Position numbers and translations under genes: made by a program. The notes beneath the pieces are model-generated. The model was not told the DNA's origin and searched no databases. It saw only the letters and a program-made list of their open reading frames with translations. Of a DNA stretch of 37,141 nucleotides, positions 1-37,141 are shown piece by piece. Position 1 is the stretch's first letter; every line of letters begins with the position of its first letter. Location: positions 1 to 37,141 of the forward strand of contig NZ_NFJP01000032.1 in the NCBI RefSeq assembly GCF_002159915.1, written 5' to 3'. This DNA is from Gordonibacter sp. An230 (GTDB lineage Bacteria; Actinomycetota; Coriobacteriia; Coriobacteriales; Eggerthellaceae).

Positions 1-78
1 GGCAGGGCGCTCATCACCAGCCTCGAGTGCGCCGCGGCGGGCCTGCGCGGCGAGACCGGCACGGTCATCACGAGGTAA
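1..78 (+). CDS. 3' end of an unidentified gene (partial)
   Basis: An open frame enters from the left edge and stops at TAA 76-78, giving 25 residues that end in GETGTVITR. The start lies outside the window. The fragment (GRALITSLECAAAG and so on) is too short to place; the GRAL-AA pattern is compatible with the end of an FAD-dependent oxidoreductase, but that is a guess. A strong hairpin follows 20 bp after the stop, which supports this being a genuine gene end. Confidence 0.5.
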   Translation, partial: GRALITSLECAAAGLRGETGTVITR

Positions 79-96
79 CGGCCGCCCCGCGCTCCC

Positions 97-135
97 GAGC
101 GCCCCGCCCGGGCATGTTCCCGGCGGGGCGCCTCT
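97..135 (+). terminator. GC-rich terminator-like hairpin
   Basis: The arm GCGCCCCGCC (99-108) pairs perfectly with GGCGGGGCGC (122-131), and more pairing is possible inside around a one-base bulge. It lies just after the stop at 78. The following CTCTCT is only weakly T-rich, so it is a hairpin of terminator type and not a textbook terminator. Confidence 0.5.
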
Positions 136-464
136 CTGCCCGGCCGGCGCCTCGCGTGAAGCGTCGGCGGATCTGGGGCGGATGCTTCGCGTTGGGCGTC
201 GGGGCCGACATCAGGAGGCGTCGCCTTTGCCCCGCGCATTGCGCGTAGGGCTGCCGGACGTCCTCGGTCGGCAGCGCGGAACGCGGGGCGCGCGAAACCG
301 CCCGATGCGCGGAGTCGGATGGTTTTCGAGGCGAAGTTGCTCATTGGATGGGCATGGTCGTGCAGATACCGGGCGCACGGCTTTGAGAGTCGAAGAGCTT
401 TCCATATGACGCGCAGATCCTCCGCATGACCTCACGGCGTTCGAGTCGGCGCCATGCGCATGCG

Positions 465-501
465 ACGCGCCCTCGAATCCGAGTTATATCCGAGGGCGCG
501 T
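465..501. terminator. Isolated 11-bp perfect hairpin
   Basis: ACGCGCCCTCG (465-475) and CGAGGGCGCGT (491-501) are perfect reverse complements around a 15-nt loop. No gene ends close by on either strand and no T-run follows, so whether this is a terminator, a small RNA end or a decayed element cannot be decided from sequence. Confidence 0.35.
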
Positions 502-742
502 TCTCATACCATACGGGTTTTGGTTCGTCTGGGCTTCGTGGTTGTCAGGACGTTACCAAATGGTCACGCAAACGCTCGTCGTCTACGCGGGCCGATGGGC
601 GCGCGGCTCTAATGCGCGTCTTGCCGCATGGTGAAGGCGACGTTCGAAGTTCCTCCGGCGAGTGCGCGATCAGCTCCTTTCCTTTTGCGCTGTGAGATTC
701 CTTGGCTCTGAGACGGTGAACGCTCGCCGTGCTTGCGGCTGG

Positions 743-1262
743 GATGGCTCCCGGTCGCTCGTGCGCGCAAATCGCAGGAGCGCGTTGGGATATCCTGCGG
801 GCGGCGGTGGCTTCCGGTCGCGCTTGTGCGAAACCGCTGTTGATCGCCCGGATTGCCGAGTCGGCATCCGACAGCTTCTGACCGCTCGTGCGAAACGCGG
901 CAAGTCCTGGTCTTTTGGCGATGGGTTGGCGCATGGCTCCCGATGGCCCATGCGCGCGACTTGGAGCATCGTCGTCGCGAGCTTGGCGATCGGCGTGGGC
1001 GAGCTTTCGACCTCCGCGTGCGATTCGCGGCAGCCTCTGCGAGGGGCTCCTCTCCGGTTCTCGGTTGCGTGCGGACTGCGGCTCCGGCGGGCTGCTGGAA
1101 GGCTCCGTCCCGCACCGCTCTTGGTCGCGCGCATGCGATCTGCGGCCGCTTGGGAGGGGCTGTCGATGCGAAACATCCGGTTGAGTATGCGTTCGATCTG
1201 CGGTTTCGGCATATGGCGGACCGTTCGGGCCTTGTCGTCTTTCGGTCGCGCGCAAGCGCGGC
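743..1262. repeat. Degenerate array with a period of about 50-70 bp in a gene-free gap
   Basis: The 1.2-kb gap between the gene end at 78 and the LuxR gene holds no convincing gene; the long open frames in it are Arg/Ala/Pro/Ser-rich by-products of high GC. A loosely conserved module, roughly ggTCgc-c-GTGCGa-atctgcgg, recurs with its GTGCG-like core at about 761, 826, 888, 950, 1018, 1069, 1133, 1187 and 1253. Spacing is 51-68 bp. It is too degenerate and too unevenly spaced for a CRISPR array. Confidence 0.4.
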
Positions 1263-1278
1263 ATCCTTGCTGCGGTTC

Positions 1279-1290
1279 GGGGGGGGGGGG
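1279..1290 (+). repeat. Poly-G tract (12 G)
   Basis: Twelve consecutive G followed directly by CCCC, 15 bp beyond the stop codon of the LuxR gene, in non-coding DNA. It is one of five long G tracts in the window, all on this strand. It can form a small G/C hairpin with the adjacent C4. Confidence 0.9.
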
Positions 1291-1305
1291 CCCCGGTGCT
1301 TTTGC

Positions 1306-2238
1306 TCAAAAGCCGAAGGGATCGTGGGGCTTTGGATGCGAGATGCGCTTGCGTTCGCGATCGAGAAATGCGTCAAGGTCGGCGCGCCCGGCGATGCCGA
1401 GCTTGCGATACGTGTTGTGGGCGTGCGTTTTCACCGTACCGATGGAGATGTATTCCTTTTCGCCGATGGCTCGATTGGTCATGCCGTCGGCCATCATGCG
1501 CAGCATATCCTCTTCGCGCCTCGTCAGACCGTAGCGCTGCGCGACGAGGGGTATGAGGTCGGCTTCGGCCGCCTGCATTTCCAGGATGCGCCGGTATTTC
1601 AGGTAAAGGAATCCTGCCGCAAGGCATGCGATGCCCAGCACTTCCATAGGGATGCGCCGCAAGGGGTAAACGCCCTCCCCAATGCCGCGCAGCGTGATGC
1701 AGGAATCGGCCAGCTCGCAGCCGACGAACACCGCAAGCAGCAGCGCGAGCGCCAAGAAGGGCTCGCGCTGCAGGCACGGGGGGCGGCGCGCCAGCATGCG
1801 CACGCCGGACGCTGCGACCCACACGCGCAGAATGGTCGAAACGACCCATTCCGCGAACACCGAAACGGCAAAGGAGGGAATCGACCAGGTGACGAGCGTT
1901 GCCATGAGGCAGCACATCCAAAATGCGACCTCGCGGCTGGGCCGTGGTCGATCGAATGCGTACGAAAGTACGAGACGGTAGCACAGCAGCATGGCGAGGC
2001 TGAGCGAAGAATAGACGTAGGGGGCGGTGGTCTGCAGCCAGGCAAGCGTCTCTTCGAATTCCGGGATGAAGTCGACCATGTACAGCACGACGATGTCGAT
2101 GAAGTAGAGCAGGTACAGAAACGCCGCGCAAAGAAACGTTTTCTCGCGTTCGATGCGAAAAAGCTTAAGGTACGTGAGGCACAGGTACATGCTCGCGAAG
2201 CTGATGGCTATGTTGTACAAGAAGAGCAGATACGTCAT
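1306..2238 (-). CDS. Membrane-anchored LuxR-family transcriptional regulator
   Basis: This 310-residue protein has about seven hydrophobic segments (roughly residues 3-27, 34-57, 72-95, 104-128, 130-148, 160-182 and 196-216). A classic LuxR/FixJ helix-turn-helix follows at about 238-283 (LTRREEDMLRMMADGMTN, then IGTVKTHAHNTYRKLGI). Such regulators with an N-terminal membrane sensor are abundant in Eggerthella and relatives. The start at ATG 2238 is chosen because the membrane domain begins there and AAAGGGGG lies just upstream; upstream in-frame sequence is low-complexity and overlaps the divergent gene's promoter. It is transcribed away from the Tat amidohydrolase, so it probably controls that gene in response to a compound sensed at the membrane (inference). 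Confidence 0.88.
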   Translation of the reverse strand: MTYLLFLYNIAISFASMYLCLTYLKLFRIEREKTFLCAAFLYLLYFIDIVVLYMVDFIPEFEETLAWLQTTAPYVYSSLSLAMLLCYRLVLSYAFDRPRPSREVAFWMCCLMATLVTWSIPSFAVSVFAEWVVSTILRVWVAASGVRMLARRPPCLQREPFLALALLLAVFVGCELADSCITLRGIGEGVYPLRRIPMEVLGIACLAAGFLYLKYRRILEMQAAEADLIPLVAQRYGLTRREEDMLRMMADGMTNRAIGEKEYISIGTVKTHAHNTYRKLGIAGRADLDAFLDRERKRISHPKPHDPFGF

Positions 2239-2263
2239 GCGTCCCCCTTTCGACCCCTCCGCT

Positions 2264-2269
2264 AGTATA
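2264..2269 (-). promoter_or_regulatory. Candidate -10 box of the LuxR gene
   Basis: TATACT on the minus strand, 25 bp upstream of the start codon. No good -35 hexamer is seen at 16-18 bp (TTCACG at 15 bp is the best), which would fit an activator-dependent or autoregulated promoter. Confidence 0.35.
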
Positions 2270-2310
2270 GAAGGATCGGCGCTTCGTGAAGCCGATGCGC
2301 TTTCCTTTAC

Positions 2311-2340
2311 TTGGCGCTCGGTGGATAGAAAAAATATAAA
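2311..2340 (+). promoter_or_regulatory. Candidate promoter of the Tat amidohydrolase gene
   Basis: TTGGCG (2311-2316) and TATAAA (2335-2340) are separated by 18 bp in the divergent LuxR/amidohydrolase intergenic region, about 115 bp before the start codon. The region is distinctly AT-richer than its surroundings. Confidence 0.45.
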
Positions 2341-2455
2341 CCGGCCTCTAATCCCGTTTCCGTCTGTGCGGTTCTCTCGTGCGCGCTCTATGGTGGGCGC
2401 GTCAGCCCGAACGGGTTGTCGATGCGCGAAGGCGTCGAACACGAAAGGAGTGGGC

Positions 2456-4270
2456 ATGAACGAATGGAAAGAGCGGGGAGTGGGCGGTGGCGGCACGCGT
2501 CTGTCGAGGCGCTCGTTCGTCGCAGGTTCCGCCGTTATGGCGTTCGGGGCGTTGACGGGCCTTGCCGGATGCGCGGCGGGGTCGGCGGGCGAGGGCCCGT
2601 CTGCGCAGTCCTCCGGGCAGCCGGCCGACATGGTGTTTCGAAACGGTCATGTGCAGACGATGGTGGATGAAGGCGACGTTGCGCAGGCCGTTGCCGTGAG
2701 GGGCAACGAGATCGTGTACGTGGGCGACGACGCTGGTGTCGAGGAGTTCGTGGGCGATACGACGAAGGTCATCGACCTCGACGGCGCGTTTCTGTCCCCC
2801 GGCTTCATGGACGGCCACATTCATGCGCCAGGAACCTGGCTGGACCGCCTGTTCAACGTGTACCTCGAAGGCATGGAGACTAACGACGAGTACCTGGCCG
2901 CCATCCGACAGTTCGTCGAGGAGCATCCCGAGATGGACGCGTATTTCGGGCGTCCTTTTATGTTGAACGCCTACCAGCGTCCCGACGGTTCGAACCCGGG
3001 GCCGAACAAAGCGGACCTCGATGCCATCTGCCCTGACAAGCCGGTGGTGATCACCGACGTGTCGGGGCATTCCGCCTGGGTGAACTCCAAGGCCCTCGAG
3101 ATGGCGGGCATCACGCGCGACACGCCGAACCCCGAGGGCGGCGTCGTCTATCGCAGCGAGGACGGCGAGCCGTCGGGATGCGTGGCCGATGCGGCGTACG
3201 ATCTCGTTTCCGCGGCCGTTCCGTCGGTCGTGACGTTCGAGCAGATGGAAGAAGCCATGGAGAAGTTCATGGAGGAGGCGAACTCCTACGGCATCACGGG
3301 CATCACCAACGTCACGCGCGGGGGCCTCGACATCAACGAGCTGTACCATCGTCTCGACGAGGAAGGGCGTCTGAAGCTGCGCATGCGCGTCGTCACCACG
3401 ATGGACCCGCTGTACTCCTACGACGAGGTGCTCGCCGCCATAAAGGACAGCGCACGCTACGATTCTGACATGGTGACCACCCAGACGGTGAAGATTTTCT
3501 ACGACGGCGTCACCGAGAGCGGCACGGCCGTCATGCTGGAGCCCTATCTGCCCGAGTCGGGCCTTGGCGACGATTGGCGAGGCGAGCCCATCTGGCCTGT
3601 CGATCAGTTCGACGCGATGGTGAGCGATTTCGACGCCGAAGGCATCCAAGTGCACGTGCACGCTATCGGCGACGGAGCGGTGCGCGGAACCCTCGACGCT
3701 TACGAAAAGGCGCAGGCTGCCAACGGGAAGCGTGACGCGCGCCACACCATGACGCATGTGTGCGCCATCGCCGACGACGACATCGCGCGCATGGCCGATA
3801 TGGATGTGATCGGCGCGATGCAGTTTCTTTGGATGTACGGAGATTCCCTCTACGAGCTGGAAAAAGCCTACATTGGCGAAGAGCGCGCTTTGGCGATGTA
3901 CCCCACGAAGAGGATGCGCGATGCGGGCGTCCTCATATCGGGCGCTTCCGACGCGCCGGTCACCGCGTACGTGTCGCTCGATGAGATCGAGACGGGCGTG
4001 ACGCGCAACAGTCCGTATGCGGAAGAAGAGGCCACCGACATGCATCGGTGGCCGGAGCAGGGCTTGAGCGCCTATCAGATGCTCGAGGCGTACACGAAAA
4101 ACGTCGCCTACCAGAATTTCATGGAGGATATCGTGGGAACCGTCGAGGTGGGCAAGCGCGCCGATCTCGTAGTGCTCGATCAGAACATCCTCGAGGTTGA
4201 TCCGGAGAAGATATCGGATTCCAAGGTGCTTTACACCGTGTCCGACGGTCGCATCGTTTACGAAGGGTGA
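2456..4270 (+). CDS. Tat-exported lipoprotein amidohydrolase (YtcJ-like, amidohydrolase_3 family)
   Basis: 604 residues. The N-terminus has a twin-arginine motif (SRRSFV, residues 17-22), a hydrophobic stretch and a lipobox ending at Cys39 (TGLAGC), so the protein should fold in the cytoplasm, leave by Tat and be lipid-anchored outside. The metal-dependent hydrolase signature GFMDGHIHAPG places H121 and H123 as the first metal ligands. VHVHAIGDGA, TMTHVCAIADDD and SGASDAPV follow, as in YtcJ-type enzymes that hydrolyse N-acyl or formamide bonds. The start ATG 2456 has AAGGAG 5 bp upstream and sits just before the signal peptide. The substrate is unknown. The divergent membrane LuxR gene suggests induction by an extracellular substrate. 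Two hairpins follow the gene. Confidence 0.9.
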   Translation: MNEWKERGVGGGGTRLSRRSFVAGSAVMAFGALTGLAGCAAGSAGEGPSAQSSGQPADMVFRNGHVQTMVDEGDVAQAVAVRGNEIVYVGDDAGVEEFVGDTTKVIDLDGAFLSPGFMDGHIHAPGTWLDRLFNVYLEGMETNDEYLAAIRQFVEEHPEMDAYFGRPFMLNAYQRPDGSNPGPNKADLDAICPDKPVVITDVSGHSAWVNSKALEMAGITRDTPNPEGGVVYRSEDGEPSGCVADAAYDLVSAAVPSVVTFEQMEEAMEKFMEEANSYGITGITNVTRGGLDINELYHRLDEEGRLKLRMRVVTTMDPLYSYDEVLAAIKDSARYDSDMVTTQTVKIFYDGVTESGTAVMLEPYLPESGLGDDWRGEPIWPVDQFDAMVSDFDAEGIQVHVHAIGDGAVRGTLDAYEKAQAANGKRDARHTMTHVCAIADDDIARMADMDVIGAMQFLWMYGDSLYELEKAYIGEERALAMYPTKRMRDAGVLISGASDAPVTAYVSLDEIETGVTRNSPYAEEEATDMHRWPEQGLSAYQMLEAYTKNVAYQNFMEDIVGTVEVGKRADLVVLDQNILEVDPEKISDSKVLYTVSDGRIVYEG

Positions 4271-4280
4271 CTCGAAGGTT

Positions 4281-4321
4281 CGCGGACGGCTTGCCTTGCG
4301 GTTTTGGACGGGCCGTCCGCG
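4281..4321 (+). terminator. Hairpin after the amidohydrolase gene
   Basis: CGCGGACGGC (4281-4290) and GCCGTCCGCG (4312-4321) form a 10-bp perfect stem with a 21-nt loop, 10 bp past the stop codon. No T-run follows. Confidence 0.45.
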
Positions 4322-4362
4322 AGCGTCCGCCTTGCGAGTTCGCCTCCGCGCGGCGTTGGGCT

Positions 4363-4402
4363 GCGCTTGGCTCGGCATGTTCGAGCACGTCGAGCCAAGC
4401 GC
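4363..4402. terminator. Hairpin between convergent genes
   Basis: GCGCTTGGCTCG (4363-4374) pairs perfectly with CGAGCCAAGCGC (4391-4402), a 12-bp stem. It sits between the ends of the amidohydrolase gene (+) and the SnoaL-like gene (-), 7 bp from the latter's stop, so it could end transcription from both sides. T-runs are weak on both strands. Confidence 0.55.
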
Positions 4403-4409
4403 GCTTTCG

Positions 4410-4757
4410 CTAGGCCGGGCGGATCACCAGCTCCTTGATGAGGCTGTCGTCCAGGCTGCACACGCCATCGTTGCAGTTCTCGATCTGCGCGAGGGCATGG
4501 ATGACGGTGCCGTTGTAGTCGGCGTAGAAGTTCACCGTGCGCTCGTTCGCGATCCGCGGATCGCGCATCGCGAAACCGCCGAACATGAACTTGTTGTGGA
4601 ACGACATCTCGATGGCGTTACGTCCGTACAGGAACGTGTTCTGGCGCTTCACCATGGAGGGGCAGTAGTCCACGAGACGGCAGTCTTCGGTGAAGCATGC
4701 GGCAAGGGCTTTGTGGTCCTTGTTCTGCATCGCCGCGACGAAATCGTTGATGACCAT
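4410..4757 (-). CDS. SnoaL-like / NTF2-fold small protein
   Basis: 115 residues, the usual length of a SnoaL-like NTF2 cone-fold protein: an N-terminal helical part (residues 1-30, KDHKALAACFTEDCRLVDY) followed by strands with many aromatic residues. Members include ketosteroid isomerase-like enzymes and proteins of unknown role. AGGAGG sits 6 bp before ATG and overlaps the stop codon of the dehydrogenase upstream (9 bp between the genes), so the two are almost certainly co-translated. It may act on or bind the same substrate as the dehydrogenase (inference). The catalytic Asp pair of true steroid isomerases cannot be assigned by eye. Confidence 0.75.
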   Translation of the reverse strand: MVINDFVAAMQNKDHKALAACFTEDCRLVDYCPSMVKRQNTFLYGRNAIEMSFHNKFMFGGFAMRDPRIANERTVNFYADYNGTVIHALAQIENCNDGVCSLDDSLIKELVIRPA

Positions 4758-4766
4758 GGCTGCCTC

Positions 4767-5546
4767 CTAGTAAACTTTCTCGGAATTGAGCAGGGCGTCG
4801 GTGCCGCCGTCCACGAACAGCACCACGCCGTTGACGCCGCTGGCCTCGGGGCTGGCGATGAACGCCATGGCGTTCGCTATCTCGATGGGATCCATGAGCG
4901 GCTCCTCGCCAAAGTGGGTCGGCACGGGGATGGCCTCCATGGCCGCCCGCTGCTCAGGCAACATGTTCGCGGTCATGGCCGTGCGTACGTTGCCGGGCGC
5001 GACCGCGTTGAGGCGCACGCCGCGCGATCCCCACTCGGGGCTCATGCGACGCACCCAGCGGGCGAGCGCGTACTTCGTGGAGGCGTAGTACACGTGGCCG
5101 ATCGCCGGATCGACGTCCTTCACCAATTCGAGGATGCGGTCCTCGTCGGCCTGATTGTTCAGCATGCCCGCCACGTCCATGCGTGCCGCGCCCTGCGCGA
5201 TGGAGTTCGACGAGGTGACCGTGCAGCTGCCGCCTCGCTTTTCCAACAGGTCAAACACGCCGCGGGCCATCTCGGTGGCGCCGAAGTAGTTGAGGGAGAT
5301 GATGAGCGATATGGGCACCCTGCCGCCCGACACGCCCGCGTTGCAGATCATGGCGTCGATGCCCTCGGGATAGCGTTCGTGCAGCTCGGCGATGGCGCCG
5401 GCGCGGCCCTCCTTCGTGGCCAGGTTCGCCTCGATGTCGCCGTCCTTGAGGTCGATGTTGACCACCTCGTGGCCTCGTTCGCGCAGGATCTCGGCCGTCT
5501 TCGCGCCGATGCCGCTCGATGCGCCGGTGATGACGTAGATGCCCAT
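4767..5546 (-). CDS. Short-chain dehydrogenase/reductase resembling 3-alpha-hydroxysteroid dehydrogenases
   Basis: 259 residues, a classical SDR. The NAD(P)-binding motif TGASSGIG is at 7-14, CNAG at 68-71, SLNYFGATE at 84-92, the catalytic Ser at about 112-113 and YASTK (Tyr154, Lys158) at 154-158. D32 after the second strand (NIDLKDGD) favours NAD over NADP. The NYFGATE segment and the overall layout resemble the 3-alpha-hydroxysteroid dehydrogenase/carbonyl reductase branch typified by the Comamonas enzyme, and Eggerthella species are known to oxidise bile-acid hydroxyls. The substrate is therefore plausibly a steroid or bile acid but is unproven. Start ATG 5546 follows GAAAGGAAGG. It is the first gene of a two-gene operon with a palindrome in the promoter. 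Confidence 0.85.
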
Positions 5547-5604
5547 GCGTCCTTCCTTTCATGCGGGGCCGCGCGCGGTGCAGCCCTTATCGATACGCAT
5601 TACT

Positions 5605-5632
5605 ATTATAAAGAGCATGATATACCATGCTC
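5605..5632 (-). promoter_or_regulatory. Promoter and palindromic operator of the SDR operon
   Basis: On the minus strand a perfect -10 box TATAAT lies at 5605-5610. Directly upstream is the near-perfect 20-bp palindrome 5613-5632: GAGCATG and CATGCTC arms around aTATAc. The palindrome occupies the place of the -10/-35 spacer and no consensus -35 is seen at 17 bp. The layout fits a dimeric regulator that either blocks RNA polymerase or remodels a poor promoter. Confidence 0.6.
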
Positions 5633-5639
5633 CGAAACG

Positions 5640-5970
5640 TCTCTCCAACGTCGAGGTCAACGGTAGCCGAGGCGTCATCCACGGCATGAGGGGCGTTGGA
5701 GGGGCAACAGCTGCAGGGCGGAGGGCTCTTCGGGGGCGTGAGCGGCGGGCAGCCGATTGGCTGTCGGGCGTTGCGAGCGGAAGGGGAGGGCTCGTAGTCT
5801 GCGGAGACGGCTGCCTGTTGGGGGCTGGTCGCCTCCTCGGGCTTGCGAATCGGCCGGGTCGGGAATCGAAGGGAGCCTGCGTCTGCGCGTTGGGCGACAT
5901 GGGGAATATAAGTTCCTCATCGTTGGATCATGGCTTTAAGCCGATGCTAAACTGCCTCTAACCGACCCCT
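5640..5970. other. Gene-free stretch
   Basis: About 330 bp between the SDR operon promoter and the DUF3788 gene. Open frames here are low-complexity and lack ribosome-binding sites. The last 60 bp are AT-richer (TTGGAT at 5923 and TAAACT at 5948, 19 bp apart) and may hold the promoter of the next gene; nothing else stands out. Confidence 0.4.
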
Positions 5971-5988
5971 GACGTTTGGAGGATGCCC

Positions 5989-6429
5989 ATGGTTGCCTGG
6001 CACGAGCTGTTCCCCGTAGACCGCGAACCGTCGATGGAGGATATCGCCGCCCACATCGCCAACCCCCTGTGGGATGCGCTCACCGCGTTCGTCGACGAGA
6101 CGTACGGCGCCCAGCCGCGCATCGAGTACAGCCGTTGCGGCGGGGCTCCCGGCTGGAACGTGAAGTACAAGGCGCGCGGGCGCGCGCTCTGCACGGTGTA
6201 TCCCCGCGACGGCTTCTTCATCTGCATGGTGTCGGTGGGCTCGAAGGAGAAGGCCGAGGCCGAGGCGCTGCTGCCCGCGTGCGACCCTTACGTGCGCGCG
6301 CTGTACGAGCGCTCGGCCGACAGCAGCATGGGCCGCTGGCTCATGATCGAGGTGACGAGCGAGGCCATCCTGCGCGACGCCGAGGCGCTCATGATGCTGC
6401 GCGCCGCGCCGAAAGGGGGCCGCTCGTGA
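5989..6429 (+). CDS. DUF3788 family protein
   Basis: 146 residues, close to the usual length of DUF3788 proteins. Typical features are the SRCGGAPGWNVKYKARGRAL segment and the following strand-rich part (CTVYPRDGFFICMV, then GRWLMIEVTSEAILRDAEALM). The function of the family is unknown. ATG 5989 is preferred over ATG 5983 because GGAGG (5978-5982) abuts 5983 with no spacer but lies 6 bp from 5989. The stop TGA 6427-6429 overlaps the ATG of the next gene by one base, so the two are translationally coupled. Confidence 0.8.
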   Translation: MVAWHELFPVDREPSMEDIAAHIANPLWDALTAFVDETYGAQPRIEYSRCGGAPGWNVKYKARGRALCTVYPRDGFFICMVSVGSKEKAEAEALLPACDPYVRALYERSADSSMGRWLMIEVTSEAILRDAEALMMLRAAPKGGRS

Positions 6430-6883
6430 TGCGCGACCCCGAGCAGACCATCGGCAACCTCATCGACCATCAGAACGCATCGTTCGTCGGCTCGGTTGAC
6501 GAAGAGGGCTTCCCCGAGATCAAGGCGATGCTTCCGCCGCGTCGCCGCGAGGGCATCCGCACGTTCTACTTCACCACGAACACCTCGTCGATGCGGGTGC
6601 GGCGCTACCGCGCACACCCGCAGGCGTGCCTCTACTTCATGGACCGGCGGTTCTTCCGGGACGTCATGCCCAAGGGCACGATGGAGGTGCTCGAGGACGC
6701 GTGGGCGAAGGAGCTCATCTGGCAGGACGGCGACACGACGTGCTATCCGCTGGGCGTGACCGATCCGACTGCTGCGTGCTGCGCTTTACGGCCGATGCGG
6801 GGCGCTACTATCAGAACTTCGGGTCGGAGGACTTCGCCGTGCCGGGGCCGGCTGGCGAGGAGCCGGGCGCACCGGAGGCGTGA
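6429..6883 (+). pseudogene. Pyridoxamine 5'-phosphate oxidase-like flavoprotein with a frameshift
   Basis: The reading frame starting MRDPEQTIGNLIDHQNASFV encodes a split-barrel PNPOx-like FMN-binding protein (general stress protein 26 type): FVGSVDEEGFPEIKAML, then FYFTTNTSS, then ACLYFMDRRFFRDVM. At YPLGVTDP (about 6765) the frame degenerates into Arg-rich sequence that runs on to 6899. The expected C-terminus (CCVLRFTADAGRYYQNFG, then EDFAVPG) is found one frame away and stops at 6883. A single missing base near 6765-6767 explains this. It may be a real null mutation or a sequencing error in GC-rich DNA. It overlaps the DUF3788 stop by 1 bp and the convergent membrane-protein gene by 73 bp. 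Confidence 0.75.
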
Positions 6884-7323
6884 CGCGCGGGCCGCTTGAC
6901 CCACCAGGTGGCGGCCACGCTGAACAGGAGCGTCTGCGCGAGTATCTCGAGCGTTCCCCCGATGCTCGTGTTGAGCGGCTCGCCCGTGGGCTCGAGGTAG
7001 ATGAGCGCCTCGATGGAGCCGGGCGAGGTGGCCGGCGTGTTGAAGATGCCGACGATGGCTACGACCGCCCACACGACGAGCCAGCCGTGCTTGCGTTCCA
7101 TGAACGCAGGGCGGATGAGCCAGAGCACGAGGGCGAACAGCGCGCCGCGCGCGATTTGGAACACGGGGGCCAACCCGACGATGGGGTCGTCCAAGGGACG
7201 CATGCCGATGGACTCCACCGTGCTCTGGTAGTCGAACAGGGTCATGGCCAGCATCCCACACAGGATGTAGGTGAGGACGTGCGCGACCGTGACCTTCGTG
7301 CCGAATGCGAGCTTCTCTTTCAT
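6811..7323 (-). CDS. Four-helix conserved membrane protein
   Basis: 170 residues with about four transmembrane segments (roughly 10-30, 48-70, 80-97 and 125-145), conserved-looking loop motifs (MRPLDDP, FMERKHGW, TSPGSIEA) and a Pro/Ser/Gly-rich tail. It resembles a family of uncharacterised inner-membrane proteins found in Firmicutes and Actinobacteria; no function is known to me. Start ATG 7323 is preceded by AAGAAAGG. The last 73 bp overlap the end of the PNPOx-like gene on the other strand. It lies downstream of the LytTR-DUF3021 pair on the same strand, but a 324-bp gap makes co-transcription doubtful. Confidence 0.75.
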   Translation of the reverse strand: MKEKLAFGTKVTVAHVLTYILCGMLAMTLFDYQSTVESIGMRPLDDPIVGLAPVFQIARGALFALVLWLIRPAFMERKHGWLVVWAVVAIVGIFNTPATSPGSIEALIYLEPTGEPLNTSIGGTLEILAQTLLFSVAATWWVKRPARHASGAPGSSPAGPGTAKSSDPKF

Positions 7324-7647
7324 GGGTTGCGCCTTTCTTCGGGACGTGACAACATCGGGATTTGCCGAAATGTGCGGGCTGCTCGCGGTCGACTGTCGAT
7401 TGGGCGCAGGGCGAGCGCTCTGCGCTTGCTGTCGAGCGGAATCGCCTGCGGGTCCGTGTCGAGGCCCAGCCTTGCCGCCCCACCTTGGCTGGACGTGGAG
7501 CAAGGGCTTTGCCCATGCCATCGAACGGGATCGTGTTGCAGGCGGCGGCAAACGCGGTGCGTTTGTCTTGCGGGGGGGGGCTTCAGCCATGGTCCTCGTT
7601 TTTGGGGCGTCCGATACGGTCCCCTACGCTCGACCTGGAGCAGGTTG
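7324..7647. other. Gene-free stretch with a poly-G tract
   Basis: 324 bp without a credible gene. It carries a run of nine G at 7572-7580 (C on the minus strand, so upstream of the 7323 start) and a sequence GTCGACTGTCGATTGGGCG near 7387 that resembles a motif at 9338-9355. No consensus promoter for the 7323 gene is obvious. Confidence 0.5.
7572..7580 (+). repeat. Poly-G tract (9 G)
   Basis: Nine consecutive G in the gap between the DUF3021 gene end and the start of the 6811-7323 membrane-protein gene, about 250 bp upstream of the latter on the minus strand. Confidence 0.9.
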
Positions 7648-8082
7648 TTATTGGCGGCGGTTCTTTTCGCGGTAGCGGGCGAGGGCCTGTTCGTAGCCGC
7701 CGGCGGTCTTCTTGAAGTAGACGGTGTAGCCTGCCGTGACGCCCGCGAGGATGAACAGGTACACGAGGGCGAAGGCCGCCCAGACGCCGGGATCGTCGAG
7801 CGGGAACCACGGGCCCGCCCACGCGCAGAGTGCCAGCACGGGCAGGCCGCAGGCGCCGAAGCCCGCGATGCGCGCCGGGTAGGCGAGCTTCCTGAACACG
7901 GCGCCGGTGAACCAGAGCGCCTGCAACGCCGCCATCCCGAGGGCGGCACCGAACACGCTCACGGTGAGGTTGAGCCCGTAGCTCGGCCCGGCGAACAGGT
8001 AGCCCATGCCCGTGAACCACAGCATGACGATGGTGAACATGACGCATGCAACAGAGGCGGCCTGGGCGATGATCTTCTTCAT
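7648..8082 (-). CDS. DUF3021 family membrane protein
   Basis: 144 residues with four transmembrane segments (roughly 5-30, 38-60, 72-92 and 101-123) and a short charged C-terminal tail (YEQALARYREKNRRQ), which is the standard DUF3021 layout. DUF3021 genes usually sit next to a LytTR DNA-binding gene, as here (54 bp upstream, same strand), and are thought to act with it as a membrane partner, possibly an inhibitor. ATG 8082 is preceded by GAAGGAG. Two-gene LytTR-DUF3021 operon. Confidence 0.85.
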   Translation of the reverse strand: MKKIIAQAASVACVMFTIVMLWFTGMGYLFAGPSYGLNLTVSVFGAALGMAALQALWFTGAVFRKLAYPARIAGFGACGLPVLALCAWAGPWFPLDDPGVWAAFALVYLFILAGVTAGYTVYFKKTAGGYEQALARYREKNRRQ

Positions 8083-8136
8083 GGCGAACTCCTTCGAAAC
8101 GAGACTCGGGGACGGGATTGACGTCTCATACGGCGG

Positions 8137-8574
8137 TTAGAGCCCGAGCTTCCGCTTGATGACGGGCGCGTATTGGCGCGACACGATGACGGCCTCGCCG
8201 TTGTCCAGCATGAGCTGCAGGCGCGCGTTCAGGGCGGGCCGGATGGACGCGACGTGGTCGAAGTTCACGAGCATCTGCTTCGATGCGCGCACGAACTCGG
8301 TGCCTGCCAGCCGCTCCTCCAGCTCGTAGAGCTTGAGCGGCGTCTGGTACACGGCATCGGCCGTGTAGAGGAACGTCTTGCCGTCCACGGTCTCGGCATA
8401 GCAGACGTCGTCGACGTCGAGCCGGTACGTCGCCCCGTCGCGCTCGCCGACAAGCGCGCGGTCGAAGGCCCCGAGTGCGGACACGATGCGCTGCACGCGC
8501 TCGTCGATGCGCGGGCACGCGACGGACACCTCGATGTCGTCGAGCGCTGGGTTCTCGGTGATGGTCACGTTCAT
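8137..8574 (-). CDS. LytTR-domain transcriptional regulator
   Basis: 145 residues: a short N-terminal region (1-45) and a C-terminal LytTR DNA-binding domain (about 48-145; TYRLDVDDVCYAETVDGKTF, then EFVRASKQMLVNFDHV, then VIVSRQYAPVIKRKL). There is no receiver domain, as is usual for stand-alone LytTR proteins paired with DUF3021. A direct repeat with the 21-bp pitch typical of LytTR sites lies upstream at 8664-8693, suggesting autoregulation. Confidence 0.9.
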   Translation of the reverse strand: MNVTITENPALDDIEVSVACPRIDERVQRIVSALGAFDRALVGERDGATYRLDVDDVCYAETVDGKTFLYTADAVYQTPLKLYELEERLAGTEFVRASKQMLVNFDHVASIRPALNARLQLMLDNGEAVIVSRQYAPVIKRKLGL

Positions 8575-8621
8575 GGTGCGCGCCTTCCGTCGTCAGGTTG
8601 CGGTGGTTGGCCAACGCCGCC

Positions 8622-8693
8622 AGTATGCCCGACCGCGCGGGGCTCGCGCAAGGCTGTCGGGACCCAGTTGCATGCGGTGCTGCGCAAGTTGCA
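8622..8693 (-). promoter_or_regulatory. LytTR promoter with a candidate LytTR-binding direct repeat
   Basis: On the minus strand TTGCGC (8646-8651) and CATACT (8622-8627) are 18 bp apart. Just beyond the -35, AGTTGCA occurs twice as a direct repeat (8666-8672 and 8687-8693), starts 21 bp apart. LytTR proteins bind pairs of 9-bp direct repeats of the type (A/C)CAGTTnnn with this pitch, so the gene just downstream is the likely user. Confidence 0.5.
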
Positions 8694-8750
8694 CGGACGC
8701 CCGTGTGGCATGCTCGGAAGGCAAGGCGAGGCAGGCGAACGGGAGGGCGC

Positions 8751-9068
8751 ATGGACGTTGAGGCGAGCGTGGATCTGGGCCGGTTCGAGGCGGCCGTGAA
8801 GGTGGTGGACGTGCATGCGGCCGGGGAGCCCTGCCGGGTGGCCGTGGGAGGCTTCCCGGAGCCTGCGGGTTCCACGATGATCGAGAAGCGCCGCCGGATG
8901 GAGCGGCACGCCGACGACCTGCGGCGGGCCCTCATGCTGGAGCCGCGCGGCCACCACGACATGTTCGGCGCGTTCCTGTGCCGGCCGGTTGACCCGCGGG
9001 CCGACGTGGGCGTGCTGTTCATGGACACGGGCGGCTACCTCAACATGCGCGGGACGCTGTCCGGATGA
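8751..9068 (+). pseudogene. Truncated proline racemase / hydroxyproline epimerase gene (5' third only)
   Basis: The 105 codons encode a clear proline-racemase N-terminus: VVDVHAAGEPCRVAVGG, AGSTMIEKRR, LMLEPRGHHDMFGA and FMDTGGYLNM. Full-length members have about 330-340 residues. Here the sequence departs right at the first catalytic motif: the family has NMCGHG, this has NMRGTLSG and a stop, so the catalytic Cys is gone and the remaining two thirds are not found downstream in any frame. GGGAGG precedes the ATG. It is a gene remnant. Confidence 0.85.
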
Positions 9069-9683
9069 TCGAGCAGGATGGTTGTATGCGATGCGTCAGA
9101 GGCGATGCCGTCGGAGGGCAAGGGTATGGGGTGGGGTGCACGGGATTACGTCAGCCGCTTCGAAGCCTGCCCTTTGCGGCGCGAGGCCGCCGTTTCTGTC
9201 AAACCGCCGTTGACGCGAGCCCGCCCTCGCTTGATCTTGGGCTCAGGTCCTTGGGGCCGGGTGCTTCGCAAGACCTCCCGTCGTACGAAGGGGGTCGTGT
9301 GTCGGAAGGGGGCTCGTGGCGGATCGCCCGATGCTATGTCGACGGCGGTTTGGCGTAGGCATCGCCGCAAGTTGGCACAGATCGCGCCTTGTGCATGGGT
9401 TCGAGGCGCTTTTCTCCTTCTCGATTTATCGCGACCTGGGGTTTTCCAACCGTGCTCTTCCTAAGAGCCTATTTTCAAGGCGAAATCTATGCATTAAACG
9501 CGATTCGTGTCAATTCTGGGCGTTTTTCATGTCATGCGAGTGTGGGGGAAGGGCGCGAGCGGATGTGGCGTGCGGGCCGCTGACCGGATGCAGTGCGCAG
9601 TTGCGCGCGATGTTGCAGCGCTTGGATTTTTCGCGCGCGGAGTGCGCTGCAGGCTCCGCACGAGTGCGCCATATGACGCGTGC
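9069..9683. other. Gene-free stretch after the racemase remnant
   Basis: 615 bp with no credible gene. It contains an inverted pair CAAACCGCCGTTGAC (9200-9214) and GTCGACGGCGGTTTG (9338-9352, one mismatch), a small terminator-like hairpin and an AT-richer patch at about 9420-9540. No further proline-racemase sequence is recognisable. Confidence 0.5.
9454..9475 (+). terminator. Small terminator-like hairpin
   Basis: GCTCTT (9454-9459), loop CCT, AAGAGC (9463-9468), then CTATTTTC. It is a short stem with a T-rich tail, about 390 bp past the racemase remnant; it could be the surviving terminator of an erased gene. Confidence 0.4.
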
Positions 9684-9713
9684 TTGACAAAAGTGTGCCG
9701 GGGGGGGTATTCT
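9684..9713 (+). promoter_or_regulatory. Promoter with a G8 tract in its spacer
   Basis: A perfect -35 TTGACA (9684-9689) and -10 TATTCT (9708-9713) are separated by 18 bp, of which the last eight (9700-9707) are G. Start of transcription is expected near 9720, 28 bp before the ATG of the DUF4190 gene. Gain or loss of a single G by slippage would change the spacer to 17 or 19 bp and so the promoter strength. Confidence 0.75.
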
Positions 9714-9747
9714 GTCTCAGGTTTCGTTCGGTAAGAAAGGGTGAGTC

Positions 9748-10068
9748 ATGGTCGAGCAACAAGATCAAAGCAAGCAGTCGGCAGCTGCTCAGCAAGCTGG
9801 TGCTACGGTTGTCAATGTGATTCAGGAGCGGAAGGACGGAAACGGTTTGGGCATCGGCGGGTTTGTCCTTGCGCTCATAGCCCTTTTCGTGTCGTGGGTT
9901 CCCGTCCTCGGATGGATCATATGGATATTGGGAGCCATTCTTTCGCTTGTCGGATTGAGGAAGCAGCCGCGCGGGCTTGCCATCGCGGGCACGATCATAT
10001 CGTTCATCGACTTCATCTTGCTCGCTTTGGTCATTTCGGCTTGCTCTGCCGGGGTGAGCATGATGTAG
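9748..10068 (+). CDS. DUF4190-like small membrane protein
   Basis: 106 residues: a polar Gln/Ala-rich N-terminus (1-30), then three hydrophobic segments (about 36-55, 57-70 and 78-100), with the characteristic GLGIGGFVLALIALF and LVGLRKQPRGLAIAG motifs of DUF4190 proteins. The family's role is unknown; members often accompany secreted or surface proteins. AAAGGG precedes ATG 9748. It is transcribed alone, from a promoter with a G tract in its spacer, and ends at a strong terminator. Confidence 0.8.
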   Translation: MVEQQDQSKQSAAAQQAGATVVNVIQERKDGNGLGIGGFVLALIALFVSWVPVLGWIIWILGAILSLVGLRKQPRGLAIAGTIISFIDFILLALVISACSAGVSMM

Positions 10069-10143
10069 ACGTCGCGGAGCGGGCTGGCGCGGGTGTGGAG
10101 CGGTTGTCCAGTCAAGGCGAAATGGCTTTTCGCGAAAGGTCAG

Positions 10144-10173
10144 AGCCCGGAGCGCTCGCGCTCCGGGCTTTTT
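10144..10173 (+). terminator. Rho-independent terminator of the DUF4190 gene
   Basis: AGCCCGGAGCG (10144-10154), loop CTCG, CGCTCCGGGCT (10159-10169) and then TTTT: an 11-bp perfect GC-rich stem with a T-run, about 75 bp past the stop. Confidence 0.9.
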
Positions 10174-10225
10174 GCCGGAGAGGGGCGGTGGGCGTTTGGC
10201 GGCGGGCGTTCAGGATGCCGAGGCG

Positions 10226-10242
10226 GGATGCCCGGCGGGCAT
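10226..10242 (-). terminator. Short hairpin after the MFS gene
   Basis: GATGCCC and GGGCATC arms around GGC, 33 bp past the stop codon of the efflux gene on the minus strand. No T-run, so a weak candidate. Confidence 0.3.
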
Positions 10243-10274
10243 CTGAAGAGCCCGGCTGCCGCGCCGAGGGCCGC

Positions 10275-11876
10275 CTACGTCGCAGGCTCTGCCGATTTGG
10301 GCGACGAAGAGGGGTGGGGCGCCTCTGCCGGCTCTGCTCCTTCGCTTTCGGTCACCTTCAGCCTCGCCGGGACAAGCTTCCATACGGCGACCGCCGCTGC
10401 CAAGATGATGATGCCGCCGATCAAGCACGTGATAACCAGCGAATCGTTGAACGCGTCGATTCCGTGGCCGAGCAGTTCGGGCAGCCCGTAGCCGGTGGCG
10501 ATCTCGGCCGTCGCGGCGAACGACTGCTGGGCCGCGTCGATCGTTTGGCCATCGAGCCCCATGGCTCGCAGGGCCTCCACGCTCAGCTCGGAGCGGTAGA
10601 TGACGGATGCGAGGCTTCCGAGGATGGCGACGCCCAAGACGTTGCCCAGGTCGTAGGATATCTCTTGGAGGCTGCCGGCGCTGGATGCCTTTTCGACGGG
10701 GGTTTCCGCCATGATGAGCGAGGCGCCGATGGCCAGCGAACCCGTTCCGAGCCCCACGAGGCAGGTGGATGCGATGACGGGGGCGAGCGAGAGGTCGTCT
10801 CGGAAGAAGAACAGCATGATCATCGCCGCCGCCGCGATGGCAAGGCCGGCGGCCACCACGTGGCGCGCCGGGAAGCGCATGGCGAGCGAGGCCGCGCCGA
10901 GGCTCGAGACCAATGTGGCGACCGACATGGGGATGAGGTGCATGCCCGATTCCAGCGTTCCGTCGCCGTTGACCAGCTGCAGCCATTGGGCGAGCATGTA
11001 CAGCAAAACGGCGAGGGCGAAGGTGCAGGCCATGGTGGCCATGACGCCCGCCGAGAACGCCGTGCTTTTGAACAGCGACAAATCGACGAGGGGGTTGCTC
11101 GATTTCAGGCATCGCAGCGCGAACAGCGCAAGGAGGACGATGCCCGCTGCGAGCGCCGCCGCACCCGCCGTGTCGAGCGCGAGTTCGGCGGCCAAGTGCT
11201 TGACGCCCCACAGAAGCGCCACCATGCCCGCGAGGGCGAGGACCGAACCTGGCAGATCGAAGCGCCCCGGGTTCTTGAGGCGCACTTCCGGCAAGGTGAA
11301 AGCGCCCAACACGAAGGCGGCGCCCACCAGGGGAACGTTCACGAGGAACGCCGAGTGCCAGCTGAAATGCTCCAGGAGGAATCCTCCGATGAGCGGGCCT
11401 GCCGCCATGCCGATGGCGCTCACGGCCGACCAGGCGGCAACCGCCACGGTGCGCTCTTTCGGGTTGGTGAAGATGCTGCGGATCATCGATATGGTCACCG
11501 GCATGATCATCGCGCCGCCGATGCCGAGGAAGGCCCTGATCGCGATGATCTGCTCGGGCGCATCGACGGGCATGACGAGGACCGATCCGATGCCGAAGAT
11601 GAGAAAGCCCGTCAATAGGGTTTTCTTTCGCCCCAGCCTGTCGGAAAGTGAGCTGGTGGCGATGAGAAGGCCCGCGAGCACGAGCGAGTACACATCGACG
11701 ATCCAGAGAAGCTGATCGGATGCGGGATTCAGCTCGCGGGTTATCTCGGGAAGCGCGATGTTCAAGACGGTTAGGTCGATGGCCACGACGAACTGCCCGA
11801 GCAAGATGGCGGCGAGCGCCGTCCAAAGGCGGGCTTTGGGGATCGTTCGAGGCTCGATCACGATAGCGTTGTCCAT
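10275..11876 (-). CDS. MFS multidrug efflux transporter, DHA2 (14-TMS, EmrB/QacA) family
   Basis: 533 residues with about 14 hydrophobic segments. DHA2 signatures are present: the first-helix motif VVAIDLTVLNIALPEI, motif A LSDRLGRKKTLL and motif C GPLIGGFLLEHFSWHSAF, NVPL. Such proton-driven pumps export drugs, dyes or other toxic compounds across the inner membrane. ATG 11876 is chosen because the transporter domain starts about 20 residues later and AAAGG lies upstream; earlier in-frame sequence is Arg-rich leader. It is divergent from a TetR regulator across a shared operator region, the usual arrangement for an inducible efflux pump. The substrate is unknown. Confidence 0.9.
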   Translation of the reverse strand: MDNAIVIEPRTIPKARLWTALAAILLGQFVVAIDLTVLNIALPEITRELNPASDQLLWIVDVYSLVLAGLLIATSSLSDRLGRKKTLLTGFLIFGIGSVLVMPVDAPEQIIAIRAFLGIGGAMIMPVTISMIRSIFTNPKERTVAVAAWSAVSAIGMAAGPLIGGFLLEHFSWHSAFLVNVPLVGAAFVLGAFTLPEVRLKNPGRFDLPGSVLALAGMVALLWGVKHLAAELALDTAGAAALAAGIVLLALFALRCLKSSNPLVDLSLFKSTAFSAGVMATMACTFALAVLLYMLAQWLQLVNGDGTLESGMHLIPMSVATLVSSLGAASLAMRFPARHVVAAGLAIAAAAMIMLFFFRDDLSLAPVIASTCLVGLGTGSLAIGASLIMAETPVEKASSAGSLQEISYDLGNVLGVAILGSLASVIYRSELSVEALRAMGLDGQTIDAAQQSFAATAEIATGYGLPELLGHGIDAFNDSLVITCLIGGIIILAAAVAVWKLVPARLKVTESEGAEPAEAPHPSSSPKSAEPAT

Positions 11877-12020
11877 GAGAGGCCTTTCTGCTCTTCGAGC
11901 GCGTGCTGGGCGTGCGCGTTTGCTCGGCCGGGAAGGTTGGCGAGCGCGGGCGGCGCGGCGCAGCCGCTCCTTCCTGTTTTGACGTTCACGTGCTCTCCTT
12001 TCCTGCTTGCTGCTTGTTAA

Positions 12021-12080
12021 TGTACAAAAGTACACTAATAAGCATAGCATCATGACCTATAATGGACAAGTGTACATTTA
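12021..12080. promoter_or_regulatory. Divergent promoters and TetR operators between the MFS and tetR genes
   Basis: Minus strand: TTGTCC (12064-12069), 17 bp, TATGCT (12041-12046), which would start the MFS transcript near 12035. Plus strand: TATAAT (12058-12063), which would start tetR near 12070. Inverted repeat TGTAC-AAAA-GTACA (12021-12034) lies at the MFS start point. A second copy of the half-site, AGTGTACATTTA (12069-12080), lies at the tetR start point and overlaps the MFS -35. This fits repression of both genes by the adjacent TetR protein. Confidence 0.65.
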
Positions 12081-12158
12081 TGGCGTTTTTCCAACGTGCG
12101 AAGGTTCCCCGCGGTTTTTGCGCAGAAGCCTTCGGGAGGGCATGCGAAAGGAGCGCAT

Positions 12159-12788
12159 ATGGAAACGGAAAAGCGGCGTTCCGCCGCCGTTGACGACGGG
12201 GGCGCGCGGAAACGCTCGCCACGAAACCCCGCTGCTCGGAAGCAGAAGATCGTCGATGCGGCGGCCGACCTCATTTCTCGCATGGGCAGCGGCAGGATAA
12301 CCCATAGGAAGGTGGCCGAACGCGCCGGCGTGCCACTGGGGTCGACCACGCAGTACTTCAAGAGCATCGACGAGCTGAGACATGCGGGATTGGCCGAGCT
12401 CGCAAGGCGCATCGAGCGGGAGTACGACGAGGTTTTCCTGGTGGTGGCGCAGAGAAGCCATGGCAGCGACGTGCTTGCGGATGCGATCACCGAGTACCTG
12501 TCGAACTTGGAGCGCGTGAACGCCGATGCCGCGCTGTACGCCGGTGCCATCGAAGACCCCGAGGTGAGGAGCATCGCGAAGGAGAGCTTCGAATCGTTTC
12601 TCGAACGGTGCGAGCCCTATGTGGATGCCGTGCGTGCGAAGATATTGTTCGCCTTCATGGAAGGGGCCGTCATCAACTCGTGCTTCATGGGCGTCCCTTA
12701 CGACCGGGAAACCGTCCGGGAGGCCGTTGCGCTCATCTTGGAAGGTTCCGTCTGCGCTGACGATCGGAAGGGCGGGCGGGCTGGCTGA
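12159..12788 (+). CDS. TetR-family repressor of the divergent efflux pump
   Basis: 209 residues. The N-terminal TetR helix-turn-helix spans about 28-75 (KQKIVDAAADLI, then ITHRKVAERAGVPLGSTTQY, then FKSIDELR); the C-terminal two thirds is a helical ligand-binding/dimerisation domain that is not conserved between members. ATG 12159 has AAAGGAG 5 bp upstream. The gene is divergent from the DHA2 transporter with operators at both start points, so it most likely represses the pump until a substrate binds. Confidence 0.88.
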   Translation: METEKRRSAAVDDGGARKRSPRNPAARKQKIVDAAADLISRMGSGRITHRKVAERAGVPLGSTTQYFKSIDELRHAGLAELARRIEREYDEVFLVVAQRSHGSDVLADAITEYLSNLERVNADAALYAGAIEDPEVRSIAKESFESFLERCEPYVDAVRAKILFAFMEGAVINSCFMGVPYDRETVREAVALILEGSVCADDRKGGRAG

Positions 12789-12910
12789 CGGTCGCGCCGT
12801 TGCGCGCGATGCCCCCGTGCCCGGATTTCTCGCGTGGGGGTGCTCGGGGCTTCGGGCGGGAAACGCGCAGGATGGCGGGCGAGGCGCTTTTCGTTTCGTT
12901 CGTTTCGCGC

Positions 12911-12916
12911 TATCAT
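12911..12916 (+). promoter_or_regulatory. Candidate -10 box of yjdF
   Basis: TATCAT at 12911-12916 in an AT-richer patch; transcription would start near 12923, just before the structured leader. The -35 (TTTTCG at 12888) is poor. Confidence 0.35.
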
Positions 12917-12919
12917 GCG

Positions 12920-13079
12920 ACTTGGAGATGAAAACACGGCCCCGTCGGGTAGTCGGGGCGCGGCGCGCCGCTCTGCTCCGTGCGCAAGTGCCGGGGGGGG
13001 GGGCTTCGGGCGCGCCGTCAGTAACCTGCCTCCTTGGTTGTCCCTTCTCCGCATGGTTTGCGACATAAAGGAGGACCCC
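12920..13079 (+). ncRNA. Candidate yjdF-type riboswitch leader
   Basis: The leader before yjdF begins GGAGATGAAAACACGG, followed by a stem GCCCCG (12939-12944) / CGGGGC (12954-12959), GC-rich inverted sequence and an 11-G run (12993-13003). It ends with CCTCCTT (13029-13035), which is exactly complementary to the ribosome-binding site AAGGAGG (13068-13074). An anti-Shine-Dalgarno pairing of this kind would allow translational control. yjdF genes of Firmicutes carry a riboswitch candidate that responds to azaaromatic compounds. Membership is inferred from gene identity and structure; I could not compare to the covariance model. Confidence 0.5.
12993..13003 (+). repeat. Poly-G tract (11 G) in the yjdF leader
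   Basis: Eleven consecutive G in the 5' untranslated region of yjdF, preceded by AAGTGCC, similar to the AGTGTGCC before the 9700 tract. In RNA it could form a quadruplex with nearby G-runs or pair with the C-rich stretches of the leader. Confidence 0.9.
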
Positions 13080-13610
13080 ATGCGGAAGATCAGCGTGTCA
13101 TCCACCCTGACCGTCTATCACGACGGCCAATTCTGGGTCGGCATCTGCGAACGCGCCGAAGGCGGGCGCTATGAGGCGTGCCGCATCGTGTTCGGCGCCG
13201 CCGAGCCCACCGACCCCGAGATCCTTGCGTTTGTCTGCGAGCGTTGGGCGAAGCTGCCGTTCGCGTTCGCGCCCTTGTCCGCGACCGGGCCGGATATCGC
13301 GTCCGCTTCCGGCGATCCTGGCGCTTCCGGCGATTCCGGGGGTTCCAAGGGCTGCGGGGGCTCGGGGGTTTCGGGTGTGTGCTTCGCCGCTTCCTTGAGG
13401 CATGCGAACCCCAAGCGCCGCCAGCGCGAGGCGCGCAAGCTCGTGGAGGCCGTCGGAGCGGGCACGAAGGCCCAGCGCGCCCTGGCCGCCGCCCGCGAGG
13501 CGCGCAAAGGCGAGCGCAAGGCCGCCGTTCGGGCCGCGCGCCGCGAGGAGGCCGCGCGCCGTTTCGCCCTCAGGCGGCAGAAGCGCAAGCGGAAGCACCG
13601 CGGCCGCTGA
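13080..13610 (+). CDS. yjdF: YjdF family protein (DUF2992)
   Basis: 176 residues. The N-terminus STLTVYHDGQFWVGICER and the very basic C-terminus, from NPKRRQREARK onward to RRQKRKRKHRGR, are the two hallmarks of YjdF/DUF2992 proteins, whose biochemical role is unknown; in Firmicutes they are induced by azaaromatic compounds through a riboswitch. Residues about 72-105 are a Gly/Ser/Asp-rich insert with an 18-bp DNA repeat (GCTTCCGGCGAT-C-GG twice, near 13305 and 13329) not expected in the family. ATG 13080 has AAGGAGG 5 bp upstream, which can be masked by a complementary CCTCCTT in the leader. Confidence 0.85.
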   Translation: MRKISVSSTLTVYHDGQFWVGICERAEGGRYEACRIVFGAAEPTDPEILAFVCERWAKLPFAFAPLSATGPDIASASGDPGASGDSGGSKGCGGSGVSGVCFAASLRHANPKRRQREARKLVEAVGAGTKAQRALAAAREARKGERKAAVRAARREEAARRFALRRQKRKRKHRGR

Positions 13611-13799
13611 GGCGGCGGGCGGGGGTCCCGAGCGCGAGGTCGCGGCGCGCGGGGCTTTCGCTTGCGGCCGTCGGGCTTGTGGCGGGGAGTTTCTTGCGGG
13701 GCCGCGCGGGCGCTCTTGCCATGCTGCTGGGCATGGGCGTTCGGCTGTCTCGACCGGGGCCTGCTGGAATCGGCTGGGGGAGGGGCTTTGCGGCCCTCC
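13611..13799. other. Gap between convergent yjdF and GyrI-like genes
   Basis: 189 bp of GC-rich sequence without a gene; no clear terminator is seen for either convergent gene. Confidence 0.4.
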
Positions 13800-14498
13800 T
13801 TACGCGCGGCGGACGGGGTGGCGCACTGCGGTGAGGAGGTTCTCCGGCTTCGTGCGGCGGGGGTCGCCCAAGTAGATCTCGTGGTGCAGACGCACGGCAG
13901 GTACGGCGCCGTGCGCGTCGAGGGCGTCGAGCAGCGCCTCGTCGCTGGCCGGATCGGCGATGTCGTCCTCGCGCCCCGATGCGGCGATGAACGCCTCGAG
14001 CGCTGCGACGGTGACGGGCTCGTCATCGTACGGCCCTTTGTGCATGACGTGGGCGCACGGCCCCTCGGCGAACCGCACGAGGCGCACGCGGCCCACATCG
14101 GCCCCCGGCTTCTTTGCCGCCACGCGCTCGCGCGCCCAGGCAAACGCTTCCGGCGTGACGAAATCCGGCTGGCGGATCAGCGACGCCCAGTGAAGCGCGC
14201 TCTTGTCCGCGATGCGCGTCCCGTCGAATCCGCCGCCCCACCACAGCCCCTCGAGCGGCGGCACCACGTAATCGAAGTAGCCTTCCGGCTGCCAGTCGCC
14301 CTTCTTCGCCATCTTGATGGTGAACGAGAGGGCGTAGAGCGCCTCGAGCGCCTCAGCGTATGCGCCTCCCTCCTCGTTCGGGTCGCCCGTGCCCGTCGCG
14401 GCAAGAAACGTCATCGGGCCGACGTCGATCAGCGTCGGGGTGGCTTTCGGCAGGTAGAGGTCGCGGTATTCCTTCTTGAAATCGAATGCGGCGGTCAT
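13800..14498 (-). CDS. GyrI-like small-molecule-binding domain protein
   Basis: 232 residues matching stand-alone GyrI-like proteins (COG4832 type): FDFKKEYRDLYLPKATPTLI, VGPMTFLAATGTGDPNE, GYFDYVVPPLEGLWW, then HVMHKGPYDDEPVTVAALEA and a final TKPENLLTAVRHPVRR. This fold (SHS2 repeats) binds hydrophobic or drug-like ligands and also forms the effector domain of BmrR-type regulators; stand-alone versions may be hydrolases or drug sponges. AAGGAG lies 6 bp before ATG 14498. Monocistronic, convergent with yjdF, another gene linked to aromatic toxicants. Confidence 0.85.
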   Translation of the reverse strand: MTAAFDFKKEYRDLYLPKATPTLIDVGPMTFLAATGTGDPNEEGGAYAEALEALYALSFTIKMAKKGDWQPEGYFDYVVPPLEGLWWGGGFDGTRIADKSALHWASLIRQPDFVTPEAFAWARERVAAKKPGADVGRVRLVRFAEGPCAHVMHKGPYDDEPVTVAALEAFIAASGREDDIADPASDEALLDALDAHGAVPAVRLHHEIYLGDPRRTKPENLLTAVRHPVRRA

Positions 14499-14829
14499 GG
14501 GACGCTCCTTGCTCTTTGTTCGTTCGGCGTGCTTGCTCGATTCGTTGGAAGCCAGCGGACGTTGCGGTCGGAAACGGCGCGAAGGGCGGAGCGGGACGCG
14601 ACGTCGGCGCGCGGCGGAGCGTGGCCGTGTCCTGCTGCCGGGTTTCGCGCCTTCGGATCGGCTTTTCGAGATTGAGGGCGGTCAACCTCGACTTCGAAGG
14701 CGGACGCCGCTCCTTCGGGCGGCTCCTATTTTAGGGTCGTCCGGGCGGGTTCTCCGCATTCGCGCTGGGGAGTTCGAGGCTGCATCGGGTGTTTCGCGCT
14801 TGCCCGAGCCGGGTGCCTCGCCCGCCTTT
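14499..14829. other. Gene-free stretch
   Basis: 330 bp between the XRE/zinc-ribbon gene end and the GyrI-like start. Contains a TATTTTAGG patch near 14729; no gene, clear promoter or terminator is visible. Confidence 0.4.
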
Positions 14830-15303
14830 CTAGCGCGCCTCGTCCGGTGCGGCACCTTGCCAGCGCTCGAGGGCGGGAAGCAGCGCCTCCATATAGGCGC
14901 GGGCCTCGCTTTCGGTGAAGGGCGCGTCGGGCGTCGCCATGTGCTCAACGCAGATCTCCACCATGTCCTGCATGGTGCATTCTCCCTGGTAGGCTCCGCT
15001 TTCGTAGCACCACTTGCAAAAGCGCTCGCTCGGCGAGCCGTCGGCCTCGGTGCCCAGCAGGTCGGGGCTGGCAAGCGGCATGCCGCAGCTTTGGCACACG
15101 GTTTGCAGCGGCATGTCCAGAAGCGCCTCTACGGGCACGTGGAACTCGGTGGCGATGAGCTTGAGCGTGTCGATGCCGGGCTTCGTTTCGCCGCATTCCC
15201 AGCGCGACACGGCCTGTCGCGTGACGAACAGCCGCTCGGCCATCTCGCTTTGGGTGAGGCCGCTGCTTTCGCGCAGTTCGATGAGCGTGTCTTTGATGGC
15301 CAT
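14830..15303 (-). CDS. XRE-family regulator fused to a putative zinc-ribbon domain
   Basis: 157 residues. Residues 5-60 are a Cro/CI-type helix-turn-helix (LIELRESSGLTQSEMAERL, then VTRQAVSRWECGETKPGIDT). Residues about 70-150 are a putative zinc-ribbon domain with cysteine pairs CQSC and CKWC, followed by a helical DMVEICVEHMA segment. This fusion is common in Firmicutes and Coriobacteriia; targets are unknown. Start ATG 15303 is the first Met before the helix-turn-helix, with GAGG upstream. Confidence 0.85.
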   Translation of the reverse strand: MAIKDTLIELRESSGLTQSEMAERLFVTRQAVSRWECGETKPGIDTLKLIATEFHVPVEALLDMPLQTVCQSCGMPLASPDLLGTEADGSPSERFCKWCYESGAYQGECTMQDMVEICVEHMATPDAPFTESEARAYMEALLPALERWQGAAPDEAR

Positions 15304-15725
15304 GATGTCCTCGTTTCTCGTTGGGCTCGCATGCGGGCGCGAGCTCAGGTACGGGTGTGGTCGCGCTCGCCCGGCGCGCCTGGGTGCGATCTCGGGACGC
15401 TCGAACGTGCGACGTGGGCGCGTGCGGGCGAGCCTTTGCCGGGTGGCGAGCGCATGCGGACGACCTCATAGAACCATGCGCGTCCATCGCCGTCAAGCAA
15501 CCGTCCGTTGCCTGTCGGGGCTCCGCGCGCTCAGTGCGACGCGCCCATGCTCGGCGTCGTGGCGTGGACGACCGCGCCTTGGGTCGTCCGTTTCTCCCGC
15601 AGTCGTCTGCGGTCGCCCCGCAAAGGTGCAGCTGCGCTTGCCTCGTTTCTGCGTGCGGCCCCTCGCGTTGCTTGCGTTCGTCGCCCGTACGTCTGCGAGG
15701 CCGCGTTCTGCGCCGCTCCGCTCCC
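15304..15725. other. Gene-free stretch
   Basis: 422 bp of GC-rich sequence with loosely repeated GTGCG/GCGCG-type words like those at 743-1262, but without clear periodicity. No gene is supported, and no terminator for the DJ-1 gene is visible. Confidence 0.4.
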
Positions 15726-16319
15726 TCAGCCCTCCACGAACGTTCCGCGCTTGAACGCGGTGAACCACGCATGCTCGTCGCCCCAGGGCTTCACGTCGAG
15801 ACGGGACAGCACAAGGCTTGCGAACTCCACGCTCGCTGCGCCGTTGGCGGTGATGAACGCCCCGCCGTCTACAGCCGGCGCGCTTCGGAAAAGCCCCTGC
15901 CCCCGATAGGCGGGCGCGAACTCGGCGAACTCGAAGGCGGCGTTTCCCGTGTGCTCGCATGCGTCCAGGTATCCGTGCTGGGCGAGGAACGTGCAGGCGC
16001 CGCAGATGGCCGCCACGGGGATGCCGCGCGCCACGCATGCGTCCACCGCGCGCAGCACGGCGTCGTTCGAACCGTCGAGCCACGTTTCCCCGCCCACGAG
16101 CATGAGCAGACGCGTATCGTCGGGCAGCTTGTCGGATGCGAGGTCCGCGGCGACCGTCCAGCCGCCGATGGAGCGCCGCGGCGTGCCGTCTGCCGACATC
16201 GTGAGCACGCGGTATCCGGCATCCGGCTTGTTGAGCTCCGCGCAGGCAAGCCCCGCCTCCCAATCGGCGAAGCGCTCAGGCAGGTAGGCGATGACGCTTC
16301 CCTTCGATGGCTCTTTCAT
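15726..16319 (-). CDS. DJ-1/PfpI family (class I glutamine amidotransferase-like) protein
   Basis: 197 residues. The nucleophile elbow AAICGACTFLAQHGYLD places a Cys at 106, and the upstream LMLVGGETW strand holds the conserved acidic residue of the family. Such proteins act as deglycases, proteases, chaperones or unknown hydrolases. The residue after the nucleophile is Gly and not the His of PfpI proteases, so protease activity is less likely. ATG 16319 is chosen over an upstream in-frame Met because AAAGGA precedes it and the Rossmann-like core starts soon after. A strong palindrome lies 50 bp upstream. Confidence 0.85.
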   Translation of the reverse strand: MKEPSKGSVIAYLPERFADWEAGLACAELNKPDAGYRVLTMSADGTPRRSIGGWTVAADLASDKLPDDTRLLMLVGGETWLDGSNDAVLRAVDACVARGIPVAAICGACTFLAQHGYLDACEHTGNAAFEFAEFAPAYRGQGLFRSAPAVDGGAFITANGAASVEFASLVLSRLDVKPWGDEHAWFTAFKRGTFVEG

Positions 16320-16366
16320 AGCTCGTGTCCTTTCGCTCGGTGTGCTGACGAGGGCCACGATATCGA

Positions 16367-16398
16367 ACATAACCGGACAAGGTATGTCCGGTTATCAA
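16367..16398 (-). promoter_or_regulatory. Perfect hyphenated palindrome within the DJ-1 gene promoter
   Basis: ATAACCGGACA (16369-16379) and TGTCCGGTTAT (16385-16395) are perfect 11-bp inverted repeats around AGGTA. On the minus strand TTGATA (16393-16398) is a good -35 and TTATGT/GTTATG follows 19-20 bp later, so the palindrome fills an over-long spacer. That is the layout of MerR-family promoters, though a repressor would also fit. There is no T-run after it, so it is not a good terminator for the gene ending at 16404. Confidence 0.6.
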
Positions 16399-16403
16399 AA
16401 AAA

Positions 16404-17291
16404 CTACCGTCCTTTTTCAATCGCGAGGTAGTGCAGCTGGTGGGCGAACCTTTGGAAGAGCGCGTAGCGCGTCGCCGTTTCTCCCAGGTCGTATGCGTCT
16501 GCGTATCCGCGCTCCCGAAGCTTGACGACGATCTCGTGGCTCTCGCGTCCGAACTCTGAGCATACGAGCACCGTGTGCGTTTTGTCGGGAAGCCTTTGCT
16601 CCAAATTCTCGATCACGTGATCGGTGACAAGGTCGTCGAGCGGACGATGCGGATCGTCGAAGGCGTAGATGGAATCGGCAAGGGGCAGCTTGAAGGCCTT
16701 GGCGTACGGTCGGGCATCGACAAGGTGGCATCGCGCTTTGGTTTCGATGGCGTTCAAGGTGCGCTCAAGGAAGATGAAGTACCCCGCTTTGCCGGATGCT
16801 TTCGAGAACCTTCTTCCTCTCAAGTACTTCACCGGAGCCCAGAAGGGCAGGTCGAAGAGGATGAGGAGCGCGTGCGCGAGAGCGAGAGTTAGGCAGATGA
16901 CCGATGTGGCAATCCAAAATATCCGGGTGATGTTGTTCATTTGGGCGAAGAGAATGCTTCCTATGAAGCAGAAAAGGAACGATACCAGCATTATGCAGTT
17001 GGACATCGTGGCGGAAATGTATCGTGCGCTGATCTGCTTCGAAAACCGCTGAACGAGCTGTTTTCTCTCATTGGCCGCAATGTCCTGGGCAAGCGCGTCG
17101 TTTCGGGCTTCCGCTTTTGCCCCAAGAAGGGCTAAATGCTCGACCTCTTCTAGCAGTTCACCGCCTTTGGATCGCGTGCGTTTTTCGAAAGGGTTGCTGA
17201 ACACGTGAAATGCCTTGGTAGGCCCCGTGAAGAAGGCGATGAGCGATAAGGCGGCGATTGCGAAGTCCCGTATTCCTTCTAGTAAAGACAT
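16404..17291 (-). CDS. Membrane protein with a C-terminal rhodanese-like domain
   Basis: 295 residues. A first hydrophobic segment (about 6-24) is followed by a charged helical stretch (40-90), two adjacent transmembrane segments (about 97-117 and 124-147) and a cytoplasmic domain (185-275). The last domain reads like a rhodanese: HLVDARPYAKAF, then HTVLVCSEFGRESHEIVVKL and RERGYADAYDLGE, with the active-site Cys at 244. Rhodaneses move or sense sulfane sulfur; the membrane anchor suggests a local or sensory role (inference). AAAGGATC precedes ATG 17291; 27 bp separate it from the membrane protein upstream, so the two form an operon. Confidence 0.7.
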   Translation of the reverse strand: MSLLEGIRDFAIAALSLIAFFTGPTKAFHVFSNPFEKRTRSKGGELLEEVEHLALLGAKAEARNDALAQDIAANERKQLVQRFSKQISARYISATMSNCIMLVSFLFCFIGSILFAQMNNITRIFWIATSVICLTLALAHALLILFDLPFWAPVKYLRGRRFSKASGKAGYFIFLERTLNAIETKARCHLVDARPYAKAFKLPLADSIYAFDDPHRPLDDLVTDHVIENLEQRLPDKTHTVLVCSEFGRESHEIVVKLRERGYADAYDLGETATRYALFQRFAHQLHYLAIEKGR

Positions 17292-17318
17292 GGTGATCCT
17301 TTCTCGTGGAAGAGCTGT

Positions 17319-17849
17319 TTATCGAAGGGCCGTCGCGAGGGCGCGCAAATCCTTCGCCAACGTGCGAAGGGGCACAAGCGTGACGGCGACGGTCACGCCG
17401 ACGAGCACGGTCGCGGTAAGAACGTTGCACAGGCTTTCAGGTGCGGTCGACTCGACCCAGGAGCATGCGAGCGTGACGGCCATTATGATGAGGGCCAGGA
17501 TGAGCAACGGGCTTGCGCACTTCATGATGCCGGCGATCGCAGCGCCCGCAGATCCGTCGAGCGCTGCCCCAAGGGCGTCGAAAAAGCCCGAAACGCACGA
17601 TGCGATCATATCGATGAGGTTTCGCCAGTAGCGCATGAGCAAAAACCACGCGTCGCAAACAGAGCACCAGAGCAAAAACGCCCCAACGAAGCCGAAGGGG
17701 ATGGCCGCATCGGTTTCGATGGAGGGCGGGAACGAGGGCAGGGACATCGCCAAGAGCGCGCTTGCGATGGTGGGGACGGCGAAGTCCTTGCAGAGCTGAA
17801 GGGCCGCGTCGAGCGGCGAAAGACGGGGGATGGGGAATTCGGTGGTCAT
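17319..17849 (-). CDS. Multi-pass membrane protein of unknown function
   Basis: 176 residues with about four hydrophobic segments (roughly 20-40, 46-72, 90-125 in part, and 128-165). I do not recognise a family. ATG 17849 is selected for AAAGGAAG 5 bp upstream; the longer in-frame version adds a Phe/Pro-rich leader without a ribosome-binding site. First gene of a two-gene operon with the membrane-rhodanese gene, so they may form a complex. Confidence 0.65.
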   Translation of the reverse strand: MTTEFPIPRLSPLDAALQLCKDFAVPTIASALLAMSLPSFPPSIETDAAIPFGFVGAFLLWCSVCDAWFLLMRYWRNLIDMIASCVSGFFDALGAALDGSAGAAIAGIMKCASPLLILALIIMAVTLACSWVESTAPESLCNVLTATVLVGVTVAVTLVPLRTLAKDLRALATALR

Positions 17850-18024
17850 CGTGCTTCCTTTCTTGGCAGGGGTGCAAAAGGGAGAAGAAAGGAAACCCGG
17901 AGGCCCGATGTTGTTTTGAAAGGGGAGGAAAAGGGAAATGCGGCAACGCGAAAGTCTCATGCTCATCGTTCCTTCAAATGCTCACGTGTCTCAAATGCTG
18001 TGCGTACGTTATATGCTGATTAAA

Positions 18025-18054
18025 TTTATAACAGAAAGGTCGGGGCAATTGCAA
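18025..18054 (-). promoter_or_regulatory. Promoter of the membrane/rhodanese operon
   Basis: On the minus strand TTGCAA (18049-18054), 17 bp, TTATAA (18026-18031) or TATAAA with 18 bp, in an AT-rich island. The leader to ATG 17849 would be about 170 nt and is rich in pyrimidines. Confidence 0.6.
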
Positions 18055-18092
18055 GAGGGCGGCGCAAAAATGTTTGGGATCGCCTAGACCGC

Positions 18093-19001
18093 CTAACCCT
18101 CCTCGCAGCGCCGCACGAGGGCGGCGGCTTCGTCGCGCAGCCACGCCCGCAGGTGCGCGGGCTCCTCCACGTACAGGTTCGCGCCGAACGACAGCAGGTG
18201 GCGGCGTGCACGTTCGGTGGGCTCGGCGCGCAGCTCCACGCGCAGACGACCATCGTCCAAGCGCTCGATGGCGGCGGGGTCGAACTCCTCGCGCACGCGG
18301 CCCTCGTCGCCCGAGAACAAGAGCACGAGGCGCTCCTCGCGGCCGTTGGGGCGGGGCTTTGCCAGGTCGGGCGGCAGCGGGCGCGGCTCGAATGCATCCT
18401 CGCCCAGTTCGAGGGAGCCCTCCTCCATGCGGACGATCTTGAACGTGCGCCATTCCGCGCGCTCGCGGCACCAAGCGCGGACGTACCACGAGCGTTCCTT
18501 GTACACGAGCTTCGCCGGCTCCACGGTGCGCCTCGTCATGCGCCCGTTGGCGTCGCAGTAGCGAAATACGAGCGGCCTTCGCTCCACGATGGCGCGCCTC
18601 ACCAGATCGAATGTGCGCCGATGCGCGGGCGGCGCGCCCCAGAACGAGAAATCGATGTCCAGCCAGTCGGCGCCCTCGCGGCGAAAGAGGCGTGCCATGC
18701 GCTCGGTCAGCCCCCTGTCGTCCGCCGCGCCGGTTTGGCGCAGCGCCGCGAGCCCGGCGAGTATCTCGGCTTGGTCGGTTTCGGTCACGAGCGACCGGTC
18801 GAGCACGTAGCCGTCTGCCAGGTGAACGCCGCCGCCCCTCCCGCGCGTCATGTACACGGGCACGCCCGCGGCTGAAAGCGCCTCCACGTCGCGGCGCACG
18901 GTGCGCGCGGACACCTCCAGGTGGTCGGCCAGATCGCCGGTGGTGCGCGGCGAGCGCTCCATCAGCAGAAAGACGATCTCGAACAAGCGCTGCGACTGCA
19001 T
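18093..19001 (-). CDS. WYL-domain transcriptional regulator (YafY/DeoR-type HTH)
   Basis: 302 residues. Winged helix-turn-helix at 1-60 (RLFEIVFLLMERSPRTTGDL, then VSARTVRRDVEALSAAGVPV), a linker, a WYL domain at about 135-215 (LVFRYCDANGRMTRRTVEP, then SWYVRAWC, then FKIVRM) and a C-terminal WCX-like extension to 300. WYL domains bind ligands such as nucleotides or ssDNA and control the attached DNA-binding domain. AAAGG lies 9 bp before ATG 19001. The target is unknown; no obvious partner gene lies on the same strand upstream. Confidence 0.9.
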   Translation of the reverse strand: MQSQRLFEIVFLLMERSPRTTGDLADHLEVSARTVRRDVEALSAAGVPVYMTRGRGGGVHLADGYVLDRSLVTETDQAEILAGLAALRQTGAADDRGLTERMARLFRREGADWLDIDFSFWGAPPAHRRTFDLVRRAIVERRPLVFRYCDANGRMTRRTVEPAKLVYKERSWYVRAWCRERAEWRTFKIVRMEEGSLELGEDAFEPRPLPPDLAKPRPNGREERLVLLFSGDEGRVREEFDPAAIERLDDGRLRVELRAEPTERARRHLLSFGANLYVEEPAHLRAWLRDEAAALVRRCEEG

Positions 19002-19095
19002 GGATCACCGCCTTTCCGCTGAGGCGCGCCGAGAAGCCGCCGCGTCGGTGGTGCTTTCCGGGCGCTTTTCGGACGTGTACTCTGCGGGCGCGTTC

Positions 19096-19380
19096 TTTGC
19101 CTTTGCGAGCGTGCGTTCTGCGAAGGCGAGCTCCGTAGAGATGCGTTCCGCAAGTGCGTGTTCCGCGGAGATGCGTCCTGCGGACGTGCGCTCTGTGGCG
19201 GCGCTTTTCGTGGACGCAGGTTCTGCGGATGCGATCCCGGCGGATACGTTTCTTACAGATGTGCGTTCTGCAAGCGCCAGCCCTATGGATGCGCGCTCCT
19301 CGGATTGGACTTCTGTGGGCGCGTTCCTTGCGTGCGCGCGCTCCGCGGATGTGCGCTTTTCGGAATCGCCCCTTTCGAGC
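19096..19380. repeat. Nineteen-unit, 15-bp tandem array in exact register
   Basis: Cut into consecutive 15-mers from 19096, the sequence shows the degenerate consensus GYGCGYTCYGCGGAT in every row up to 19380 (for example GTGCGTTCTGCGAAG at 19111, ATGCGTTCCGCAAGT at 19141, GCGCGCTCCGCGGAT at 19336), without a single insertion or deletion. Read + from GCG at 19113 it gives five-residue units such as AFRKC, ALCGG, AFRGR and ALRGC, resembling pentapeptide-repeat protein; other frames are also open (VRSAD on +, AERTS on -). Coding status is undecided. Confidence 0.7.
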
Positions 19381-20002
19381 GCGCGGGCGGCCCGTGCCGC
19401 GTTCGTCCGCGCCGTGTCTGTACGGTCGGGTGTGCGCACGGCGTGCGGACGCATGCAGGCGAGGATGGGAAGGGGACTCGTGCCGGTTCCTTTTATGCAA
19501 GGGTGGAGGAGCTGCATGCGCTTTATGGTACCACGACATGCATGCGCTGCCGCGATGCCGCCGGGGCTGGGTGGGCGCTGCCGCATCTGCGGCGGGTGGG
19601 GGCTGAAGGCCTTGCTTGCGCCGAAGCCCCCCTCTTTTTTTCTGCCGAAAGGTCCTTTCCGCGAAAGGTCCTTTCCGTTGAAGATTCCCTTCTGTCGGAA
19701 GTCGCTCCCGTGGAAAGCCCTTTTCGCCGGAAGCGCGATGCCCCCCTTCCTCGGTGCTGCCGCATCTCCGGACGCCCCTCGCGCCGCGCAGGGCGCGGAA
19801 CCGCGCATGCGGGATGCTCCCGCGCCTTTCTCGCTACGTCTCCCATTCGCCTACGCGCTCGCTCGTCCCGTGACAGCCCGCTCGCTCACCCCGCCCGTCC
19901 TGCGATTGTCGCTTGCCTCGAACCTCGCCGCTCGCCCGCTCGACCTGCACGTCCCGCGCCCGTCGCTTGCCCGCCTTGCGCTCGTTGCGCGCCCCTCGCC
20001 TC
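19381..20002. other. Gene-free stretch between the 15-bp array and tetR
   Basis: 620 bp. A second, looser repeat cluster of about 16-18 bp occurs at about 19643-19735 (GAAAGGTCCTTTCC twice, then diverged copies). Long open frames exist on both strands but are Arg/Pro/Ala-rich and lack ribosome-binding sites. Confidence 0.4.
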
Positions 20003-20034
20003 TTATTGACATTCGTTCAATGAAGAGGCATACT
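20003..20034 (+). promoter_or_regulatory. tetR promoter with operator copy A
   Basis: Perfect -35 TTGACA (20006-20011), 17 bp, CATACT (20029-20034). The -35 is embedded in TTATTGA-N6-TTCAATGAA (20003-20024), the same 22-bp pattern found before the methyltransferase gene at 20725-20746. This strongly suggests autorepression by the TetR protein. Confidence 0.75.
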
Positions 20035-20071
20035 GGGTTCCACGGAATGATCGAACGGCGAAAGGAGCCTC

Positions 20072-20656
20072 GTGGCGCGCACGGTGAAGGATCCGGAGGA
20101 GCGGAGGAGGGAGATACTCGATGCGGCCATGCGGCTGTTCGCGGAACGCGGTTACGACGCGGTGTCGATGCGCGACATCTCGCGCGCCGCGGGCATCACG
20201 GCGGGGCTGTGCTATCACTATTTCGACTCCAAGCAGAAGCTGTTCGCCGACGCGATGGACGTCTATGCGCATGAGTGCGCAGATGAGTTCCTGCCCATTC
20301 TCGACGATGCGCGCCTGACGCTCGCCGAGAAGATGGATGCCCTGTTCGCGGCTGCGGCGGAAGAGAACAGCCTGCGCTATCACGAGTTCTTCCATGCGCA
20401 GGGCAGCCGCGCGTTCCATCGCCAGCTGTTCTTCGCCCTGTCCGAGCGGCTGCGTCCCCATGTGCTGGTCGCCGTGAACGCCGACGCCCGCCGCCGCGGC
20501 ATGGCGGTGGAAAGCCCCGAGGTGCTGGTGGATTTCATTTTGAACGGCCAGTTGGGCATCATGACCGCGCCCGATGCGCCCGACCGGCGGAAGCTCGCGC
20601 TCGTACGCGGGTATCTCGACGTGCTGCTGGCATCGCAGACGCGCCCCGCGCCGTAG
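20072..20656 (+). CDS. TetR-family regulator
   Basis: 194 residues beginning with GTG 20072, with AAAGGAG 5 bp upstream. The helix-turn-helix is at about 12-58 (REILDAAMRLFAERGYDAVS, then MRDISRAAGITAGLCYHYF, then DSKQKLF), followed by a helical ligand-binding domain. It is autoregulated (operator A on its own -35) and followed after 101 bp by a methyltransferase gene with an identical operator (copy B), so the two form a small regulon. The ligand is unknown. Confidence 0.9.
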   Translation: MARTVKDPEERRREILDAAMRLFAERGYDAVSMRDISRAAGITAGLCYHYFDSKQKLFADAMDVYAHECADEFLPILDDARLTLAEKMDALFAAAAEENSLRYHEFFHAQGSRAFHRQLFFALSERLRPHVLVAVNADARRRGMAVESPEVLVDFILNGQLGIMTAPDAPDRRKLALVRGYLDVLLASQTRPAP

Positions 20657-20674
20657 CCCTTCGCGTAAGCCCTG

Positions 20675-20717
20675 GCCCCGCGCAGCCGCTTCCGGTGGCG
20701 CGCCGGGGCTTTCTTTC
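20675..20717 (+). terminator. Terminator of the tetR gene
   Basis: GCCCCG (20675-20680) pairs with CGGGGC (20704-20709), extended inward by CGC/GCG around a bulge, followed by TTTCTTT. Separates tetR from the methyltransferase gene, which has its own operator. Confidence 0.6.
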
Positions 20718-20724
20718 GGCAAAG

Positions 20725-20746
20725 TTATTGAATATTGTTCAATGAA
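20725..20746 (+). promoter_or_regulatory. TetR operator copy B before the methyltransferase gene
   Basis: TTATTGA-ATATTG-TTCAATGAA matches operator A (20003-20024) at 16 fixed positions; ATTGAA and TTCAAT arms form the dyad. It ends 11 bp before ATG 20758 and abuts the ribosome-binding site AAAGGAG, so a bound repressor would block transcription just at the gene start. Confidence 0.7.
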
Positions 20747-20975
20747 AGGAGCGAGAAATGAGAAAAGAAGAAGAGGGAAAGGAAAGGGAAGGAGGAACGG
20801 AGGAGATGGAGGATTCGAAAAAGAGGAGAGGAGCGGGAGAAGGGGAGAAGCGGAAAGGGAAGAAGCAGGAAGGGGGGAATCGGGAAGAAAAGAAGCAAGA
20901 AGAAAAGAAGCAAGAAGGGAAGAGGCGGGAAGGGGGGAATCGGGAAGAGGGGGAGGAGGCGCAGCGGAAGCGCGA
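20746..20975 (+). repeat. Nearly pure polypurine stretch with internal direct repeats
   Basis: About 230 bp composed almost only of A and G, covering the start and first 70 codons of the methyltransferase gene. It contains a direct repeat GAAGGGGGGAATCGGGAAGA near 20869 and 20929 (60 bp apart) and further AAGAAGCAAGAAG copies. It encodes a Lys/Glu/Gly/Arg-rich tail. Homopurine-homopyrimidine tracts of this length can form triplex (H-)DNA. Confidence 0.85.
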
Positions 20976-21828
20976 GCAGTCCCGTCGGGCGTTCGACCTT
21001 CAAGCTGCCACCTACGACGAGGATATGAAGGGCGCCCATGCGCGCTCGCTCTACCCGCACGTGCTGGCGTCGTTGCGGGAGCGCGCTGCCGCCTTGGCCG
21101 CGGGCGCGGATGGCGGCGCTTCCCCGTCGTGCTGTCGGACGACGCGCATCCCGCATGGTTCGCGTCCTGCGCGCATCCCGCACGTTTCGCGTCCCGCGCG
21201 CAGCCCTCATATCCCGCACGTTTCGCGCCCTTTGCGCTCTCCGCGCGATTCGCGCGCTCCGTTCGATTCGCGCGTCCGTCGCGCGTCCTCGATATGTTCC
21301 GCCGAGGTCCCCGAGCGCGCTCCCGCCCTTGCCGTTCGCCTCGCGCGCCCGTTGCGCATCCTCGATATGGGCTGCGGCACCGGCGCGCTGGCGCAGCAGG
21401 TGCTGGAGGCGTTTCCCTCTTGCGAGCTTGCCGGCATCGACCTCTCCGAGCGGATGCTCTCCCGTGCCGCCGCGCGCCTTGGCTCCCGCGCGCGGCTGAT
21501 GCGCGCGGACAGCGAGCGGCTTCCGTTTCCGGACGGGCTGTTCGACCTCGTGTACTGCAACGATTCGTTCCATCATTACCCCGATCCGCATCGCGCCGCA
21601 TTTCAGGCGTGGCGCGTGCTGGCGGCGGGCGGCGCTTTCGTCATCGGCGATTGCTGGCAGCCTGCGCCCGCCCGCGCGCTCATGAACGCGTTCATGAAGC
21701 GCAGCCCCGAGGGCGATGTGCGCATCTATGGCGAATCGGAGCTGTGCGCCATCCTCTCCCCGTGGTTTGCCCGGGTGGAGTGGCGCCGCGTGGGTTTCCG
21801 CTCCTGCCTTGCGGTTGCGGTCAAGTAG
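20758..21828 (+). CDS. SAM-dependent methyltransferase (class I, Methyltransf_11) with low-complexity insertions
   Basis: 356 residues. Residues 1-70 are an unusual Lys/Glu/Gly/Arg-rich tail encoded by a polypurine tract. Residues 72-105 (FDLQAATYDEDM) begin the normal methyltransferase. Residues about 130-177 are an in-frame tripeptide repeat of [R/H]-x-[P/S] type. The catalytic core follows: motif I RILDMGCGTGAL, then ELAGIDLSERML, LVYCNDSFHHYPDP and VLAAGGAFVIGDCWQ. The substrate is unknown. AAAGGAG precedes ATG 20758 and directly follows operator B of the upstream TetR, so expression is probably induced when that repressor releases. Without the insertions the protein would be a usual 230-240 residues. 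Confidence 0.85.
   Translation: MRKEEEGKEREGGTEEMEDSKKRRGAGEGEKRKGKKQEGGNREEKKQEEKKQEGKRREGGNREEGEEAQRKREQSRRAFDLQAATYDEDMKGAHARSLYPHVLASLRERAAALAAGADGGASPSCCRTTRIPHGSRPARIPHVSRPARSPHIPHVSRPLRSPRDSRAPFDSRVRRASSICSAEVPERAPALAVRLARPLRILDMGCGTGALAQQVLEAFPSCELAGIDLSERMLSRAAARLGSRARLMRADSERLPFPDGLFDLVYCNDSFHHYPDPHRAAFQAWRVLAAGGAFVIGDCWQPAPARALMNAFMKRSPEGDVRIYGESELCAILSPWFARVEWRRVGFRSCLAVAVK
21145..21288 (+). repeat. In-frame 9-bp tandem repeat inside the methyltransferase gene
   Basis: Sixteen consecutive 9-mers in the reading frame follow the pattern CGC-nnn-CCG/TCG (CGCATCCCG, CACGTTTCG, CGTCCCGCG and so on), encoding R-I-P, H-V-S, R-P-A and similar triplets. They sit just before SAM motif I, in what should be a short loop. 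Confidence 0.75.
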
Positions 21829-22201
21829 GGGGCTTGCGGCGACCTCGTGAAAGACGGCCCGCCTCGCAAGGGACGCGGCGGGCGGCTGCGCGGAATATGC
21901 GCTGCGGGGGCGCGGTGGCGATCAAGCGGGGCTTCCTTCGCTTGCGCCGCTTGCTCGGTCCGTCTCTCCAACGCCGCCCGCAGGCGTTCCGGCGGGGGCG
22001 ATCAGGCAAGGCGGTGCGTCTTCCTCATCGCGGAACCGTGCGGCGGGGCGTTTGCGGGGTTGCGCGGCGGGTTCGCGAGCGCCCCGCCTCCCTCCCCCTT
22101 CTCCGACCGCGTTGCGCTTGCGGGGCGGGGCGGCTGCGAGCGAAGGGGGGTCGGAAACGGCGTGGCGTGCGGAGGGCGCCGGAGCGGGGCTGGGCTGGGC
22201 G
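21829..22201. other. Gap between convergent methyltransferase and elp3 genes
   Basis: 373 bp without a gene. A hairpin GCCCGCC (21857-21863) / GGCGGGC (21877-21883) follows the methyltransferase stop by about 28 bp, without a T-run; nothing else is recognisable. Confidence 0.45.
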
Positions 22202-24052
22202 CTACAAGGGCTTCTGCTGGTACAGCCCCTTGTCCTGGAATCCCAGACTGCGGTAGTACCCCCGGGTTCCCACGGCACTGATCACGTTGAGGGCTTCGTA
22301 ACCGGCCTTGCGGGCGATGTCGGCTGCGGCCTCGACGAGCCGCTTGCCCAAGCCGAGGTGCTGGGCGCCGGCGCCCGTGCGGTGCAGCTTGGCCACGGCG
22401 CCGTACACGTGCACCTCGCGTATCATGGCCTCGCCAGGGCCGATGGGGAAGTTGGCGAACCGTTTCCGCAGGTCGTCCACGGAAGCGGAAAAGGGCAGCG
22501 ACAGGCGCAGGAACGCGGCGATGCGCCCGTCCGGCGAGGTCCATTGCAAGAAGCGCTCGCTTGCCACCGCGGTCTCGTACGCCACGACGGAAAGCGCCAG
22601 CGCGCCCACGTCGGCCCCGTCCGTGCCGATCTCGCGTGTGCGGATCTCCTCGAAGCGCACGCCGGCCTCCCGCGCCCGTTGCTCCACCAGCTGGCGCAGG
22701 TTCACCTTCTTGTTGCCCGCCACGATGTCGTGCGACGAGATGTCGCGGATCATGCGCGAGATGCGCGTGTAGGGCGGCGTGGCGGCGGCATCCGCCACCA
22801 GCACGTCGAGCAGCTCCTCCTCGGTGTAGGGCCGCCAGCTGCCGTCGCGGTAGCGCGCCATCAGGCCGGTCCCGTCCACGAGCGCGCACGGGTACAGCTT
22901 CACCTCGTCGGGCAAAAACGCCGGGTCGGTAACGAGGCGGCGGTAGTCGCGCTTGTCGGCTGCGGTCGTGGCGCCGAGGAGGTTCGCCATGAAGTGGGCG
23001 TGGATCTTGAAGCCAAACAGGCGCAGCAGCGAAAACGCCTCCGCGATGCGCTCCGAAGAGAGGCAACGCTCGTTCAACGAGAGGATGCGCCCATCGAGGC
23101 TTTGCACGCCGATCTGCACTTTCGTGCAGCCGAGACGCCGCAGCCCCGCCAGCGCCTCGGGCGTGACGGCATCGGGCCGCGTTTCCACCACGAGCCCCAC
23201 CACGCGGTGCGCCGCATGCTCGTTGGCGGCGTGCTGGCGTTCAAGCTCGGCGAGGCCGGTCGTCTGCTCGGCGGCAAGGCGCTCCCACGGGCTGCCGGAG
23301 CCGTACAGGCGCGCCATCGCGTCGTTGTAGCGCAGCGCGCCGGCGTTCACCTGCCGCTGGGCGTCGGCGGCGAACGCCGCGGCCTCCTCGCGGGTTTCGG
23401 GGACGCCGGCCTCCCGATAGCGTGCGCGGCGGGCTTCCATGCGGGTCCGCCGCTGCTCCTCGTCGCCTTCGCCCGCCTCGTTCAGCGCGCGGAACAGCTC
23501 GCTCGCAAACCAGATGCGGTAGCCCTCGGGGTAGTCGCTCCACGTGCCGCCCAAGACGATCAGTTCCACCTTGTCGGTGACGTGGCCCATCTGCTCGAGC
23601 GTGCTCAGGCGCGCCGCCACCTGCAGATACGGGTCGAAGAACGCGCGCTCGGCGCGCTGGCACGCGGGCTCGTCGGCCAGGTAGCTTTTCGGCATGCGCA
23701 GGTCGTTGGGGCAGTACAGGCAGTTGCTGGCGCACGGCCACGGCTTCGTGAGCACGGTGATGGTGGCCACGCCCGACGCCGTGCGCCGCGGCTTCACGCG
23801 CAGAAGCTGCACGAGGCGCGCCTCCAGCGCCTCGTCGATGCCCCAGCTGCGCCAGCGGGCGGGGTCGTCGCGCTTCACCTGCCGGTAGTAGGGGAAGAGC
23901 TGCTTTTTGGCGAAGTGGTCGGCGTTGTCCGCGCGTCCCTCGTTGCGCTTGCGGATGATGCGCGCCACCGCCTTGCCGTCCACGGCGGGCGCGCCCGGCG
24001 CGTCCCGCTCACGACGCAGCTCTTCCAGTATGTCCAGCAGGATCTCTTCCAT
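22202..24052 (-). CDS. elp3: Elp3-like radical SAM / GNAT enzyme for tRNA wobble uridine (U34) modification
   Basis: 616 residues. A radical-SAM half carries TKPWPCASNCLYCPNDLRMP (C107, C111, C114 bind the 4Fe-4S cluster), followed by DKVELIVLGGTWSDYP and LVVETRPDAV. A C-terminal GNAT half carries REVHVYGAVAKLHRTGAG, QHLGLGKRLVEAA and NVISAVGTRGYYRSLGF. This is the Elp3 architecture, which uses acetyl-CoA and SAM to build the 5-carboxymethyl group on U34. MEEILLDIL at 24052 is taken as the start; a Met at 24091 is also possible, but the sequence between them is a duplication of the upstream gene's end. It is the third gene of a thrH / Trm9-like / elp3 operon. Confidence 0.9.
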   Translation of the reverse strand: MEEILLDILEELRRERDAPGAPAVDGKAVARIIRKRNEGRADNADHFAKKQLFPYYRQVKRDDPARWRSWGIDEALEARLVQLLRVKPRRTASGVATITVLTKPWPCASNCLYCPNDLRMPKSYLADEPACQRAERAFFDPYLQVAARLSTLEQMGHVTDKVELIVLGGTWSDYPEGYRIWFASELFRALNEAGEGDEEQRRTRMEARRARYREAGVPETREEAAAFAADAQRQVNAGALRYNDAMARLYGSGSPWERLAAEQTTGLAELERQHAANEHAAHRVVGLVVETRPDAVTPEALAGLRRLGCTKVQIGVQSLDGRILSLNERCLSSERIAEAFSLLRLFGFKIHAHFMANLLGATTAADKRDYRRLVTDPAFLPDEVKLYPCALVDGTGLMARYRDGSWRPYTEEELLDVLVADAAATPPYTRISRMIRDISSHDIVAGNKKVNLRQLVEQRAREAGVRFEEIRTREIGTDGADVGALALSVVAYETAVASERFLQWTSPDGRIAAFLRLSLPFSASVDDLRKRFANFPIGPGEAMIREVHVYGAVAKLHRTGAGAQHLGLGKRLVEAAADIARKAGYEALNVISAVGTRGYYRSLGFQDKGLYQQKPL

Positions 24053-24056
24053 CGCC

Positions 24057-24117
24057 TCGCCTATTCCACCCGCAGCACCGGGTTCTTTCATCGTTCGCCT
24101 ATTCCACCCGCAGCACC
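24057..24117. repeat. 23-bp tandem duplication at a gene junction
   Basis: TCGCCTATTCCACCCGCAGC plus ACC occurs at 24057-24079 and again at 24095-24117. The right copy is the 3' end and stop of the methyltransferase gene; the left copy lies in front of the elp3 start. It creates an alternative Met start (24091) for elp3. Confidence 0.9.
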
Positions 24118-25184
24118 AGGTAGCTGTTAAGGGCGCCGTCGCGACCGTCGGCGCGGAAGCGGGCGGCCTCTTTGGCGGTGCCGGCCACGGAGGCCGCCAG
24201 CGCGTCGATCTCCTCGTCGGAGAAGCTGTGGCAGTAGCGGTAAGCCCCCGGCTCGTCCTTCCAGCCCAGCAGTCGATCGCCGGCGTCGAGCGGCGGTAGG
24301 CCCAGATCGCGCAGGCCGTGCTCGTGCGTGGCCTCTGCTTTGCGTGCCAACAGGGGGTTCTCCAAGAAGCGCCAGAGCGACACGATGACGAATCCGCCCG
24401 GCCGCACCTTCGCCGCCAGCGCCGCCAGCACCTCTTGCCGCCAGCGCGGAAGCGGGATGTGGTGCAGGAATCCGAACGAGACGGCCAGATCGCAGCGGGG
24501 CACCCGCAGCGCTGCGGCCAGCGCCGCTTCGCCGCCGCGCTCCTCGGCGTCCAGCGCCGCCAGCACGTCGAGGCTTTGGTGGCGCCAGCGGAGAGAGCCG
24601 GCGGTCCGGTTGCCGAAGGCGGCCTCCTCGGCGGGGTTCGGCCTCCACGGCGCGCCGGCCACCAGCGCGTCGCAGTCGTCTGCCGTGTGAAGCGTCAGGT
24701 CGGTGTCGGCCAGCTCCTCTGCCAGAAACGCTTCGAAGCGCAGGTTCCCGCATGCGAGGTCGAGCACGGAAAGTGCGGGCCGCGCATGCTCCGGACGCAG
24801 GGTTTTCGCGTCGGTGCCCCCTTGTCGCGCCCGCGCGTCTTCCCGCGCTCCCGCGCCCCCTTGCCGCCCCTGCAGGCCGCTCCGCTCGTTTGCGTCCCCG
24901 CGCGCGGCCTGCGCCCTCGCGTCTTCGTTTTCGAGCGCGGCTTTCGCCCCCGCGTCTTCGCCCCCGCGCGCGACTCCTGCCTTCGCCCTTCCGCCCGCGC
25001 GTGCGCCCTCCGCGTCGGCGTCGGCGCCCGCCCTCCCGTCCGCCGGCTGCGCCTTCCGCGCCCACTCCAAGCAGCGCCGCCATCCTTCCCACGGCGCGGT
25101 GCGCGTGGCGGAAAACGACGCGCTGCATCGCTGGTAGAAGCGCTTGTTCACGGCGCAGAGCGCGCGGGCGGTGGCGTTATCCAC
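24099..25184 (-). CDS. Trm9/ALKBH8-like tRNA (cm5U34) methyltransferase with an Ala/Gly/Arg-rich insert
   Basis: 361 residues. The N-terminus VNKRFYQRCSASFSATRTAPW matches the Trm9 signature (FY...FS.TR..PW, residues 12-32). SAM motif I is VLDLACGNLRF (about 140-150), followed by DLAVSFGFLHHIPLPRWRQE and VRPGGFVIVSLWRF as in Trm9. The C-terminus AYRYCHSFSDEEIDAL mirrors the Trm9 RFYH segment. Trm9 esterifies the cm5U made by Elongator to mcm5U. Residues 45-132 are an Ala/Gly/Arg/Asp-rich insert where Trm9 has a short linker. GTG 25184 is the start (family N-terminus begins there; ribosome site weak). It lies between thrH (31 bp) and elp3, so an Elp3-coupled role is likely. The Trm9 assignment is inference from motifs. 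Confidence 0.75.
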   Translation of the reverse strand: MDNATARALCAVNKRFYQRCSASFSATRTAPWEGWRRCLEWARKAQPADGRAGADADAEGARAGGRAKAGVARGGEDAGAKAALENEDARAQAARGDANERSGLQGRQGGAGAREDARARQGGTDAKTLRPEHARPALSVLDLACGNLRFEAFLAEELADTDLTLHTADDCDALVAGAPWRPNPAEEAAFGNRTAGSLRWRHQSLDVLAALDAEERGGEAALAAALRVPRCDLAVSFGFLHHIPLPRWRQEVLAALAAKVRPGGFVIVSLWRFLENPLLARKAEATHEHGLRDLGLPPLDAGDRLLGWKDEPGAYRYCHSFSDEEIDALAASVAGTAKEAARFRADGRDGALNSYLVLRVE

Positions 25185-25215
25185 GGCAGGTTTCCCCGGC
25201 AGGGCGCATCGCGCG

Positions 25216-25821
25216 CTACGCTTCCAAGGCCGCTTCGATGGCGGCCAGCAGGTCGTCGTAGCGGTCGAACGCGGGCAGGTCGGGATTCTCGGCCTTGATG
25301 GCCTCGGTGCTGCGGAAGAGGAAGCCGGCCTTGCTGGCGCGGATCATGGCGAGGTCGTTGTGGCTGTCGCCGGCGGCGATGGTCTGGCAGCCGGCCGACT
25401 GCAGCGCGCGCACGGTGTCCAGCTTGGAGTTCGGCGTGCGCATGCGCCAGCCCGTCACGGTGCCGTCGGCGCTTGCGTCCAGCTCGTTGCAGAAGAGCGT
25501 CGGCCAGCCCAGCTTTTCCATGAGGGGGCGTGCGAACTGGGTGAACGTGTCGCTGATGATGACGACCTGCGTCCGGGCGCGCAAGCTGTCCAAAAACCCG
25601 CGCGCACCCGGCAGCGGCTCGATGCCTGCGATGACCCGCTGGATCTCCGCCAGCCCCAGGCCGTGCTCGCGCAGGATGTCCAGCCGATAGGCCATGAGCT
25701 TGTCGTAGTCGGGTTCGTCGCGCGTGGTGCGGGCGAGCGCCGGGATGCCGCTCTCCTCGGCGAATGCGATCCATATCTCGGGCACCAGCACCCCTTCGAG
25801 GTCGAGGCAGACGATGTTCAT
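25216..25821 (-). CDS. thrH: Phosphoserine phosphatase / homoserine phosphotransferase ThrH
   Basis: 201 residues, the usual ThrH length. HAD-family motifs: motif I DLEGVLVPE (7-15, the ThrH variant), motif II VVIISDTFTQFARPLMEKLG, and motif IV AAGDSHNDLAMIRASKAGFL. ThrH dephosphorylates phosphoserine and can transfer the phosphate to homoserine, linking serine and threonine synthesis. AAGGAG lies 5 bp before ATG 25821. First gene of the operon with the Trm9-like and elp3 genes; its metabolic link to tRNA modification is not evident. Confidence 0.9.
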   Translation of the reverse strand: MNIVCLDLEGVLVPEIWIAFAEESGIPALARTTRDEPDYDKLMAYRLDILREHGLGLAEIQRVIAGIEPLPGARGFLDSLRARTQVVIISDTFTQFARPLMEKLGWPTLFCNELDASADGTVTGWRMRTPNSKLDTVRALQSAGCQTIAAGDSHNDLAMIRASKAGFLFRSTEAIKAENPDLPAFDRYDDLLAAIEAALEA

Positions 25822-26748
25822 GGCGGCTCCTTCGCAAGATGGTTGCGGGCACGGCTTTTGCTGCGCCTATGGTGCCTTCCGCCTCCGCTGCACGCAACCC
25901 TGCCATCGGGAAAAGCGGGCAATTTCCTGCCGAGGGGCGGGGCGAGCGGTTTACCCGCCCTCCGTCCGACCCTTCTCGCACCCCCTTCGCCGCATCATCC
26001 CCGCTCTTTCGGCCCCTCCTTTCCTCATTGGTCGAAGGGCGCTGGTTAGGGGCGAGTTTGCCCGACGATGAGACTTGCTGCGAGAAGGCCTTCGCTGACG
26101 AGGCGGCATCGGCAAGGGCGTTCCGCGGGGCCGGGGCGACGGGGCTTGCGTTTCGGCGCGCCACCTGCCACCTAACTGCCGACCTTGCCCCGTGCGCGAA
26201 ATCGGCCCGGTTTTGGCCGCGGGCCCGTTCTGGCGCGAATCGGCCTCCCTGGGCGCATCAGAATCTTGCTACCGGGCCTTTTGCCGGAAAGGCCTTCCGG
26301 GGGAGGGCTCTCGAGCCCCGCTTTTTCGCGACAGAACGGGATTCCGTGGCCAAAACCGCGCCGTTCGCGTGCGCGCGCCGCATGCCGTCAGGCGACGAAG
26401 TGAGGTCCTCCGGCAGCAAGTCGGATTCGCCTGCCCGCGCTCGCAAGGGCGCATGGCGAGCATCCGTGAGCCCGCCGAGAAGTCGGATTCGCCTGGCTGC
26501 GCTCGCAAGAGGCCGTTCCGAACACGGTGGGCGTTCCCAGCCTCGGTCGGAATCGCGCGCTTGCAAGGAGGAAGCGCTGCAAGTGCTACATGGGGAAGTG
26601 CCTGCAGGCGCGCAGTCGGGCTCGCGCGCTCGCAAAGGCCGCCCGCAGGAAGACGGCCGCGCTCCCGGGTGCGCCGGCCCCATCGCGTGCGAGTCCGCGT
26701 CGAGCGGTGTCAGGGGGCGTGAGCGTCAGGCGCCCTCGATCGCGCAGG
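25822..26748. other. Long gene-free stretch
   Basis: 927 bp between thrH and the GNAT gene. All long frames are Arg/Ser/Pro-rich by-products. The right part (26419-26640) contains a four-copy repeat; the middle (26190-26300) has two GCGAAATCGGCC/GCGAATCGGCC words. Confidence 0.5.
26419..26640. repeat. Four-copy dispersed-tandem repeat, about 62-69 bp pitch
   Basis: AGTCGGATTCGCCTG, C/G-C/T-variable, GCGCTCGCAAG occurs at 26419 and 26481 (nearly identical over about 30 bp), with shorter diverged copies at about 26545 (GGTCGGAATCGCGCGCTTGC) and 26614 (AGTCGGGCTCGCGCGCTCGC). The pitch resembles the 743-1262 array. Copies are too diverged for a CRISPR. Confidence 0.65.
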
Positions 26749-27672
26749 TCATCGTCTTCCCGCAGCGCCTCTTTCCGATGGAGTTGTGTCGATGTCGTCG
26801 TGCGGAGCCTCTCCGGATGCGCGCTTCCCAGATGCGCGTGCGGCCAGCGCCGCGTTCGCGCGGTCAAGCGCCGCGCGAACGGTGTGCGGGCGGGCGCGGG
26901 CGAGGGCGGGGAAGGGCGTGGGCGGCTCCGGGTCATCCGAGAAGCCGTCGAGTTCCTTGCGCAGCCATGCCACGTCGCGCCATGCGCCCGCCTTCCATCC
27001 TGCGTTCGGCTGCAGCCCGATGCGCTCGAACCCGAGTTCCGCATGCAGCCGCTCGCTGGCGACGTTCGTCACAGTGACCAGCGCGTATGCAGCTTTCAGC
27101 CCTTGCGCTCGGACGAGGTCGAGCAGCGCCTCGTACAGCGCGCGCCCGACTCCCCGTCCGCAGATGTCGGGTGCGAGGTACACCGACAACTCGGCGTTCC
27201 ATCGGTAGGCGGCGCGCGTATGCTGCGCGGCCGCGTGCGCATACCCGACGATCTTGCCCGAGCGTTCGGCGACCAGGAAGGGGTGCGTCGCCCTGATGCC
27301 GGCTATGCGCGCGCGGAAGGCGTCGGGGGCGGGCACGGTCTCTTCGAACGTGACGGCCGTCGCCACGTAGGGTGCGTACACGGCCAGGATGCCGTCCGCG
27401 TCATCGTCGTCGGCGAGGCGGATGCGGATGGGGGCCGTCTCTAGGTCGGTGCGACTGGGGCGGAGGCCGGATGCGGGCGCGCCGCTGCGCACGGATCCCG
27501 CCTCCGCTCGGATGCGCGCCGCGGGGTCGGTCGCTGGCGCCTGATCGGGCGTGCGCGCGACGGCGCCGTTCGCGGCGGCTGACCCACCGGGAGTTGCGGG
27601 AATGCGCGCATCGTCGGCTGCGCTCGCGTTCGGAGCTTGGGCGCGAGCTGCAGATTTGGAGACAGGTTCCAT
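26749..27672 (-). CDS. GNAT N-acetyltransferase, phosphinothricin-acetyltransferase type, with long tails
   Basis: 307 residues. The GNAT core spans about 82-245: IRIRLADDDDADGILAVYAP, AVTFEETVP, PFLVAERSGKIVGYAHA, RWNAELSVYL, the acetyl-CoA loop CGRGVGRALY (171-180) and HAELGFERIGLQPNAGWKAG. This is the pattern of phosphinothricin/methionine-sulfoximine-type acetyltransferases (Pat/YwnH). Residues 1-80 are an Ala/Pro-rich tail and 250-307 a second Ala/Arg/Pro-rich tail, both unusual for the family (normally 165-185 residues). AAAGG is upstream of ATG 27672. Monocistronic. Confidence 0.85.
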   Translation of the reverse strand: MEPVSKSAARAQAPNASAADDARIPATPGGSAAANGAVARTPDQAPATDPAARIRAEAGSVRSGAPASGLRPSRTDLETAPIRIRLADDDDADGILAVYAPYVATAVTFEETVPAPDAFRARIAGIRATHPFLVAERSGKIVGYAHAAAQHTRAAYRWNAELSVYLAPDICGRGVGRALYEALLDLVRAQGLKAAYALVTVTNVASERLHAELGFERIGLQPNAGWKAGAWRDVAWLRKELDGFSDDPEPPTPFPALARARPHTVRAALDRANAALAARASGKRASGEAPHDDIDTTPSERGAAGRR

Positions 27673-28351
27673 GGCGAGGCCTTTCGTGCGGGAGGACGTT
27701 GCTCCTTCCCATGGTATCACGGGCGATTAAAGGCGGCGCACGCGCTGCGTCGCCTCGGCTGCGTTGTTTCCGACTGCCGAAGGCGCAGGCGCCGTCCGTG
27801 CGGTGCGCCGATGCGCGGGTGGGCGGGCGCAGTGCGAAAAGCGCAAACGGGCGGGATCGGAGGGGGTGCTGGGCGGAAGGGGCTCGTTGAACGCGAAAGC
27901 TCGGTCGGCGCGAATGGGGGCGCTCGGGCGGCGTACGAGGCTGCCGAACGGCAGGGGCCGCAATGCTCGGTGCGCCATGCGGTCGGCGGCTGGGCGCTTG
28001 GCGCACCGAGCGCGCGATGCGGCTCGGCGTGGGTGCCGGTCCGTCGTGCCTGGGCGATGCCGAGGTGGTGGCGAGGCCGGATCGCTTGTCGTGGAAGCCT
28101 CCGGCCTCATCGCGCCTTGACGGGGCCGCGGATGGCGCGCTTGCCGCAGGGCGGGCTTTTCGGCGTCGCGAGACGAAGCATCGAACGCCCTCTTGGAGCG
28201 GCTTCGGACGGCTTGAAAACCCGTGGCTCTCCTATGTTGATTGCCCTGCGCGCACTTGCCGCCTCGCCTTCGATAAGGAATACTTCCTAGGCGAAGGCGC
28301 TTCGCGTGCCTGGGGAAGCATCGGCGTCGGCGTGTGCGCCGGGAGACGAGC
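27673..28351. other. Gene-free stretch with a nested hairpin
   Basis: 679 bp between divergent genes. The only clear structure is at 28265-28299: CGCCTTCG pairs with CGAAGGCG and encloses AGGAA-TAC-TTCCT, 53 bp before the serine-hydrolase start. It may be a leader structure or an operator; no clear promoter is seen. Confidence 0.5.
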
Positions 28352-29533
28352 GTGACTGTGAACTGGGATGCCATAGGAAGAAAGGCGCGGAAGGCGCCTC
28401 TGCCGGCGAAAGTCGCCCTTGCGGCGTGCGTCGGCGTGTTCGCGCTTTCGAGCGCGATAGGCGTCGCTTCGGCCCTGTCCCCGGTTCCCGAGACGCCCAT
28501 CCCGCCCTCCTCGTCGGCTTTCTCCGCGGCGGACGCTGCGGTTGAGGTCGAGTTCGAAGGGGCGGCGGCCGTCCCGTCTGACGGCCAGGCTGAACCGTCT
28601 TCCCTCCCGGGCGCTTCCGCCTCCGATCCCTTCGCCGTGGCTGCCGAGGCGCGTGCGGCTCTCGATTGCGCTGCGTCTTCGGACGGGCTCAGCCTCTTCG
28701 ACGGTTCCGACGGCGCGTCCCGCGTGCTCGACTCCGGCGAGGCGCCCGATGTGGAGGCCGCCATCGCAGCCTTCGCCGATGCGGATTGCAGCGTGGGATT
28801 CGTCGTGTACGATTTGGCGGCGCAGCGCGGTCTGAGCTACAACGCCGACGGCATGTACTTCTGCGCGAGCACCGTCAAGGCTCCGTTCGTTTCGTACGTG
28901 CTGCAAGACGCCGTGGCCGGCGGAACGGCCTCGCTCGACGACGAGGTCGAAGAAGATCTGGTCGTGGAAGGTACCGGCATCATGTCCGAAGACGATGTCG
29001 GATCTTACGATCTGCGCACGGTGGTCGAGAACACCCTCATCCATTCCGACAACACGGGCTACGCGCTTTTGCGCGAGCGTTTCGGGGCGGACGGCTTCGA
29101 GGCGTGGTGCGAGCGGGCCGATGTGGACACGGCGACGTGGTCGGGCGAATGGTATCCTTCGTGCGCGCCGCGTGATCTGGCGAAACTGTGGGTCAACATC
29201 GGGGCTTTCCTTATGGGCGACGATCCGAATGCGCAGTGGTGCCAAAGTCTGCTCGAACGCACGCGCGTTTCGTTTTTGCGAGAGGCCCTCGGCCCTGATC
29301 GCACCGTGCTCTCGAAGCCGGGTTACGAGGTGGACATCCCCGGATACAGCACGGCTGCGCTTGACGACGCGGGTTTGGTGGTTGACGGCGACGGTGCGTA
29401 TGTGGTGGCCATCATGTCCGACGCCGGATACGACGACGAGCATTTTACGGACAACGAGCACCTCATCGTCGATCTTGCGGCGGCGCTCGATGCCGCGCAT
29501 GATCGGCTGTTGGTCGAAAGCGAGGTTTCATAA
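28352..29533 (+). CDS. Exported serine hydrolase with the class A beta-lactamase / PBP fold
   Basis: 393 residues. A short basic N-terminus and one membrane segment (about 19-42, VALAACVGVFALSSAIGVAS) anchor or export it; a Ser/Ala/Glu-rich linker runs to about 130. The catalytic domain shows all three class A motifs: S173-T-V-K176, S232-D-N234 and K322-P-G. Such proteins may be peptidoglycan-acting or beta-lactamase-like; no Glu166 equivalent could be assigned. GTG 28352 is preferred because GGGAG lies 6 bp upstream. Its stop overlaps the ATG of the next gene (TAATG), so both cell-envelope proteins are made together. Confidence 0.82.
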   Translation: MTVNWDAIGRKARKAPLPAKVALAACVGVFALSSAIGVASALSPVPETPIPPSSSAFSAADAAVEVEFEGAAAVPSDGQAEPSSLPGASASDPFAVAAEARAALDCAASSDGLSLFDGSDGASRVLDSGEAPDVEAAIAAFADADCSVGFVVYDLAAQRGLSYNADGMYFCASTVKAPFVSYVLQDAVAGGTASLDDEVEEDLVVEGTGIMSEDDVGSYDLRTVVENTLIHSDNTGYALLRERFGADGFEAWCERADVDTATWSGEWYPSCAPRDLAKLWVNIGAFLMGDDPNAQWCQSLLERTRVSFLREALGPDRTVLSKPGYEVDIPGYSTAALDDAGLVVDGDGAYVVAIMSDAGYDDEHFTDNEHLIVDLAAALDAAHDRLLVESEVS

Positions 29534-30792
29534 TGGTTCGCACGATGCCGACGGGTCGAAGGGCCCGCACGGTTGCAGCGGGCGCGCTCGCGTGCCTGCT
29601 CGCCTTCTGCCTGGGGCTTTCCGCGATTTCCATCGCCCCGGCCCGCAGCGCGTGGGCCGACGAGGCAACGGAGGCCGACGATGCCGAGGCGGCTCGTCAG
29701 GCCGCCGATGAGGCTCAGCAGGCTGCCGACGAGGCGCAGTCCGCCGTGGATGAAGCGCAGTCGGCGCTTGACGGGGCGGAAGGGCGCATGGCGTCGATCG
29801 CCTCCGAATGCGAGGAGCTCAAGCAGGAGATCGCAGAGCTGCAGGAGCGCATCGACGAGACGGCGGCCCAGGCCATGGAGGCGCAGGCCGCCGTGGTGGA
29901 GGGGCGCAACGCCTTGGCGAAAAGCGTCGCCTACGAATACGCCAACGGCGGCACCGCGGAGTCGGTGCTCGCGCTGCTCTTGGAATCGTCCGATTTCGGC
30001 GAGCTTTTGCGCAACCTCGCTTATCTCGACAGCGTCATGCGCTACCAAGCCGACGAGGTGGCTGCGCAGAAAGAGCGCTCCGCTCGGTTCGACGGTCTCG
30101 TGGCCGATCTCAACGAGCAGAAAGACGCCCAGGACGAAAAGCTCGTCGAGCTTGAGGATAAGCGCGCCGAGGCCGAACGGCTGGTGGCCGACGCCTCGTC
30201 GTCGCTGCAAAGCGCTCAGAGCGTCCACGGCGACCAAGCCGCCCGGCTCGAGGAGCTCAAGCGTAAGGCCGAAGAGATGGCCGCCGTCGGCGAGGTGAGC
30301 GAGCCGGTGGCCGTCGAGGACGCGAACACGAACACGATGCGCCCTGGCGACCAGCAGCAGGAGGTGAAGCCCGATCCCGAGCCTGAGCCTGACGAGGGGG
30401 AAGGGGGCGATGCGGGCGCCGAGGGCTCGAATCCCGGCGGCGAAACAGGGCCGAGTGCGGGCGTGGGCTGGTCCACCGGCGTCGCCTCGGCGTACGGTGG
30501 ATCCACCGATCCCTACACGCCGAACCCCGGCATCACGGCTACGGGCGACGTGTGCGATGACTGGTCCATGGGCGTGGCGGTGCCCATGGCGTGGGATCGC
30601 TACTGGCAGTACTATGGGCGGACGGTCGAGATATCCTACAACGGCATCACCGTGTTCGCCATTGTGAACGACTGCGGTTACATGGGGGGCGGCAGCCGCT
30701 CCCTCGATTTGCAGCCCGGCGTGTGGAAGGCGTTCGGCTATTCATCCTGCACCGAATGGGGTCTGCGCACCGTGCAGTACCGCTTCCTGTAG
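29533..30792 (+). CDS. Secreted coiled-coil protein with a C-terminal double-psi beta-barrel (CwlO/RlpA-like cell-wall protein)
   Basis: 419 residues. A signal peptide ends near residue 42 (ISIAPARSAWA). Residues 45-260 are a long Ala/Glu/Gln-rich coiled coil of the CwlO/PcsB type (ECEELKQEIAELQERIDETA, then SVAYEYANGGTAESVLALLL and EELKRKAEEMAAV). A Pro/Glu/Gly linker (270-310) leads to a domain with GVASAYGGSTDPYTP, VAVPMAWDRYW, VFAIVNDCGYMGGGSRSLDL and TEWGLRTVQYRFL, typical of RlpA/3D-type double-psi barrels that bind or cut peptidoglycan. Translationally coupled to the serine hydrolase gene; a strong terminator follows. Confidence 0.85.
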   Translation: MVRTMPTGRRARTVAAGALACLLAFCLGLSAISIAPARSAWADEATEADDAEAARQAADEAQQAADEAQSAVDEAQSALDGAEGRMASIASECEELKQEIAELQERIDETAAQAMEAQAAVVEGRNALAKSVAYEYANGGTAESVLALLLESSDFGELLRNLAYLDSVMRYQADEVAAQKERSARFDGLVADLNEQKDAQDEKLVELEDKRAEAERLVADASSSLQSAQSVHGDQAARLEELKRKAEEMAAVGEVSEPVAVEDANTNTMRPGDQQQEVKPDPEPEPDEGEGGDAGAEGSNPGGETGPSAGVGWSTGVASAYGGSTDPYTPNPGITATGDVCDDWSMGVAVPMAWDRYWQYYGRTVEISYNGITVFAIVNDCGYMGGGSRSLDLQPGVWKAFGYSSCTEWGLRTVQYRFL

Positions 30793-30864
30793 CGCCTGCC
30801 CCGCCTTGCGGGCGGCGCGCCCGTCCGTTGCGATCGACCCGTACGCGCTCGTGCGGCGTGCTCC

Positions 30865-30900
30865 GCGGCCTTTCCCGGTTTGGCGGAAAGGCCGCCTTTT
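30865..30900 (+). terminator. Terminator of the cell-wall gene pair
   Basis: GCGGCCTTTCC (30865-30875) and GGAAAGGCCGC (30885-30895) form an 11-bp perfect stem with a 9-nt loop, followed by CTTTT. About 70 bp past the stop. Confidence 0.88.
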
Positions 30901-30949
30901 CGCAGCGCTCTTGACGGGCGCGGCTCTCGCGCGAGCGGTCGGAATGCGC

Positions 30950-30955
30950 TATACT
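30950..30955 (+). promoter_or_regulatory. Candidate -10 box of the pheST transcript
   Basis: TATACT; transcription would begin near 30962 at the start of the T-box leader. No good -35 is found at the proper distance (TTGACG at 30911 is too far). Confidence 0.4.
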
Positions 30956-30961
30956 GCATCT

Positions 30962-31303
30962 TTACATGCGACGACGAAGACGGCGTCGCGCAGGGTTTGC
31001 CGCCTTCAGAGACGGGCTCCTCGGCTGAAAGGGCTCGGACGGCACGCGCGACGGTTCCCTTCCGAGCTGCGAGGCTGAACGCGGGGCGCGCGAGCGCGGA
31101 CGTTCAGTAGGCCTTGCCGGGTGCTCCCGTCACAGGGCGAAAACGAGCGGGCGGTTCGATGGCCGCGATGCGGGCTTTGGCGTGCGCGCCGGGCCGACGC
31201 GCACGCGGTAGGGCCGTCAACCGAGGTGGTACCGCGAGAGCCTTCTCTCGTCCTTGGATCCGGGGCTGCGCCCCGCACGGCAAGGACGAGAGAAGGCTCT
31301 TTT
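30962..31303 (+). ncRNA. T-box leader (tRNA-Phe sensing) of pheS
   Basis: The conserved T-box sequence CGAGGTGGTACCGCGAG lies at 31222-31238; the UGGU of its bulge would pair with the ACCA end of uncharged tRNA whose discriminator base is A, as in tRNA-Phe. It is followed by a terminator: the 20-bp arm at 31237-31256 is the exact reverse complement of 31281-31300, then TTTT. The Stem I element AGAGACGGGCTCCTCGGCTG is near 31008-31027. A UUC (Phe) specifier is probably one of the two TTC triplets at 31055-31062. Uncharged tRNA-Phe should stop termination and raise pheS expression. Confidence 0.88.
31237..31303 (+). terminator. T-box-controlled terminator before pheS
   Basis: Twenty perfectly paired bases per arm (31237-31256 with 31281-31300), an inner CGGGGC/GCCCCG hairpin in the loop, and a TTTT end. 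Part of the T-box switch; the antiterminator uses the T-box sequence just upstream. Confidence 0.9.
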
Positions 31304-31362
31304 GCTTGCGACGGGGTTCGGGCTCCGTCTCGTGGAAAAGGACGGAAAGGGAAGAAGGGCAT

Positions 31363-32424
31363 ATGGCAATCGTAGAGGATGTGGCGGCGCTGCGCGAGCG
31401 GACTCTCGCGTCCGTCGAGCAGGCGGCCGACACCGCGGCGCTCGACCAGGTGCGCGTGGCCGCGCTCGGCAAGTCCGGCGCGCTCACGGGGTATCTGCGC
31501 AGCATGGGGCAGGTCCCCAAGGAGGAGCGCGCCTTGGTGGGCAAGGCGGTGAACGAGGCGCGCGTCGCCGTGGAGGAGGCGCTTGCCGCGCGCAAAGCCG
31601 CGCTCGAGGCCGCCGAGCTGGCCGCGGCCATCGATGCGGCGGCGGTGGACGTGACGCTGCCGGGCCGCGCCCAGCAGGTGGGCACGCGGCATCTCATCAA
31701 TCGTATCGCCGACGAGGTGAGCGAGATCTTTTTGGGATTGGGCTACTCGGTGGCGCAGGGACCCGAGGTGGAGACGTGCTATTACAACTTCGAGGCTTTG
31801 AACGCGCCCGCCGACCATCCGAGCCGCGGTTTGGCCGACACGTTCTACGTGGTCGATCGCTCTGGCGCCGCATGCAACGTCCGCGGCGAGTCGGATGTGC
31901 TCTTGCGCACGCAGACCTCCGGCGTGCAGGTGCACGCGATGGAGGATAGGGAACCGCCCATCTACGTGATCGCTCCAGGCAAGGTGTACCGTCGCGACGT
32001 GGCCGATCCGTCCCATCTTCCCCAGTTCACGCAGATCGAGGGCCTGGTGGTGGACGAGGGCATCACGTTCGGCGACCTCAAGGGCACGCTCGACTACCTG
32101 TGCAAGCAGCTGTTCGGCGAGGAGCGCAAGACGCGGTTCCGCGCCCACTACTTCCCGTTCACGGAGCCGTCGGCCGAGGTGGACGTGAGCTGCGGCATCT
32201 GCCACGGCGAGGGCTGCCGCTTCTGCAAGGGCACCGGCTGGCTGGAGATCCTCGGCTGCGGCATGGTGGACCCGAACGTGCTGTCCATGTCCGGCATCGA
32301 CCCCGAGAAGTACTCCGGTTTCGCGTTCGGCATGGGGGTGGAGCGCATCGCCTGCCTGAAGTACAACGTGCCGGATTTGAGGATGCTGCTGGAGGGGGAC
32401 ATGCGCTTCTTGAGGCAGTTTTAG
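31363..32424 (+). CDS. pheS: Phenylalanyl-tRNA synthetase alpha subunit
   Basis: 353 residues, normal length. N-terminal coiled coil (1-90) that clamps tRNA, then the class II catalytic core: motif 1 region GTRHLINRIADEVSEIFLGL, GPEVETCYYNFEALN, DHPSRGLADTFYV, motif 2 APGKVYRRD with HLPQFTQIEG, and motif 3 FAFGMGVERIA. It pairs with PheT as an alpha2-beta2 enzyme charging tRNA-Phe. ATG 31363 follows GGAAGAAGGG. A Phe T-box lies upstream. 258 bp separate it from pheT, longer than usual for this operon. Confidence 0.98.
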   Translation: MAIVEDVAALRERTLASVEQAADTAALDQVRVAALGKSGALTGYLRSMGQVPKEERALVGKAVNEARVAVEEALAARKAALEAAELAAAIDAAAVDVTLPGRAQQVGTRHLINRIADEVSEIFLGLGYSVAQGPEVETCYYNFEALNAPADHPSRGLADTFYVVDRSGAACNVRGESDVLLRTQTSGVQVHAMEDREPPIYVIAPGKVYRRDVADPSHLPQFTQIEGLVVDEGITFGDLKGTLDYLCKQLFGEERKTRFRAHYFPFTEPSAEVDVSCGICHGEGCRFCKGTGWLEILGCGMVDPNVLSMSGIDPEKYSGFAFGMGVERIACLKYNVPDLRMLLEGDMRFLRQF

Positions 32425-32682
32425 GATTCCGCGATCGGAATCGCCGTCGATGTTGCGGTTGGCTGCGGCACCTGACCGTCGCGCGATGCCGAAACGCGCC
32501 GCTTCGACTTCTCCGGGCAGGGCGCGCTCGGCCAGGCGTTTGGCGAGGGATCGAACGATCCGCCGGGCTGTCCGGCGTGCGCCGAGGCGCTTTGTCTTCG
32601 CCGAACCGCGAATCTCGGGCATTGCGACCCTCCTCGACGGCTTTGTTGGACTTGGGGCGTTTTCAAGATAGGAAGATGCGAT
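32425..32682 (+). other. Unusually long pheS-pheT spacer
   Basis: 258 bp. Immediately after the pheS stop a small hairpin GATTCC (32425-32430) / GGAATC (32437-32442) occurs without a T-run. The rest has no credible gene; short Arg/Ala-rich frames occur on both strands. It may carry an extra promoter or a processing site for pheT. Confidence 0.5.
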
Positions 32683-35175
32683 ATGAAGGTATCTCTCAAA
32701 TGGCTGTCCGAGTACGTGGACGTGCCAGCCGACACCAAGGCGTTCTGCGACCGGCTCGACCTGACGGGCACGGGCGTGGAGGGCGTGGAAAGGACGGGTG
32801 CCGCGCTCGAGGGCGTGGTGGTCGGGCACGTGGAGACGTGCGAGCCTCATCCCGACAGCGACCATATGCACGTGGTTTCGGTGGACGTGGGCGCGGATGA
32901 GCCGGTGCAAATCGTCTGCGGTGCGCCGAACATCGCAGCTGGCATCAAGGTGCCGGTTGCCACCGTGGGCGCGGTTTTGCCCGGCGATGTCAAGATCAAG
33001 AAGTCGAAGCTGCGCGGCGTCGTCAGCTGCGGCATGTGCTGCTCGCGGCGCGAGCTCGGCATGGGGGCCGATCACGAGGGCATTTGGATTCTGCCCGACG
33101 ACGCGCCGGTCGGCATGCCCGTCGCCGATTACGCGAAGCTCTCCGACACGGTTCTCGATCTCGAGATCACGCCGAACCGTCCCGACTGCCTGAGCGTGGC
33201 GGGTTTCGCGCGCGAGGTGGGCGCGATGTACGGGCGCGACTGGAACGACCCTCTGCCCGAGATGGCGGCGAAGTTGCGGCTCGATGCGTCCGCGACGCCG
33301 GTGGACGAGGCCGTGAGCGTGGACATCGAGGATCCGGCACGCTGCCCGCGTTACACCGCGCGCATCATCCGCGGTTGCAAGGTCGGGCCGAGCCCCGACT
33401 GGATGGTCGAGCGCCTGGCGGCCATCGGCCAGCGCTCCGTCAACAACGTCGTGGACGTGACGAACTACATCCTGTTCTTGTTCGGCCAGCCGCTGCACGC
33501 GTTCGACCTGGACAAGCTCGAAGGCTCCGACGGCCGAGTGCGCGTCGTCGTGCGTGCTGCCGAAGACGGCGAGCGCCTGACCACGCTCGATGGCGAGGAG
33601 CGCGCGCTCACGTCCGACATGACCGTCATCGCCACTCCCGAGCGGGGCGCGGTGGCGCTTGCCGGCGTCATGGGCGGGCTCGACACCGAAGTGACAGACG
33701 CTACGGTGAACATCTTGCTGGAGGCTGCGACGTTCGAGCCCGGCCGCACGAGCCGCACGAGCCGCAACCTCGGCCTCATCTCCGAGAGCTCCATGCGCTA
33801 CGAGCGCGGCGTGGACGATCACGGCATCGAGGCGCGCTCGGCCGCGGCTGCCGCCCTCATCGTGGAGGTGGCCGGCGGCGCGGTGAGCGCGGCGCGCGCC
33901 GACGCGAGCGGCATCGTGGATGCGTGGCCGCTGCCGTCCGAGCCGCGCGCTCTGCGCTTCCGCGTGCCGCGCTTCTGCGCCATGATGGGCGCCGACATCC
34001 CGCGCGACTTCATCGAGGACGCCCTTGCGCGCCTCGGTTGCACGGTGGCCGGAACCGAGGTCGGCGGCGACGCAGCGGGCGACGCCGACGCGCTGTCCGT
34101 TGTCGCGCCCACGTTCCGGCCCGACCTCGAGCGGGAGATCGACCTGTACGAGGAGGTGCTGCGCCTTTGGGGCATGGACCGCATTCCGGCGACGCTGCCC
34201 GGCGGACCGGGCCGCGTGGGTTCACGCACGCGCGACGAGCATGTGATGGATACGATCGGCAGAACGCTGCGCGCAAGCGGTCTTAACGAGACGATGACGT
34301 ACTCGTTCGCCGAACCGGGCGACCTCGACCGTTTGCGCATGCCGCGCGAGGGGTTGGGCGAGCCGGTGGAGCTCATCAACCCGCTCAACGCCGATCAGTC
34401 CGTCATGCGCCAGAGCATCGTCCCCGGTCTTGTCCGCAGCGTCGCGTACAACCAGAGCCGCGGGGTGAGGAACGTGCAGCTTTACGAGACGGGCATCGTA
34501 TTCTACGCTCACGAGGGGAGGAAGCAGCCGAAGGAGAAGCGCAAGGTGGCCGGCGTGCTGGCTGGCGCGATGCGCGATGCGGGATGGAACGACGCGCCCG
34601 CTGCGTTCGACTTCTTCGACGCCAAGGGCGTGGTGGAGAGCATTGCGCGCGAACTGGCGCTACCGAAGCTGCGCTTCAAGGCGCTTTCGGCCGACGAGGC
34701 CCCTCACTTGCAGCCGGGTCGCGCGGCCGCCGTGCTGTCGGGCGGCACCGAGCTCGGCTGGGTGGGCGAGCTGCATCCGCTTGCGGTGGACGCCTATGGC
34801 GCCCAGGCGCCGGTCGTGGCGTTCGAGCTGGATGCGGACGCGCTCGTGAAGGCGAGCCGCCCTGCGCGAGACTACGTGGACGTGCCGACGTTCCCCGCCG
34901 TGTCCGTGGACGTGGCTTTCGTGGTGGACGAGGCTGTCACCTGCGAAAGGCTCATGCAGTGCATGACCTCGGCCGGCGGGAAGCTTCTGGAGGGCGCGCG
35001 CCTGTTCGACGTGTACCGCGACGAGGGGCGCGTCGGCGTCGGCAGGAAGTCCATGGCGTTCGCCCTCACGTACCGTGCCGCCGACCGCACGCTCACGGGC
35101 GAAGAGGTGGACAAGGCTCACGAGCGCCTTGTGAAGAAGGTGTGCGCAGCCACCGGCGCGGAGGTGCGGGGGTAG
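32683..35175 (+). CDS. pheT: Phenylalanyl-tRNA synthetase beta subunit
   Basis: 830 residues, normal for a full-length bacterial PheT. Domains in order: N-terminal strand and EMAP/OB-like tRNA-binding domain (1-160; PHPDSDHMHVVSVDVG, then IKKSKLRGVVSCGMCCS), B3/B4 editing domain (about 210-400; INNVVD-type segment VNNVVDVTNYILFLFGQPLH), B5 domain (about 415-500), catalytic-like core (510-720) and the C-terminal ferredoxin-fold anticodon-binding domain (about 735-830; VPTFPAVSVDVAFVVDEAVT). ATG 32683 has GGAAG 7 bp upstream. It acts in complex with PheS and edits Tyr mischarged onto tRNA-Phe. Confidence 0.97.
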   Translation: MKVSLKWLSEYVDVPADTKAFCDRLDLTGTGVEGVERTGAALEGVVVGHVETCEPHPDSDHMHVVSVDVGADEPVQIVCGAPNIAAGIKVPVATVGAVLPGDVKIKKSKLRGVVSCGMCCSRRELGMGADHEGIWILPDDAPVGMPVADYAKLSDTVLDLEITPNRPDCLSVAGFAREVGAMYGRDWNDPLPEMAAKLRLDASATPVDEAVSVDIEDPARCPRYTARIIRGCKVGPSPDWMVERLAAIGQRSVNNVVDVTNYILFLFGQPLHAFDLDKLEGSDGRVRVVVRAAEDGERLTTLDGEERALTSDMTVIATPERGAVALAGVMGGLDTEVTDATVNILLEAATFEPGRTSRTSRNLGLISESSMRYERGVDDHGIEARSAAAAALIVEVAGGAVSAARADASGIVDAWPLPSEPRALRFRVPRFCAMMGADIPRDFIEDALARLGCTVAGTEVGGDAAGDADALSVVAPTFRPDLEREIDLYEEVLRLWGMDRIPATLPGGPGRVGSRTRDEHVMDTIGRTLRASGLNETMTYSFAEPGDLDRLRMPREGLGEPVELINPLNADQSVMRQSIVPGLVRSVAYNQSRGVRNVQLYETGIVFYAHEGRKQPKEKRKVAGVLAGAMRDAGWNDAPAAFDFFDAKGVVESIARELALPKLRFKALSADEAPHLQPGRAAAVLSGGTELGWVGELHPLAVDAYGAQAPVVAFELDADALVKASRPARDYVDVPTFPAVSVDVAFVVDEAVTCERLMQCMTSAGGKLLEGARLFDVYRDEGRVGVGRKSMAFALTYRAADRTLTGEEVDKAHERLVKKVCAATGAEVRG

Positions 35176-35180
35176 GGCCG

Positions 35181-35201
35181 TGCGAACCGCTCCGGTTCGC
35201 A
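35181..35201 (+). terminator. Hairpin after pheT
   Basis: TGCGAACCG (35181-35189) and CGGTTCGCA (35193-35201) with a 3-nt loop, 5 bp past the stop. No T-run, so possibly a processing or stabilising stem rather than a full terminator. Confidence 0.45.
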
Positions 35202-35623
35202 GACGCGCGGTCTAACGTGCATCTGCGGGGGCGTCCGCACCGCATCGTTTCGCAGCCGCGCAGCGTCGGACCGCCTGCGACCGGGCGGGCGCAGGCGGTC
35301 CCTTGGCCGTTGGCTTTCGACGGAACGGATCGGTGCCAGGTTCGTCGCAGCGCGGGGATGCGCACCGGCGCATCGCGTGCGTCGAGCGGGAGATGCGCGC
35401 TTTCGGGCACACTCGTCGCCGCGTCTCCGGCGCCGGGGCGGCTGCCGTCCCCTCGGAAAAGGCGATGCCCGCCGCTTCCGGTGTTTTGCGGCGTTCCTCG
35501 CGTTGCGCGCTCCCTGTGGGGCTGCGGCGCTATAATGGGGCGCATCGCATATGGGGCGCGGGAGCCGCAGGATGCCCGCGTCGCCTCGGGAAGGGTTTGG
35601 CCGAAGGAGAAGGGCGGCGGATC
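35202..35623 (+). other. Gene-free stretch with a degV promoter candidate
   Basis: About 420 bp without a credible gene. A consensus -10 TATAAT at 35531-35536 (within GGCGCTATAATGGGG) lies about 90 bp before degV; the -35 is not clear. Confidence 0.5.
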
Positions 35624-36496
35624 GTGGGCGGCAGCATCGCAATCGTGACGGACACCAACAGCGGCATCATGCGCGCCGAGGCCGACGCGCTCGGCGTGCA
35701 TGTGGTGCCCATGCCCTTCGTCGTCGACGGCGTCGAGTGCTTCGAGGGAGTGAACCTCGAGGCTCCCGCGTTTTACGCGCGTCTTGCCGACGGCGCGGAC
35801 ATCGTCACCTCGCAGCCTTCGATAGTCGACCTCGGAAAGCTGTGGGTCGAGGTGCTCGAAGCGCACGACGAGCTACCCTACCTTCCCATGTCAAGCGGGT
35901 TGTCGGGTTCGTGCGAGACGGCGCGCGCCCTCGCCGAGCAGCATTTCCCCGGTCGCGTGCACGTGGTGGACAACCAGCGCATTTCCGTCACGCAGCGCGA
36001 GGCCGTGCTCGATGCGCTGCGATGGATCGCCGAAGGCCGCACCGCCGCCGAAACCGTGGCGCTCCTTGAACGCACGAAGCTTGACGCGAGCATCTATCTC
36101 ATGGTGGACACGCTTGATTACCTGCGCAAAGGGGGTCGTATCACGCCGGCGGTGGCCTCCATCGGCTCGCTTTTGAAAATCAAGCCCGTCCTGCAGATCC
36201 AAGGCGACAAGCTCGACGCGTTCTCCGTGTCGAAGTCGTTCAAGGCCGCCAAGCGCACGATGCTGCGCGCGCTCGCGATCGACGTCGAGAACCGCTTCGG
36301 CGGGGTGGGCAACGTGCATCTTTACGTGGCCCATACGAACCGCGACGACGATGCCGCTGCGTTCGCCGACGAGGTTCGTGCCCATTTCAGCTCCGACGAC
36401 GTCTATGTCGACCGGCTTCCTCTGAGCATCGCCTGCCATGTCGGACCCGGCGCCCTCGGCATCGGCTGCACGAAGCGCCAGTTCGAAACCTGTTGA
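35624..36496 (+). CDS. DegV family fatty-acid-binding protein
   Basis: 290 residues. DegV hallmarks: SIAIVTDTNSGI at the N-terminus, HVVPMPFVVDGVECFEGV, DIVTSQPSI, LPMSSGLSGSCETARALAEQ, VVDNQRISV, then SIYLMVDTLDYLRKGGRITP and LKIKPVLQIQGDKL, and a final VDRLPLSIACHVGPGALGIG. Members bind long-chain fatty acids; FakB proteins of this family deliver them to the FakA kinase for phosphorylation. No fakA gene is in the window, so a FakB role is only possible. GTG 35624 is chosen since the fold begins at once after it and GAAGGAGAAGGG precedes it. Monocistronic. Confidence 0.9.
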   Translation: MGGSIAIVTDTNSGIMRAEADALGVHVVPMPFVVDGVECFEGVNLEAPAFYARLADGADIVTSQPSIVDLGKLWVEVLEAHDELPYLPMSSGLSGSCETARALAEQHFPGRVHVVDNQRISVTQREAVLDALRWIAEGRTAAETVALLERTKLDASIYLMVDTLDYLRKGGRITPAVASIGSLLKIKPVLQIQGDKLDAFSVSKSFKAAKRTMLRALAIDVENRFGGVGNVHLYVAHTNRDDDAAAFADEVRAHFSSDDVYVDRLPLSIACHVGPGALGIGCTKRQFETC

Positions 36497-37141
36497 GTTC
36501 GAAACCCGCCAGCTGAAAGCTTCTTCGCGCTGGACGCTATCGCCAGGCGGACAAGCGCGCTTGTGGAGCTCTTCGCGTCGGCGCATCGTTCGCGGCGGCG
36601 CTGCTGCGGCGTCCCTTCTTCGAAAAAGGGCCGTCCGGGCTCGCGCCCGTTGGAAGTGGGCCCTTTGGGCGCATTCGATAGGCGAGGAGCCATGCGCGAT
36701 GGCGGCGCTCGCCGAGCCGGGGGCGTGCTGCAAGGCTTTGGATTCCCTGGCTGCTGCTTCGATTCCCGAATCCTTGTAACCACCGACCACCATTCGTATG
36801 CTCGGGAGCGATCTTCATGGGCGGTTCCGGCGCTTCCCAATCTGTCGGAGGCTGTCGTGGCGATGCCGGTGATCGCTGTCGTCGGTCGCTGCGTTCCAGG
36901 GCGACTTTTTGGTGGCTGGTCGAAGGAATGCTCTCATCCATGCAAAAAAGACACGGCGATGTGCGGATCGTCTATCCGTGCGGGCGGTGCGAGAGGTTCC
37001 GAATGCGCGATGGTGCGGCTCCGTTTTGCTCGCCGACCATAAGCCGGTTTGCCTATCAATGGCGTCCGACAATGGTCAACTGTTCCGGCAGACGGCCTGA
37101 TCGGGGGGGGGGGGGGGCGGTATTTAAATGTGCAAAACGCG
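36497..37141. other. Right-end gene-free stretch
   Basis: 645 bp with no credible gene. CCCTTCTTCGAAAAAGGG at 36613-36630 is a near-palindrome. At the edge a run of fifteen G (37103-37117) is followed by CGG and TATTTAAAT, which may be a promoter -10 for a gene beyond the window. Confidence 0.5.
37103..37117 (+). repeat. Poly-G tract (15 G)
   Basis: The longest G run in the window, followed by CGGTATTTAAATG. As at 9700-9713, a TATT box sits just after the tract, which may place the tract in a promoter spacer; no -35 hexamer is clear here. Confidence 0.9.

Follow-up and report, generated by a model that had tools for sequence, protein, structure and literature searches.

The window analysed here is a stretch of 37,141 nucleotides from Gordonibacter sp. 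An230, and two of its genes lie one after the other on the minus strand. The upstream gene (24099..25184, minus strand) encodes a Trm9-like class I SAM methyltransferase of 361 aa, as judged from its open reading frame and a PDB match to Trm9. It begins with GTG, a start backed by aligned relatives, and stops with TAG at 24101-24099 (minus strand). The downstream gene, elp3 (22202..24091, minus strand; 629 aa), encodes a radical SAM/GNAT enzyme recognized by TIGR01211 and by PDB Elp3 chains. An earlier note on this DNA had placed elp3 directly after the methyltransferase gene, and the reading frames confirm this, with 7 nt between them. A pair of 27-nt direct repeats (24057..24121, no strand assigned), spaced 38 nt start-to-start, lies where the methyltransferase stops and elp3 starts. 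The copies occupy 24057-24083 and 24095-24121; the gene junction is duplicated, and the ATG at 24091 lies inside the duplication. Because of this position, and because the junction is present once in the Rubneribacter badeniensis stretch (L089), the start that elp3 has in common with its relatives is probably the ATG at 24052 (616 aa), and not the ATG at 24091. The same-strand order with the methyltransferase first is a minority arrangement, found in 4/44 genomes; the two genes are divergent in 30/44.

The methyltransferase is a probable divergent relative of Trm9

The FY...FS.TR..PW signature that the earlier note had read as Trm9-like was found at methyltransferase residues 16-32. Across 29 aligned sequences from the order, F16, Y17, F24, R28 and W32 are invariant and S25 and T27 nearly so; G34 and W35, which complete the N-terminal signature FYQRCSASFSATRTAPWEGW (residues 16-35; 25080..25139, minus strand), are invariant as well. 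An Ala/Gly/Arg-rich insert follows at about residues 45-135 (24780..25052, minus strand). It is absent or far shorter in most of 18 aligned relatives, and its residues 58-125 have pLDDT below 50. SAM-binding motif I, LDLACGNLRFEA, occupies residues 140-151 (24732..24767, minus strand), with D142, C145, G146, N147 and R149 invariant. Three further motifs are FGFLHHIP (residues 237-244; 24453..24476), DRLLGW...YRYCH (residues 303-319; 24228..24278) and ADGRDGALNSY (residues 345-355; 24120..24152), all on the minus strand. Residue mapping showed that R28, H241, R316 and N353 correspond to yeast Trm9 R29, H115, R241 and N271, respectively, and that C318 replaces Y243. The five positions were checked in the yeast Trm9 sequence used for this mapping.

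Mutants of Trm9 R29, H115, R241 and N271 have reduced tRNA affinity and kcat, according to the accessible part of a review (PMC5372719). Among 98 distinct sequences, obtained by pooling named and unnamed loci and removing identical strings from a set of 110, these four residues are kept in 97, 98, 97 and 96, respectively, and the remainder are gaps. The position of Y243 is Cys in 94/98, Ala in 3 and a gap in 1. Of the five mutationally tested Trm9 residues, four are thus kept and Y243 is not.

Database searches with the window protein point, weakly, in the same direction. No PDB chain other than Trm9 (5cm2_Z, E 2.7e-4) came below E 0.1 with the window methyltransferase as query, and a family-profile search of the PDB put Trm9 on top, narrowly, at E 2.1e-5 vs 7.9e-5 for MfnG. 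The window protein passes no Pfam or NCBIfam cut-off, and only generic methyltransferase domains were matched below cut-off in Pfam; PADLOC matched neither the methyltransferase nor Elp3. Shorter relatives from three other families of the phylum are closer: their best PDB match is yeast Trm9, with E 1.9e-20 and an aligned stretch (residues 25-222 of about 240) that takes in almost the entire protein, and hhalign relates them to the window family with a probability of 99.7% (E 8.2e-26). R29, H115, R241 and N271 are kept in 6/6 of these relatives, and the Y243 position is Cys in three and Tyr, Phe and Val in one each. They exceed generic Pfam methyltransferase cut-offs and pass no NCBIfam cut-off among the 25 matches listed.

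The fold is less telling. Foldseek ranked an uncharacterised Methanosarcina protein first and Trm9 second, and VIA-align 2 ranked METTL6 first (Z 19.9), with Trm9 absent among the 50 matches listed and with resemblance to NTMT1 and glycine N-methyltransferase as well. Because many class I methyltransferases score alike, the fold was not counted for Trm9 beyond its second rank in Foldseek. The kinship with Trm9 inferred earlier is supported by the best PDB sequence match; the fold does not single out Trm9. Taken together, it is well supported by sequence comparison that the enzyme is a putative divergent Trm9 homologue, with direct similarity that is weak when taken alone.

A Trm9-derived enzyme acting on the Elp3 product need not end at the simple mcm5U ester; its substrate could be a side chain that has been modified further, or a different group of the U34 nucleoside, and the end product would then differ. 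The replacement of Y243 by Cys would fit this, as would the yeast RDNW motif, which reads ADG..LN.Y in this family, and the divergence of the family, in which neither the L006 nor the L013 methyltransferase finds a Pfam or NCBIfam family at E 0.01. However, the four residues tied to placing cm5U34 are kept, and the relatives in other families, which also lie beside elp3, are much nearer to yeast Trm9. We regard a different end product as unlikely, without setting it aside.

Elp3 retains its catalytic residues

The Elp3-type radical SAM/GNAT assignment made from the letters alone is sound: TIGR01211 scores 403.1 bits against a cut-off of 350 (NCBIfam), PDB Elp3 chains match at E 9.6e-80, and the Pfam models Radical_SAM, Radical_SAM_C and Acetyltransf_1 exceed their gathering scores, with two more GNAT models below. 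The radical SAM cysteines, C120-x3-C124-x2-C127 (23711..23734, minus strand), align with those of MinElp3 and are Cys in 79/79 distinct Elp3 relatives, a set pooled and cleared of identical strings in the same way. MinElp3 K150, E207, K266, K302, Y304 and Y517 matter in MinElp3 mutants, as far as the available portions of two papers tell (PMC6367351, PMC13315578). All six are present in the window Elp3, and they are found in 77, 79, 78, 79, 79 and 75 of the 79 relatives, respectively. The position of MinElp3 Q461 is Glu in the window protein.

The linker Zn cysteines are called strictly conserved in bacterial and archaeal Elp3 and are lacking in eukaryotic Elp3, according to one source (PMC6367351). 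They are F/E/T in the window Elp3; 78/79 relatives have no Cys in this stretch and one has one, and the cysteines are present in 4/4 other-family Elp3 proteins. Because eukaryotic Elp3 also lacks them, their loss was not taken as excluding Elp3 membership.

It is conceivable that Elp3 of this order has a role other than cm5U34 synthesis and that the methyltransferase partners it there. The missing Zn cysteines, an insert of about 70 residues in the window protein relative to MinElp3, and scores of about 340-430 bits in the order (single nearly full-length matches) vs about 594-605 in the other families would all be compatible with this. Nevertheless, the conservation of the radical SAM cysteines and the six catalytic positions speaks against such a role, and no second xm5U34 pathway was found. 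We consider another role improbable, and Elp3 is predicted to carboxymethylate U34, cm5U34 synthesis being an inference.

The two genes are linked and occur together

Conserved linkage to elp3, which the earlier proposal implied, proved strong. Among 80 named loci, the best 80 of 309, elp3 was observed in the fetched stretch of 76, in divergent orientation in 74, and 4/80 showed none; two of these loci (L074 and L075) are contigs of one MAG, and a few stand under other family or class names. The two genes lie less than 5 kb apart in 37/44 genomes and far apart or on different contigs in 7/44. Linkage within 5 kb extends over eight families that belong to the order and two that do not, with varying orientation.

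In a survey of 296 genomes, confined to the phylum, the methyltransferase and Elp3 were both found in the same 23. For the methyltransferase, 63/296 genomes match at E 0.001, and the carriers are the 23 at 1.6e-14 or below, the next match being at 5.3e-7; for Elp3, E 1e-20 gives 23 genomes, of which 21 are over the cut-off. Among 60 relatives, 44 of the 45 Elp3 genomes carry the methyltransferase; in the exception, G042, Elp3 is partial and the methyltransferase is missing. In this set, 59 genomes match Elp3 at E 0.001, 39 of them over the cut-off; the 45 counted are those at 1.1e-19 or below (next, 3.3e-13), and they include a 69-residue piece (G046) besides the partial G042. The methyltransferase count includes G003, where only 54 residues matched, within a frame of 65 aa; in G016 the match is partial and its frame has 206 aa. 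Collinsella, Slackia and Senegalimassilia, which inhabit the gut, are among the carriers of the pair.

The resemblance of the fold to many class I methyltransferases, together with Pfam domains that are generic and below cut-off, would leave room for an ordinary methyltransferase of small molecules or proteins lying beside elp3 by chance, but linkage that persists across families as orientation changes, 23/23 co-occurrence and conserved Trm9 residues make this very hard to sustain.

Other tRNA-modification genes

MnmE and MnmG were over the cut-off in 0/60 relatives each, with weaker matches in 60 and 59; 9/14 controls were over the cut-off in both searches. Across the 296 genomes, MnmG was found in 54 (E 1e-40; 43 over the cut-off), and these do not overlap with the 23 Elp3 genomes. 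The statistical case for this non-overlap is modest (Fisher p 0.011) and takes no account of relatedness. Since neither enzyme is over the cut-off in the 60 relatives and MnmG is absent from the 23 carriers, the pair looks like the xm5U34 route of the order.

MnmA was observed over the cut-off in 56/60 relatives, including the genome of the window, and Lys-UUU, Glu-UUC, Gln-UUG, Arg-UCU, Leu-UAA and Gly-UCC tRNAs are present. From MnmA and these U34 tRNAs, both mcm5U and mcm5s2U are predicted.

E. coli CmoM methylates a carboxyl group on a cmo5U-type U34 side chain. Action of the present enzyme on such a uridine and not on cm5U would involve similar chemistry, but TIGR00452 (which we take to be CmoB) was over the cut-off in 0/60 relatives and in 1/14 controls, with only weak matches in 37/60 (best E 1.3e-10), and the gene linkage is to elp3; there is scarcely any room for this substrate.

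Yeast Trm9 requires Trm112. No PF03966 match was found in the genome of the window, which is 96.7% complete; the model matched in 8/14 controls including E. coli, 7 of them over the cut-off. It was over the cut-off in 6/60 relatives, where the matches are short and sit in frames of 320-795 aa, and in 1/6 other-family genomes.

A predicted bacterial route to mcm5U

We consider it quite probable that the two genes form a bacterial wobble-uridine pathway, in which Elp3 and then the Trm9-like methyltransferase act in replacement of MnmE/MnmG. Elp3 alone, the other Elongator subunits being assumed absent, would use SAM radicals and acetate derived from acetyl-CoA to form cm5U34. The methyltransferase, apparently without Trm112, would then methylate the side-chain carboxylate with SAM, converting cm5U to mcm5U. 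On the tRNAs for Lys, Glu and Gln, MnmA may supply the 2-thio group, giving mcm5s2U. The pair would take the place of MnmE and MnmG, neither of which was found in the order. Substrate and product, methylation of cm5U34, independence from Trm112 and the order of thiolation are inferred; there are no nucleoside data.

The yeast system of Elongator and Trm9-Trm112 shares the Elp3 catalytic residues, the Trm9 signature, four of the five tested residues and the predicted two-step chemistry followed by thiolation. It differs in the Elongator complex (none is assumed here), in Trm112 (none was found in the genome of the window), in Y243 (Cys here), in thiolation by Ctu1-Ctu2 (MnmA here) and in that the genes here are adjacent. 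Human ALKBH8 likewise has a Trm9-like domain making mcm5U, but there the domain is joined to an RRM and an AlkB-like domain, and the protein depends on TRMT112 (PMC5372719). MnmE/MnmG, with MnmC, also modify C5 of U34, to cmnm5U/mnm5U, and are accompanied by MnmA thiolation; the enzymes differ.

Archaeal Elp3/Trm9 of Haloferax volcanii and Sulfolobus solfataricus are alike in using Elp3 without Elongator, and elp3 and trm9 are clustered in S. solfataricus, according to the portions available of two papers (PMC2584109, PMC5372719). mcm5U has been reported in H. volcanii (PMC7663514, in part). However, archaeal Trm9 is described with Trm112 in the accessible text of a 2020 catalogue (PMC7694415), whereas the present family is divergent and bacterial, and MnmE/MnmG were not found with it. 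Dehalococcoides mccartyi Elp3 is a bacterial stand-alone Elp3 of known structure. In the available parts of two papers it is one of few bacterial cases, its product in the organism is not backed by evidence, and no Trm9 partner is mentioned (PMC7663514, PMC6367351).

A 2017 review stated that no bacterial gene significantly similar to the Trm112-partner methyltransferases is detectable (PMC5372719), and the accessible text of the 2020 catalogue lists neither cm5U nor mcm5U for bacteria (PMC7694415). Reviews, as far as their text was available, confine mcm5U to archaea and eukaryotes and mcm5s2U to eukaryotes. Among open-licence papers, available in part, we found none on a bacterial Elp3-Trm9 pair or on mcm5U in bacteria; because the search was confined to such papers, a report elsewhere is possible. 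What looks new is the bacterial, apparently Trm112-independent version of Elp3-Trm9 in place of MnmEG.

More broadly, it seems reasonably likely that mcm5U/mcm5s2U are made in members of the order, and of some further lineages in the phylum, by a compact, Trm112-independent pair that replaces MnmE/MnmG and has been lost together in some of them. If this is true, Collinsella, Slackia and Senegalimassilia, among others, would decode with a eukaryote-like wobble base. The pair would also let Elp3 and Trm9 be seen in a minimal form, perhaps free of partners, and would be an example of one xm5U34 pathway substituting for another.

Gene pair and its linkage

The window is the complete contig C26 of a 3.88-Mb genome. 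Here the methyltransferase gene (24099-25184, minus strand; 361 aa, GTG start) is followed after a 7-nt gap by elp3 (22202-24091, minus strand; 629 aa), in agreement with the earlier note, which had placed elp3 directly behind it. At 24057-24121, 27-nt direct repeats (38-nt spacing) duplicate the region of the methyltransferase end and the elp3 start and supply an extra upstream ATG for elp3; the junction sequence is single-copy in the Rubneribacter badeniensis stretch, in contrast to the window. A gene for a ThrH-type phosphoserine phosphatase/homoserine phosphotransferase (25216-25821, minus strand; 226 bits on TIGR02137, cut-off 223.4) lies 31 nt upstream of the methyltransferase gene in the same direction, and is possibly co-transcribed with the pair. 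The window also encodes a second, generic class I methyltransferase (20758-21828, plus strand; Methyltransf_11, 82.2 bits), the N-terminal part of which is rich in Glu, Lys and Arg.

A neighbourhood survey bore out the conserved linkage to elp3. We examined 80 named loci from the genome collection (the best 80 of 309), and the fetched stretch contained elp3 in 76. The orientation was divergent in 74 of these and co-directional in one (R. badeniensis); in the last, the genes converge at a distance of 3.1 kb. No elp3 was seen in the fetched stretch of the other four loci, one of which (locus L047) starts at a contig end. Among the 60 relatives, both genes were found in 44, and in 37 of these the gap was 5 kb or less (divergent in 30, methyltransferase first on the same strand in four, elp3 first on the same strand in two, convergent in one); the remaining seven had the genes on different contigs (five) or far apart on one contig (two). 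The pairing survives these changes of orientation, which argues for a functional tie between elp3 and the methyltransferase gene. Loci of Slackia isoflavoniconvertens (L090, 4929-5861) and an Eggerthella MAG (L119) had a methyltransferase gene and no elp3 in the fetched stretch, and genome G338 has two methyltransferase copies, one of them beside elp3.

The two proteins also co-occur. Elp3 was detected in 45 of the 60 relatives and the methyltransferase in 44 of these 45, neither being found in 15; the only relative with Elp3 (partial) but without the methyltransferase was genome G042. In the phylum sample, Elp3 was found in 23 of 296 genomes (E 1e-20 or better), and the identical 23 carry the methyltransferase (E 1.6e-14 or better; next match 5.3e-7). 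Some entries in these counts are fragments, and relatedness was not corrected for.

Elp3

The window Elp3 scored 403.1 bits on TIGR01211 (cut-off 350) and matched solved Elp3 structures at E 9.6e-80 in a PDB sequence search. Its radical SAM cysteines are C120, C124 and C127. Published mutants show that K150, E207, K266, K302, Y304 and Y517 of MinElp3, an archaeal Elp3, matter (PMC6367351, PMC13315578). All six are present in the window Elp3, and among 79 distinct relatives they are kept in 77, 79, 78, 79, 79 and 75, respectively. Q461 is replaced by Glu in the window protein, in 77/79 relatives and in 4/4 proteins from other families. The linker Zn cysteines are absent from the window Elp3 and 78/79 relatives, one relative having a single Cys there. 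About 70 additional residues precede the ETRPD motif of the window Elp3.

Methyltransferase

Searched alone, the window methyltransferase had a sole PDB match below E 0.1, Trm9 from Yarrowia lipolytica (5cm2_Z, E 2.7e-4), and a profile of 18 relatives again placed this chain on top (2.1e-5). MfnG (7.9e-5) and two further methyltransferases (1.2e-4 and 3e-4) scored close behind with this profile, so that sequence similarity to Trm9 is weak on its own. Shorter homologues were found in six genomes of three other families in the 296-genome phylum sample (E 2.6e-22 to 1.6e-14). Their profile had 5cm2_Z as its best PDB chain (E 1.9e-20 over residues 25-222), followed by a generic methyltransferase (1.4e-18); all other chains listed had best stretches ending by residue 173, inside the common core. 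A single member searched alone matched Trm9 at 9.8e-18, against 2.2e-15 for the next match. The other-family profile aligned with the window methyltransferase family with an hhalign probability of 99.7% (E 8.2e-26). Four of the six loci are divergent with elp3; the other two genomes have their best Elp3 match on a different contig.

The window methyltransferase is predicted to fold as a class I methyltransferase (mean pLDDT 80.8; low confidence at residues 58-125). In Foldseek, Trm9 ranked second, behind an uncharacterised methyltransferase from Methanosarcina, and VIA-align 2 ranked METTL6 first, with Trm9 not among the 50 matches listed. The predicted fold is compatible with Trm9, not specific for it. 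A long Ala/Gly/Arg-rich insert of low predicted confidence (24780-25052, minus strand) also occurs in R. badeniensis, and a few relatives have other forms of it.

Residues invariant in 29 aligned methyltransferases include F16, Y17, F24, R28, W32, D142, C145, G146, N147, H241, H242, D303, R316, H319, N353 and Y355. The Trm9 mutants R29A, H115A, R241A, Y243A and N271A are described as strongly altered in tRNA affinity and kcat (PMC5372719). We aligned the methyltransferases with yeast Trm9, the sequence of which was verified at all five of these residues. R29 is kept in 97, H115 in 98, R241 in 97 and N271 in 96 of 98 distinct methyltransferases, the remainder being gaps; the Y243 position is Cys in 94, Ala in three and a gap in one. 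Trm112 was searched for in the own genome and not found. The window methyltransferase departs from yeast Trm9 in the Tyr-to-Cys change and the undetected Trm112. By membership it is a Trm9 relative in which these two features were not found, and the best reading is that it works like Trm9 in spite of them.

Other wobble uridine pathways

Neither MnmG nor MnmE was over the cut-off in any of the 60 relatives (9 of 14 controls were over it in both searches), and matches below the cut-off were partial. In the phylum sample, MnmG (E 1e-40 or better) was found in 54/296 genomes, none of them among the 23 with Elp3. Chance would give this non-overlap with Fisher p 0.011, not corrected for relatedness, so it is supporting, not decisive, evidence that the pair stands in for the MnmE/MnmG pathway. 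In fifteen relatives (G005, G009, G013, G028, G032, G047, G055 and others), Elp3 and the methyltransferase were not found, nor was MnmE or MnmG over the cut-off, and some of these genomes are incomplete. MnmA was over the cut-off in 56/60 relatives, the own genome among them. The latter has 47 tRNA matches, and Lys-UUU, Glu-UUC, Gln-UUG, Arg-UCU, Leu-UAA and Gly-UCC are among the tRNAs named by ARAGORN. TIGR00452, which we take to be CmoB, was over the cut-off in 0/60 relatives.

A putative bacterial Elp3-Trm9 pathway

Elp3 and Trm9 are known from eukaryotes and archaea, with a gene cluster in Sulfolobus solfataricus (PMC2584109, PMC5372719). For bacteria, published accounts place Elp3 in one named clade, Dehalococcoides, without evidence of its product (PMC7663514), in some clades (PMC6367351) or in numerous bacteria (PMC13315578), and state that no Trm9-type gene was detected (PMC5372719). 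They list (c)mnm5s2U as the bacterial and mcm5s2U as the eukaryotic modification (PMC5400242), and do not assign cm5U and mcm5U to bacteria (PMC7694415). No report of a bacterial Elp3-Trm9 pair was found in the open-licence literature.

That cm5U34 and mcm5U34 are the products is an inference, drawn without nucleoside data from homology, residue conservation and genomic context. The simplest explanation is a wobble pathway with two steps, in which Elp3 would form cm5U34 and the Trm9-like enzyme would esterify it to mcm5U34; MnmA would thiolate a subset.
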